Assembly (NCBI GenBank): GCA_001805105.1
Contig: MHEE01000012.1
Location: 266,750-312,070, forward strand
Direction of reading: 5' to 3'
Source of the DNA: Nitrospirae bacterium GWF2_44_13
Lineage (GTDB): Bacteria > Nitrospirota > Thermodesulfovibrionia > Thermodesulfovibrionales > UBA1546
Length of the DNA stretch: 45,321 nucleotides
Part shown: in pieces, positions 1 to 45,321 of the stretch
Numbering within the stretch: position 1 is the first letter of the stretch
How the letters are laid out: each line of letters starts with the position of its first letter
The notes under the pieces: model-generated
What the model was told of the DNA's origin: nothing
Seen by the model: the letters and a program-made list of their open reading frames with translations, nothing else
Database searches by the model: none
Translations under genes and position numbers: made by a program

Positions 1-962
1 GTCAAGACAGTGGTATCCACATATACCGGGCCTCTGCCCTCAAGCCACTCAGTCATCGGCGCAGTAAGCCTGTAAAAGCGCGGAGCCTTGTCACCGCCTT
101 CAGCGGCATAACGAACCTGCATTACCTTTTCACCTTTAGCATTTGTAATAAGGCATCCAAAGGCTACGGAAAGAGTATCAACCGGGCCGCAGAAATCCTT
201 TGTTCTTGTGGCAACCCATCTCTGTTCAAGCGAGGTCATCTCAGCTCCTGCGCGGATTCCCACTGCATAACCGGTTCCAACATTAAATGGAGACATCCAT
301 GTCTGGTGGTGAGCGCTTGAGTAATCGGTGACAGGAGACTTCCATATGCCGCAGGCCCCTCCAGTGGAAACTACAGTTGCTTTAGCGCGGAACACATACA
401 ACTTGCCGTCCCTGACGCCTAAGCCCATAGCGCCGACACACTTGTCGCCATCCATAAGGAGGTTCGTAGCAGCCACCCTGTTATAGACCTTGGCGCCCAT
501 CGCCATGGCTTTTTCTGCCATGATGGGTTTGAGTTGCTCGCCATGAATCGAAACATCGAAGCGCCCCCTGAGCTTTTTGTGCCCTTCTTCATCATAAGCG
601 AAGGGAAGCCCCCAGTCCTCAAGCATATCAACTGTTTCGTTCAATATATTCGCATTGCTCAAAGCCAGATCCTCGCGAATCGGCCCTCCCCCTACTTGCG
701 CCCGGCTCCACTTCACGAGACTTTCAGGGGTCTCCCCCTTGTCCTTACGCAGATAGGTATTGATTGCGTCCATGCCGGCAGCAGTTGCGCCGCTCCGGCT
801 GATGTTCGCCTTTTCCATGATGGTGACCTTGAGGTTAGGATCAAGTGTCTTTGCCTCCACGGCGACAAAACAACCCGCATTCCCTCCGCCAACAATCAGT
901 AAATCTGTTTCGATTACCTCTACCGGAATCTCTTCCAGGCTTTTAGGTATCTTCTGCTCCAT
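1..962 (-). CDS. AprA-like FAD flavoprotein (adenylylsulfate reductase alpha / fumarate reductase superfamily), 3' end beyond window
   Basis: The first 320 residues of a flavoprotein are present; the C-terminal part lies beyond the left edge. The ATG at 962 is preceded by AAAGGAGG. A Rossmann dinucleotide motif GGGNAG is at residues 25-30. The SRSG...AINTYL block (55-71), the STGGACGIW block (199-207) and FNVGTGYAVGIRAGAEM (226-242) match adenylylsulfate reductase alpha (AprA) more than succinate dehydrogenase, and the covalent-FAD histidine motif is absent. By recalled alignment the AprA active-site residues Asn74, Trp234 and Arg265 correspond to Asn68, Trp222 and Arg253. The catalytic His would lie outside the window. 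No aprB ferredoxin-type subunit and no sat gene precedes it; the upstream neighbours are transporters. It could therefore be an AprA paralogue reducing another substrate. Family call is firm, substrate unknown. Confidence 0.8.
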   Translation of the reverse strand, partial: MEQKIPKSLEEIPVEVIETDLLIVGGGNAGCFVAVEAKTLDPNLKVTIMEKANISRSGATAAGMDAINTYLRKDKGETPESLVKWSRAQVGGGPIREDLALSNANILNETVDMLEDWGLPFAYDEEGHKKLRGRFDVSIHGEQLKPIMAEKAMAMGAKVYNRVAATNLLMDGDKCVGAMGLGVRDGKLYVFRAKATVVSTGGACGIWKSPVTDYSSAHHQTWMSPFNVGTGYAVGIRAGAEMTSLEQRWVATRTKDFCGPVDTLSVAFGCLITNAKGEKVMQVRYAAEGGDKAPRFYRLTAPMTEWLEGRGPVYVDTTVL

Positions 963-1031
963 CTCTTCCTCCTTTCGAGTTAAAATTTTTGATGCATTAA
1001 TCTAAGAATATCCCTTTTACTCAGGGAAATC

Positions 1032-1047
1032 TGTCCTCTATAGGACA
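1032..1047. promoter_or_regulatory. 16-bp perfect palindrome upstream of the AprA-like gene
   Basis: TGTCCT-CTAT-AGGACA has perfect 6-bp arms. It lies about 70 bp upstream of the flavoprotein start, between that gene and the terminator of the DASS gene. Its TGTC-N8-GACA form is shared with the palindrome at 7086-7101 upstream of tctC. It is a candidate operator; the regulator is not in the window. Confidence 0.45.
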
Positions 1048-1070
1048 CAATAACAAAGCATAAATATAGA

Positions 1071-1104
1071 TAAAGAGAGGGAGGTTAATGCCTCCCTCTC
1101 TTTA
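1071..1104 (-). terminator. Stem-loop terminator after the DASS permease gene
   Basis: A perfect 14-bp inverted repeat (arms 1071-1084 and 1091-1104) encloses a 6-nt loop. The arms carry A/T at their outer ends, so it can terminate in either direction. It sits 40 bp past the DASS stop codon and separates that gene from the AprA-like gene, implying the flavoprotein has its own promoter. Confidence 0.7.
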
Positions 1105-1144
1105 TACGTTTTGAGAACCAGATGCCATGAGTGTTTTCACAGGA

Positions 1145-2641
1145 TTACAGCGGGTATCCTATTAATTTAAGCCATGCAGTCTGGACGACTATAACGTAAA
1201 CGTTAGCTATAATCGAGAGTATCCCTCCGAACTTGACAATTGTCCAGCCTGATGCGCCTGAAGCTCCCCATGCAATGAGAAATGCCGTAATTGATATCGG
1301 CAGGAAGAAGGCATAACTTAGACAGTTTGTCATAATTAAAGAGAACGGCAATACACCGAGGTTGAGCGTATGGGCCATTCCGATTAATAAAGGAACGAAG
1401 GCGGCTCCCATTGCAACTGCGCTTACTACCCCTGCCCTCGCAATATGCAGAGCGGCGGCAAGCACGAACATCAACACCATGGTGGGCAATCCCAGTCCCT
1501 GTAAGGGTTCTACAATGAGGCTCGACATCCAGGCTACCGTGCCGACGTCATACAAAATAACCCCCAGCGAAATCGCGCCCCCAAGCAATACCCATGTGTC
1601 CCACATAATATGTTTGTTAACATTCGCGAATTTAATCCCACTCCACGGCATGAACAACAACGCTGATGTTATTAACGCGACCATTCCGGACTTGATGCCA
1701 TGAAAGCTTTCTGTCATCCAGAGGGCCAGGCCTATGAGGATACTGAAAACAGCCCATTTCTCGCCAAATGACATCACGCCCAACTCTTGTTTCATCTTTG
1801 GGATCTCCACCTCGGCGCCGGGTATCTCCAGCTTCCACAGCTTAAAATAGGTAAAGACATACCAAAACATTATCGGCAGCAGCCCCCAAAGCGGAAGGTT
1901 AAGCCAAGCCCAATCCAACCATGATATATATATCCCTTCACTTTCCTTTAATTGATTTGCAAGTATCAGATTAGGGAAGTGGCTGGTGAGAATACACACC
2001 CCCGTAAAGAGCGGCGTCAATCCCGGTGTCTGGAGTAATAACGCCATATTAATCCTTTTGACTTCCGGCAGGTGTTCCTTTCCCTTCATTAACGTGCCGA
2101 TGGCCTTCGTAACAGGCAAAAAGAGCGCTGTTTCAGAAACAGTGGGCAAAACAGAACCTACCGCTACGTCTGCCAGTCCAAGGCCTGTCTGAATTCTCGT
2201 GACCTTATTTGACTTCAATAGTGTAACGATCTTCAATGCGATCCTTTTGCCGAGAGGCGTTCCCATCATAATGCCCGCAATTACAAAAGCCCCGCCCGCC
2301 AGAAAGAATAGATCGGTCGAGAATGATTTAAATGCAACGCCCGGTTTAATTCCGGCAAATAGCACGACCAGCATCGGAGATGTAAATCCGACGATTGCCT
2401 TTGGAAGGGCATCCGAGACCATTACGGTGATAAACCAAAGAAAAACTCCAAGCACTGACTGCGACGTGGGCCTCAGGCCCGGGATTGCAGGGCCAAAATG
2501 CAGTGCAAATAGTATCGCAAAGGCAATGATCAACCCAATGGTCGCCTTTTTAGGTTTTGCGACCTCGGCCTCCTCCGCCTCCTCGAGAGCCTTCATTCTC
2601 TCTTCTAAATACGACTCTTCCTTCTGAACCTTTTCATCCAT
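1145..2641 (-). CDS. DASS/SLC13-type anion permease
   Basis: A 498-residue polytopic membrane protein of the divalent anion:sodium symporter (SLC13/CitT) type, probably importing a dicarboxylate, sulfate or related anion. An acidic, lysine-rich helical N-terminal extension (residues 1-33) precedes about 11-12 hydrophobic segments. The first Ser-Asn-Thr substrate/sodium signature of the family reads Ser-Glu-Thr at 169-171 (VSETAL). The matching C-terminal repeat reads ARAGVVSAVAMG rather than an SNT motif, so the substrate or coupling ion may differ from characterised members. The start at 2641 has a GGAGGG ribosome site. It lies 27 bp downstream of the PhnD-like gene and is probably co-transcribed with it. 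Confidence 0.8.
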   Translation of the reverse strand: MDEKVQKEESYLEERMKALEEAEEAEVAKPKKATIGLIIAFAILFALHFGPAIPGLRPTSQSVLGVFLWFITVMVSDALPKAIVGFTSPMLVVLFAGIKPGVAFKSFSTDLFFLAGGAFVIAGIMMGTPLGKRIALKIVTLLKSNKVTRIQTGLGLADVAVGSVLPTVSETALFLPVTKAIGTLMKGKEHLPEVKRINMALLLQTPGLTPLFTGVCILTSHFPNLILANQLKESEGIYISWLDWAWLNLPLWGLLPIMFWYVFTYFKLWKLEIPGAEVEIPKMKQELGVMSFGEKWAVFSILIGLALWMTESFHGIKSGMVALITSALLFMPWSGIKFANVNKHIMWDTWVLLGGAISLGVILYDVGTVAWMSSLIVEPLQGLGLPTMVLMFVLAAALHIARAGVVSAVAMGAAFVPLLIGMAHTLNLGVLPFSLIMTNCLSYAFFLPISITAFLIAWGASGASGWTIVKFGGILSIIANVYVIVVQTAWLKLIGYPL

Positions 2642-2668
2642 AAGTTCCCTCCTTTTAAACTTGGATTT

Positions 2669-3490
2669 TTAGAAAACTCCAGCCGCTTTAGCCGCTTCCC
2701 TCATCGGTTCATAGTCTTTATCGGCCGTCGGGACAAACCCCGCAAGGTTAGCCTCTTTCAGCGCCCTATCTGCCTCTGCCGAGAGAGGCTTCAGTTTTAG
2801 AACGGCATTCTTCACTTTTGATGCAATGTCTTTATCTGTTTTCTTTGTTGTATGGACCGGCCAATTGGGCAGGTCAGCTGTATTCCCGATTACCCTCATC
2901 ATGTCTGCGTACGACAGTTTCTTAAAGACCCCTGTAGGCATCCCGCCTGCATCCGCCTTTCCGTCTCTTACCGCTTCTGCCACCTTTGGGGGTTTCCCGG
3001 CAAAGGTGATTGTGATATCCTTCTTTTCGATGCCGGCCTTCTTAAGCTCTAACATCTGGGCTACATAGCCGGCGGCTGAGCCGGTGTCAACAAAACTGAT
3101 TTTCTTGCCTTTCAGGTCTTTTATGGATTTTATAGGACTCTCTTTTGCCACAATGAAGACCCCTTTTAATTTGCCGGTGACTGCTGCCAGAGGTTCGACC
3201 TGTGAAACCGCTTTTTTGATATCAATGTAGACATTGGGATTGGCGAACCCGATGTCAAAATCGCCTGCGATTGCCTGTTTGGCATACGTGTCAAAATCCT
3301 TGGGGATCACCAAGGTGACCTTTGAACCGGTCTCTTTTGCAATGAATTGCGCCAGCGGAGTATACATTTCACGCAGTGTTTGCTCCGGCTGCGTCGGAAG
3401 CACGCCTAATTTTATTTCCGCTCCCATCCCCATTGAAGGCACTATCAAAAGCAAAGACAAAAACAGTAAAACCATCGCCATCTTCTTCAT
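2669..3490 (-). CDS. PhnD-type periplasmic substrate-binding protein (phosphonate/phosphite/oxyanion family), orphan
   Basis: A 273-residue secreted binding protein. A clear signal peptide (KKMAMVLLFLSLLLIVPSMGMGA) covers residues 2-24. The mature protein starts with EIKLGVLPTQP and contains the FDIGFANPNVY block typical of PhnD-like type-2 periplasmic binding proteins. Family members bind phosphonate, phosphite, arsenite and other small anions. No ABC permease or ATPase gene is adjacent; it is flanked by tctA and a DASS permease. It may deliver ligand to a sensor, serve the neighbouring permease, or work with an ABC transporter elsewhere. The ligand cannot be read from the sequence. Confidence 0.8.
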   Translation of the reverse strand: MKKMAMVLLFLSLLLIVPSMGMGAEIKLGVLPTQPEQTLREMYTPLAQFIAKETGSKVTLVIPKDFDTYAKQAIAGDFDIGFANPNVYIDIKKAVSQVEPLAAVTGKLKGVFIVAKESPIKSIKDLKGKKISFVDTGSAAGYVAQMLELKKAGIEKKDITITFAGKPPKVAEAVRDGKADAGGMPTGVFKKLSYADMMRVIGNTADLPNWPVHTTKKTDKDIASKVKNAVLKLKPLSAEADRALKEANLAGFVPTADKDYEPMREAAKAAGVF

Positions 3491-3577
3491 TTTGCCCCCC
3501 CGTCTTCATCTACTTCTGGATAAAGACATATTTTTAAGGTTTCTATACGGCAAAGCTGTATTTGTTCTGCATTCTTA

Positions 3578-3597
3578 GAAGTATGCCTGATGAACTG
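3578..3597. repeat. 20-bp direct repeat, copy 1, upstream of the PhnD-like gene
   Basis: GAAGTATGCCTGATGAACTG occurs here and, identically and in the same orientation, at 6891-6910. This copy is about 90 bp upstream of the PhnD-like start. It is a candidate shared regulatory site or duplicated upstream segment. Confidence 0.6.
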
Positions 3598-3620
3598 CTT
3601 TTTATCACCATATGCCAGTG

Positions 3621-3652
3621 ATGGGTGCGCAAATCTCTTTTTGCGCACCCAT
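3621..3652. terminator. Strong stem-loop downstream of tctA
   Basis: A perfect 13-bp G+C-rich stem (arms 3621-3633 and 3640-3652) with a 6-nt loop lies 37 bp beyond the tctA stop codon. On the minus strand the stem is not followed by a clear U-run, so it may be a weak terminator or an mRNA-stabilising 3' hairpin of the tctCBA transcript. Confidence 0.55.
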
Positions 3653-3689
3653 CTTTATTATTAACTCATTGCATTAGGCCTCTCCTGTG

Positions 3690-5204
3690 TCATGCCGCCA
3701 AGTTCTTTTCAATGTTCTGGCTCTTCCATTTTCCTATACCTGTCTTTATGACAACATAAGCCGTAATAGCCATTAAAGCCATAGCCACAGGACGGGTGAA
3801 AAACATATAAGGAGCATGCTCTGATGCAATTACGACTTGCTGAAGCGCCGTTTCCCAAATTGGAGCAAGAATAAATCCAATAATAAGACAGATGTGGCTG
3901 AAATCAAACTTTCTCATGAAGTATGCAACAAAGGCAAAAAACAACATTAACGTCACATCGAATGTGGAAAACTCCGCCAAATACGAGCCCATGATGCAAG
4001 TGAAGATGATACAGGGATAAAGGATAGCAGGCGGAGCTTTTACCACCTTGCAAAACGTTGTTAACCCAACGCGCCCGACAACAAGCAGCATGCCGCTGGC
4101 AATGATTAAACTGCCGTAGATGCCGTAGATGAACTGCGCGTTCTGTTCAAACATCAAGGGCCCCGGGATCATGCCGTGAACTACGAACGCGCCGATGAGC
4201 AGGGCAGCAGCCACATTGCCCGGAATACCCAGAGTGAACAGAGGAATAAGGCTAGCCGCAACGACCGAACTGTTGGCCGATTCAGAGGCGAATATCCCCT
4301 CAAGCTTGCCTTTGCCGAACTCTTCAGGCGTTTTTGAATTTTTCTTTGCCTGGTCATAAGCAAAGAACGAGGCCACCGGCGCGCCGAGGCCGGGCAAAGC
4401 TCCGACCACTGTGCCTGCAATGGATGAACGCAATAAAGTTTTGGCGCTGCCGCGCCACTCGGCCCATGAAATGTAGCGATCTTCCGGTTTAGACGAGAAT
4501 GATACTGTGCATTCGGGGCTGCCTGCTTTGATACGGCGCTCTAATTGGAGGATGATTTCCGAAAAAGCCAACATCCCGATGCCGATAGGAATAAGTGATA
4601 TGCCCCTTTCCAATTGATATAAACCAAAGGTTAAACGCGGCAGTGCCGATACCGATTCTATGCCGATGGTGCCTATCAAAATCCCGGCCGCAGCGGCTAT
4701 AAGGCCCCGCGTAAGAGACGCCTCTCCCAGCCCCGCAATGATGGTCAGGGCCAGGCAAATCAAAGCAAAGATTTCCGGAGGCCCCATGTACAAGGCCACA
4801 GTCGCAAGCGGCGCGGCCACCAAAATAAGCACTACGGTCGAAAAGAAATCCCCTGTAACCGACCCATAGAGCGCCGCGCGCAAAGCCTTTTCTCCCTTGC
4901 CTTGTACGCACAATGGATAGCCGTCCCACGTGGTGGCCGCAGCTTCGGGCGTCCCCGGCGTATTGAGCAATACGCCGGAGATGGAGCCCCCAAAAAAAGC
5001 ACCCTTATTGAGTCCCACAAGAAAGCTGATGGCCGCCAGAGGGGACATGTAGTACGATAACGGTATGCACAGCGCAATGGCCATAGGCCCGTTAATGCCC
5101 GGAATAGCCCCCGCGATGACACCCGCGATGACACCTACTAACACAAACAGCAAATTTATAGGCTGTAGAGAATCTATAAATCCCGCAATGACAGTTTCCA
5201 GCAT
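3690..5204 (-). CDS. tctA: Tripartite tricarboxylate transporter, large membrane subunit TctA
   Basis: A 504-residue polytopic inner-membrane protein, the usual length for TctA, the channel-forming subunit that works with TctB and the periplasmic TctC to import organic anions. It shows the conserved N-terminal block GVIAGVIAGAIPGINGPMAIA and a second block, VVGALPGLGAPVASFFAYD, near residues 270-290. The start at 5204 is preceded by GGAGG. It follows tctB by 33 bp and ends the tctC-tctB-tctA operon. Confidence 0.95.
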   Translation of the reverse strand: MLETVIAGFIDSLQPINLLFVLVGVIAGVIAGAIPGINGPMAIALCIPLSYYMSPLAAISFLVGLNKGAFFGGSISGVLLNTPGTPEAAATTWDGYPLCVQGKGEKALRAALYGSVTGDFFSTVVLILVAAPLATVALYMGPPEIFALICLALTIIAGLGEASLTRGLIAAAAGILIGTIGIESVSALPRLTFGLYQLERGISLIPIGIGMLAFSEIILQLERRIKAGSPECTVSFSSKPEDRYISWAEWRGSAKTLLRSSIAGTVVGALPGLGAPVASFFAYDQAKKNSKTPEEFGKGKLEGIFASESANSSVVAASLIPLFTLGIPGNVAAALLIGAFVVHGMIPGPLMFEQNAQFIYGIYGSLIIASGMLLVVGRVGLTTFCKVVKAPPAILYPCIIFTCIMGSYLAEFSTFDVTLMLFFAFVAYFMRKFDFSHICLIIGFILAPIWETALQQVVIASEHAPYMFFTRPVAMALMAITAYVVIKTGIGKWKSQNIEKNLAA

Positions 5205-5237
5205 AACTAATTTACCTCCAATCCGAAATGTACTGGT

Positions 5238-5711
5238 TCATGGCATGGGCGCTCCAAGTCCGTAACGCATAGCCCCATACACTAAAAACGCCGCGCTAAG
5301 AGCCACGAGAACAATTGTAACCGGCTTGCGCTGCCCGCAAAGATACTGAATCACCAGCATAAACGCAATCGCGGCCGGAATAAAACCGATCCACATCATG
5401 GCATACATCAGCAGGACACTGGGGACAATGAAGCTGACAAGGTGCCGCAAATGCACCTTGGCTGCTTTACCGCTGTCCTCTGACAGATTTTTTTCAGGGC
5501 TCGCCGGTTTTGCGGATAAATATGAAAAAATATTCATCGCCAGCGCCAACACCGAAAGCGCCAATATGAAGCCGACAGTCACATTGGGCAAAACCGCTGC
5601 AGCAACACCGTAACCCGGATATTCAGGCGTGTAAGCCGGAATGATCCAGAATAAGAAGGCCGCACTGCACAGCGCAATGCCGCCATAGATGAAATTGTCC
5701 TTACGCGTCAT
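5238..5711 (-). CDS. tctB: Tripartite tricarboxylate transporter, small membrane subunit TctB
   Basis: A 157-residue hydrophobic protein with four predicted membrane segments, the architecture of the poorly conserved TctB subunit. The call leans on its position between tctC and tctA. The ATG at 5711 is preceded by AAGGAGGAG. The distance from tctC (57 bp) and to tctA (33 bp) supports one transcript. The middle loop (about residues 66-85) is charged and cytoplasmic. Confidence 0.88.
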   Translation of the reverse strand: MTRKDNFIYGGIALCSAAFLFWIIPAYTPEYPGYGVAAAVLPNVTVGFILALSVLALAMNIFSYLSAKPASPEKNLSEDSGKAAKVHLRHLVSFIVPSVLLMYAMMWIGFIPAAIAFMLVIQYLCGQRKPVTIVLVALSAAFLVYGAMRYGLGAPMP

Positions 5712-5768
5712 GCCCTCCTCCTTGAATAGAGCACAATAGCACTGTGTGTGCTTTGCTGCTCATCTCAC

Positions 5769-6719
5769 TTACTTACTTGCCGCTTCACGCGCAAAGCGCT
5801 CACTGGCCTGCTTCATATAGGTTTCAGCATGGGCGCGTCCCCATTGCACCGGGGCCATTTTCAGGGTCTCGGTAATCATTTTTTGAAGACCGGCATCCTT
5901 TGCAAGTTTGTCAACAACCTTTTGAATCCGGGCCAAGACGTCATTAGGTAAACCCTTTGGCGCGGCCAGCACCACAAACATTTCCACCGATTCGTCCCAG
6001 CCTTGTTCCTTCAAGGTGGGCACATCCCCATAAGGGTTAAGCCTGGTCGGGGTCGTTGCGGCCAGCAACTTCAATTTGCCGCCCTTGACGTATTCAAACA
6101 AAATGGCGCCCAAATGCCCCAGGTCCGCATGGCCGCCCATAATCGCTGATATTATCGAAGGACCGCCGGTGCTTGGCATAAGCGAAATGCTTACCCCTTC
6201 CTTGGCTGCTATGCGCTTCATAACATCCCGGTCGTCAGAACCCTGAAACATATAGGTCAACCCCTTCTTTTCCTTCTTGGCCCAATTGAAAGCGTCTTTC
6301 AGGGTCTTCCATGGGCGGTTAGGAGCGCAGACAAGGCCGCTTTGATTGAGCCCCATCATGGAAATGAACGTGAAATCATTAATAGTGTAGCCCGTTTTAA
6401 CATAATGCGGTGAATAGGTATACGCAGCCGTAGCCGATACGCCCAAGGTATAGCCGTCGGCCTTGGCGTTTTTCAGTTCCGTAGCCATCACGCTGCCATG
6501 GGAACCACCAGGAGTGTTGGCCACCAGTACGGGTTGTCCCAGTTCAGCGCTCATGGCATTAGCCAGCGAGCGGGTCAATAAATCAATCTGGGCGCCAGGC
6601 TTTGTCATAGTAAGCATTTTTATCGGATGATCCGGGAAGTCTGCCGCAAACACCGGCGGTGCAATGCACAAGCCGACAAGGACTGCACATAAAAGCAGGG
6701 TCATAAATGTGGAACGCAT
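5769..6719 (-). CDS. tctC: Tripartite tricarboxylate transporter substrate-binding protein TctC
   Basis: A 316-residue periplasmic binding protein of the TctC (Bug) family. The chosen ATG at 6719 has AAAGGAG upstream and begins a standard signal peptide ending near PPVFAADFPDHPI; the open frame continues further upstream but that part is neither signal-like nor conserved. The family core is visible as PGAQIDLLTRSLANAMSAEL, QPVLVANTPGGSHG and GGHADLGHLGAILFEYVKGG. Bug proteins bind carboxylates through a conserved pocket, but the ligand is not predictable here. First gene of the tct operon, preceded by a long intergenic region with a palindrome and a direct repeat. Confidence 0.93.
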   Translation of the reverse strand: MRSTFMTLLLCAVLVGLCIAPPVFAADFPDHPIKMLTMTKPGAQIDLLTRSLANAMSAELGQPVLVANTPGGSHGSVMATELKNAKADGYTLGVSATAAYTYSPHYVKTGYTINDFTFISMMGLNQSGLVCAPNRPWKTLKDAFNWAKKEKKGLTYMFQGSDDRDVMKRIAAKEGVSISLMPSTGGPSIISAIMGGHADLGHLGAILFEYVKGGKLKLLAATTPTRLNPYGDVPTLKEQGWDESVEMFVVLAAPKGLPNDVLARIQKVVDKLAKDAGLQKMITETLKMAPVQWGRAHAETYMKQASERFAREAASK

Positions 6720-6890
6720 AATGTTTCTCCTTTTGGCTGAATTGTTTTTAAGTGGGACGCTAAGAAAACAACTTGCCTCATTATTAGCATCCGTCTGCCT
6801 CAACTTTTTTGGATCCGGTGATCCGCTCCTAAAAAACCTCCTTTCAAAAAAAATGGCGTCTAATCCGGTCATGGTTAAAATCCTGTGATT

Positions 6891-6910
6891 GAAGTATGCC
6901 TGATGAACTG
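6891..6910. repeat. 20-bp direct repeat, copy 2, upstream of tctC
   Basis: Identical to 3578-3597 in sequence and orientation. This copy is about 170 bp upstream of the tctC start. The flanking bases of the two copies differ, so only the 20-mer is conserved. Confidence 0.6.
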
Positions 6911-7085
6911 TTGTTGCAATGAAAAAGTATACACCCCTCCTTTCGTGCAACACTCACTGCACTGGATAAAACAGGACATTGGCTGATTGCTTGTTGCCTT
7001 CACCAGCACCCACTATCCGCTATCTTCATAATCTTTCTCATAATCAGTTTGCAAAGCATTTTAGCAAGGTGGTAAAAAGAAACTC

Positions 7086-7101
7086 TGTCACTTGGGTGAC
7101 A
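7086..7101. promoter_or_regulatory. 16-bp perfect palindrome upstream of the tct operon
   Basis: TGTCAC-TTGG-GTGACA has perfect 6-bp arms and the same TGTC-N8-GACA outline as 1032-1047. It lies about 370 bp upstream of tctC and about 110 bp beyond the prfA stop. On the minus strand a U-rich stretch begins a few bases after it, so a weak prfA terminator is an alternative reading. Confidence 0.4.
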
Positions 7102-7208
7102 ACCTTGAATTGTGCTTATTATCTATAAGTCCTAATTAAAAAGTCAAGGTAAAAGCGGCAGGTGTCAAATTTTTATTTTTTCAGGATATTCGAATGTAAG
7201 TTCAAGCG

Positions 7209-8273
7209 TTACAACTCTTTCAGCTTCTCTGCCTGATAGTGGGCAATAAGATTATCTATTATCTCATCAATATTGCCCTCAAGAACGCTCTCCAGCCTGT
7301 GAAGAGTCAGCCCTATCCTGTGGTCAGTCATCCTATTCTGCGGAAAATTGTACGTCCGTATCCTCTCGCTCCTGTCGCCCGTGCCAACCTGAGTCTTTCT
7401 GTCAGCGGCGCGTTCTTTATCTTTTTTCTCTATCTCAAGATCAAGAAGCCTTGAACGCAAAACCTTCATGGCCTTTCCCCTGTTCTTTAACTGGGACCTC
7501 TCATCCTGGCACTGCACAACAAGTCCTGTAGGCACATGGGTAATCCTCACTGCTGAATAGGTAGTGTTTACGCTCTGCCCGCCTGCGCCTGATGAGCAGA
7601 AGGTATCAATCCTGAGATCCTTTTCTTCTATCTTTATGTCAACATCTTCAGCCTCAGGCAAAACCGCAACTGTTGCAGCTGATGTGTGAATCCTTCCGGA
7701 GCCCTCAGTTACCGGCACCCTCTGCACTCTGTGAACCCCGCTTTCATATTTCAGCCTGCTGTATGCGCCCTTACCTGTGATATTTGCAATTATCTCCTTT
7801 AACCCGCCGAGGCCTGTCGGGCTGGAATCAATCACCTCTACTTTCCATCTCCTCATCTCAGCATATCTTGAGTACATTCTGAAAAGGTTTGCCGCAAAAA
7901 GAGACGCCTCTTCTCCGCCTGTGCCTGCCCGTATCTCAAGTATTACGCTTTTTTCATCCCTCGGGTCTTTCGGCAGAAGCATTGTCTTCAGGTCTTCTTC
8001 TATCTTAGGCTTTCTCTCCTTCAGTTCATTAAGCTCTACCTGTGCAAGCTCCCTCATTTCGTTATCGCTGCCTTTAAGAATTTCTTCCGCTCCTTCCATA
8101 TCCGTCAAAAGTTTTTTGTACTCGCGGATCTTTTCAACAAGCGGCTGAAGGTCGGACTGTTCCTTCGAGTATTTTTGATACTCCTGCGGCGCAGACAGTA
8201 CCTCCGGGTCTATCATCTCGACTGTCAGTTTCTCGTATCTATCTTCTATTGTCTGGAGTTTTTCAAGCAGCAT
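7209..8273 (-). CDS. prfA: Peptide chain release factor 1
   Basis: A 354-residue class I release factor that terminates translation at UAA and UAG. The GGQ peptidyl-tRNA hydrolysis motif is at residues 231-233 in [10 protein letters not shown]. The stop-codon recognition tripeptide is P-V-T at 187-189, the RF1 type rather than the SPF of RF2. Length is typical. The start overlaps the end of the DUF1385 gene by 11 bp, indicating translational coupling. Confidence 0.97.
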
Positions 8274-9141
8274 TTTCCGCCTCTAATTTAAGAACCTCTT
8301 TTAATGCTGTGATGGCAACCTCTATCTGCCTGTCATCAGGGTCATGGGCTGTGAGCCTCTGCAGAAGAAGCCCCGGCATAATCATGAGGTTTATAATCGG
8401 ATTGTCTTTCATCCTTGCAGAAAGCTTCAGAATCTCATAGGAAAGCCCTGCTACTACCGGAATAAGAATAAGCCTTGAGAGAAACTTATAAATAAAAACC
8501 CACGACTGCGGGATGAAAGAAAATACGAAAATGCTTGTTACCATAACTATTAGAAGAAAACTCGTGCCGCACCTTGGATGATGAGGGCTGAAACGCTTTA
8601 CATTCTCCACATTGAGTTCCTGGCCGTCTTCGTATGCATGTATTACCTTGTGCTCAGCGCCGTGATACTCAAATATCCTCCTCATCTCCTTCCAGAGTCC
8701 GATTGCCATGACATAAAGCAAAAATATAAGAACTCTTATTATCCCGTCAATGAGGTTAAATAAAAACGAATTCTCGGAAACAGAAGCAATCACAATACCG
8801 ATAAGTTTCGTTGCATACAGCGGAAGAAGCACAAAAAGCGCAATCCCTATAACAAAAGCGAAGCCCATTGTCAGGCTGATGGTTAAAGGGCTCATCGGTT
8901 TTTCATCTTCATCATACGCCTTGCTTGCAGAGAACTCTATCGCCTTCACTCCAAGGAAAAGAGCATGGAATAAGGCCGCAACTCCTCTAAGCATCGGAAC
9001 CTTCAGCAGCTTCGGAAGCTCAGACAGCGCTTCCCTTTTCACGTGAATATACCCCTTTGTGTCCCTTACAGCCACGGTCCAGCCTTTTGGGGACTTCATC
9101 ATCACTCCCTCTATTACCGCCTGTCCGCCTATGTTCTTCAT
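8263..9141 (-). CDS. DUF1385 (YqhQ-type) membrane protein
   Basis: A 292-residue protein with the family opening [15 protein letters not shown] (residues 3-17), the central [14 protein letters not shown] block with conserved His residues, and [10 protein letters not shown]. Several membrane helices lie near residues 88-115, 130-150, 195-215 and 217-240. Biochemical function is not established for the family. It is commonly found next to prfA, as here, with overlapping reading frames. Confidence 0.9.
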
Positions 9142-9189
9142 TCTATTCCTCTTATGTCTATTATTAAAGTGGGGTTTGCTTTAGCCAAT

Positions 9190-9226
9190 AAAAAAGCCGT
9201 CCATGCGTAATGCCGGGACGACTTTT
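9190..9226 (-). terminator. Rho-independent terminator after rpmE
   Basis: On the minus strand a stem made by 9196-9202 and 9216-9222 (one A/C mismatch) is followed directly by a run of six U. It lies 17 bp past the rpmE stop codon and upstream of the DUF1385 gene, so DUF1385-prfA are reached by read-through or by their own promoter. Confidence 0.75.
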
Positions 9227-9242
9227 ATCCTCTTAAGCCTAT

Positions 9243-9452
9243 CTACTTCTTGGTTTTTTTTGCGTATTTCTTCTTAAACTTCTCTACTCTTCCTTCAGCA
9301 TCAAGTATCTTCTGCTTTCCGGTAAAAAACGGGTGGCACATTGAGCAGATATCAACGTGAATCTTGGGGTTAGTGGACCTTGTGACAAAACTCTCGCCAC
9401 AGGCGCAGACCGCCTTCACTTCTTTATATTCAGGATGTATCCCTTCTTTCAA
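9243..9452 (-). CDS. rpmE: 50S ribosomal protein bL31 (zinc-binding form)
   Basis: A 69-residue protein with the bL31 pattern: KEGIHPEY at the N-terminus, CxC at residues 16-18 and CxxC at 36-39 (CSMC), then the HPFFTGKQ block and a lysine-rich tail. The four Cys define the C+ zinc-binding paralogue. The start is TTG, with GGAGG seven bases upstream. It lies downstream of the PilZ gene, with a terminator behind it. Confidence 0.97.
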
Positions 9453-9537
9453 CTTAATCCTCCTTAAAGTTATTTTATATTATAAATAATTTTGAATACT
9501 TTTAGCAACAAGTTGACACCGGACGGCAGTATAACCT

Positions 9538-9831
9538 TCAGCCTTCTACATACTTCTTTATCTTCTCAGTATTTTCAGGGGAAAGATCCACAAGCCTGAT
9601 TCCTACGCCAACATTAGGCTGGGAGTGCTGTACATGCGCCATTGCCTTAATAGTTTCATCTCCTATTTTAAAAGTGATCTCAAAGATTGTCCCGGGAATA
9701 AAATTAGACTTCGTATAAACGTACATGCCGTCTATGCTTATATCAAGCGCCTCTGCCTTTATCACGCCGTTTATCACCACATCTTTGTTTACCAGCGCCC
9801 TTTTTGTTCTCCTGTCCTTTGCGCCGCTCAT
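9538..9831 (-). CDS. Small PilZ-domain protein, predicted c-di-GMP binder
   Basis: A 97-residue stand-alone PilZ domain. The c-di-GMP-binding signature is present: an arginine-rich N-terminal RRTKR (residues 7-11) and DISIDGMYV (29-37), equivalent to the D/NxSxxG motif. The ATG overlaps the accC stop by 4 bp, so it is translated with the acetyl-CoA carboxylase subunits. It is a candidate post-translational effector; the HD-GYP protein at 39375 could modulate its ligand. Confidence 0.88.
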
Positions 9832-11210
9832 TGCTTATCCTCGCCGCGAGCCGGGCCCGACTGTCCTGAACCGTTAATCTTATCAACAAACCCTGTATTG
9901 AACTCGCCGCTCACAAAGTCGGGTTGTGAAAAGACCTTCTTATGAAAAGGTATTGTTGTCTTTATTCCCTCAATAATAAATTCATCAAGAGCGCGTTTCA
10001 TTCTTGAGACAGCCTCTTCCCTGTTTCTGCCGTGCGCAATAACCTTTGCTATAAGCGAGTCGTAATATGAAGGCACTGTCCACCCGCTGTAAATAGCTGT
10101 GTCCACGCGCACACCCGGGCCGCCGGGCAGAGAAAGGAATGTAATTTTGCCGGGATTCGGGATAAACCGCTCCGGATCCTCGGCATTTATCCTGCACTCT
10201 ATCGCATGGCCGTAAGATTTTATCTGATGCTGCTTATATTCTATCAGGGAGCCTGCGGCAAGTTTTATCTGTTCCTTTACCAGGTCCATGCCGCTGACCA
10301 TCTCTGTGACAGAATGCTCAACCTGAATCCTTGTATTCATCTCCATGAAATATATATTGCCCTCCATATCTACGATAAACTCCATGGTCCCGATATTCCT
10401 GTACTTAATAGCCTTTGCCGCCCTTACAGCCAGCTCTCCAATTTTTTTCCTGAACTTCTCTGTTGAGACAGGGGATGGCGCTTCTTCTATAAGTTTCTGA
10501 TGCCTTCTCTGTATTGAGCAGTCTCTCTCTCCGAAATGCACTGTATTGCCTTTGCTGTCAGCGGCTATCTGGATTTCTATGTGCCGTATCTCAGGGATAT
10601 ACTGCTCAACATAAAGCTCGCCGTTCCCGAATGCGGCAAGAGCTTCCCTTTGTGCCATATAAAATGCCTGTTCAAGCCCGCTTTCTTCGTTCACAATGCG
10701 CATTCCCCTGCCGCCGCCGCCCGCAGACGCCTTAACAATCACAGGGAAACCTATTCTCTTTGCCACCTTCATGGCAAGCTCTTCTGAAATAACAGGGCCG
10801 TCGCTTCCCGGCACAACAGGAATGCCGCGCCTTTTCATCATCTGCCTTGCCTTTGCCTTATCGCCGCCGACTCTTATATTCTCAGGCGTAGGGCCGATAA
10901 ATGTTATCCCTGATGTGGCGCAGGCCTCTGCAAAATGGGGATTTTCAGATAAGAAACCATACCCCGGATGCACTGCCTCTGAATCCGTTATTTCAGCGGC
11001 GCTAAGAATGCCCGGGATGTTAAGATAGCTCTGAGCAGAATTCGCAGGCCCGATGCAGACGGCCTCATCTGCAAGCCTGACATGCAGAGCTTCTTTTTCT
11101 ACGTCTGAATATACGGCGACTGTCTTTATGCCGAGTTCCTTGCAGGCGCTTATAACCCTTACCGCAATCTCTCCGCGGTTTGCTATCAAAACTTTCTTAA
11201 ATAATTCCAT
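9828..11210 (-). CDS. accC: Acetyl-CoA carboxylase, biotin carboxylase subunit
   Basis: A 460-residue ATP-grasp enzyme that carboxylates the biotin on AccB for malonyl-CoA synthesis. It opens with [16 protein letters not shown] (residues 5-20), carries the glycine-rich ATP loop GGGGRGMR and the signature [12 protein letters not shown]. The common HPVTE following this reads HSVTE here. It directly follows accB (7 bp gap) and overlaps the PilZ gene. Confidence 0.97.
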
Positions 11211-11217
11211 GTTTTAT

Positions 11218-11646
11218 TTATACCGGCTCTATGAGGAAGAGCGGCTCCCCGTATTCCACGGAATGCCCGTTTTCAACAAGCATCCTGACAATAACGCCTT
11301 CTACCTCTGATTCTATCTCGTTCATAAGTTTCATCGCCTCTATGATGCACAACACCTGCCCCTTCTTAACCCTTGCGCCTGTTTGCACGAATGGTTCCGT
11401 CTCCGGGGATGAGGACCTATAGAATGTCCCTACAATCGGTGAGGTTACTGTAATAAGCCTCTGTGTATCCTCTGTCGGTTCAGCTGCCGGCTTTTCATGC
11501 ACAACCACAGGCCTTGACAATTCAAATGAAGACAGCCGTTTCTCTCTCCGTATCTTAACCTTATTGCCGTCTTTTTCTATCTGGAGTTCCGTGATGTCTG
11601 TGTCCTTAAGCAGTTCTATAAGTACTTTTAAATCATCAATTTCCAT
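11218..11646 (-). CDS. accB: Acetyl-CoA carboxylase biotin carboxyl carrier protein
   Basis: A 142-residue protein with an N-terminal helical region, a Pro/Ala linker (residues 52-60) and a C-terminal biotinyl domain. The biotin-accepting lysine is Lys106 in [10 protein letters not shown]. The segment [15 protein letters not shown] with the acidic/proline thumb is typical of AccB proteins. The start ATG at 11646 lies 9 bp beyond the efp stop, in the order efp-accB-accC. Confidence 0.97.
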
Positions 11647-11655
11647 TTCCCCCCC

Positions 11656-12219
11656 CTACTTTACTCTCTCCATATATTCAGATGTTCTTGTATCAACTCT
11701 TATCATGTCTCCCTCATTTATATGAAAGGGCACTCTGACCACAGCCCCTGTCTCCAAAGTTGCAGGCTTCCCTCCTCCTGAGGCTGTATCGCCCTTAAAG
11801 CCCGCAGGATCTGTTTTTACAACTTTGAGTTCAACGAACGTCGGAACCTCCACGCTTATAGGCACGTCCTTATGATACAGCACTTTAACCTTCATATTCT
11901 CCTTAATAAATCTTACTGCCTCGCCAAGCTGTTCGCTCCTGAACGGCGTTTGCTCATAAGTCTCTTCATCCATGAAGTGATAGAGCCCTTCCTGTGAATA
12001 CAGGTACTGCATGTTCTTTTCTTCAAGCCCCGGGGTTTCAAGTTTTTCGCCTGACCTGAAGGTCTCTTCAAGAACTGCGCCAGTTTTAATATTCCTCATT
12101 TTTGTCCTGACAATAGCGCCGCCCCTTCCCATTTTAACGTGCTGAAATTCTACTATCTCGCAGGGTTCCCCCTTAAATTCAACTTTAAGGCCTTTTCTGA
12201 AATCACTTGTCGAAATCAA
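11656..12219 (-). CDS. efp: Translation elongation factor P
   Basis: A 187-residue three-domain factor that relieves ribosome stalling at polyproline. It starts with TTG, preceded by GGGAGG. The tip of the domain I loop reads KMGRGGA, which places Arg32 where Escherichia coli has the lysylated Lys34. Lysylation by an EpmA-type enzyme is therefore not expected; arginine at the tip is the residue rhamnosylated by EarP in some bacteria, but no earP is visible here. The C-terminal signature near DMIRVDTRTSEYMERVK is complete. Confidence 0.96.
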   Translation of the reverse strand: MISTSDFRKGLKVEFKGEPCEIVEFQHVKMGRGGAIVRTKMRNIKTGAVLEETFRSGEKLETPGLEEKNMQYLYSQEGLYHFMDEETYEQTPFRSEQLGEAVRFIKENMKVKVLYHKDVPISVEVPTFVELKVVKTDPAGFKGDTASGGGKPATLETGAVVRVPFHINEGDMIRVDTRTSEYMERVK

Positions 12220-12237
12220 TTATGCCTCCCAATCAAT

Positions 12238-13293
12238 TTAAATAACCTCCAATTTCCTCGGCAGTCCCGTCAGCGCTTCAGCTCCTTTGGGCTTCACAAG
12301 CACCATATCTTCTATCCTAACCCCGCCGACTCCGGGGACATAAATACCGGGCTCTATTGTAAACACCATGTCCTCTCTGATCCGCTCTTTCCTGTTCCAT
12401 GTTATGTACGGTGATTCGTGAACCTGAAGCCCGATGCCATGCCCTGTGCCATGCCCGAAAAATCCGGCATATCCTGCCTTTTTTATAACATCCCGTGCAG
12501 AATTGTCAATCTCCCTGCTGTCTATGCCGGGTGATATTGCTGATACAGCCTTTCTGTTCGCTTTTAATACTGTCTTGTATATTTCCCTTTTTTTACCAAT
12601 ATCAGCGCCTCGGATAAGCAGGGTTCGCGTCATATCAGAAAAATAACCTCCAGCCTCTCCTCCCCAGTCTATGACAACAAGGTCTCCTGCCTCCAGCCTT
12701 TTCTCTGACGGCCTTGCATGAGGCATTGAAGAATTTTTGCCGGAAGCAACTATTATATCAAATGGAATGCATTTGCACCCCCCTCTTTTGAGATTCTCCT
12801 CAAGCATCCTTGCCAGCCTTTTCTCTTTTGCGCCTGTTTTGATATAAGGCTTCACTGCAAGAAATGCCGACTCAGCGCGTCTTACAGCCTCTTTAATCAA
12901 CGCCTTTTCCCTGTCTTCTTTCACTGATCTGCGCCTTTCAATAAAATCCTTAAAAGGTTTAAGAACAATGCCTTTTTTTGAAAGCGCATCAAAAAATCCA
13001 TAAGAAACAGACGCTTCAAAACCAAGCCTGTTTATCCCAAGCTTTTTGGCAAGCGCAGACACGGTTTTGGCTCTTTTCTCTTTCTCAATAACAATATCCC
13101 ATCCCTCAACCTCGCACCCCGCCTGCTCTTTATATCTGAAGTCAGTAACAAAAAAATTCGCTGTCTTCGTTATCAGCAGAAATCCTGAAGAGCCGCTGAA
13201 GCCTGTAAAATATCTGACATTATTTATATCAGTTACAAGAAACCCGTCAATGCCGTTAAAAGACGCTCTTATGCCGGCAAGCCGTGAGTTCAT
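12238..13293 (-). CDS. Xaa-Pro aminopeptidase/dipeptidase (M24 family)
   Basis: A 351-residue cytosolic metallopeptidase with a creatinase-like N-terminal domain and a pita-bread catalytic domain. The dinuclear metal ligands are visible: Asp in VIDWGGEAGGYFSDMTRT, His in GHGTGHGIGL, and Glu in FTIEPGIY and GVRIEDM. It belongs to the PepP/YpdF/PepQ-like group; the exact dipeptide preference cannot be set. It lies between aroQ (5 bp gap) and efp (18 bp gap), an order common in many bacteria. Confidence 0.93.
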   Translation of the reverse strand: MNSRLAGIRASFNGIDGFLVTDINNVRYFTGFSGSSGFLLITKTANFFVTDFRYKEQAGCEVEGWDIVIEKEKRAKTVSALAKKLGINRLGFEASVSYGFFDALSKKGIVLKPFKDFIERRRSVKEDREKALIKEAVRRAESAFLAVKPYIKTGAKEKRLARMLEENLKRGGCKCIPFDIIVASGKNSSMPHARPSEKRLEAGDLVVIDWGGEAGGYFSDMTRTLLIRGADIGKKREIYKTVLKANRKAVSAISPGIDSREIDNSARDVIKKAGYAGFFGHGTGHGIGLQVHESPYITWNRKERIREDMVFTIEPGIYVPGVGGVRIEDMVLVKPKGAEALTGLPRKLEVI

Positions 13294-13298
13294 CGGGC

Positions 13299-13727
13299 TT
13301 AGTTAGAAAGAATGGTTTTTACAGCCCTGAGGGCAAGAAGATAGCTGTCTCCGCCAAAGCCGCTTATCTGGCCTGTTGCAACCTCGGCGATATAGGATTT
13401 TTTTCTGAATTCTTCACGTTTATGAATATTAGAGATGTGCACCTCAACAACGGGCTTGCCTACTGCTGATATGGCGTCTCTTATCGCAATGCTTGTATGT
13501 GTATATGCAGCCGGATTTATTATAAGCGCATCGTAACCTTTTTTCTGTATTGCATCTATCATTTCAGCCTCGCTGTTTGACTGCATTATCGAGAGCTTCA
13601 TGCCAAGTTCCACAGCAAGCGCCGTTAATTTATTGTTCACATCATCAAGGGAAAAAGTCCCGTATATCTCCGGCTCCCTTTTCCCGAGCATGTTCAGATT
13701 AGGCCCGTGTATGATTAAAACCTTCAA
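13299..13727 (-). CDS. aroQ: 3-dehydroquinate dehydratase, type II
   Basis: A 142-residue shikimate-pathway enzyme. I chose the TTG at 13727 because it has AGGGAGGG just upstream and starts the conserved [21 protein letters not shown]; the frame is open for 17 more codons upstream without family similarity. Catalytic Tyr (EIYG) and His ([15 protein letters not shown]) regions and the C-terminal [12 protein letters not shown] are intact. Length matches the family (about 140-150). First gene of the aroQ-pepP-efp-accB-accC run. Confidence 0.96.
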
Positions 13728-13758
13728 GAACCCTCCCTTTGGCTTTAAGTTGAAAGCT

Positions 13759-13788
13759 ATTTTATCAGTTTTACTCACTTAAACTCAA
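13759..13788 (-). promoter_or_regulatory. Promoter for the aroQ operon
   Basis: Reading on the minus strand: TTGAGT (13788-13783), 18-bp spacer, then TGA-TAAAAT (extended -10, hexamer 13764-13759). It lies about 32 bp upstream of the aroQ TTG start, a usual distance. Confidence 0.6.
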
Positions 13789-13797
13789 CTGCTTCTT

Positions 13798-13825
13798 CCC
13801 TCGGCATCCCTTGAGGAGGCGAGGG
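13798..13825. repeat. Palindromic element related to one inside lolA
   Basis: The outer arms CCCTCG (13798-13803) and CGAGGG (13820-13825) can pair. The inner sequence resembles 22206-22227: both have CCTCGGC, a short variable part, then a T/CTGAGGAG end. It lies between aroQ and the DUF296 gene. Confidence 0.45.
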
Positions 13826-13855
13826 GATTTTGGGCAGTCCGCATAATACTCCATA

Positions 13856-14290
13856 CTAAAGTTTTAACAGAGCAAGGCCTGAAACAGGGTCCAGCTCTCT
13901 GACGGCATGCACCCCATCTATCTCCACAATAACCGCCTCAAGGACAAGAAATGTCTCTGCTTTTTCTCTTAGACATCCGACTTTGACATGGTCCCTTTTC
14001 CCGAATGCGCCGTGAAGATGCACCTTGGGCTCATCGCCCTGATAAAATATTGTGCCTACGCCTAAGATTTCATGGCTTTCTCCGAGTTCCCTCCACATTG
14101 GAACAGGAGGCATGACATCTTTCTCCGGGCCTACAACAATTTTCCCTTCGCGCATCCCACCCACAAGATAAACAACAGCAGCCTTTATATTCTCCTTCTT
14201 TGCTATGCCAGCGAGATTGGAAAGCACATCCTCTTTGTCTTCAAACCTTGCAACCACAACCCTTCCTGGCCTGCCGACTTGATATTTCAC
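13856..14290 (-). CDS. PPC/DUF296 domain protein
   Basis: A 144-residue protein made of a single PPC (DUF296) domain. In plants this domain accompanies AT-hooks; the bacterial stand-alone form has no settled function. Conserved features are the GGMREGKIVVGPEK region, GVGTIFYQGDEPKVHLHGAFG with its paired histidines, and a hydrophobic C-terminus. It is transcribed divergently from the YkgJ-type gene and is monocistronic as far as can be seen. Confidence 0.85.
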   Translation of the reverse strand: MKYQVGRPGRVVVARFEDKEDVLSNLAGIAKKENIKAAVVYLVGGMREGKIVVGPEKDVMPPVPMWRELGESHEILGVGTIFYQGDEPKVHLHGAFGKRDHVKVGCLREKAETFLVLEAVIVEIDGVHAVRELDPVSGLALLKL

Positions 14291-14344
14291 AGTCTTTTCG
14301 TCCTCCTCTCCTTCTACTTCTTCTTTTAAGGTTCTTTAAGGGCT

Positions 14345-14353
14345 ATTATATCA
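14345..14353 (-). promoter_or_regulatory. Extended -10 promoter for the DUF296 gene
   Basis: TGA-TATAAT on the minus strand (hexamer 14350-14345), about 55 bp upstream of the start codon. No good -35 is visible, as is common with extended -10 promoters. Confidence 0.55.
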
Positions 14354-14373
14354 TGCTGTCAGAAGCCAAATTA

Positions 14374-14382
14374 TGTTAAAAT
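14374..14382 (+). promoter_or_regulatory. Extended -10 promoter for the YkgJ-type gene
   Basis: TGT-TAAAAT (hexamer 14377-14382) lies 33 bp upstream of the ATG at 14416. It is divergent from, and about 20 bp away from, the DUF296 promoter. Confidence 0.5.
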
Positions 14383-14415
14383 ATCAAATCCTATAAATCA
14401 AGAAAGGTTTCACAC

Positions 14416-15207
14416 ATGTTTAATATGAAGGTAGTACAACCGACAAAGCTTGACCCTGAGACAAAATTCAAATTCCGCTGCCATAAGGATATAAAGTGCT
14501 TTACAAAGTGTTGCAGCAACATAGATTTAATGCTCACGCCTTATGATGTTCTGCGCCTGAAGAACAGGCTCAAAATGTCGTCAGAGGAGTTTCTCGAAAA
14601 ATACACATTTTCAAAGATTGATGAGAAGTCATCGCATCCTTATATCTATCTTAAGATGTCCAAAGATGAAAAACGAAGCTGCCTGTTTGTAACATCCCCC
14701 GGCGGATGCGACATCTATACAGACCGACCGGTAAGCTGCAGATACTATCCTATTGGCCAGGCAACACTCAAAAAACAGAAAGACGATGAAGTCGTGCATG
14801 AGGAGTTTTATTTCTTTGTCAGGGAAGAACATTGCCTCGGCTACGAAGAAAATACACCGTGGACTGTAGCATCGTGGAGGGCTGATCAGGAGGCAAGCCT
14901 CTATGATGAGATGAACAGGGAATGGAAAAGCATCCTCATGAGAAGGAATCTTCCGGGAAAAATAGAACTGGACCCTAAGAAACAGACGCAGTTTTATATG
15001 GCAAGCTATGACCTTGATAACTTTAGGCGGTTCGTCTTTGACAGCAAGTTCCTTGATGTATTTGATATAGAGAGGGAAGAAATTGAAAAAATGCGTAATG
15101 ACGAAGTCGCCTTAATGAAATTCGGGTTTAAGTATCTAAAATATCTCCTGCTGCTGGAAGAATCATTGAAGGTTAAGCCGGAGGCGATAAAGGCAAAGAA
15201 GGGTTAA
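14416..15207 (+). CDS. YkgJ-family cysteine cluster protein
   Basis: A 263-residue protein. Residues 20-36 hold the cluster CHKDIKCFTKCC, and a second group of Cys is in SCLFVTSPGGCDIYTDRPVSCRYYP, together the metal (Zn or Fe-S) chelating pattern of the YkgJ family (PF03692). The C-terminal half is charged and helical and longer than the minimal YkgJ domain. An AAAGG ribosome site precedes ATG 14416; an in-frame ATG three codons later is an alternative. The precise role is unknown. It converges on lptG. Confidence 0.85.
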   Translation: MFNMKVVQPTKLDPETKFKFRCHKDIKCFTKCCSNIDLMLTPYDVLRLKNRLKMSSEEFLEKYTFSKIDEKSSHPYIYLKMSKDEKRSCLFVTSPGGCDIYTDRPVSCRYYPIGQATLKKQKDDEVVHEEFYFFVREEHCLGYEENTPWTVASWRADQEASLYDEMNREWKSILMRRNLPGKIELDPKKQTQFYMASYDLDNFRRFVFDSKFLDVFDIEREEIEKMRNDEVALMKFGFKYLKYLLLLEESLKVKPEAIKAKKG

Positions 15208-15374
15208 TCTTAGTAGATATCCTAGAAATACATACTGAAGATTCACGTGGCACTCGTTGGAGATGCAACAAACATAGCATCAAAAATGCCATAAAAATCT
15301 ATAACAATTTTATTGGCAAACGACTTGTTTTTCCGTCAATGGGTGATAAAACAAATGAAAATGAAATCTCTTGA
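15204..15374 (+). other. Orphan open frame without a start codon, possible gene remnant
   Basis: In the otherwise empty 228-bp gap between the YkgJ gene and lptG, one plus frame is open from 15177 to the TGA at 15372. It encodes a plausible, charged sequence (IHTEDSRGTRWRCNKHSIKN and onward), but there is no usable start or ribosome site. I do not recognise it. It may be the tail of a decayed gene or chance. Confidence 0.25.
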
Positions 15375-15435
15375 ACCATTTTTAAAAAGCCTAACAATTT
15401 CATGCTCCGAATGCACAACCGCAGGTTTGTCCTTC

Positions 15436-16524
15436 TTATTCATGGATCTTTCTGAAAAATTTTATGGCTATTACTGCAAATATCAAAGGGACAAACCATG
15501 CCGCGATAACAGGCGGAACTATTCCGGCATATCCCATTGAGAGGGACATTGCATGGCTGACCCAGTAAATAAGGCTTATAAAAATGCCAATAGCAGTTGT
15601 TGCAAGCCCTCCCCCTGATTTTCCTCTCATCGGCAGGGAAATTCCGAGCAAAACCATAAAGAAATTAACGACAGGATATGATATTTTAGAATTCAAATCA
15701 ACCAGAAGTTTCAGATTTTTGAATCCTGCCTCCTCTAATCTCTTTGTATACCTTAAGAGTTCTTTTATGCCCATATCTTCCGGCTTCCGTATCTCTTCGG
15801 CAAACACAGAAGGCGGGCCCATGAACTGATAATCAAGCGACTTATGATTTTTTATGGAACTCTGCTCCATGTCATATACAGTTACATTCTCAAGCACCCA
15901 CTTGCCATCCGAGCCTTTGATGTCAATCCATCGCGCCTCTTCAGCCTCTATTCTTTCTCTTATGCGCTCGCTGCCGAGCTTGAATATGCTGATATCCCTG
16001 GCGATCTTTTCATCGGGCATATACAGTCCTATCTTCACGATAGAACCGTCTGCGGCCCTCAGCCACATCGTGCCTTCTTTGAATGAAAAGTTTTTGCCAT
16101 TTTTGCCCTTTTTCATGATTGAACTTTTAAGCTCGAAGGCCCTCTTTGAAAATTCAGGCACTATCATCTCTCCAAGAATGAACCCGAAAAGACTTAATAC
16201 TATGCCGCCTGAAATGAAGGGCATAAACAAAGTCCTAAGACGGCCGCCTGCCGCCTTAATTGCCGTTATTTCCTCTCTCCTCTTTGCCTGGCTGATAACA
16301 AACAAACTGCAAAGAAGAATTGCCATCGGGAAAAGATAGAGAAGATACCGCGGGAAATTTAAAACCACATAAAGCATCAGGCTCTTTATAGACGGCTTAT
16401 ACGGCAGAAAGTCGTCTATCTTGTCAATCAGGTCCAGAAGGCTGAATATGAGAGCAAGCCCTGCCGCAATTAAAGTTAAAACCTTAAAAAACTCCCTGAG
16501 ATAATGCTTCTGGATTATCAGCAT
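15436..16524 (-). CDS. lptG: LPS export permease LptG (YjgP/YjgQ family)
   Basis: A 362-residue inner-membrane protein with three N-terminal and three C-terminal membrane helices around a periplasmic beta-jellyroll. With LptF and the LptB ATPase it extracts LPS from the inner membrane towards LptC/A/D. It opens with the typical QKHYLREFFKVLTLIAAGLA. It follows the paralogue at 16527-17606 with a 2-bp gap; assignment of F versus G rests on order and similarity and could be swapped. Confidence 0.88.
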   Translation of the reverse strand: MLIIQKHYLREFFKVLTLIAAGLALIFSLLDLIDKIDDFLPYKPSIKSLMLYVVLNFPRYLLYLFPMAILLCSLFVISQAKRREEITAIKAAGGRLRTLFMPFISGGIVLSLFGFILGEMIVPEFSKRAFELKSSIMKKGKNGKNFSFKEGTMWLRAADGSIVKIGLYMPDEKIARDISIFKLGSERIRERIEAEEARWIDIKGSDGKWVLENVTVYDMEQSSIKNHKSLDYQFMGPPSVFAEEIRKPEDMGIKELLRYTKRLEEAGFKNLKLLVDLNSKISYPVVNFFMVLLGISLPMRGKSGGGLATTAIGIFISLIYWVSHAMSLSMGYAGIVPPVIAAWFVPLIFAVIAIKFFRKIHE

Positions 16525-16526
16525 TG

Positions 16527-17606
16527 CTACCTGTTATCCTCCCTTTTAAACACGCCGATGGAGAAAAGACCGAGGATAATTGTCGGGCTCCATGCCGCAA
16601 TATAGTGAGATATCCTCCCTGACCGCGCAAGATTTTCCCCGTATATGAGCAGGACATAAAAAACAGCAAATATAAAAAGCCCGAGCGTAAGGCCGCCAAG
16701 CCTTCCTGATTTCCCTGCAAACAGCGACAGCGGCGGGCCCAGCAGCATGAGTATCAGGCATACGGATGGCAGGGAGAGCCTGCGGTGCAGTTCAAGAAAA
16801 AAGGGCACTGCCTGCTGCTGCGACAAATTTTTAGTCTCGCGCAAAAGCTCAAATGGCGTAAGTTCACTGTTTTTCTTCGCCGGCTGTTCTGTGTTCAGGT
16901 TTAAAGACAGATGATACCCTGCAAAGAAAAATTCCGTTGAACTGGCACCCCTTGCAATCTGCATATATCCGTCCTTTAAATAGAATGCTATATCAATACC
17001 ATCCACAGCGGAAATCCTGCCTTCCTTTGCAGTCACAACTTTCGGCTCTTTCTTATTTCTCTCATCATATATGAATACCTCACGCATCCTGTCTGCCTCA
17101 GGTTTTTCTTTTACAAAAAGGACGATATCCTTAAACAAGGTAGTAAAGACTCCGCCTTCTATAGCGGCAGGAGCCCTTGTCGTTATTACATTTGAAATCG
17201 TTTCTCTAAGCTTTATCATGCTGACAGGGCCCAGATAAAAGCTAACAAGCATTCCTGTGATAAAACAGCTTATTCCAAGGATAAACACAGGCGCAGCTAT
17301 TCCCTTAAATGTCATTCCGCTTGCTCTGAGTATCACTATCTCATTGTCGGTATTTAGCCTGCCATAAGTAAGGAGAGTTGACATTAAAAGGGACATCGGC
17401 AGTGTAAGAATCAGCATCGGAGGCTGGAGATATAGTATTATCTTTAACATATCCCATAGAGATGCGCCGACAACAGAAAGCAGCCTGCTCAGCCTGAGTA
17501 TCTTTTCCATTATAAGAATAAAATTGAGAGCTATGAGGCTTAAAAGAAATGTAAGGACAAGCTCCTTGAGCATCTCCTTGTGTATAGTATAAATTCTTAT
17601 TTTCAT
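16527..17606 (-). CDS. lptF: LPS export permease LptF (YjgP/YjgQ family)
   Basis: A 359-residue paralogue of the next gene with the same layout: helices near residues 14-34, 55-77 and 100-125, a periplasmic beta domain (about 130-265), then three more helices. The KEMLKELVLTFLLSLIALNF start and the PMLILTLPMSLLMSTLLTYGRL segment are family hallmarks. Gene pairing with lptG implies a diderm cell with LPS. No lptB or lptC is in the window. It is divergent from folE. Confidence 0.88.
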   Translation of the reverse strand: MKIRIYTIHKEMLKELVLTFLLSLIALNFILIMEKILRLSRLLSVVGASLWDMLKIILYLQPPMLILTLPMSLLMSTLLTYGRLNTDNEIVILRASGMTFKGIAAPVFILGISCFITGMLVSFYLGPVSMIKLRETISNVITTRAPAAIEGGVFTTLFKDIVLFVKEKPEADRMREVFIYDERNKKEPKVVTAKEGRISAVDGIDIAFYLKDGYMQIARGASSTEFFFAGYHLSLNLNTEQPAKKNSELTPFELLRETKNLSQQQAVPFFLELHRRLSLPSVCLILMLLGPPLSLFAGKSGRLGGLTLGLFIFAVFYVLLIYGENLARSGRISHYIAAWSPTIILGLFSIGVFKREDNR

Positions 17607-17654
17607 CTGTCGCAGACCCGGCTCTTCAGGAGGTATTTTACCTTATTTGCGTCT

Positions 17655-17684
17655 TTGACACCAAATATTCATAAATGTTAAACT
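17655..17684 (+). promoter_or_regulatory. Promoter for folE
   Basis: A consensus -35 TTGACA (17655-17660), 18-bp spacer and TAAACT -10 (17679-17684) preceded by TGT (extended -10). It is 46 bp upstream of the folE start. Confidence 0.65.
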
Positions 17685-17729
17685 TTAAACCCGCTGCATT
17701 GTTTAAGGGGAAGATAAGAGGAATCTGAT

Positions 17730-18293
17730 TTGGACATCAAAAAAATAGAAAAAGGGGTAAGGCTCATACTCGAAGGCATTGGCGAAGACCCTGAAAGGGC
17801 AGGGCTCAAGGACACCCCTACCCGGGTCGCCAGGATGTATGAGGAAATATTCTCAGGGCTTGAGACTCCTACAGAAGAAATACTTAAACATATTGCGGGA
17901 GAAAGCCACGATGAAATGGTTCTTTTAAAAGATATTCCTTTCTATTCTGTGTGTGAACATCATCTCCTGCCGTTCATAGGCAAGGCACATGTGGCATACA
18001 TACCGAGCGCCGGCAAGATAGCAGGCATCGGAGAACTCGCAAGGGCGGTTGAAGTTCTCGCAAAGAAACCGCAGGTGCAGGAGCGCCTTACGGCACAGCT
18101 TGCAGACCTGCTTATGGAAAAGCTGAAGCCCAAAGGCGCAATGGTGATTATTGACGCGGAACATCTGTGCCTGAGTATGCGCGGGTTGAAAAAACCGGGG
18201 GCAAGAACAGTGACATCAGCAGTAAGAGGGATATTCAGGACAAAGGAATCAACAAGAGAAGAACTGCTGGAACTGATAAAAAAGAGAGATTAG
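17730..18293 (+). CDS. folE: GTP cyclohydrolase I (type IA)
   Basis: A 187-residue enzyme converting GTP to 7,8-dihydroneopterin triphosphate, the first step of tetrahydrofolate synthesis. Zinc ligands are visible in [10 protein letters not shown] and HLCLSMRG, and the substrate-binding [16 protein letters not shown] is intact. The start is TTG at 17730; the nearest purine-rich site is AAGAGGAA nine bases upstream. It is followed by folD after 71 bp holding a heptad repeat element, so the two genes form a one-carbon/folate pair. Confidence 0.97.
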
Positions 18294-18296
18294 TCA

Positions 18297-18346
18297 TTGG
18301 GGGTTTGGAATTGGTCAAAAAATACTAACCCCTAATACCCAAACCC
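18297..18346. repeat. Inverted heptad-repeat element between folE and folD
   Basis: The left arm is three 7-bp units rich in TTGG (TTGGGGG, TTTGGAA, TTGGTCA; 18297-18317). The right arm is three complementary-type units (TAACCCC, TAATACC, CAAACCC; 18326-18346). The arms can pair imperfectly around an 8-bp loop. It belongs to the heptad element class seen at 22128, 32882 and elsewhere. Confidence 0.5.
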
Positions 18347-18364
18347 TAAAAATAAGGAGGAACT

Positions 18365-19231
18365 ATGGCGGCACAATTAATTGACGGCAAAAAAGTAGCG
18401 GCAGATATCAGGGCTAAATTAAAGAACGAGATTGAGGAGCTTAAGTCTAAAGGAATTCATCCGGGCCTTGCTGTCGTGCTTGTAGGAGAAAACCCTGCGT
18501 CACAGAAATATGTTGCAGCAAAGGAAAAGGCCTGCGCTGAAATAGGCGTAGCAAGCCTTGCCCATAAAATACCGGCCGCGACAACACAGTCAGACCTGAT
18601 AAAACTCATTAACGAGCTTAATAACGACCCCAAAGTAAACGGCATTCTTGTTCAGCTTCCTTTGCCAAAAGGGCTTGATGAAAAAGAGGTGATGAACAGA
18701 ATATCCCCGGCAAAAGACGTTGACGGGTTCGGTCCTGATGCACTCGGAAAACTTGTGCTTGATGAACCCGGGTTTGTTGCATGCACTCCTCACGGCGCAA
18801 TGAAAATGCTTGAGGCATACGGTATTGACCCAAAGGGAAAACATGCGGTTATCGTAGGCAGGAGCGTAATCGTTGGGAAACCTCTTGCATTGCTCCTTCT
18901 CAGAAAACACGCGACAGTCACTATCTGCCACAGCAGAACACCTAACCTTAAGGAGGAATGTCTCAGGGCAGACATACTGTGCGCTGCGGTAGGCAAGGCA
19001 AAAACCATTACAGGCGACATGGTGAAAGAAGGCGCTGCGGTTATAGACATCGGCATAAATGTAACGCCTGAAGGAAAGATTGTAGGCGATGTTGATTTTG
19101 ATGCTGCAAAAGAAAGGGCAGCTTATATAACGCCTGTGCCGGGCGGCGCAGGGCCAATGACAATAGCAATGCTTATGTATAACACTGTTCTTGCCGCAAA
19201 GATGGCGGCAGGGATGAAGGTAGAAATATAA
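18365..19231 (+). CDS. folD: Bifunctional methylene-THF dehydrogenase/methenyl-THF cyclohydrolase
   Basis: A 288-residue enzyme interconverting 5,10-methylene-THF and 10-formyl-THF. Present are the substrate motif YVAAKEKACAEIG (catalytic Lys), QLPLPKGLDEKEVM, the nucleotide-binding VGRSVIVGKPLALLLL and the C-terminal PGGAGPMTIAMLMYNT. An AAGGAGG site precedes ATG 18365. With folE here and 5-formyl-THF cyclo-ligase at 41810 it serves folate one-carbon metabolism, possibly the methyl branch of the Wood-Ljungdahl pathway given the CooC-like gene; that link is inference. Confidence 0.97.
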   Translation: MAAQLIDGKKVAADIRAKLKNEIEELKSKGIHPGLAVVLVGENPASQKYVAAKEKACAEIGVASLAHKIPAATTQSDLIKLINELNNDPKVNGILVQLPLPKGLDEKEVMNRISPAKDVDGFGPDALGKLVLDEPGFVACTPHGAMKMLEAYGIDPKGKHAVIVGRSVIVGKPLALLLLRKHATVTICHSRTPNLKEECLRADILCAAVGKAKTITGDMVKEGAAVIDIGINVTPEGKIVGDVDFDAAKERAAYITPVPGGAGPMTIAMLMYNTVLAAKMAAGMKVEI

Positions 19232-19234
19232 CTA

Positions 19235-19408
19235 CTAAATAATCACTGTTTCATCAAGACCTTTGAAATGGGCATCGCTTGTGATTACTTTGCAGTTCTC
19301 TTCCATTGCCGTTGCATAAACAATGGCATCAGCCATCGGGAGTGAATACTTCAGGCTGAGGTCTGCTGCCAGAAGAGCTATACTTTCACCTGTCCTTATC
19401 CTCCCTTA
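19235..19408 (-). pseudogene. 3' relic of a VapC PIN-domain toxin gene
   Basis: A minus frame ending at TAG (19235-19237) encodes ALLAADLSLKYSLPMADAIV followed by YATAMEENCKVITSDAHFKGL, the characteristic C-terminal half of VapC (PIN) toxins including the ADAI and TSD.HF elements. An in-frame stop lies immediately upstream and no start is present, so roughly the first 70 residues of a normal VapC are missing. The relic lies directly after folD and directly downstream of a VapB relic. Confidence 0.75.
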
Positions 19409-19490
19409 TATTCCTTGTATCCATCCCTTTTAAAAATCCTCTGAAAGATTCTATGGGTTTTTCAGGAATCAGATACACCACTCCTCTTTT
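19386..19490 (-). pseudogene. 3' relic of a VapB/AbrB-type antitoxin gene
   Basis: In another minus frame, ending at TGA 19386-19388, the sequence reads KRGVVYLIPEKPIESFRGFL and then KGMDTRNIREDKDR. This matches the C-terminal tail of AbrB-type VapB antitoxins (the P-I-E-S-x-R-G-x-L-K-G segment). The DNA-binding N-terminal half is absent: upstream DNA becomes the Cas3 relic. It shows that the adjacent vapC relic once formed a vapBC pair. Confidence 0.6.
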
Positions 19491-19522
19491 ATTTTGTAAT
19501 TGCAAAATCTGTCAGCAAATCG

Positions 19523-19669
19523 CAACCCCACCAGATACGCCCAATCTCCTGAGCCGAATTCATCCCCGAACTTCTTTGCAAGCTCAGCAACATTGCGCAG
19601 ATGCTCCTCAAGCCCCTGCCATTCGCTTTTCGGCTTCCCCTCAACGCTATGTGCAAAAAATTCTTTCAC
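19523..19669 (-). pseudogene. 5' relic of a CRISPR-associated Cas3 HD nuclease gene
   Basis: From a GTG at 19669 the frame encodes about 49 residues: FFAHSVEGKPKSEWQGLEEH, then LRNVAELAKKFGDEFGSGDW and AYLVGL. This is the N-terminus of the Cas3'' HD domain (AHS.EG, W..L.EHL, FG...W..L.GL). In intact proteins the metal-binding HDLGK motif follows next; here the frame instead runs into unrelated residues and stops at 19469. No other cas gene or CRISPR array is visible. It is a rearranged fragment of a lost type I system. Confidence 0.7.
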
Positions 19670-19674
19670 GCAAG

Positions 19675-19695
19675 CTCTCAGCTTTCAGCATTCAG
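19675..19695. repeat. Three-unit heptad repeat beside the Cas3 relic
   Basis: CTCTCAG, CTTTCAG and CATTCAG follow each other at exact 7-bp spacing. The element lies between the Cas3 relic and the 3' end of the RelE-type gene, at a likely rearrangement boundary. Its unit resembles the reverse complement of the GCTGAAN unit at 29860. Confidence 0.5.
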
Positions 19696-19708
19696 AAAGC
19701 GCCTTTTT

Positions 19709-19990
19709 TCAGTTGAGATTTCTGATAAACCGCTCAATGTCTTTTTTACCCAGAATGCGCAAAATGACGGCACGGGTTCCTTCAAGCATATAAAATACAC
19801 GATACTTGTCCACCCTGAGCCTGTAATAATTCGTCTTTGTTCCCTGGATTTTTTTGATCAGCTTTCCTCTTGGGAAAGGGTTGTCCTTTAGTGTCTGCAA
19901 TGCAAGGACAATCTTCTCATAAACACTATCACTGAAACTGTCAAGGTCTTTACTCACATTGGGTGAGAGGACAATCTGAAACTTATCCAC
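19709..19990 (-). CDS. RelE/ParE-family toxin
   Basis: A 93-residue basic protein of the RelE/ParE superfamily, probably an mRNA interferase. It has the typical LSPNVSKDLDSF start, the LKDNPFPRGKLIKKIQGTKT turn and YYRLRVDKYRVFYMLEGTRA strand pair, followed by the family C-terminus ILGKKDIERFIRN. It overlaps the upstream antitoxin gene by 8 bp. Key residues appear intact, so it is likely functional, unlike the relics just downstream. Confidence 0.9.
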   Translation of the reverse strand: MDKFQIVLSPNVSKDLDSFSDSVYEKIVLALQTLKDNPFPRGKLIKKIQGTKTNYYRLRVDKYRVFYMLEGTRAVILRILGKKDIERFIRNLN

Positions 19991-20246
19991 GCTTTCTTTT
20001 CCTTTTTGACAGGTAATTCTCCAGAGTTAGGCCGCCCTTGCTATGGTACTCTGCCTGCGATTCAGCAAGCATGTCCTGCAGAGCAACGCTTTTTTCGAGC
20101 AGATAATCTTCAAAGTCCTCCTCCGAAATCGCGGTGACGATTGCCCGCGGCTTGCCCTTGGATGTGATAATCACAGCCTCTTTTTCTGCGTTTCTCAATA
20201 TCTCGGACGTCTTGTTCTTAAGTTCTCTGACATTTGCGAATTTCAT
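19983..20246 (-). CDS. Phd/YefM-family antitoxin
   Basis: An 87-residue antitoxin. The ATG at 20246 is chosen because it has GGAGGA upstream and begins the Phd/YefM fold (MKFANVRELKNKTSEILRNA), followed by VIITSKGKPRAIVTAISEED. The C-terminal tail (GGLTLENYLSKRKRKRG) would wrap the toxin. It pairs with the overlapping RelE-type toxin and is probably autoregulated from the promoter/operator at 20260-20306. Confidence 0.9.
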   Translation of the reverse strand: MKFANVRELKNKTSEILRNAEKEAVIITSKGKPRAIVTAISEEDFEDYLLEKSVALQDMLAESQAEYHSKGGLTLENYLSKRKRKRG

Positions 20247-20259
20247 CGCATTCCTCCAT

Positions 20260-20306
20260 GTGGCTATATTTGTAGCTACTATGTCATATTCCGCAATTCT
20301 TGTCAA
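20260..20306 (-). promoter_or_regulatory. Promoter and operator of the Phd-RelE-type operon
   Basis: On the minus strand TTGACA (20306-20301) and CATAGT (20283-20278) are spaced 17 bp. An inverted repeat GTGGCTA/TAGCTAC (20260-20266, 20273-20279; one mismatch) overlaps the -10 and transcription start, the usual site for antitoxin autorepression. Confidence 0.6.
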
Positions 20307-20308
20307 TA

Positions 20309-20416
20309 ATGGACCAAAAAACTTCTTTAGAATATGTCGCAATCCCGCAAAGGTTCTACATTCCCAACAACCAAATGCATCCGCTAAATATTAAAATCTT
20401 CAGGCAATATCTATAA
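20309..20416 (+). other. Possible 35-codon open frame
   Basis: ATG 20309 to TAA 20416 encodes MDQKTSLEYVAIPQRFYIPN and 15 further residues. The composition looks protein-like, but there is no ribosome site and no recognised family. It may be a fragment of a decayed gene. It lies in the 256-bp gap between the toxin-antitoxin operon and the CMD gene. Confidence 0.2.
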
Positions 20417-20502
20417 TATGAAATTTTGGGGATGTTGATTTTTTCTTGCAATCCGCGTCAATACATGGTAAAAATTTATAACACCGCAATAAGGAGGAGC
20501 TT

Positions 20503-20823
20503 ATGGCTAAACTTCCGGGGCAATATACCAGCATCAGAAAAAGGTTTAAAAAATATTTCAAGGCTGTTGATAGTCTTGGAAAGGCCGCAAAAACATCAGG
20601 CCCTCTGAAAAGCAAAACCTCCCATCTGATTCAGCTTGCTGCTGCGGCTGCCATCAGGTCAGAGGGCGCTGTTCATTCCCATACAAGAAGGGCGCTTCAG
20701 GCAGGAGCAAAACCCGAAGAAATATACCAGGCAGTTCTTCTGCTTACAAGCACCATAGGGTTCCCGACAGTGTCTGCGGCATTGAGCTGGATTGACGACG
20801 TTCTTACTTCTTCAGCCCCTTAA
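20503..20823 (+). CDS. Carboxymuconolactone decarboxylase (CMD/AhpD-like) family protein lacking the redox cysteines
   Basis: A 106-residue all-helical protein with the CMD core: IQLAAAAAIRSEGAVHSHTR followed by ALQAGAKPEEIYQAVLLLTS. In AhpD-type members the segment EGCxxCxxxH carries the peroxidase cysteines; here it reads EGAVHSHTRRA, keeping His but no Cys, so alkylhydroperoxidase chemistry is unlikely. AAGGAGG precedes the ATG. Its 3' end overlaps the convergent TPR gene by 20 bp. Function unknown. Confidence 0.82.
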   Translation: MAKLPGQYTSIRKRFKKYFKAVDSLGKAAKTSGPLKSKTSHLIQLAAAAAIRSEGAVHSHTRRALQAGAKPEEIYQAVLLLTSTIGFPTVSAALSWIDDVLTSSAP

Positions 20824-21574
20824 GCCGCTCTTTAACTTTGTTTTTCAGGGCTTCGTCAGACGAAAGATTAAGAAAGGCCTGATAGTGGCTCTCTGCGGTC
20901 AGGCTGTCTCCTTCAGCCTCAAGCAGCAGGGCATAATTCAAATGGGCTTCAGCATACGAGGGATTCAGGGAGAGCGCCTTTTTATAGAAAAGCTTTGCCT
21001 TCTTTTTGTCTCCAAGCATCTCGTGAGTTACAGCCAGATTATTCATAGCCTCGTAATAACCGGGCTTAAGCTTAAGCGCCTTTTCATAAGATGTTAATGC
21101 CTCTTTGTATTTACCCTGATTCTTTAATGCAAGTCCGAGGTGATTATGCATTACCGCATCGTCTGGTTTTTGACTAATTGCTTTTCTCAAGATGCTTTCA
21201 GCAGCCGAATAATTTTTGTCTTTTATCTGTTTTATCGCATCTCCATAAAGTTTCACTGTATCCGTGCCTTCAGAAACAGGCACTGGTGTTTGTTGAGCCT
21301 GTGGAACTGCCGGAGGTTGAATGCTTGCGGGCTGCTGCTTTGGCTTGATATCTACAGCCTTCTTTGAAAACTTTGCAAAAAGTTTCGGGAGTGTTTTGTT
21401 TTTAGCCAGATAAATACCGGCAAAAGAAGACAGCACAAGCACAGCAATGCCGATGATAATTACGGTCAAAAACTTCTTGCTCCCGAAGTGGTAAGCCTGT
21501 GCTTTTTTGACCGGCGCGCGCTCAGTCCTTGTTTCCTCTTCAGCTTTTTTGAGAGCCTTAAAAATTATGCTCAT
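20804..21574 (-). CDS. Membrane-anchored TPR protein
   Basis: A 256-residue protein. The N-terminus MSIIFKALKKAEEE resembles the short cytoplasmic motif of GspB/ExeB-type assembly proteins. A single membrane helix spans residues 34-55, then a Pro/Gln-rich linker (80-100) and three to four tetratricopeptide repeats (about 105-240: AESILRKAISQKPDDAVMHN and similar). It probably acts as a periplasmic protein-interaction scaffold. It overlaps the lolA stop by 17 bp and is the last gene of the rtcB-to-TPR run. Confidence 0.82.
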   Translation of the reverse strand: MSIIFKALKKAEEETRTERAPVKKAQAYHFGSKKFLTVIIIGIAVLVLSSFAGIYLAKNKTLPKLFAKFSKKAVDIKPKQQPASIQPPAVPQAQQTPVPVSEGTDTVKLYGDAIKQIKDKNYSAAESILRKAISQKPDDAVMHNHLGLALKNQGKYKEALTSYEKALKLKPGYYEAMNNLAVTHEMLGDKKKAKLFYKKALSLNPSYAEAHLNYALLLEAEGDSLTAESHYQAFLNLSSDEALKNKVKERLKGLKK

Positions 21575-22259
21575 AGATGTTTACCCCTTCAGGCAAGGAA
21601 AAATCAAAGGCCGCATCTTTAATGCCTGTGTTTATCGCTATATCTTTAAGCTGTATCTCAATCCTGTTTGAACGCATGTCATTTATTATAAAAGATTTTA
21701 TAGGAAAGTCTTCATCAGATGTTTCTATCTCCACGGAAACAATATTCCCCATAGGCTTTTTAGGGACAAGAATCAGTTTTTTATTTTTTTTGGTTATATT
21801 GAATTCCTCTCTTACTTTTCCGAAACCGCTCAGAAGGGCGACAGGAGCCTGACCGTATGTCTGCCTGCTGAAGGCGCTTTTGAACGCCTGTTTCTCAGCC
21901 TTTTTATATATCAGAATTTTATCGTTATTTATTATAATCTCCTGCGGCTTATCACCCTTGTATTCCCATCTCATCTTTGAAGGCCTCTTTATAAAAAGAA
22001 TGCCTCTGTATGTGTCTGTTCTGCCAAGGTCTTTCATATAATTCTTCTGGACAAAGCCTGCTTTCATATCGCTTATATTCCTGTAAGCCTCCTGAATCCT
22101 TGCAACCTCATCATCAGATGAAGAAGCGATGCACGATGCAGGATACACGATACATGTCAGAACAAATAAAATATGGAAGATACTCTTTTTTATCCTGCAT
22201 CCTCGCCTCGGCGAGTCGCCTGAGGAGACTGTATCTTGCATCTTGTATCCTGTGCTCAC
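21558..22259 (-). CDS. lolA: Outer-membrane lipoprotein carrier protein LolA
   Basis: A 233-residue precursor of the periplasmic chaperone that ferries lipoproteins to the outer membrane. The start is GTG at 22259, overlapping the ftsK stop and using AGGAGA inside ftsK. The mature part is typical: VARIQEAYRNISDMKAGFVQ, FIKRPSKMRWEYKGDKPQ and AFDFSLPEGVN. The N-terminal 48 residues are unusual: a long basic n-region precedes the hydrophobic KSIFHILFVLTCIVYPASCIA signal, and much of this stretch is encoded by the heptad element at 22128-22250. Function should be intact. Confidence 0.9.
   Translation of the reverse strand: MSTGYKMQDTVSSGDSPRRGCRIKKSIFHILFVLTCIVYPASCIASSSDDEVARIQEAYRNISDMKAGFVQKNYMKDLGRTDTYRGILFIKRPSKMRWEYKGDKPQEIIINNDKILIYKKAEKQAFKSAFSRQTYGQAPVALLSGFGKVREEFNITKKNKKLILVPKKPMGNIVSVEIETSDEDFPIKSFIINDMRSNRIEIQLKDIAINTGIKDAAFDFSLPEGVNIYEHNF
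22128..22250. repeat. Composite inverted heptad element inside the lolA leader
   Basis: Left arm (22128-22155): GATGCAC, GATGCAG, GATACAC, GATACAT at exact 7-bp spacing. Right arm (22229-22249): CTGTATC, TTGCATC, TTGTATC, the inverse-complement type. Between them TATCCTGCATCC repeats the pattern and a G+C-rich palindrome (22206-22227) is nested. The whole element lies inside the coding region for the lolA signal peptide. Confidence 0.7.
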
Positions 22260-24346
22260 CTTCTTCTCCTCAGGAAATCCCTGGGTTTGCCTGCGCCTTT
22301 CGGCATGCCCACAAGCCCGTCTTCCTCCATCAGTTCCATAATGCGGGCTGCCCTGTTATAACCTATCTTAAGCCGCCTTTGTATTGACGATATGGACACC
22401 TCGCCCACAGACTCTGCATGTTCCACTGCCTTATGATACATCTCATCCCTCTCAGGAGAGAACTCGTTATCTGCCGGCTCTTCTATCCGTATATTTTCGA
22501 ATATGGAATAATCCGGGACTCCCTGTGCTCTGATAAAATCCGTAACTGTCTTTATCTCGTCTTCTGTGATAAGCGCGCCGTGTATGCGTATTATCTTTGT
22601 CCCCGGAAGCATGAAAAGCATATCGCCCTTGCCAAGAAGCTGTTCAGCGCCCTGCGCATCCAGTATCGTCCTTGAATCTATCCTCGTAGTAACCTGGAAC
22701 GAGATCCTTGCCGGGAAATTAGCCTTAATGACGCCTGTGATAACATCAACCGACGGCCTCTGTGTTGCAAGGACCAGATGTATGCCTGAGGCGCGCGCCA
22801 TCTGCGCAAGCCTTGCTATGGCATCCTCAACTTCATTCGCCGAGGCGAACATCAGGTCTGCAAGCTCGTCTATAAAGATAACGATATAAGGCAGCTGCTC
22901 CTCCTCTGAAACCACTTTATTGTAGTTCTCTATGTTCTTAGTGCTTTTTTGAGCAAGCAGCCTGTATCTGTTCTCCATCTCAAAAACCATCTTGCGCAGC
23001 GCTTCTGCCGCCTCTTTCGGATTTGTTATAACAGGCGAGATAAGATGCGGAATTCCTTCGTAAGCGGAAAGTTCAAGAAGCTTAGGGTCTATCATCAGCA
23101 TCTTAACTTCTTTAGGAGAAGCCTTATAAAGAATGCTCATCACCATAGAGTTTATTGATACGCTCTTGCCCGAGCCCGTGGCTCCGGCAACAAGAAGATG
23201 CGGCATCTTCGCAAGGTCAGAAACCAGAGGATTGCCGAAAATATCTTTTCCCAGCGCCAGCGTGAGCCTTGAGTGATTTTTCATAAAACTGTCAGCAGAC
23301 ACAATTTCCCTCAGGGATACTGTCTCGCGCAGCCTGTTTGGAACTTCAATGCCTATGGCTGACTTGCCGGGAATAGGAGACACCCTTATTCCCTGAGCCT
23401 TGAGCGCAAGCGCAAGGTCGTCTGACAGTGAAACAACTCTGTTTATCTTCACTCCGGGCGCAGGTTCAAACTCATACATTGTCACAATAGGCCCTGCCTG
23501 CACTTGTGTTATCTTTCCATCTACATCAAAATCGGAGAGTTTCTGTACAAGCAGAGAAGAGCTTGTCAGAAGTTCATCCTTTGACGGCCTTATCCCTGAG
23601 TCATATACATTAAGCAGCTCTAAAGAAGGCAGAGTATAGTCTCCTGCCCTGCGCGGCCTTGTATTTACCTGTTTAAATAAAGCCGCCTCCCGTTCAAACT
23701 GCCCCAAGCTGCCCGGGGTCAGAGAAGGCTCAAGAGATTCAGCGCCTTGAATAATGTTCTCTTCAATCAGCGGTTCAGATACCTGTTCTTCTTCAATTGC
23801 CTCATTCTTCCTGCCCCTCAATACAAGCGATACCAATGACACCGGGCTGAGAAGCACGATGGAAGACAGGAATACTGCCAGCGAAAAAATATACGCTCCG
23901 GGTATGGATAAAAGATTTCTTGTAAAATCCGAGATGAATAGTCCTGCGATGCCGCCCGGATTACTCTCAACCTTAAGATTAAAGGTTGCTGACATCAGAG
24001 ACAGGAGTATGGAAGAAGACAGGATAAAAAGCAGTGCGCCTATCAAATGTATCCTGTGGCCTTCTTTTCTTAGCAGCCTCTTAACGCCATATATAAGTAT
24101 AAACAGCGGTATCGCAAAGGCTGATACTCCTATAACCATCAGCAAAGCATCTGATAAATAAGCTCCGACTATGCCGCCGTAGTTCCTTGAAGAAGAGTTG
24201 GTAAACGTGAAAAGGGAAGGATCCCATTTCTTGTGGGTCACAAGGCTCAGTCCGATGTAAATGCCGCCCAAGATTGAGACGATACCAAGGACTTCGTCTT
24301 TAACCCTCTTCCACCTCAGCGGATCTCCGGTTATCCTTTCAGCCAT
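22256..24346 (-). CDS. ftsK: DNA translocase FtsK/SpoIIIE
   Basis: A 696-residue septal DNA pump that coordinates chromosome segregation with division. Four membrane helices lie in residues 20-170, followed by a short acidic linker (shorter than in E. coli), the RecA-like motor with Walker A GATGSGKS (388-395) and Walker B IVIFIDELADL, and a C-terminal winged-helix gamma domain (VEHAESVGEVSISSIQRRLK) that reads polarity sequences. The ATG at 24346 has GGAGGG upstream. It lies between uppP and lolA. Confidence 0.97.
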   Translation of the reverse strand: MAERITGDPLRWKRVKDEVLGIVSILGGIYIGLSLVTHKKWDPSLFTFTNSSSRNYGGIVGAYLSDALLMVIGVSAFAIPLFILIYGVKRLLRKEGHRIHLIGALLFILSSSILLSLMSATFNLKVESNPGGIAGLFISDFTRNLLSIPGAYIFSLAVFLSSIVLLSPVSLVSLVLRGRKNEAIEEEQVSEPLIEENIIQGAESLEPSLTPGSLGQFEREAALFKQVNTRPRRAGDYTLPSLELLNVYDSGIRPSKDELLTSSSLLVQKLSDFDVDGKITQVQAGPIVTMYEFEPAPGVKINRVVSLSDDLALALKAQGIRVSPIPGKSAIGIEVPNRLRETVSLREIVSADSFMKNHSRLTLALGKDIFGNPLVSDLAKMPHLLVAGATGSGKSVSINSMVMSILYKASPKEVKMLMIDPKLLELSAYEGIPHLISPVITNPKEAAEALRKMVFEMENRYRLLAQKSTKNIENYNKVVSEEEQLPYIVIFIDELADLMFASANEVEDAIARLAQMARASGIHLVLATQRPSVDVITGVIKANFPARISFQVTTRIDSRTILDAQGAEQLLGKGDMLFMLPGTKIIRIHGALITEDEIKTVTDFIRAQGVPDYSIFENIRIEEPADNEFSPERDEMYHKAVEHAESVGEVSISSIQRRLKIGYNRAARIMELMEEDGLVGMPKGAGKPRDFLRRRR

Positions 24347-24444
24347 ATCCCTCCAATGATTATCACTGCAAGCATGAATCTATAATACACAAAAACATCC
24401 AAAGCGTGTCCTGAAAAAACAAAGAAACAGCCATGTCAGAACTT

Positions 24445-25251
24445 TCACCCCCTGTGCCAGTAAAAGGCAAGGACGAGCAACCCGAACCCTATACGGTAAT
24501 ATGCAAAGCCTGAAAAATTATGCCGCGATACATACCTGAGAAACGACTTGATGACAATCAGCGCGGAGAAGAACGATGTAACGAATCCAACGGCGAAGAG
24601 CGGGATGTCCGATAGCGAGAGCGCGTGCAGGTTCGAAAGCAAATCGTACCCTGTTGCCGCAAACATGGTCGGAATAGCTAGAAAGAAGGAAAATTCTACG
24701 GCAACCAGCCTGTCAAACCCTATGATAAGTCCCCCCATGATCGTTGCTCCGGAACGAGAAACTCCCGGAAAGAGCGCCAGACACTGGGCTATCCCAACTC
24801 CTATGGCCTGTTTCAGTGTGACGTTATCAACATCCTTCACATGTGACCTGTGATCCATCCTTTCTATTATCAAAATCGCAAGCCCTCCTGCAATGAGCGC
24901 CGCCGCAACAGTAACCGGGTTGAAGAGGTAAATCTTTATGGCCTTATGCGTCAGCAGGCCGATGAATGCAGCCGGAAGAAACGCAATGATAAGGTTGACT
25001 ACAAGAGAGCGGGCATCTTTACGTGTCGAAAGCCCTTTCATCACGCCAAATATCTTTTCCCTGTAAAGCCATACTACCGAGAGAATCGCCCCCAACTGAA
25101 TGAACACCTCAAAGACCTTTGCCTTTTCGCCATCGAAACCGAGAAGGTTGCCGGCAAGTATCAGGTGGCCCGTGGATGAGACGGGGATGAACTCGGTTAT
25201 ACCCTCCACAATCCCCAGAAAGAGACCCTTTAAGAGAAGTATCAAATCCAT
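24445..25251 (-). CDS. uppP: Undecaprenyl-diphosphatase (BacA type)
   Basis: A 268-residue polytopic membrane enzyme that dephosphorylates undecaprenyl diphosphate to recycle the lipid carrier for peptidoglycan and O-antigen synthesis. Both signature motifs are intact: GIVEGITEFIPVSSTGHLIL (near residues 13-32) and FPGVSRSGATI (near 161-171). It starts 10 bp after the cytochrome stop and is followed by ftsK. Confidence 0.97.
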   Translation of the reverse strand: MDLILLLKGLFLGIVEGITEFIPVSSTGHLILAGNLLGFDGEKAKVFEVFIQLGAILSVVWLYREKIFGVMKGLSTRKDARSLVVNLIIAFLPAAFIGLLTHKAIKIYLFNPVTVAAALIAGGLAILIIERMDHRSHVKDVDNVTLKQAIGVGIAQCLALFPGVSRSGATIMGGLIIGFDRLVAVEFSFFLAIPTMFAATGYDLLSNLHALSLSDIPLFAVGFVTSFFSALIVIKSFLRYVSRHNFSGFAYYRIGFGLLVLAFYWHRG

Positions 25252-25261
25252 GAACGGTTGC

Positions 25262-25687
25262 TTACTTCCTGAACATCGTATGACATCTCACGCATAAACC
25301 GAGAAGCCTGTTAGTCTGTTTCTGGACTCTGCCTATATGATTTTTCTTCGCTGATTCCATGAGTATCTCCGCCTCTTTATGAAACCTGTTATCCAAACTG
25401 ACAAAAAGCTTGAAGCGTTCCTGATTTTTGGGAAGGGCTATTTTTTTGCCTTCCTTTATGGTTTTCTCAACCTCTTCTCTTACCCTATGCACATCTTCAA
25501 ATGCGGGAACAATTTTATCAAGCCGGTTTAATACAACAGCATCAATTGTTGTTTTAAAGGCTTTATCAAGGGCCACCATCTCTTTGATGATAAGATTTTG
25601 CGGCGCCTCTTTATCAGCGCCCAAGGTAATGCTGTTTGAGGACATGGCAAGGGTTAAAACAGCAAAAAAAATTATTCTCCTGCTCAT
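25262..25687 (-). CDS. Periplasmic c-type cytochrome, cytochrome c'-like helical protein
   Basis: A 141-residue secreted protein. ATG 25687 has GGAGGG just upstream and begins a signal peptide (RRIIFFAVLTLAMSSNSITLGA). The mature part is mainly helical and ends with a single haem site CVRCH five residues from the C-terminus. A C-terminal CxxCH on a four-helix-like body is the layout of cytochrome c' and related families. Electron partner unknown. It lies between the RNase J gene and uppP. Confidence 0.75.
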   Translation of the reverse strand: MSRRIIFFAVLTLAMSSNSITLGADKEAPQNLIIKEMVALDKAFKTTIDAVVLNRLDKIVPAFEDVHRVREEVEKTIKEGKKIALPKNQERFKLFVSLDNRFHKEAEILMESAKKNHIGRVQKQTNRLLGLCVRCHTMFRK

Positions 25688-25711
25688 AATTATCCCTCCT
25701 TCCAAATCTTT

Positions 25712-27367
25712 TTATATCTCAAATATTATCGGAACTATCATGGGGCTTTTCTCCATAGTATTTCTGAGATACTTCTTCAACACACTTCGTATCTTGGCCT
25801 TAACCAGAGACGGGTCTAACATTATCTCCTTGTCCAATACCTTCAGCGTCTCTGACACAAGGCTCCCGATATTATTAATGAGATCAGGAGCCGTATCTTC
25901 AAAGACAAAGCCTCTTGTGATTATGTCCGGCCCGGAAACAAGCCTGCCTGTAAGTTTTTCAACAGCAATCATCACAAGCACAATGCCGTCATATCCAAGC
26001 CTTCTCCTGTCGCGAAGAACCATGTCTTCAACATCTCCAACTCCCTTGCCGTCAATGAATATTCTGCCTGAACTGACCTTCCCGTTCTTTCTTGCCCCAT
26101 CATCTGCCATCTCAAGCCTCTCGCCGTTTTCAAGAATAAATATATTTTCTTTAGGGATGCCCACCTTCTCAGCCAGATTTGAATGATATACCAGGTGCCT
26201 GTACTCGCCGTGAACGGGTATGAAGTATTTTGGTTTCACCATATTAAGCATGAGTTTAAGTTCTTCCTTTGATGCATGCCCTGAGACGTGTATTTCTGAA
26301 ACCTTTTCATAAATGACATTTGCGCCTCGCTTGAAGAGATGGTTTATAATCCTTCCTATGGAGCGCTCATTTCCGGGGATCATCTTTGCTGAAAGTATTA
26401 CTGTATCTCCATGCTTGGCTTTTATATTTTTATGCTCATCGGTAGCTATCCTTGAAAGCACGCTCATGGGTTCGCCCTGACTGCCAGTTGTTATAATCAC
26501 TACCTCTCTGTCTTCAAGCTTTTTTAAATCCTCAAGCCTGAGCCAGGTCTCTCTCGGTATCCGGAGATAGCCGAGGTCCAGGGCAATCTGCGCATTGGAG
26601 ACAATACTCCTGCCGCAGAGAATTACTTTTCTGCCAAACTTTACTGCAACGTCAATCGCCTGCTGAATCCTGTGTATGTTTGAGGCAAAAGTCGCAATTA
26701 TTATCCTCCCGTGCGCCTTTGAGAAGATGTCCTCAAATGCACGGCTTACTTCCTTTTCGGAAAATGTAAATCCGCCTTTTTCAGCATTCGTGCTGTCAGA
26801 AAGCAGCAGGAGGGTGCCTTTCTCTCCATATTCGGAAAACTTGTGAAAATCCATCAATTGCCCGTCAACAGGCGTCGGGTCAAGTTTGAAATCTCCTGTA
26901 TGCACAATCTTTCCAAGAGGCGTATCTATTCCCAATCCAACACCATCAACAATACTGTGGGTCACGCGCACAAATTCTATTGAAAACACTCCAAGGTTCA
27001 CCACATCCCTCGGCTTTACAGAAATGAGTGTGGCATTTTCAAGAGAATGTTCTTTCAGTTTTTCTTTTACAAGCCCGAGTGTGAGCGGAGTGCCGTAGAT
27101 TGGCACATCTATCTCTTTTAAAAGAAAAGGAAGAGCGCCTGTGTGGTCTTCATGCCCGTGCGTGAGCACAACGCCTTTTATCTTATCCTTATTTTCGATG
27201 AGGTAAGAAAAATCCGGGATGACAAAATCAACGCCGAGCATGTCCTCTTCAGGGAACATCAGCCCGGCATCTACAATAATGAGGTCGTTTCCGTATTCCA
27301 TGACAGTCATGTTGAGGCCTATCTCCTCAACACCGCCGAGAGGGATAATAGAGAGGGTATTTACCAT
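25712..27367 (-). CDS. rnj: Ribonuclease J
   Basis: A 551-residue metallo-beta-lactamase/beta-CASP ribonuclease with endo- and 5'-3' exonuclease activity in RNA turnover. The zinc motif HGHEDHTG is at residues 70-77; beta-CASP elements include LLLLSDSTNAEKGGFTFSEK, TTGSQGEPMSVLSRIA and HVSGHASKEELKLML. The C-terminal dimerisation domain is present. It is directly downstream of rtcB (22 bp), placing two RNA-processing enzymes in one transcript. Confidence 0.96.
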   Translation of the reverse strand: MVNTLSIIPLGGVEEIGLNMTVMEYGNDLIIVDAGLMFPEEDMLGVDFVIPDFSYLIENKDKIKGVVLTHGHEDHTGALPFLLKEIDVPIYGTPLTLGLVKEKLKEHSLENATLISVKPRDVVNLGVFSIEFVRVTHSIVDGVGLGIDTPLGKIVHTGDFKLDPTPVDGQLMDFHKFSEYGEKGTLLLLSDSTNAEKGGFTFSEKEVSRAFEDIFSKAHGRIIIATFASNIHRIQQAIDVAVKFGRKVILCGRSIVSNAQIALDLGYLRIPRETWLRLEDLKKLEDREVVIITTGSQGEPMSVLSRIATDEHKNIKAKHGDTVILSAKMIPGNERSIGRIINHLFKRGANVIYEKVSEIHVSGHASKEELKLMLNMVKPKYFIPVHGEYRHLVYHSNLAEKVGIPKENIFILENGERLEMADDGARKNGKVSSGRIFIDGKGVGDVEDMVLRDRRRLGYDGIVLVMIAVEKLTGRLVSGPDIITRGFVFEDTAPDLINNIGSLVSETLKVLDKEIMLDPSLVKAKIRSVLKKYLRNTMEKSPMIVPIIFEI

Positions 27368-27389
27368 TGAGAACGATTATATCAGATTT

Positions 27390-28835
27390 TCATCCTTTAA
27401 TAACACCGAGGGGCCTTAATCTTGCAACCTTTTTTGATATTCCTGCCTTATGAACTACATCCACGACATTTGAAACATCTTTATACGCCTCTGACATCTC
27501 TTCGGCAAGCGTCTCTCTTCCTGCAGAGCGGACTATTATGCCTTTGTCTTCCATTTCCCTCCATATAGCCCGTCCCTTTGCCTTCTTTATTGCCTGATGC
27601 CTTGACATCACTCTTCCTGCGCCGTGACATGTTGAACCGAATGTTTCGCTCATCGCCTTTTCTGTCCCTATAAGTACAAACGATGCCCTTCCCATATCAC
27701 CGGGTATCAAGACAGGCTGGCCTATTTGTTTATACGCATCAGGCAAATCTGGATGACCCGGCGGGAAGGCCCGTGTTGCTCCTTTTCTGTGGACTACCAG
27801 TTTTTTCTTTCTGCCGTTAACAATATGTTCTTCCACTTTTGCGATATTATGCGCAACATCATATACCAGATTCATTCCGAGTTCCCTAGGTGTTGTACTG
27901 AAAAAACTAATAAACGCCTCTCTGGTCCAGTGCATTATGCACTGCCTGTTGGCCCAGGCATAATTTGCGGCAGCCCTCATCGCAGCAAGATAATCCTGCG
28001 CCTCAGGGCTATTGTACGGAGCGCAGGCAAGTTCCCTGTCAGGAAGTTCAATTTTGTATTTACTGACAGCCCTCTCCATAACTTCAAGGAAGTCGGTGCA
28101 TACCTGATGCCCGAATCCTCGCGAGCCTGTATGAATCATTACAGTAACCTGCCCTTCAAAAAGGCCGATTGCGTTAGCAGATTTTTCATCGTATATCTCA
28201 TCAACATACTGTATCTCAAGGAAATGATTTCCTGAACCGAGAGTGCCCTGCTGCGCCCTTCCCCTATCATAAGCCTTTTTGCTTATGAGGTCAGGGTCTG
28301 CGCCGTCAATGCATCCTCCTGACTCAATCCTTTCAAGGTCTGACATCTCTCCGTATCCCTCTTCCACAGCCCACCGCGCGCCATTCAGCATCAACCTTCT
28401 TTCGCTGTCAGGCGTAAGCCGTATCTTGCCCTTTGAACCGACTCCTGAAGGAATTTCATTATAAAGTATTCCGACAAGGTCTTTTAATTTCGGCGTAACA
28501 TCGTTCTTCATCAGGTTGGTTCTTAAGAGGCGCACACCGCAGTTTATGTCATAGCCCACGCCGCCCGGCGAGACTATCCCTTCATCCAGATCAAATGCAG
28601 CAACTCCGCCGATTGCAAACCCGTAACCTGAATGAATGTCCGGCATTGCCATAGACGCATTTACAATACCCGGAAGTGTCGCGACATTCGCAACCTGATC
28701 AATGGACTGGGATTCAAGGTCTTTTTCAAGGACTTCGTCAACATAAATTATCCCCTTAACCCTCATTCCGGGTTTATAATCAGCCGGAACTTCTATTTTT
28801 GTTTCATCAATTCGTTTAAGTTTTTCAGGAAGCAT
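27390..28835 (-). CDS. rtcB: RNA-splicing ligase RtcB
   Basis: A 481-residue GTP/Mn-dependent ligase joining 2',3'-cyclic phosphate or 3'-phosphate RNA ends to 5'-OH ends. The metal-binding Cys/His network is visible in SPGGVGYDINCGVR and LGSGNHFLEIQ, plus IHTGSRGFGHQV. The guanylylation region near the C-terminus reads GSTCHGAGRVMSR. Its activator archease is encoded at 29718-30140, separated from rtcB only by a toxin-antitoxin pair. Confidence 0.97.
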   Translation of the reverse strand: MLPEKLKRIDETKIEVPADYKPGMRVKGIIYVDEVLEKDLESQSIDQVANVATLPGIVNASMAMPDIHSGYGFAIGGVAAFDLDEGIVSPGGVGYDINCGVRLLRTNLMKNDVTPKLKDLVGILYNEIPSGVGSKGKIRLTPDSERRLMLNGARWAVEEGYGEMSDLERIESGGCIDGADPDLISKKAYDRGRAQQGTLGSGNHFLEIQYVDEIYDEKSANAIGLFEGQVTVMIHTGSRGFGHQVCTDFLEVMERAVSKYKIELPDRELACAPYNSPEAQDYLAAMRAAANYAWANRQCIMHWTREAFISFFSTTPRELGMNLVYDVAHNIAKVEEHIVNGRKKKLVVHRKGATRAFPPGHPDLPDAYKQIGQPVLIPGDMGRASFVLIGTEKAMSETFGSTCHGAGRVMSRHQAIKKAKGRAIWREMEDKGIIVRSAGRETLAEEMSEAYKDVSNVVDVVHKAGISKKVARLRPLGVIKG

Positions 28836-28874
28836 AAAATCAGTATCCTCCGGACAAGAAGGTTCTTTTATAAA

Positions 28875-29300
28875 TTATTCTTTTACGCGTCTTTTCTGTT
28901 TTTTGTAAAACATCAAGAACTCTTTTGGAGAAAAGACCTTAATTCCCAAGCATAGTTCAGCAGGAAAATGCTTTTGATTTCCCGTGACAAGGCATACAGC
29001 ATGGCTTGCAATGGCTGTTTCAAGGAATGGCTCGTCGTCAGAATCAGGAAGCGAATTGGCCAAAGGAGAAGGCGCTGCGGTCTGTCCGCGATACTCAATA
29101 TAGTCAAGAAGTGTATTTACCTTTTCTTCTTCAAACTTAAACTTAGGCCGGCGCATAACTTCATTATACTCCGAAAAAATACGCGCATCAAAAGAAAGCG
29201 TCAGTTCGCCGGATGAAACCATGCGGACGATTTCTCCGCAAACCCCGAACGGCGACAAAAGACCGGCAACGATAACATTGGTGTCAAGCACAATGTTCAT
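28875..29300 (-). CDS. PIN-domain toxin (putative toxin-antitoxin PIN family)
   Basis: A 141-residue PIN ribonuclease of the group annotated as putative TA-system toxin. It carries the acidic active-site residues in VLDTNVIVAGLL (Asp6), DSDDEPFLETA and VTGNQKHF. Its ATG overlaps the antitoxin stop by 4 bp. It lies between archease and rtcB, and its stop codon is 39 bp before the rtcB start, so rtcB may be partly driven by the toxin-antitoxin promoter. Confidence 0.88.
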   Translation of the reverse strand: MNIVLDTNVIVAGLLSPFGVCGEIVRMVSSGELTLSFDARIFSEYNEVMRRPKFKFEEEKVNTLLDYIEYRGQTAAPSPLANSLPDSDDEPFLETAIASHAVCLVTGNQKHFPAELCLGIKVFSPKEFLMFYKKQKRRVKE

Positions 29301-29584
29301 CGCGAGCGCTTTTTACGGACAGCTTTTATCTCAGCGTTAATCTCAGCCAGTGAAATCTTGTCGGTTCCCTGCTCTACGGAACTGCGCTGAAGAGAGACAA
29401 CCGCTTCAACTGCGCGTGACTGACGAAATGCCGATAGCGATTCCTCAAGGTTTTTTTCGGTTATTGCCGCAAGGATGGCTATGGGCCGTCCATTGCTTGT
29501 AACAACCATCTCCCTTTCTCCGGGAAGCTCTTTCCATATCTGCGCTGATTTGCCTCTTAAATCCCGAACGCTCAAAAATTTCAT
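29297..29584 (-). CDS. Phd/YefM-family antitoxin
   Basis: A 95-residue antitoxin. ATG 29584 is chosen for its GGAGGAC site and the family start MKFLSVRDLRGKSAQIWKEL, then VVTSNGRPIAILAAITEKN. The C-terminal part is basic. It pairs with the overlapping PIN toxin; Phd-type antitoxins usually partner Doc or RelE-like toxins, but PIN partners are also known. Expression is probably autoregulated from 29598-29640. Confidence 0.88.
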   Translation of the reverse strand: MKFLSVRDLRGKSAQIWKELPGEREMVVTSNGRPIAILAAITEKNLEESLSAFRQSRAVEAVVSLQRSSVEQGTDKISLAEINAEIKAVRKKRSR

Positions 29585-29597
29585 AGCCTTGTCCTCC

Positions 29598-29640
29598 ATT
29601 TGTGTATTATATTATGTACACAAATGTCACCCGATGTCAA
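29598..29640 (-). promoter_or_regulatory. Promoter with 28-bp operator palindrome for the Phd-PIN operon
   Basis: On the minus strand TTGACA (29640-29635), 18-bp spacer, CATAAT (29616-29611). The -10 lies in the middle of a perfect palindrome, ATTTGTGTA-N10-TACACAAAT (29598-29625). This arrangement fits repression by the antitoxin or toxin-antitoxin complex. Confidence 0.7.
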
Positions 29641-29717
29641 ATTGATTTTATGTGTATGCCTGAAATAATCGGCGCAGAGAAACGGAGTCAGCACGGGGGG
29701 GGGTTATCATGTCTTTG

Positions 29718-30140
29718 TCAGATATCAAAAATAATATCTGCCTGCCAAACATCCCCTGCCTTCTCTACCTTCAGTCTATGATATGTCGCTGCCTTTATCA
29801 ATAACTTTCTCTCATGCCTTTCAGTATCAAATTCCTCTCCTCTTATCTCTGCCTTTAAAGCTGAAGGCTGAATGCTGAAAGCTGATATCGTTATATCCTT
29901 GCCGATAAAATTATATGTGTCAAATTGAAATACAAGTTCATTCAGCCATGAAACGAGAAGCCCTTCAAGGGAATTGCTTTCCACGGAAATGCTGATGTTC
30001 TTATCCGCTTTAACACCCTCAAGGTCCGTTATCAAACTGTACATTCCAATGGCGGAGTTTTTAAAGACCTCTTCAATGCTTTTGCCGAAAGCCCTTATAC
30101 CTACATCGCCTGATATGTCTATAATGTCAAATATTTTCAC
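29718..30140 (-). CDS. Archease, RtcB activator
   Basis: A 140-residue archease-family protein that promotes RtcB guanylylation and multiple turnover. The N-terminal DISGDVGIRAFG corresponds to the conserved D-x-x-x-D-V-G-I metal site, and the C-terminus has GEEFDTERHERKLLIKAATY followed by HRLKVEK and a final WQADIIFDI. The ATG overlaps the rsmA stop by 4 bp. A four-unit heptad repeat (29860-29887) encodes FSIQPSALK in a central strand/linker. Presence with rtcB in one neighbourhood supports the function. Confidence 0.92.
   Translation of the reverse strand: MKIFDIIDISGDVGIRAFGKSIEEVFKNSAIGMYSLITDLEGVKADKNISISVESNSLEGLLVSWLNELVFQFDTYNFIGKDITISAFSIQPSALKAEIRGEEFDTERHERKLLIKAATYHRLKVEKAGDVWQADIIFDI
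29860..29887. repeat. Four-unit heptad repeat inside the archease gene
   Basis: GCTGAAG, GCTGAAT, GCTGAAA and GCTGATA follow at exact 7-bp spacing. The run is translated in frame on the minus strand. No inverted arm is seen. Confidence 0.6.
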
Positions 30141-30898
30141 AGCACATCCGCCAGTCTTGCAAATTCCTCAATGCTCAAGGTGCCCGGCCTTCTCGTCGGG
30201 TCAATCCCGGCACTGATAATCTTCTCCTTTATATCAGGAGATACTGACTTCAGCGAATTTGCAAGCGTCTTTCTCCTCTGTGTAAAAGCGGTCTTGACCA
30301 CCCTGAAAAAAAACTTCTCATCCCTAACACTGACGAGAGGCGATTTTCTGATTTTTAGATGAATGACGGCAGAATCAACCTTTGGCACAGGCCTGAACGC
30401 ACCTTTAGGAATTATAAACTTTAATTCCGGAACAGCATAATACTGAATCATGATAGAAAGAACGCCATAGTCTTTAGTGTCAGGTTGAGCTGCTATTCTC
30501 TTTGCAACCTCTTTCTGGACAGTGAGCGTCATGGATATGAGATTCCCCCTGCTCTCAATAAGCCTGAATATTATCGGAGTAGTGATGTAATAAGGGATGT
30601 TTGCAACTACCTTGAATTCAGGAAGGCCTTCATAGGGATATCTGAGCGCATTTCCACAGTCAAACTCAACATTCCCGTACTCGTTAAATTCGGTCTTGAG
30701 TTTTTCGCAAAGTTCCCTGTCAAGTTCTATTGCTATAACTTTTTTTGCCTTCTCTGCAAGCAGCGCTGTAAGACTGCCGTGGCCGGGCCCTATCTCAACA
30801 ACAGTATCTTCGGATGATATCTCTGATACCTGCACAATCTTCCTGAGTATGGAAGGGTCATAAAGAAAATTCTGGCCAAGGTGTTTTTTCGGTTTCAT
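30137..30898 (-). CDS. rsmA: 16S rRNA (adenine1518/1519-N6)-dimethyltransferase
   Basis: A 253-residue KsgA/RsmA methyltransferase acting late in 30S assembly. It opens with KPKKHLGQNFLYDPSILRKI, has the SAM-binding VEIGPGHGSLT (about 35-45), the catalytic NIPYYITTPIIFR and the KTAFTQRRKTLANSL segment of the C-terminal domain. Complete length. It is followed by archease with a 4-bp overlap, joining rRNA modification to RNA ligation. Confidence 0.97.
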   Translation of the reverse strand: MKPKKHLGQNFLYDPSILRKIVQVSEISSEDTVVEIGPGHGSLTALLAEKAKKVIAIELDRELCEKLKTEFNEYGNVEFDCGNALRYPYEGLPEFKVVANIPYYITTPIIFRLIESRGNLISMTLTVQKEVAKRIAAQPDTKDYGVLSIMIQYYAVPELKFIIPKGAFRPVPKVDSAVIHLKIRKSPLVSVRDEKFFFRVVKTAFTQRRKTLANSLKSVSPDIKEKIISAGIDPTRRPGTLSIEEFARLADVL

Positions 30899-30928
30899 GG
30901 TTTAATTATACCAGAAGAATTTTTGGGC

Positions 30929-31780
30929 TTACCTGACATAAACCCCGTAAATACTGTATATAAAATGTCCTTTGACAGTGAGTTCTTCCTCTTTCCAGTC
31001 CTCAGGCAGAGGCCAGTAAGGCGCTGCATTTTTAAGCGCCTTCATAGCTGCTTCATCAAGGCTTCTGTGTCCTGAGGTCCTGACGAGTTCCACCTTGCTT
31101 AGGCTCCCGTTCTTTTTAATCGTAAAACTTAGATAGAGGTCTCCGTAAATCCCCCTCATTGCCGCATCAGAAGGATACTGCCATATGCCTTCAATCTTAT
31201 CTTTAAGCCTCATCATATAGCCGTCATATTTAAATCCCTTAACATCAAATGAGATACTGCTCTTTTCCTGCTGTCCCTCTGTCTTCTTCGCTATTTTCGC
31301 CCCTGCCTCTTTGGCGTCTTGTCTTGGAGAAAAACCCTTCCCTTGCTGGGCAATATTATCTATAGTCTCTCTTTTAAGCGGAAAACCTCCGCCTCCCGTG
31401 CCCGGCGGTATGCCTGATTGCGAAGTTTTTAAATCCTCAGACCCCTGACTCATTGAGCCTGAAGGCGCTGTTGCAACTGCAGGGGATTCCTGGCTTTTAG
31501 CGCTCTGCGGGCTCTTTGAAGCGCTGGATTTAGCAGAAGGAACAGAAGGCTTCTTCAAGGAGCGCGGCAGGGATGCGGCCTTTGCCTGCACAGGCGGCAC
31601 TATGACTTTCGGGCTTTTATGCGTTGCGTCCCCGCCCTCCAGCCCTACGTCCTCTGCTGTAACAAGCCTCGCAAAGAACGGCTTGCCCTTTTGTTTTTTG
31701 GCAGCAGGCGCGATAAAGAGAAGAGACATTGCAAGCAGGTGAATTATCAGAGAGTATGATATGAATCTTTTCTGTATCAA
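30929..31780 (-). CDS. TonB-type energy transducer / TonB C-terminal domain protein
   Basis: A 283-residue protein with one N-terminal membrane helix (about residues 7-25), a long Pro/Ser/Lys/Ala-rich periplasmic linker (70-140) and a TonB C-terminal domain (about 200-283: FTIKKNGSLSKVELVRTSGH, then ALKNAAPYWPLPEDW). It would couple the proton-motive force to outer-membrane receptors, but no exbB/exbD or receptor gene is adjacent. The start appears to be TTG at 31780, with only a weak ribosome site, close behind the preceding stop. Confidence 0.8.
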   Translation of the reverse strand: MIQKRFISYSLIIHLLAMSLLFIAPAAKKQKGKPFFARLVTAEDVGLEGGDATHKSPKVIVPPVQAKAASLPRSLKKPSVPSAKSSASKSPQSAKSQESPAVATAPSGSMSQGSEDLKTSQSGIPPGTGGGGFPLKRETIDNIAQQGKGFSPRQDAKEAGAKIAKKTEGQQEKSSISFDVKGFKYDGYMMRLKDKIEGIWQYPSDAAMRGIYGDLYLSFTIKKNGSLSKVELVRTSGHRSLDEAAMKALKNAAPYWPLPEDWKEEELTVKGHFIYSIYGVYVR

Positions 31781-31781
31781 C

Positions 31782-32876
31782 TTAAGTTAGGGCTTTTCTG
31801 AAAAAATTTGCAAAAGAGATTAGCTTTCTTCCATCAGAAGACTTTTCAAGCCAGAGCCTCATTGTAGCTGCCTGAATCTCCTGTCTTCTGTAGAGAGAAA
31901 CAAGTTTCTCGGCAGAATTGTCATCCCTCAGAAAATAATCGCAGAGCTTCCGCATTATCAGGAATCTGCTGTTAAACCTCTTGCGCCACAGCTTCTTATA
32001 ATCAGAGGGTTTTCCCGCTATTATTGCCATCGCTGCAAACTCCCCAGCCTTCATCGCATAGTATATCCCTTCATAAGTCAACGGCATCACCTGCCCTGCC
32101 GCATCGCCTATAAAGAGTATGTTATCTTTATTATATAACTCTCCGCTCCATAATGGCACCTTGTACATCCTTGTTGCAGTACTGTCAGCATTCAAACCCC
32201 TTCTTACAAAGAATGCCTTGAGCATGCCTTTCAGCTCCCCGGGGTCAGAACTGCCGGTGCCTGCTGATATACCTTCAGCCTCAGGAAATATCCATGAATA
32301 TGACTTGCGGGCATGTGATTCGCCAAACCAGAACTCACATATATCGGCATTGTCTTTTTTTATCTTCGTGGTGAGCGTATATACGGCAAAAGGCAGCTTC
32401 AACCCAAGCGCAAGTCTTACCCTTGAATTCACGCCATCAGCAGCTATAAGGTAGTCAGTTCTTATCTGCTCTTCCTTGCCGTTAATATTTACCAGCGCAG
32501 TTATCTGTTTGCCCTTCTCCGCAAAATGACTGAACTCAGCCTCCATTAACTGCGCCCCTTTAACTTTTGCGTCTTCCCTCAATAGAGAATCAAACTCACC
32601 CCTTTTGACTATGGCAATAAAACCGCCCTCAAGCCTGATATCAACTGCGTTATTCAGAGGAGATACCAACTTTATATTTTTGACGTCTTTTTTGATAATA
32701 TTTCTGGGTATGCCTAATTCATCAAAGGCAGTATCAGGAATTCCACCGCCGCAGGGTTTGACAAAAGAAAAATTCCTTTCAAGCAGGATTGTGTCTATTC
32801 CTTCTTTTGCAAGAAAACGGGCTGCTGTTGAACCTGCAGGCCCTCCGCCTACTACAAGAACCTTAGTCCTGAACAT
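31782..32876 (-). CDS. Geranylgeranyl-reductase-family FAD oxidoreductase
   Basis: A 364-residue flavoprotein. The ATG at 32876 begins FRTKVLVVGGGPAGSTAARF; the frame continues upstream only into the heptad repeat and is not conserved. The family marks are the FAD motif GGGPAG (10-15), CGGGIPDTAF and the second FAD motif FIGDAAGQVMPLTYEGIYYA. Members reduce prenyl double bonds of quinones, archaeol or bacteriochlorophyll side chains; the substrate here is unknown. No clear ribosome site precedes the ATG because the repeat abuts it. Confidence 0.87.
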   Translation of the reverse strand: MFRTKVLVVGGGPAGSTAARFLAKEGIDTILLERNFSFVKPCGGGIPDTAFDELGIPRNIIKKDVKNIKLVSPLNNAVDIRLEGGFIAIVKRGEFDSLLREDAKVKGAQLMEAEFSHFAEKGKQITALVNINGKEEQIRTDYLIAADGVNSRVRLALGLKLPFAVYTLTTKIKKDNADICEFWFGESHARKSYSWIFPEAEGISAGTGSSDPGELKGMLKAFFVRRGLNADSTATRMYKVPLWSGELYNKDNILFIGDAAGQVMPLTYEGIYYAMKAGEFAAMAIIAGKPSDYKKLWRKRFNSRFLIMRKLCDYFLRDDNSAEKLVSLYRRQEIQAATMRLWLEKSSDGRKLISFANFFRKALT

Positions 32877-32881
32877 AATAA

Positions 32882-32954
32882 GATAGAAGATGCATGATAC
32901 ATGATGCACGATTCATATTTTTTATCCTGTATCTTGCATCCTGCATCTTGTATC
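32882..32954. repeat. Inverted heptad-repeat element between the JAMM gene and the flavoprotein gene
   Basis: Left arm: five units GATAGAA, GATGCAT, GATACAT, GATGCAC, GATTCAT (32882-32916). Right arm: four units CTGTATC, TTGCATC, CTGCATC, TTGTATC (32927-32954), the inverse complement of the same unit. A 10-bp A/T loop separates them, so a long imperfect hairpin can form. It is the clearest intergenic member of the class. Confidence 0.75.
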
Positions 32955-32955
32955 C

Positions 32956-33462
32956 TTAAAATCCGGGCGGGAATGGGCAGTGAATCCTTGCCCTTTTTAT
33001 TCCTGAAGCGCCGCCAAGGAAATACGCGGCTATCTTAAAAAAGAATTCTCCGACAGAGCCTGATATTGTGCCGTCCCTGTTTTCACCCCAGTTAAGGGTT
33101 TTTTCATTGTTGTTTATAGCGATTATCAGATATACCTGTCCATTTTTCATCTCTTTGATGTCTTCGTCGCTTGGTATAGGAAGCCCCTTTGTCACACCGA
33201 ACTGGGTATGAGAATGAAAGTCGCCTACTATCTGAAGCCTGTCAAACTTCTCTAATATGGGCTCTATCTTCTTATGATTCTTGTGCTGGAAGGTAACTCC
33301 TTTATGCTTCCTTCTTGCAGTCTGAAAACTGAATGCATGTTCAATTATAAATCTGCCCTCAGGTTTATAACCCAGAAGAATGCCCAGGCTCTCCCTCTTG
33401 TACACCTCGGCAGAGCTTAATAAAAGGTCTATGAAGGCATTCTCGGATAAATAAACCCTCAT
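32956..33462 (-). CDS. JAMM/MPN-type (Mov34) metalloprotease-like protein
   Basis: A 168-residue protein with the full JAMM zinc signature: Glu24 in ESLGILLG, His83 and His85 in GDFHSHT, and Ser98-x-x-Asp101 in PSDED. Spacing between the His pair and Ser is a little longer than usual. Prokaryotic relatives cleave ubiquitin-like or sulfur-carrier tails, or act in other isopeptide hydrolysis, but no ubiquitin-like gene is adjacent. The start overlaps the uspA stop by 4 bp, last of coaX-galT-uspA-JAMM. Confidence 0.85.
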   Translation of the reverse strand: MRVYLSENAFIDLLLSSAEVYKRESLGILLGYKPEGRFIIEHAFSFQTARRKHKGVTFQHKNHKKIEPILEKFDRLQIVGDFHSHTQFGVTKGLPIPSDEDIKEMKNGQVYLIIAINNNEKTLNWGENRDGTISGSVGEFFFKIAAYFLGGASGIKRARIHCPFPPGF

Positions 33463-33917
33463 TTCTTGGCCTCATGATCAGGCAATCTTACGCTGAGCAC
33501 AGGACACGGCGCGTCTCTTACCACCTTTTCCACGGTGCTTCCGAAGATAACCCTGTCAAGCCCTTTCCTGCCATGCGTGCCTATAACTATAAGGTCCGCC
33601 TTATTCTCTCCGGCAAATTTTAAAATCTTCTCGTAGGGCCTCCCCTTTACAACAATACGTTCAATGTCCTTTATCCCTCTGAGTTCTTCAACGCCGTACC
33701 TGTCCATCTCTTTTGCCGCATTTTTCTCAATATCCCTGTACAACTCGTCCAGCGACACATGCGGCACATACCACCCCGTTGCCTCGGCTATGTCCTGAAT
33801 AACATGAAGCAGACAAAGTTTTGCGCCATAATGCTTTGCCATATCAGCCGCATAAGGCAGGGCATTATCCGAGCCCTCTGAAAAGTCCGTAGGAAAAAGA
33901 ATCTTCTTAACGTTCAT
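33459..33917 (-). CDS. Universal stress protein UspA
   Basis: A 152-residue single-domain Usp protein. The N-terminal KKILFPTDFSEGSDNALPYA has the nucleotide-contacting Asp, and GTHGRKGLDRVIFGSTVEKV matches the ATP-binding G-2x-G-9x-G(S/T) motif, so it is an ATP-binding type. It begins 1 bp after galT ends and overlaps the JAMM gene. Exact role unknown. Confidence 0.92.
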   Translation of the reverse strand: MNVKKILFPTDFSEGSDNALPYAADMAKHYGAKLCLLHVIQDIAEATGWYVPHVSLDELYRDIEKNAAKEMDRYGVEELRGIKDIERIVVKGRPYEKILKFAGENKADLIVIGTHGRKGLDRVIFGSTVEKVVRDAPCPVLSVRLPDHEAKK

Positions 33918-33918
33918 A

Positions 33919-34929
33919 TCACGCCTCCCTTAAATATTTAGCTGCATCCTCAGCGGATGTTGTTACCACATAAAAACCCGAGCCCCACTCAAAACCGCTT
34001 GCTTTCTTGAGCCTCGGCATTACCTCTATATGCCAGTGAAAATCTTCTCCGAGCGTATGCCAGTGATTACGCCTCGGTATCATGTTCGGCGCTGTGTGTA
34101 TAATATAATTATACGACGGATTTTTCAGTATAGTCCCGAGTTTTTTGAGCATGGCCGACAGCATCAAAGCCAGGTCTTCCATCTCCTCCGAATTTATCTC
34201 CTGAAACGCACAGGAATGCCTTTTAGGAATTATACGGAATTCAAATGAAGAAATCTGGGCATAAGGGCAAAAGGTAATAAATCTTTTCGTCTCGAAGATT
34301 ACCCTCTGGCCATACCGCAATTCTTCCCTTATTATATCGCAGAAGATACACCGTTCCTTATAAGAATAATACTGCTTTGCGCCGTCAAGTTCTTCTTTTA
34401 TGCGCCTGGGGATAATAGGAGTTGCGATAACCTGTGAATGAGGATGAGAATAAACAGCGCCTGCCTCCCTGCCGGAATTTTTATATATCAATATATATCT
34501 CAGTCTTAAATCTTTCTCAAGGTCGGCAATCCTCTCTTTATAAAGTGAAACTATCCTCACCATCTGCTCAAAACCAATATCACCGTCTGCTTTATTGTGC
34601 TCAGGCGTCTCTATGATAATCTCATTTGCGCCTATGCTGTTCATCCTGTCGTACATGCCGACACCCCGCCTGCCGAGATCGCCTTCCACATTAAGTATGG
34701 GTTTAAAACTCGGGATTACCCTTGCAAACCATCCCGGTTCATTGGGCTTCGAACCATTTCCCCTGATTGCAGTTATTTCTGGAGGAGTTTCTTTTTCTCT
34801 GCCTGAACACAGAATGCACTCTGATTCTTTTGCCTCCTCTTCCGGTAGATGATATTCCCCCGGAGCCATAGAATCTGACAGAACAGCAACCCATCTGTTC
34901 ATCAGAGGGTCTTTTCTAAGTTCATGCAT
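33919..34929 (-). CDS. galT: Galactose-1-phosphate uridylyltransferase family protein
   Basis: A 336-residue HIT-superfamily nucleotidyltransferase. The zinc cysteines appear in ECILCSGREKE and RCIFCDI, and the catalytic histidine motif in YSHPHSQVIATP. The C-terminal HWHIEVMPRLKKASGFEWGS is conserved. Length fits bacterial GalT. Without galK/galE nearby, a different sugar-1-phosphate or ADP-glucose-type substrate is possible. Its ATG overlaps the coaX stop in TAATG. Confidence 0.88.
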   Translation of the reverse strand: MHELRKDPLMNRWVAVLSDSMAPGEYHLPEEEAKESECILCSGREKETPPEITAIRGNGSKPNEPGWFARVIPSFKPILNVEGDLGRRGVGMYDRMNSIGANEIIIETPEHNKADGDIGFEQMVRIVSLYKERIADLEKDLRLRYILIYKNSGREAGAVYSHPHSQVIATPIIPRRIKEELDGAKQYYSYKERCIFCDIIREELRYGQRVIFETKRFITFCPYAQISSFEFRIIPKRHSCAFQEINSEEMEDLALMLSAMLKKLGTILKNPSYNYIIHTAPNMIPRRNHWHTLGEDFHWHIEVMPRLKKASGFEWGSGFYVVTTSAEDAAKYLREA

Positions 34930-35702
34930 TATGCATTCCTCCTGTCAGACAGGCTATAGATAAATCTCAGTCCTTTTAAGACAAGCGCCGGCTCACTATG
35001 GTCCACCTTCCTGAGAAACGGCAAAATAAACTCAGCATTGCCTCCTGTTACAACCACCTTAAAATTTTCTCCTTCTGTCTTCTCTGCCTCTGATATAATC
35101 CTTTCCACTGCCCCTGCTGTTCCGTATACAATGCCGGAACGGATGCACTCTGCCGTATCCTTTCCCAATGGAGACACAGGCTTGGAAACCGTAACATCAG
35201 GCAACTGTGCCGTATCGCTGAAAAGGGAATTTCGCATAAGCCCCAGACCCGGCATAATCGCACCGCCCTTATATTTATTTCCGCTTCCAATAAAATTAAG
35301 CGTAGTCGCTGTGCCAAAATCAATTACCGCAACAGGAGCGCCAAACAGACCGCACGCGCCTGCGGCTGCCGCAATCCTGTCTGTCCCTAACTTCTCAGGC
35401 TCCTCTATCCGGAAATCAATCCCTGTCTTCATCTTATGAGTCAATACCACAGGCTCTTTTTTGCTCAGAGCCCTGCATGCCTTTTTAACGGCATCCGTAT
35501 GACCGGGAACTACAGAAGATATTATAACCCCTTCAGGCATTTTGTCTATATTTTTTTCTCTCATAAACCCTGCAAAGAGCGCAGAGTATTCCGAAGACTG
35601 AAGCAGCGGATTTGTATCAATTTTTTGAACAAAAAGCTCCTCCTCAATAAAAAAACCCATATCTATTGAAGAGTTACCAATATCTATAGCTATCAGGTTC
35701 AT
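34929..35702 (-). CDS. coaX: Type III pantothenate kinase
   Basis: A 257-residue acetate/sugar-kinase-fold enzyme catalysing the first step of coenzyme A synthesis. It shows IAIDIGNSSIDMGFF (phosphate-binding), LGTDRIAAAAGA, VIDFGTATTLNFI and GGAIMPGLGLM, all CoaX signatures. The start is ATG 35702. First gene of coaX-galT-uspA-JAMM, divergent from larC. Confidence 0.96.
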   Translation of the reverse strand: MNLIAIDIGNSSIDMGFFIEEELFVQKIDTNPLLQSSEYSALFAGFMREKNIDKMPEGVIISSVVPGHTDAVKKACRALSKKEPVVLTHKMKTGIDFRIEEPEKLGTDRIAAAAGACGLFGAPVAVIDFGTATTLNFIGSGNKYKGGAIMPGLGLMRNSLFSDTAQLPDVTVSKPVSPLGKDTAECIRSGIVYGTAGAVERIISEAEKTEGENFKVVVTGGNAEFILPFLRKVDHSEPALVLKGLRFIYSLSDRRNA

Positions 35703-35727
35703 TTCGGCTGCACCTCAAAAGAGTTAT

Positions 35728-35733
35728 ATTATA
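35728..35733 (-). promoter_or_regulatory. -10 box for the coaX operon
   Basis: A perfect TATAAT on the minus strand (35733-35728), 25 bp upstream of the coaX ATG. No convincing -35 is visible. Confidence 0.45.
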
Positions 35734-35797
35734 CCCTGAATTTTAAATATTCTGCATCTTTCATTCCTTAATTCAGACTACCTCAAACTTAAATAAA

Positions 35798-35806
35798 TGA
35801 TATAAT
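35798..35806 (+). promoter_or_regulatory. Extended -10 promoter for larC
   Basis: TGA-TATAAT (hexamer 35801-35806), 37 bp upstream of the larC TTG start. It is divergent from the coaX -10 box, about 70 bp away. Confidence 0.6.
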
Positions 35807-35843
35807 CTCTTAGTAAATTTATTCTCTTGGTAAGGGGTTTAGT

Positions 35844-37019
35844 TTGAAAATAGCCTATTTTGACTGTTCTTCCGGAATAAGCGGGGATATGTGCCTCGGC
35901 GCTCTGATTGACGCAGGTGTTCCTGCAGCAAAACTGGAGAAGGAACTCAGGAAGCTTCGTGTTAAAGGCTACAGTCTCAAAGTTGAAAGGGTAAAACGTT
36001 CGGGGTTCACAGCAACAAAAATAAACGTCCAGCAGCCAGCAGTCAGCAGTCAGCAGTCAGCTAAGAGATGGAAAGATGTTGAACGGATAATCAGAACCTC
36101 TTCACTGTCTGAAGAAGTAAAGCAAAAGGGGCTGAGCATATTCAGAAGACTCTTTACAGCAGAGGCAAAAGTCCACGGCGAAACATTTAATGCAGCGCAC
36201 CTGCACGAACTTGGCGCAGTTGACTGCATGGTGGATATTTTCGGCACAGTTATCGGGCTTAACCTTTTGGGCATAGAGAAAGTTTATACCTCCGGCGTTA
36301 ACATTGGAGGCGGCTCTGTCAGGACAAAACACGGGATACTGCCTGTGCCTGCGCCCGCAACAGCAGAACTGTTAAAAGATATTCCTGTTTATTCTGATGG
36401 TATTAACTATGAACTGACAACTCCGACAGGTGCGGTTCTATTAAAGGAAATCTCATCTTCCTTCGGAAGCATTCCTGATATGGTTATTGAAAAAATAGGA
36501 ATTGGCGCCGGCAATAAGAATTTCAGAAATAAGCCGAATGTGTTGAGAATTCTTATCGGGCAGGGCAAAGAACAAAGCGCAGAAAACAGAAAACAAAAGG
36601 TTGCGGTAATTGAAACCACCATAGATGACATGAACCCGCAGATATACGAATGTGTGATGGAAAGTCTGTTTAAGGCAGGCGCGCTTGATGTCTATCTGAC
36701 ACAGTTGATAATGAAGAAAGGCAGGCCCGGAATAAAGCTGACCGTGCTATGCAACAGCAAAGAGAAAGAAAAGATGATGAAGATAATATTTGAAGAGACA
36801 ACAACAATAGGCCTCAGGTTTTATGAGGCAGACAGGCAAACGCTAAAGAGAGAGATAAAGGAAATCAATACAGCCTTAGGCAAGGTAAAAGTCAAAATCT
36901 CAAAGCTTGGCAGCAGGATTATCAAAACAACACCTGAATACGAAGACTGCAAAAAACTTGCAAAAAAACTAACTATGCCTCTGACAGAAGTGATGAAAAA
37001 AATATCTTCTCAATCTTGA
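35844..37019 (+). CDS. larC: Nickel-pincer cofactor biosynthesis protein LarC
   Basis: A 391-residue CTP-dependent cyclometallase that inserts nickel into the pincer nucleotide of lactate racemase and related enzymes. It starts at TTG 35844 with AYFDCSSGISGDMCLGALID, then AHLHELGAVDCMVDIFGT, ELTTPTGAVLLKEI and IETTIDDMNPQIYECVMESL. It is a single open frame, unlike the frameshifted larC of Lactiplantibacillus. Two variable linkers are encoded by heptad-like repeats (36029-36063 and 36572-36599). No larB or larE is in the window. It converges on argF. Confidence 0.93.
   Translation: MKIAYFDCSSGISGDMCLGALIDAGVPAAKLEKELRKLRVKGYSLKVERVKRSGFTATKINVQQPAVSSQQSAKRWKDVERIIRTSSLSEEVKQKGLSIFRRLFTAEAKVHGETFNAAHLHELGAVDCMVDIFGTVIGLNLLGIEKVYTSGVNIGGGSVRTKHGILPVPAPATAELLKDIPVYSDGINYELTTPTGAVLLKEISSSFGSIPDMVIEKIGIGAGNKNFRNKPNVLRILIGQGKEQSAENRKQKVAVIETTIDDMNPQIYECVMESLFKAGALDVYLTQLIMKKGRPGIKLTVLCNSKEKEKMMKIIFEETTTIGLRFYEADRQTLKREIKEINTALGKVKVKISKLGSRIIKTTPEYEDCKKLAKKLTMPLTEVMKKISSQS
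36029..36063. repeat. Five-unit heptad repeat inside larC
   Basis: CCAGCAG, CCAGCAG, TCAGCAG, TCAGCAG and TCAGCTA at exact 7-bp spacing. It encodes a Gln/Ser-rich linker (QQPAVSSQQSA). It sits where LarC proteins vary in length. A weaker adenine-rich heptad run is at 36572-36599, also in a linker. Confidence 0.65.
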
Positions 37020-37032
37020 GAAATGCCTGTTG

Positions 37033-37944
37033 CTACCCCAATAACATTTCCAGCAGCGCCTTTTGAACATGCAAGCGGTTCTCCGCCTGATCAAATACAG
37101 AGCTGTGCGGGCCGTCCATAATCTCATCTGTTATCTCTTCGCCCCTGTGCGCGGGCAGACAGTGCAACACAATGACATCCTTCTTTGCGCAGGAAAGAAG
37201 CTTGCTGTTTATCTGATAATCTTTCAGCCTCTTTCTTTTTTCTTCTGCTTCTTCTTCCTGCCCCATGCTGACCCATACATCCGTATAAATCACATCAGCC
37301 CGCCCCGCTGCCTCTTTCGGATCCCTGAGAATAATTATCTCGCTCTTTGCAGAAGCCTTTGCTCTTTCAAGCACCTCTGCGTCAGGCTCATAACCTTCAG
37401 GACACGCAGCAGTAATATTCATTCCCGTCCTTGATGCAGCCTCTATTAACGAGTTTGCTACATTATTGCCGTCGCCGATATATGCAACCTTAATATCTTT
37501 TAAGCGCCCTTTCTTCTCCAGTATTGTCATTAAATCAGCCAGCGCCTGACAGGGATGATGCAAATCGCTGAGCCCGTTGATGACAGGCATAGAAGAATAA
37601 GATGCAAACTCTTCAAGCAAATCGTGCCCGAAGGTCCTTACAACAACTGCATCAAGGTATCTGGAAAGCGTCCTGGCCGTATCCGCTGTTGTCTCGCCTC
37701 TGCCAAGTTGTATCTCATTAGGAGTTAAATAGACTGAATGCGCGCCTAACTGATAAATGCCTACCTCAAACGAAACCCTGGTCCTCGTAGACGCCTTCCC
37801 AAAAAGAAGCCCAATGCTTTTTCCAATCAGCGGACACTTGCCGGCGTCAATGCCTGATTTCATATCAATCGCCCGCTTCAGGAGTTTATCTATCTCTTCT
37901 GAAGATAAATCCCATAATGTCAAAAAATCACGTTTCATTCTCAT
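37033..37944 (-). CDS. argF: Ornithine carbamoyltransferase
   Basis: A 303-residue arginine-pathway enzyme. The carbamoyl-phosphate site STRTRVSFE (about 53-61), LSDLHHPCQALADLMTI and ornithine site HCLPAHRGEEIT are intact. It directly follows argD with a 76-bp gap occupied by a repeat element. The N-terminus KRDFLTLWDLSSEEIDKLL is typical. Confidence 0.97.
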   Translation of the reverse strand: MRMKRDFLTLWDLSSEEIDKLLKRAIDMKSGIDAGKCPLIGKSIGLLFGKASTRTRVSFEVGIYQLGAHSVYLTPNEIQLGRGETTADTARTLSRYLDAVVVRTFGHDLLEEFASYSSMPVINGLSDLHHPCQALADLMTILEKKGRLKDIKVAYIGDGNNVANSLIEAASRTGMNITAACPEGYEPDAEVLERAKASAKSEIIILRDPKEAAGRADVIYTDVWVSMGQEEEAEEKRKRLKDYQINSKLLSCAKKDVIVLHCLPAHRGEEITDEIMDGPHSSVFDQAENRLHVQKALLEMLLG

Positions 37945-37954
37945 ATCCCTCTTT

Positions 37955-38017
37955 CAGTGCCAGTGACCAGTGACGGTAAACAGTTTTTACTGACACTGAT
38001 AACTGTTACTGACACTG
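37955..38017. repeat. Inverted 6-7-bp periodic repeat between argD and argF
   Basis: Left arm: CAGTG-initial units at 37955, 37961 and 37968. Right arm: ACTG-initial units at 37989, 37995, 38002, 38008 and 38014 (spacing 6-7). The arms are complementary in type, CAGT versus ACTG, around a T-rich centre. It fills the intergenic gap. Confidence 0.55.
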
Positions 38018-38020
38018 CTT

Positions 38021-39220
38021 TCATGTCACATTGCCCAGCACTTCATCCAGTATATCAATCATGCTGTCTATGTCTTTCCCATGCACAATCAGAGGAGGAG
38101 TAAAGCGAAGCACATTCCCTGCTGTACAGTTAAGGAGAAGCCCCTTTTCCATGCATGCCTTTACAATGGTTTCACCATCCCTTGTAAGCTCCATGCCTAC
38201 AAGAAGTCCCATTCCTCTTATATCAGCTATAACGGCAGGGTATTCCTTCTGGAGGATTTTCAGTTCTTTCCTGAGATATTCTCCCATCCGCTTGCACTGG
38301 TCAAACATAAAGCCGTCTTCAAGCATTGTCTCCATTGTCGCTATCGCTGCCGCACATACAAGCGGATTGCCGCCGAAGGTGGAGGCATGAGAACCCGGCA
38401 CAAAGGCAGTCGCCGCCTTGTCTGTGGCAAGCATTGCGCCTATCGGCACGCCGCTGCCAAGCCCTTTTGCAAGGGTCACTATATCAGGGGCCACATGAAA
38501 ATGCTCGTAAGCAAAGAGTTTCCCTGTGCGTCCCATGCCTGTCTGAACCTCATCAAGAATAAGAAGCAGGTTATGCTTGTTGCACAGCTCGCGCACTTTT
38601 TTAAAGTAATCATTGTCAGGAATCTTTACTCCTCCCTCACCCTGTACCGGCTCAAGCATGACAGCGCAGGTATTCTGTGTTATTGCGGCTTCGAGCGCGC
38701 TGATATCATTAAAGGCTGCGTGTTTGAAACCCGGGAGCAACGGCTCAAAACCTTTCTGGAATTTCTCCTGTCCTGTTGCTGAAAGAGTTGCAAGAGTCCT
38801 TCCGTGAAATGAATTAACTGCGGTTATTATCTCGAATTTATCTTTGCCGAGATGCTCTTTAGCATATTTTCTGGCAAGTTTTATGGCTGCCTCGTTCGCC
38901 TCTGCGCCCGAATTGCAGAAAAAAACCTTGTCTGCAAAAGAGTGCTCCACAAGCAGTTTTGCAAGTTTTATCTGCGGCTCTATATGATAGAGATTTGAGA
39001 CATGAATCAGCCGCTGAGCCTGCTTCTGAATGGCTACAACAACCTTTGGATGGCAGTGCCCGAGCACATTCACCGCTATGCCCCCGACAAAATCAAGGTA
39101 TTCCTTTCCATCAGCTCCCCACACCTTTATGCCGCGGCCTTTTCTTAGGACAATCGGAAACCTGTTATACGTATTCATCAGATAATGTCCGGAATCTTCG
39201 AGAAGTTTCTTGATTTCCAT
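38021..39220 (-). CDS. argD: Acetylornithine aminotransferase
   Basis: A 399-residue class III PLP aminotransferase. The PLP-lysine is in IVTLAKGLGSGVPIGAML; also present are SNLYHIEPQIKLAKLLVEHS, FFCNSGAEANEAAIKLARKY and VQGEGGVKIPD. Length is typical. It precedes argF and makes a short arginine biosynthesis operon. It is divergent from the HD-GYP gene. Confidence 0.96.
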   Translation of the reverse strand: MEIKKLLEDSGHYLMNTYNRFPIVLRKGRGIKVWGADGKEYLDFVGGIAVNVLGHCHPKVVVAIQKQAQRLIHVSNLYHIEPQIKLAKLLVEHSFADKVFFCNSGAEANEAAIKLARKYAKEHLGKDKFEIITAVNSFHGRTLATLSATGQEKFQKGFEPLLPGFKHAAFNDISALEAAITQNTCAVMLEPVQGEGGVKIPDNDYFKKVRELCNKHNLLLILDEVQTGMGRTGKLFAYEHFHVAPDIVTLAKGLGSGVPIGAMLATDKAATAFVPGSHASTFGGNPLVCAAAIATMETMLEDGFMFDQCKRMGEYLRKELKILQKEYPAVIADIRGMGLLVGMELTRDGETIVKACMEKGLLLNCTAGNVLRFTPPLIVHGKDIDSMIDILDEVLGNVT

Positions 39221-39267
39221 AAGTGATAATAACGAAAATTTAAATAAAAATCAAACGCAACAATAAA

Positions 39268-39296
39268 TTGACATATTAGAAAACTTATGATAATTT
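39268..39296 (+). promoter_or_regulatory. Promoter for the HD-GYP gene
   Basis: A consensus TTGACA (39268-39273), 17-bp spacer and TAATTT -10 (39291-39296) preceded by TGA (extended -10). Transcription would start near 39303, leaving a leader of about 70 nt. Confidence 0.65.
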
Positions 39297-39334
39297 TGCA
39301 GCAGAACCACTATTAATACGGAGGCGGCAAAACC

Positions 39335-39373
39335 TTGCAGATAATTTGGATGTATGCAATTATAAGAATATAA
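39335..39373 (+). other. Possible 12-codon leader ORF upstream of the HD-GYP gene
   Basis: GGAGG at 39320-39324 is followed by TTG 39335 and an open frame (LQIIWMYAIIRI) whose TAA ends one base before the HD-GYP ATG. The HD-GYP ATG itself has no good ribosome site, so re-initiation from this frame is possible. The 10-base spacing from GGAGG to TTG is long. Confidence 0.3.
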
Positions 39374-39374
39374 C

Positions 39375-40778
39375 ATGGACAGCAAAGAAAAAGCTTTTGT
39401 AAACGCCAAGGATATAATAAACCAATTTACCGTTATTATAAGGACTGCTTATATCCACGACCCCGGCAATATTGCCGTCACAACAGCAATGGAGCGGTTT
39501 ATTGCGCTTATGAGCCCTTTCATTGAGGCTGAGGGAGAACTGATGCTGGAGCTTAGAGGAGAGTTCTTCTATATCAATGATAAGAGAGTAAGATACCCTC
39601 TTGAGTTCCTGCCAAACTTCGATTTTCTTTCCAGGGAATTCAGGAGAAGAGGGCTTGGCAGTATTGCTTTCAAAGATACCTTGCAGCATGAGGACATCAG
39701 GATATTTTTAAAGGCATTTATAGCATCTATCTTTTCAGAAACAACATTTGAGACTCTTGAAAAAAGCATGTCCGGCATTGACAGCATTAAGGTTGGGAAG
39801 CTGAAGAAGATAAGAACTGCCGGTGAAGGAGAGCCTGACGTTCGCAGGGTTGTAAAAAAGACATATTTCAACGCTGTTTCGCATACAAGGGCTGTCATGA
39901 GCAAATTAAAAGCAGGGGAAGAAGTGAGCATGAGAAAGACTAAGAGAGTGGTAGAGTCAATGGTGGACCTGATACTGGAGGAAGAACAGCTTCTTATCGG
40001 CATGACATCCATTAAAGACTATGACGAATACACCTATAATCATTCGGTTAATGTGAGCATACTGTCAGTTGCGCTCGGGCAGAGAATCGGACTGAACAGA
40101 AAGGCGCTGACAGAACTCGGCATTGTTGCGCTGTTCCATGACATAGGAAAGATAGAAGTGCCAAAGGAAATATTGAACAAGTCGACCAGCTTTACCGAGC
40201 AGGAATGGGACATAGTAAAAAAACATCCCTTCTGGGGCGTAAGAGCGCTGTTGAGGATGAAAAAAATTGACTACACCTCGATAAGATCTGCCATTACTTC
40301 ATTTGAGCATCACATGTACTGTGACCTTTCCGGATATCCTAAACCGAGACAGCCATTAGAACTGGACTTTTATTCAAAGATCGTCACGCTTACCGACAAC
40401 TATGACGGGATGACATCATCAAGGGTGTATGCAAGGATACCCATGCCGCCTGACAAGGCTCTAAGCCTTATGATGGAAAAGGCGGGGACCCAGCTGGACC
40501 CGACCCTTTTTAAGTTTTTCACCAATATGATGGGCATCTTTCCCATAGGCACGCTCGTCATGCTTGATACAAAAGAACTCGGGCTCGTCTATCAAAGCGG
40601 CACTATGTTTTTAAACAGGCCGCAGGTTCTTGTCATTATTAACAGCAGGGCAGAGAAAGTCGAAAGCTATGTTGTGGACCTTGCAGAAAAAGACTCTGAC
40701 AGCAAATTCGTAAGGACCATTGTCAAAACCATGGACCCCAATAAATATAAGATTAACCTCGCTGATTACCTGCTATAA
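39375..40778 (+). CDS. HD-GYP-type phosphohydrolase with a divergent GYP motif
   Basis: A 467-residue protein. Residues 1-200 form an unrecognised helical region; residues 205-395 carry the HD-GYP fold. Metal ligands are visible: His223 (YNHSVNV), HDIGK at 255-259, His284 (VKKHPFWG), EHH 311-313 and D-x-x-GYP 317-322. The usual HHExxDGxGYP reads HHMYCDLSGYP, so the Glu and DG are changed while the histidines remain. It may hydrolyse c-di-GMP or another cyclic dinucleotide, or act as a sensor. A possible ligand partner is the PilZ protein at 9538. Confidence 0.88.
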   Translation: MDSKEKAFVNAKDIINQFTVIIRTAYIHDPGNIAVTTAMERFIALMSPFIEAEGELMLELRGEFFYINDKRVRYPLEFLPNFDFLSREFRRRGLGSIAFKDTLQHEDIRIFLKAFIASIFSETTFETLEKSMSGIDSIKVGKLKKIRTAGEGEPDVRRVVKKTYFNAVSHTRAVMSKLKAGEEVSMRKTKRVVESMVDLILEEEQLLIGMTSIKDYDEYTYNHSVNVSILSVALGQRIGLNRKALTELGIVALFHDIGKIEVPKEILNKSTSFTEQEWDIVKKHPFWGVRALLRMKKIDYTSIRSAITSFEHHMYCDLSGYPKPRQPLELDFYSKIVTLTDNYDGMTSSRVYARIPMPPDKALSLMMEKAGTQLDPTLFKFFTNMMGIFPIGTLVMLDTKELGLVYQSGTMFLNRPQVLVIINSRAEKVESYVVDLAEKDSDSKFVRTIVKTMDPNKYKINLADYLL

Positions 40779-40793
40779 AACAACAAGATAATA

Positions 40794-40971
40794 AGGAGGC
40801 TGCGGCTGGATTAAGGCAAGATTCACGGGTCTGTCAGAATAGGGGCTGAAGACGCAATGAAATGGAGCGGATAGCCCCGCCTGAGAAATTGTAATGTAAC
40901 AATATATTGGACTAACGCTTGCAGACTTACAAAGGTAGTTTAATATTGCCGAAAGACAGTCACAGCCTCCT
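40794..40971 (+). ncRNA. 178-nt structured element, copy 1 (candidate RNA or palindromic mobile element)
   Basis: The ends pair in a 15-bp stem with one mismatch (40794-40808 with 40957-40971). Inside, GGCAA/UUGCC (40815-40819, 40946-40950) and GGGGCU/AGCCCC (40842-40847, 40873-40878) can pair, with CGC/GCG nested. The same 178 nt recur in reverse orientation at 42408-42585. It starts 15 bp after the HD-GYP stop and ends 66 bp before the CooC-like ATG. It matches no riboswitch class I recognise. The transcribed strand is not certain. Confidence 0.6.
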
Positions 40972-41025
40972 GATTAAGTATTTAAAATTTTTGAACTAAT
41001 CAAAACCCGCTGTGGAATTATGAGT

Positions 41026-41031
41026 TATAAT
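41026..41031 (+). promoter_or_regulatory. -10 box placed for a leaderless cooC-like transcript
   Basis: A perfect TATAAT ends six bases before ATG 41038, so transcription would start at or next to the A of the start codon. No -35 is evident and no ribosome site precedes the ATG. Confidence 0.35.
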
Positions 41032-41037
41032 ACTTTC

Positions 41038-41823
41038 ATGAAGATAGCGATAACAGGAAAAGGCGGCGTCGGCAAAACAACCTTATCTGCTGTATTGAGC
41101 CATATCTTTGCATCTGAGGGGAAAAAGGTGATTGCAGTGGATGCAGACCCTGATGCAAACCTTGCCGCTGCCTTCGGCATAAGCCGCGCTGAAACCGCAA
41201 AGATTAAGCCGATAGCAGAGATGACATGGCTGGTTGAAGAGCGGACAGGGGCAAAGCCCGGCAGTTCAGGAGGCATCTTCAAGCTCAATCCCAGAGTGGA
41301 CGACATCCCTGCTGAATACGGCTACAGATTTGACAACATCACTTTGCTGATAACAGGAAAATCAAAAGAAGCGGCGTCCGGCTGTTATTGTCCTGAAAAT
41401 GTATTTTTAAAAAGGCTTCTCAAACATCTTATCGCTGAAAGGGATGAGGTTGTGATAGTTGATATGGAGGCAGGCATTGAACACCTTACAAGAGGAACCA
41501 CCGAGCATGTGGATGCTTTTATAGTCGTTGTTGAGCCGGGACAGAGGAGCATTCAGACAGCGCACACCGTCAAGGAGATGGCAAAAGAGCTTGGAGTAAA
41601 AGAGGTTATGGTAGTCGCCAATAAGGTAAGAACAGCAGAAGACCTTGATTTCATAAAAACCAGTATAGGCGGCATGAAACTGATAGGTGTTATAAGTTTT
41701 AACAATTCAATAATGGAAGCTGACATAAAAGGCATCTCTCCATATAAAAACTCGCCCGAAACAATAAAGGAAATAAAAAAAATCAAAGACACCCTTGAAG
41801 GCGTCCTCAATGACAGACAGTAA
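41038..41823 (+). CDS. cooC: CooC-like nickel-insertion ATPase (MinD superfamily)
   Basis: A 261-residue P-loop ATPase of the CooC/AcsF group, which matures the nickel site of CO dehydrogenase. The deviant Walker A GKGGVGKTT is at residues 7-15, the Asp-rich DADPDANLA at 35-43, and the CooC metal-binding pair Cys-x-Cys at 116-118 (GCYCPEN). An upstream in-frame ATG at 41020 is possible, but 41038 starts the conserved MKIAITGKGG. No CODH gene is in the window. The stop overlaps the next gene by 14 bp. Confidence 0.88.
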   Translation: MKIAITGKGGVGKTTLSAVLSHIFASEGKKVIAVDADPDANLAAAFGISRAETAKIKPIAEMTWLVEERTGAKPGSSGGIFKLNPRVDDIPAEYGYRFDNITLLITGKSKEAASGCYCPENVFLKRLLKHLIAERDEVVIVDMEAGIEHLTRGTTEHVDAFIVVVEPGQRSIQTAHTVKEMAKELGVKEVMVVANKVRTAEDLDFIKTSIGGMKLIGVISFNNSIMEADIKGISPYKNSPETIKEIKKIKDTLEGVLNDRQ

Positions 41824-42397
41824 TGCTAAAAAGATAATAAGACAGGAAATCCTTCTTAAAAGAGACTCCATTCCGGAAAACATCAGGAAAGAAAAGGATG
41901 CCGCCATAAGACAGAGCATAATCCGGCTCCCTGAATTCACAGATGCAAAAACAATACTTTTCTATGCCTCTTTCAGAAGCGAGGTTGATACGATAGAGAT
42001 GATTAAAATTTCACTCGGTCAGGGCAAAAGAGCCGTACTGCCGAAAGTTGATAAAAAAAATAAGATGTTAAAACTCTATGAAATAAAGGATATAAATGAA
42101 TTCGCAAAGGGCTACATAGGGATATTAGAACCGTCCGTATCAGAGGAAAGATTAACAGGGCTTGATGATATTGGCCTCGTCATCATTCCCGGCACAGCCT
42201 TTGATATTTCAGGAAACAGGCTCGGCTACGGCGCCGGATTTTATGACAGGCTTCTTGCCGGAATAAAAAATAAAATACCGGTAATCGCTCCTGCATACGA
42301 AGAACAGGTTGTGGAGAATATACCTTCAGAGCCGCACGATGTAAAAGTCACCAAGATTGTTACAGATAAAAGGGTAATCGAATGTGAAAGGAAGTAA
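41810..42397 (+). CDS. 5-formyltetrahydrofolate cyclo-ligase
   Basis: A 195-residue ATP-dependent enzyme converting 5-formyl-THF to 5,10-methenyl-THF. ATG 41810 is preferred over the upstream TTG at 41795 because it has GAAGG upstream. Conserved parts are the basic N-terminus KKIIRQEILLKRDSIP, FYASFRSEVDT and the ATP/substrate signature LGYGAGFYDRLL. It overlaps the CooC-like gene, suggesting one transcript. The two copies of the 178-nt element flank this gene pair. Confidence 0.95.
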   Translation: MTDSNAKKIIRQEILLKRDSIPENIRKEKDAAIRQSIIRLPEFTDAKTILFYASFRSEVDTIEMIKISLGQGKRAVLPKVDKKNKMLKLYEIKDINEFAKGYIGILEPSVSEERLTGLDDIGLVIIPGTAFDISGNRLGYGAGFYDRLLAGIKNKIPVIAPAYEEQVVENIPSEPHDVKVTKIVTDKRVIECERK

Positions 42398-42407
42398 ATG
42401 CTGTTCA

Positions 42408-42585
42408 AGAAGGCGGTATCCGTCTTTCGGCAATCTTAAACTACCTTTGTAAAAGTGCAGGTGTTATTGCAACATATCAGGTTATTTTACAATGTTATGC
42501 GGGGCTATACGCTCCACTTCATTGCGACTGCAGCCCCTATTCTGACAGACCCGTGAATCTTGCCTTAATCCAGACACCGCCTTCT
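42408..42585 (-). ncRNA. 178-nt structured element, copy 2, inverted relative to copy 1
   Basis: Read on the minus strand it aligns gap-free with copy 1; I count about 142 of 178 matches. The closing stem (42585-42571 with 42422-42408) is again 15 bp, but several of its pairs are changed on both sides relative to copy 1. Blocks 42575-42533 and 42452-42423 are the most conserved. It begins 2 bp after the lysA stop and ends 10 bp from the 5-formyl-THF cyclo-ligase stop. Confidence 0.6.
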
Positions 42586-42587
42586 AA

Positions 42588-43850
42588 TTACACGCCTTTG
42601 AGAAAAGCCGGCATCCGCACATTTCTCAATATATCTTTATAAGTTTCTCTTTCCCTTATTAAAAAATGCTCTCTTCCCTTTACCATTACTTCCGCAGGCC
42701 TTGGACGGCTGTTGTAATTTGAACTCATCGAAAAACCGTATGCGCCGGCGCCCATCACGGCAAGATATTCCCCCTGCTTTACCGCAGGCATTTCTCTTTC
42801 TTTGACAATAAAATCTCCTGACTCGCATATCGGGCCCACAACATCGGCAAATATTCCGCTCCTTCTCCTTTTTCCAACAGGCAGAACGCGGTGATAGGCG
42901 CCGTAAAGCGAAGGCCTGAGCAGGTCATTCATCCCTGCATCCACTATCACAAAATCCTTTTCAACGCCCTGCTTCAGATAAAGAGTCTTTGTAACGAGTA
43001 TTCCTGCATTGCCGGTTATAGACCTGCCGGGCTCCATTATCAACTTCATCTTTCTTCCCTTAAGCAAGGGCAAAAGATTTCTTGCAAGGTCTAAAGGCAC
43101 AGGCGGCTCTTCATCCTTATACGAGATGCCAAGCCCGCCGCCGATATCAAGGCATTTGATATTCACTCCCTGAACGGTGAGTTCGTCAACAAGAACCAGA
43201 ATCCTTCTGAGCGCATCAACAAACGGAGACACCTTTGTAATCTGAGAACCGATGTGCTTGTGTATGCCAATGACAGAAATATTTTTAAGCCTGCTTGCAG
43301 TTTTGTAATGTTCAACTGCATCGTCAATCGGTATGCCGAATTTATGCTGTCTGAGCCCTGTCGAGATATAAGGATGCGTCTCAGGGTCAATATCAGGATT
43401 AATCCTCAATCCTACAGGCGCCTTTATCTTCATCTCTCCGGCAATTTTGTTTATCGCTTTCAGCTCATCCTCAGACTCCACATTAAACATCAGTATCTTT
43501 GACTTTAATGCAAACCGTATCTCTTCATCGGTTTTCCCGACTCCTGCATATACAATCTTTTTCGGAGATATGCCCGCATTTAAAGCTGTGTATAACTCTC
43601 CGCCTGAAACAATATCAGCGCCGCCGCCGTTTTTTGCAAAAAGCCTCAATACAGCAGGATTTGAATTTGATTTAAGCGCAAAACAGATTATATGCGGATA
43701 ACCGTCAAATGCATTCTGATATGCCATGAAGTGTCTCAGGAGTGTTTTGTAGCTGTAAACATAAAGAGGGGTGCCGTATTTCTCTGCAAGCCTTCTTACA
43801 GGCACGTCCTCTGCAAACAGTTCATTCTTCTTATATTTAAAAAAATGCAT
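42588..43850 (-). CDS. lysA: Diaminopimelate decarboxylase
   Basis: A 420-residue PLP enzyme of the alanine racemase fold, catalysing the last step of lysine synthesis. PLP-lysine is in CFALKSNSNPAVLRLFAKNG; also visible are GIHKHIGSQI, DIGGGLGISYKDEEPP, EPGRSITGNAG and the C-terminal GPICESGDF and GAYGFSMSSNYNSRPRP substrate motifs. It is monocistronic in this window and divergent from the histidine kinase gene. Confidence 0.97.
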   Translation of the reverse strand: MHFFKYKKNELFAEDVPVRRLAEKYGTPLYVYSYKTLLRHFMAYQNAFDGYPHIICFALKSNSNPAVLRLFAKNGGGADIVSGGELYTALNAGISPKKIVYAGVGKTDEEIRFALKSKILMFNVESEDELKAINKIAGEMKIKAPVGLRINPDIDPETHPYISTGLRQHKFGIPIDDAVEHYKTASRLKNISVIGIHKHIGSQITKVSPFVDALRRILVLVDELTVQGVNIKCLDIGGGLGISYKDEEPPVPLDLARNLLPLLKGRKMKLIMEPGRSITGNAGILVTKTLYLKQGVEKDFVIVDAGMNDLLRPSLYGAYHRVLPVGKRRRSGIFADVVGPICESGDFIVKEREMPAVKQGEYLAVMGAGAYGFSMSSNYNSRPRPAEVMVKGREHFLIRERETYKDILRNVRMPAFLKGV

Positions 43851-43929
43851 TTTAAAACTATTCCTCTCTGAATTTTTATATATTTTTTAACACAGCCTGA
43901 GCGATAAAGTCAAAAAAGACGAATTGTGA

Positions 43930-43935
43930 TAAAAT
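43930..43935 (+). promoter_or_regulatory. Extended -10 box close to the histidine kinase start
   Basis: TGA-TAAAAT (hexamer 43930-43935) ends seven bases before ATG 43943, so the transcript would be leaderless or nearly so. A GGAA at 43936-43939 is too close to the ATG to be a normal ribosome site. Confidence 0.4.
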
Positions 43936-43942
43936 GGAATTC

Positions 43943-45321
43943 ATGAGCAGATCGAAAGCGATTTCAATCGGCATAGGATGTATAGCGCTTTACTTTATTA
44001 TTGAAACCTCCATAGATACCCTCATTTTTAAAGAGAATAACTTTATTAACCGGATATTGCATCCGGATCTAAAAGAACTCTGGCTGCACCTGTCAACAAT
44101 ACTTATCATCATATTCGCTGTTTTCGCCGTCTACGCTGCTGCCAGAAAAAAAGAATCAAAAGAGATGTTCAGGGCTTTTTTTGAAGGAGCGACAGACGGC
44201 ATACTTCTGGCTGACCGAGAAAATAAAATGTTCATAATGGGCAATAAGAAAATTGCTCAAATGCTCGGATATACTCTGGACGAAATTACAGGCATGGGCA
44301 TTATGGACATACATCCCACCGCAGATCTGCCGTTTGTAATCGAGCAATTTGAAAGACAGGCGAGGGGTGAGATTACTGTCGCTGTTGATATTCCCGTAAT
44401 GAGAAAGGACGGCAGCGTCTTTTATGCCGTTATCAGCGCAACCCCGGTATCGCTACACGGAAGAAATTGCCTGATGGGTATTTTCAGGGATGTGACCGAG
44501 CGAAAGAAGGCCGAGGAGATGCTTAAACAGGCTCTCTCCTTACAAATCGCTGTAGTCGAATCGACTACAGATGGGATCCTCGTTGTTGACAAACATGGGA
44601 AGATTGCAAGCTTCAACAAAAAATTTCTTGAGCTCTGGCGCATCCCCGATTCAGTTATCGCCTCACGTGACGACAAGCAGTCTCTTAATTTTATCCTGCC
44701 GCAGTTAAAAAACCCTTCAGGCTTCATTTCAAAGGTAGAGGAGCTTTATTCACAGCCCGAGGCAGAAAGCTTTGATACGCTTGAATTCAGGGACGGAAGA
44801 ACCTTTGAGAGATATTCCAGGCCCCAGAAGATAGATGGAAACACTATTGGTAGAGTATGGAGTTTCAGAGACGTCACCGACCGGAAACAGACGGAAGAAG
44901 AACTCTTCCAGACTACTCAAGACTGGCAAGATACCTTCAATTCAATTACCGACATGGTTACAGTCCATGATAAGGACTTTAATATCATACATGCAAATAA
45001 AGCAGCGGAGAAAATACTCGGCCTGCCCTTGATAAAAGACCTTACCGAGAGAAAATGTTTCAGATTCTACCACGGGACAGAACTGCCTCCCGAAAGATGC
45101 CCGAGCTGTTCCTGCCTTAAGACCGGAGAGCCCGCAACTTTTGAAATATTTGAACCTCACCTAAATATGCATATTGAGATAAGAGCCATCCCCAGATTTG
45201 ACAGCAGCCATAACATAATTGGATTAATCCATGTTGTCAGAGACATCACAGAACACCGCAAACTTGAAGCCCAGTTGCAGCAATCCCAAAAGATGGAAGC
45301 CGTAGGAACCTTGACAGGAGG
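43943..45321 (+). CDS. Multi-PAS sensor histidine kinase, 3' end beyond window
   Basis: The first 459 residues are present. Two membrane helices (about 7-24 and 49-66) enclose a short periplasmic loop. Three PAS domains follow (about 73-190, 197-315, 320-440), each closed by an FRDVTER/RDITEH-type C-terminal motif. The third PAS contains a cysteine group (CFRFYHG...CPSCSC) like redox or metal-responsive PAS domains. The frame leaves the window at KMEAVGTLTG, immediately before the expected phospho-accepting His of the H-box. Signal and response regulator are unknown. Confidence 0.9.
   Translation, partial: MSRSKAISIGIGCIALYFIIETSIDTLIFKENNFINRILHPDLKELWLHLSTILIIIFAVFAVYAAARKKESKEMFRAFFEGATDGILLADRENKMFIMGNKKIAQMLGYTLDEITGMGIMDIHPTADLPFVIEQFERQARGEITVAVDIPVMRKDGSVFYAVISATPVSLHGRNCLMGIFRDVTERKKAEEMLKQALSLQIAVVESTTDGILVVDKHGKIASFNKKFLELWRIPDSVIASRDDKQSLNFILPQLKNPSGFISKVEELYSQPEAESFDTLEFRDGRTFERYSRPQKIDGNTIGRVWSFRDVTDRKQTEEELFQTTQDWQDTFNSITDMVTVHDKDFNIIHANKAAEKILGLPLIKDLTERKCFRFYHGTELPPERCPSCSCLKTGEPATFEIFEPHLNMHIEIRAIPRFDSSHNIIGLIHVVRDITEHRKLEAQLQQSQKMEAVGTLTG

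Follow-up and report, generated by a model that had tools for sequence, protein, structure and literature searches.

What an AprA-like flavoprotein does beside three kinds of anion importer is the question raised by one end of a 45,321-nt stretch of DNA (hereafter the window; G000:C12:266750-312070) from a Nitrospirota genome of 1.99 Mb in 18 contigs. The initial annotation had placed the flavoprotein gene on one strand with genes for a DASS permease, a PhnD-type binding protein and tctCBA, and the same arrangement was found here, on the minus strand. Positions past the window edge are given for locus L003 (C12:250001-270000), where the window position equals the L003 position minus 16749.

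Organization of the operon

The features, in the order of transcription, are as follows.

5769-6719, minus strand, tctC (TctC binding protein)
5238-5711, minus strand, tctB (TctB)
3690-5204, minus strand, tctA (TctA)
2669-3490, minus strand, PhnD-type periplasmic binding protein (SBP), no ABC permease
1145-2641, minus strand, DASS-family permease
1070-1105, minus strand, terminator-like 15-bp hairpin between the DASS and aprA-like genes
1032-1047, minus strand, perfect palindrome TGTCCTATAGAGGACA, a putative operator 70 nt before the aprA-like start
3-962, minus strand, N-terminal part of the AprA-like (type I, see below) flavoprotein, start codon at 962, 320 codons (320 aa), open at the window edge at position 1
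L003:15991-16731, minus strand, AprA-like C-terminus, 246 codons, beyond the window edge
L003:15644-15973, minus strand, AprB-like ferredoxin, 109 aa
L003:13290-15644, minus strand, HdrA-FlpD fusion, 784 aa
L003:12835-13284, minus strand, HdrC, 149 aa
L003:11993-12838, minus strand, HdrB, 281 aa
L003:8666-9355, minus strand, CRP/FNR regulator

The aprA-like gene is split by a scaffold gap of 16 N (L003:16734-16749), and the first base of the window lies directly after this gap. About 21 residues of the protein are hidden in the gap, as judged from the 87% identical orthologue of a relative (G059), and the rest of the gene is unbroken. A pseudogene with a frameshift at this edge was ruled out, as the break is an assembly gap and the orthologues are intact. 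Past the edge the C-terminus is followed by genes for the AprB-like ferredoxin, HdrA-FlpD, HdrC, HdrB, a ChrA-type transporter, a sulfotransferase and the CRP/FNR regulator. The initial annotation, which covered half of the gene, had found no AprB for the flavoprotein; this does not hold, since an AprB-like gene, and with it the Fe-S partner for which a check had been suggested, directly follows. The flavoprotein is not an orphan because the AprB-like, HdrA-FlpD, HdrC and HdrB proteins stand past the window edge, the last three forming an HdrABC-type electron module of an HdrA flavoprotein with HdrC and an HdrB carrying CCG domains.

Among the loci read, the sulfotransferase and ChrA genes adjoin the operon in the window genome only. 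PAPS supplied by this sulfotransferase run backwards was set aside as a substrate for the same reason.

The window gene is a second, divergent paralogue in a genome with a canonical AprA. The canonical sat-aprB-aprA-qmoABC genes are located on contig C13, away from the window locus, where the aprA product reaches 876 bits, above the TIGR02061 cut-off of 642, and the genome also has a full-length dsrA. The paralogue was found in three of 60 relatives, at 65-87% identity, and in none of the seven genus-mates. In five of these the sequence beside prfA, where the cassette is located in the window genome, was observed to lack it, several of the contigs ending soon after; the cassette is thus accessory in this lineage.

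Regulation

The TGTCCTATAGAGGACA motif was also found before the aprA-like gene in two other loci, L043 (one mismatch) and L073 (no mismatches), at 68 and 87 nt, where about zero matches with at most one mismatch are expected by chance. The palindrome is missing from most of the other type I loci. The CRP-type regulator encoded next to the operon probably uses it as its operator.

Family, gene context and direction of the reaction

A scan of 84,980 species genomes yielded 72 loci, which fall into two groups by gene context. Type I loci combine aprA'B' with genes for Hdr-type proteins, importers and a CRP regulator, and come from Thermodesulfovibrionia, Desulfobacterota and Bacillota. In type II, aprA'B' occurs with sat and often with Rrf2 and sulfite reductase genes, in Nitrospiria, anammox and other Planctomycetes, Hadarchaeota and some Bacillota. 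An Ilyobacter plasmid has the order DASS-cysC-aprA'B'-cysD. The type II enzymes look assimilatory and resemble the PAPS reductase of Methanothermococcus (MtPAPSR).

In a tree built by a quick method, with SH-aLRT values as the only support, type I forms one clade of 35 rows (SH-aLRT 100), and type II together with MtPAPSR forms a separate sister clade (SH-aLRT 97). Canonical AprA makes up a third clade far from type I, and the window protein lies outside it, as the initial annotation had supposed. That type I is a distinct clade with the partner proteins described here is close to certain. Among the features by which the protein might have been taken for a canonical AprA, aprB- and qmo-like genes do stand downstream, whereas membership of the canonical clade and a link to sat were not found.

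Across the 37 type I loci, many of which lie on broken contigs, the neighbours most often found are aprB (32 loci), a CRP-type regulator (30), an hdrA-like gene (27) and DASS (22), followed by hdrC and hdrB (14 each), PhnD (8), NAD(P)H-module genes (5) and TctC (4). No sat gene adjoins the type I gene at any of the 37 loci and qmoABC is likewise absent from them; among the type I loci read, neither cysC nor sulfite reductase genes, nor any additional conserved catabolic enzyme, were found beside the operon.

The electron module is HdrA-HdrC-HdrB in most type I loci. In L050 and L055, HdrA is accompanied by AsrA/HydB-like and AsrB/HydG-like NAD(P)H proteins, and in Acididesulfobacillus and its relatives these NAD(P)H proteins accompany a FlpD/ferredoxin protein, an FAD-type HdrA being absent. 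In our reading, the catalytic core and importer of type I are constant and the electron input can be exchanged; this speaks for a reductase, and the reductive direction appears the likelier one.

The opposite direction would have an imported donor oxidised; its electrons would leave by way of HdrA/HdrCB or the NAD(P)H module and be accepted by DsrC-type thiols, ferredoxin or NAD(P)+. HdrA/Flx-type modules can run in either direction, and the Dsr system of the hosts could accept electrons. Canonical AprA is itself reversible and has an oxidative role in sulfur oxidisers (PMC10504309). However, the close relatives with a known or inferred role are reductases, the Methanothermococcus enzyme having no reverse activity (PMC10322725), and no enzymes for an oxidised product are conserved downstream. 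We consider oxidation the least probable of the readings weighed here.

Active site and the APS reductase annotation

Residues Asn68, Trp222 and Arg253 of the window protein, reported initially as retained, align with N74, W234 and R265 of Archaeoglobus fulgidus AprA and are invariant in the family. The equivalent of His398 (H368 in the G059 orthologue), which the initial annotation had suggested checking, is also kept, in the part of the gene outside the window. In the A. fulgidus enzyme, N74, R265 and H398, together with W234, contact the sulfate group. R265, V273, G274, Y95 and H446 do so for the phosphate and ribose, and R317 and L278 hold the adenine between them (PMC2211403). Type I keeps N74, W234, R265, R317 and H398. 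Retention of N74 and W234 need not mean a sulfo-substrate, since both also contact the flavin.

The positions that contact AMP or line the channel were observed to differ. W95, D145, W261, D274, S277, V278 and N446 are nearly fixed in type I; the changes Y95W, G274D, L278V, H446N and Q145D are fixed in 35-37 of the 37 members, and F277S is a further one. Aspartate replaces G274 in 36 of 37 members while glycine is found in all 27 canonical and all 32 sat-linked (type II) sequences, and H446N occurs in all 37. Between type I and canonical AprA, six of the eight pocket columns that can be compared differ, against 52 of 150 elsewhere (p = 0.052); this apparent enrichment of fixed differences is marginal, so the case rests on the identity of the changed residues more than on their number. 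The triad K120/R121/S122 of MtPAPSR is R/F/D in the window protein and R/(F or W)/D in type I, with the aspartate sitting where the 3'-phosphate of PAPS would lie.

In the AprB' proteins all eight cysteines are kept throughout and Trp48 is present in 62 of 63 family members, although the AprB-like protein of this operon (109 aa against 139 aa in canonical AprB) falls below the TIGR02060 cut-off. A full-length orthologue of the flavoprotein (P0001) scores 396 bits against the canonical TIGR02061 cut-off of 642; this older aprA model rejects type I while NCBI NF005331 accepts it (599 against a cut-off of 557). The AlphaFold model (pLDDT 83, with segment 212-225 poor), which carries no ligand information, matches 8A8O best (TM 0.90), then AprA (1JNR/2FJA) and then fumarate reductases. 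We read type I as working like AprAB, presumably with FAD, two clusters and a soluble Hdr-type supply.

These observations bear on whether type I is merely another APS or PAPS reductase, an isozyme or assimilatory form supplied by the Sat of the same genome. The closest characterised relative is a PAPS reductase, the sulfate-facing residues are retained, NF005331 names the protein an APS reductase alpha subunit, and the sat-linked relatives and Ilyobacter are clearly assimilatory, some with DASS alongside. Against this, the AMP-contacting positions are altered and fixed, the PAPS triad is replaced with an aspartate at the 3'-phosphate place, no type I operon has sat, cysC or sulfite reductase, and sat is missing altogether from some hosts. 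We therefore do not file type I as an APS reductase, as several of the features that define one fail, and regard this possibility as improbable; the NF005331 name 'adenylyl-sulfate reductase subunit alpha' is apparently wrong for type I.

Importers and the nature of the substrate

The genome of about 2 Mb has no DASS gene besides that of the window. DASS was found to be commoner at type I (22 of 37) than at type II loci (3 of 33; p ~1e-5, related genomes not being independent), and TctC adjoins the type I gene in L050, L053, L055 and L067. Each of the three kinds of importer present in the window thus recurs independently. The transporter link is more than chance, given that this is the sole DASS of the genome and that DASS, PhnD and Tct recur by the same clade in other phyla. 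The conserved synteny for which the initial annotation had suggested looking is thus present, and the import and reduction of an anion that it proposed is still the best fit. The substrate is probably imported and distinct from APS.

DASS and Tct relatives mostly transport carboxylates. The window DASS does not belong to the SEHA/PEHA subtype that stands beside the sat-linked relatives, and the motif of type I DASS in general differs from theirs. The VcINDY-type SNT motifs are absent from it, PTV and SAV occupying the aligned positions, and an ARA motif resembling that of the plant dicarboxylate exchanger DiT2.1 is found in many of the type I DASS. The nearest solved relative of the PhnD-type protein is PtxB, whose anion-binding STS loop is replaced by SAA here. 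Two functions considered for the importers were rejected: sulfate import for assimilation (the type I DASS motif differs, and neither sat nor cysC nor a sulfite reductase gene adjoins), and phosphite oxidation to ADP by AMP-dependent chemistry, an idea raised by the PhnD-type protein (AMP pocket not kept, PtxB anion loop absent).

Such importers would also suit a C=C reductase for an unsaturated di- or tricarboxylate resembling fumarate or aconitate, the oxidised acid being swapped for the reduced one through a CitT/DiT-like DASS or taken up by TctABC. Besides the DASS/Tct context and the ARA motif, this reading draws on the AprA fold, which is that of fumarate reductase, on the retained R317 and H398, which match the catalytic Arg and His of FrdA in a hand alignment, and on the nearby CRP-type regulator. 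Yet lysine replaces the substrate-binding Arg of SdhA/FrdA (R399 in Escherichia coli SdhA) in all 36 type I members compared, where an SdhA-like row identified by its neighbours has Arg, and the two new acidic pocket residues (D145 and D274) are ill suited to a polycarboxylate. All fumarate reductase and succinate dehydrogenase models score far below cut-off (146 against 567 bits for TIGR01812; 150 against 718 bits for TfrA). Acididesulfobacillus acetoxydans, which carries both a canonical and a type I aprA, uses neither fumarate nor sulfite as electron acceptor (PMC8982180), which argues mildly against fumarate. A plain C4-dicarboxylate is disfavoured, and C=C reduction as a whole is unlikely.

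Hosts

The type I clade occurs mostly in sulfate or sulfite reducers carrying dsrAB. A dsrA above cut-off was found in 30 of 36 type I hosts against one of 14 type II hosts (p ~1e-6), a link confounded by common descent and by the exchange of genes between sulfate reducers. Canonical aprA is present in 25 of 36 type I and none of 14 type II hosts; of the type I hosts, 28 of 36 have sat. In three Bacillota hosts, the genome examined contains dsrA and neither sat nor canonical aprA, although draft genomes may miss sequence. One of them is Desulfosporosinus nitrosoreducens PR, in which the type I protein is the only AprA homologue at E 1e-100 or better. This strain was reported to carry aprAB and dsrAB, to lack sat and not to grow on sulfate (PMC11096178); as its genome lacks a canonical aprA, the reported aprAB is probably the type I pair. 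Strain PR and A. acetoxydans are type I hosts that are in culture.

Proposed function

We picture type I as a soluble flavoenzyme of the AprAB type with its own importers and electron supply. An organic anion, or an oxo-anion other than sulfate, would enter through DASS or TctABC or with the aid of the PhnD-type binding protein. Electrons from HdrC/HdrB and HdrA-FlpD, or from the NAD(P)H module in other lineages, would reach the FAD by way of AprB with its two [4Fe-4S] clusters and Trp48, and FADH- would attack the substrate at the retained Asn74/Trp234/Arg265/His398 site. The foremost candidate for the chemistry, put forward tentatively, is that sulfite is released reductively from a sulfo-bearing anion other than a nucleotide and passes to Dsr. 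Three observations point to it: the retention of the residues that face the sulfo group, the altered AMP pocket and the presence of DsrAB in nearly all hosts. That the substrate itself is a sulfite-yielding sulfo-compound is possible, with somewhat less confidence. More speculative, and on balance doubtful, is an unrecognised respiratory class in which an AprAB-type enzyme supplies DsrAB with sulfite freed directly from an imported sulfo-anion, organic or inorganic, that needs no activation by ATP.

The operon consists of ordinary parts in a conserved combination, of which no description was found in the searchable open-access text. Divergent AprA-like proteins in archaea have been remarked on in general terms, without a description of this clade (PMC7174415, PMC10504309). 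A flavoprotein of anaerobic benzene degradation (PMC13416013) was considered as a type I member and dropped, the text mentioning only canonical AprAB/HdrB3C.

The aprA gene is a standard marker for sulfate reduction and sulfur oxidation. Type I proteins are named APS reductase automatically while their AMP pocket and context differ, which would mislead aprA surveys; the description of strain PR as having aprAB without sat is seemingly one such case already. If the clade handles another imported anion, sulfate reducers of the Nitrospirota, Desulfobacterota and Bacillota would have an unrecognised respiratory or catabolic capacity, and if direct sulfite release is true, strains without Sat could use a sulfur acceptor other than sulfate.

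Comparison with known systems

Type I shares with dissimilatory AprBA (1JNR, 2FJA, 3GYX) the fold, FAD and two [4Fe-4S] clusters, N74/W234/R265/H398/R317 and Trp48 of AprB. It differs in forming a separate clade (~37% identity) with shorter alpha and beta subunits and a rewritten AMP pocket, and in having the gene order aprA-aprB with no sat or qmoABC. The QmoAB-HdrCB supply of the Desulfotomaculum type likewise places HdrA-type flavoproteins and HdrC/HdrB beside an AprAB-type enzyme (PMC4148979), whereas the operon described here has a single HdrA-FlpD, no QmoA and no sat link, and the Hdr supply of type I is swapped for the NAD(P)H module in some lineages. The PRK08275/PRK13800 flavoproteins of aerobes also combine an AprA-like alpha subunit and a small ferredoxin with an anion-type importer; these proteins, ~31% identical to type I, differ in having an ABC importer, a HEAT-repeat protein, LysR/GntR regulators and no Hdr proteins.

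The nearest solved relative is MtPAPSR of Methanothermococcus thermolithotrophicus (PDB 8A8O; 505 bits, TM 0.90, 44% identity). Unlike MtPAPSR, type I lacks the K120/R121/S122 triad, has G274 changed to Asp and H446 to Asn, and stands beside Hdr proteins and importers, with no ATP sulfurylase, APS kinase, PAP phosphatase or sulfite reductase nearby. Both keep the catalytic residues, and both consist of an alpha subunit and a mainly ferredoxin-like beta subunit.

Ends and possible transcription units of the cassette

Beyond the window edge, the genes immediately downstream of hdrB encode an anion transporter of the ChrA type and a sulfotransferase of the PAPS type; at none of the other loci read was either seen next to the operon. 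A strong terminator-like hairpin separates the PhnD-type gene from tctA; the cassette may therefore be split into several transcription units.

L003:9485-11925 (same genome), ChrA-type anion transporter and PAPS-type sulfotransferase
Window 3620-3653, + strand, 14-bp terminator-like hairpin

Hosts of the AprA-like genes

Canonical aprA is absent from the Desulfosporosinus sp. PR genome examined (L066), so the aprAB genes that PMC11096178 reports for this strain probably correspond to its type I pair. A Desulfosporosinus MAG (G088, locus L071) carries an additional AprA-like gene (343 bits), which is more divergent than the type I copy in the same MAG. Two records titled 'Nitrospira japonica' (L061) and 'Burkholderiales bacterium' (L109) are likely misnamed or mixed bins, since their AprA-like genes group within Thermodesulfovibrionia despite these titles.

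G088:C41:2864-4480, additional AprA-like gene

Related AprAB-like groups

In three loci from aerobes (Paraburkholderia, Leptolyngbya and Tsukamurella; L116, L117 and L118), a PRK08275/PRK13800 flavoprotein occurs with a small ferredoxin, an ABC importer and a HEAT-repeat protein. These flavoproteins are a third AprAB-like group of no assigned function, in which an importer adjoins the flavoprotein genes as at type I loci.

The type II loci (L078-L113, e.g. L078, L088, L094 and L104) combine an AprAB-type reductase with sat, frequently with Rrf2 and sulfite reductase, and their hosts include Nitrospiria, anammox Planctomycetes and Hadarchaeota. An aprA'B' set is also carried on an Ilyobacter polytropus plasmid, where it apparently encodes a Methanothermococcus-type PAPS reductase with an assimilatory role.

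pILYOP02 (L115) 4949-11718, DASS-cysC-aprA'B'-cysD-GTPase set

The type II loci, with their AprAB-type reductase and sat, appear to constitute a widespread flavin-type assimilatory sulfate pathway resembling that of Methanothermococcus.
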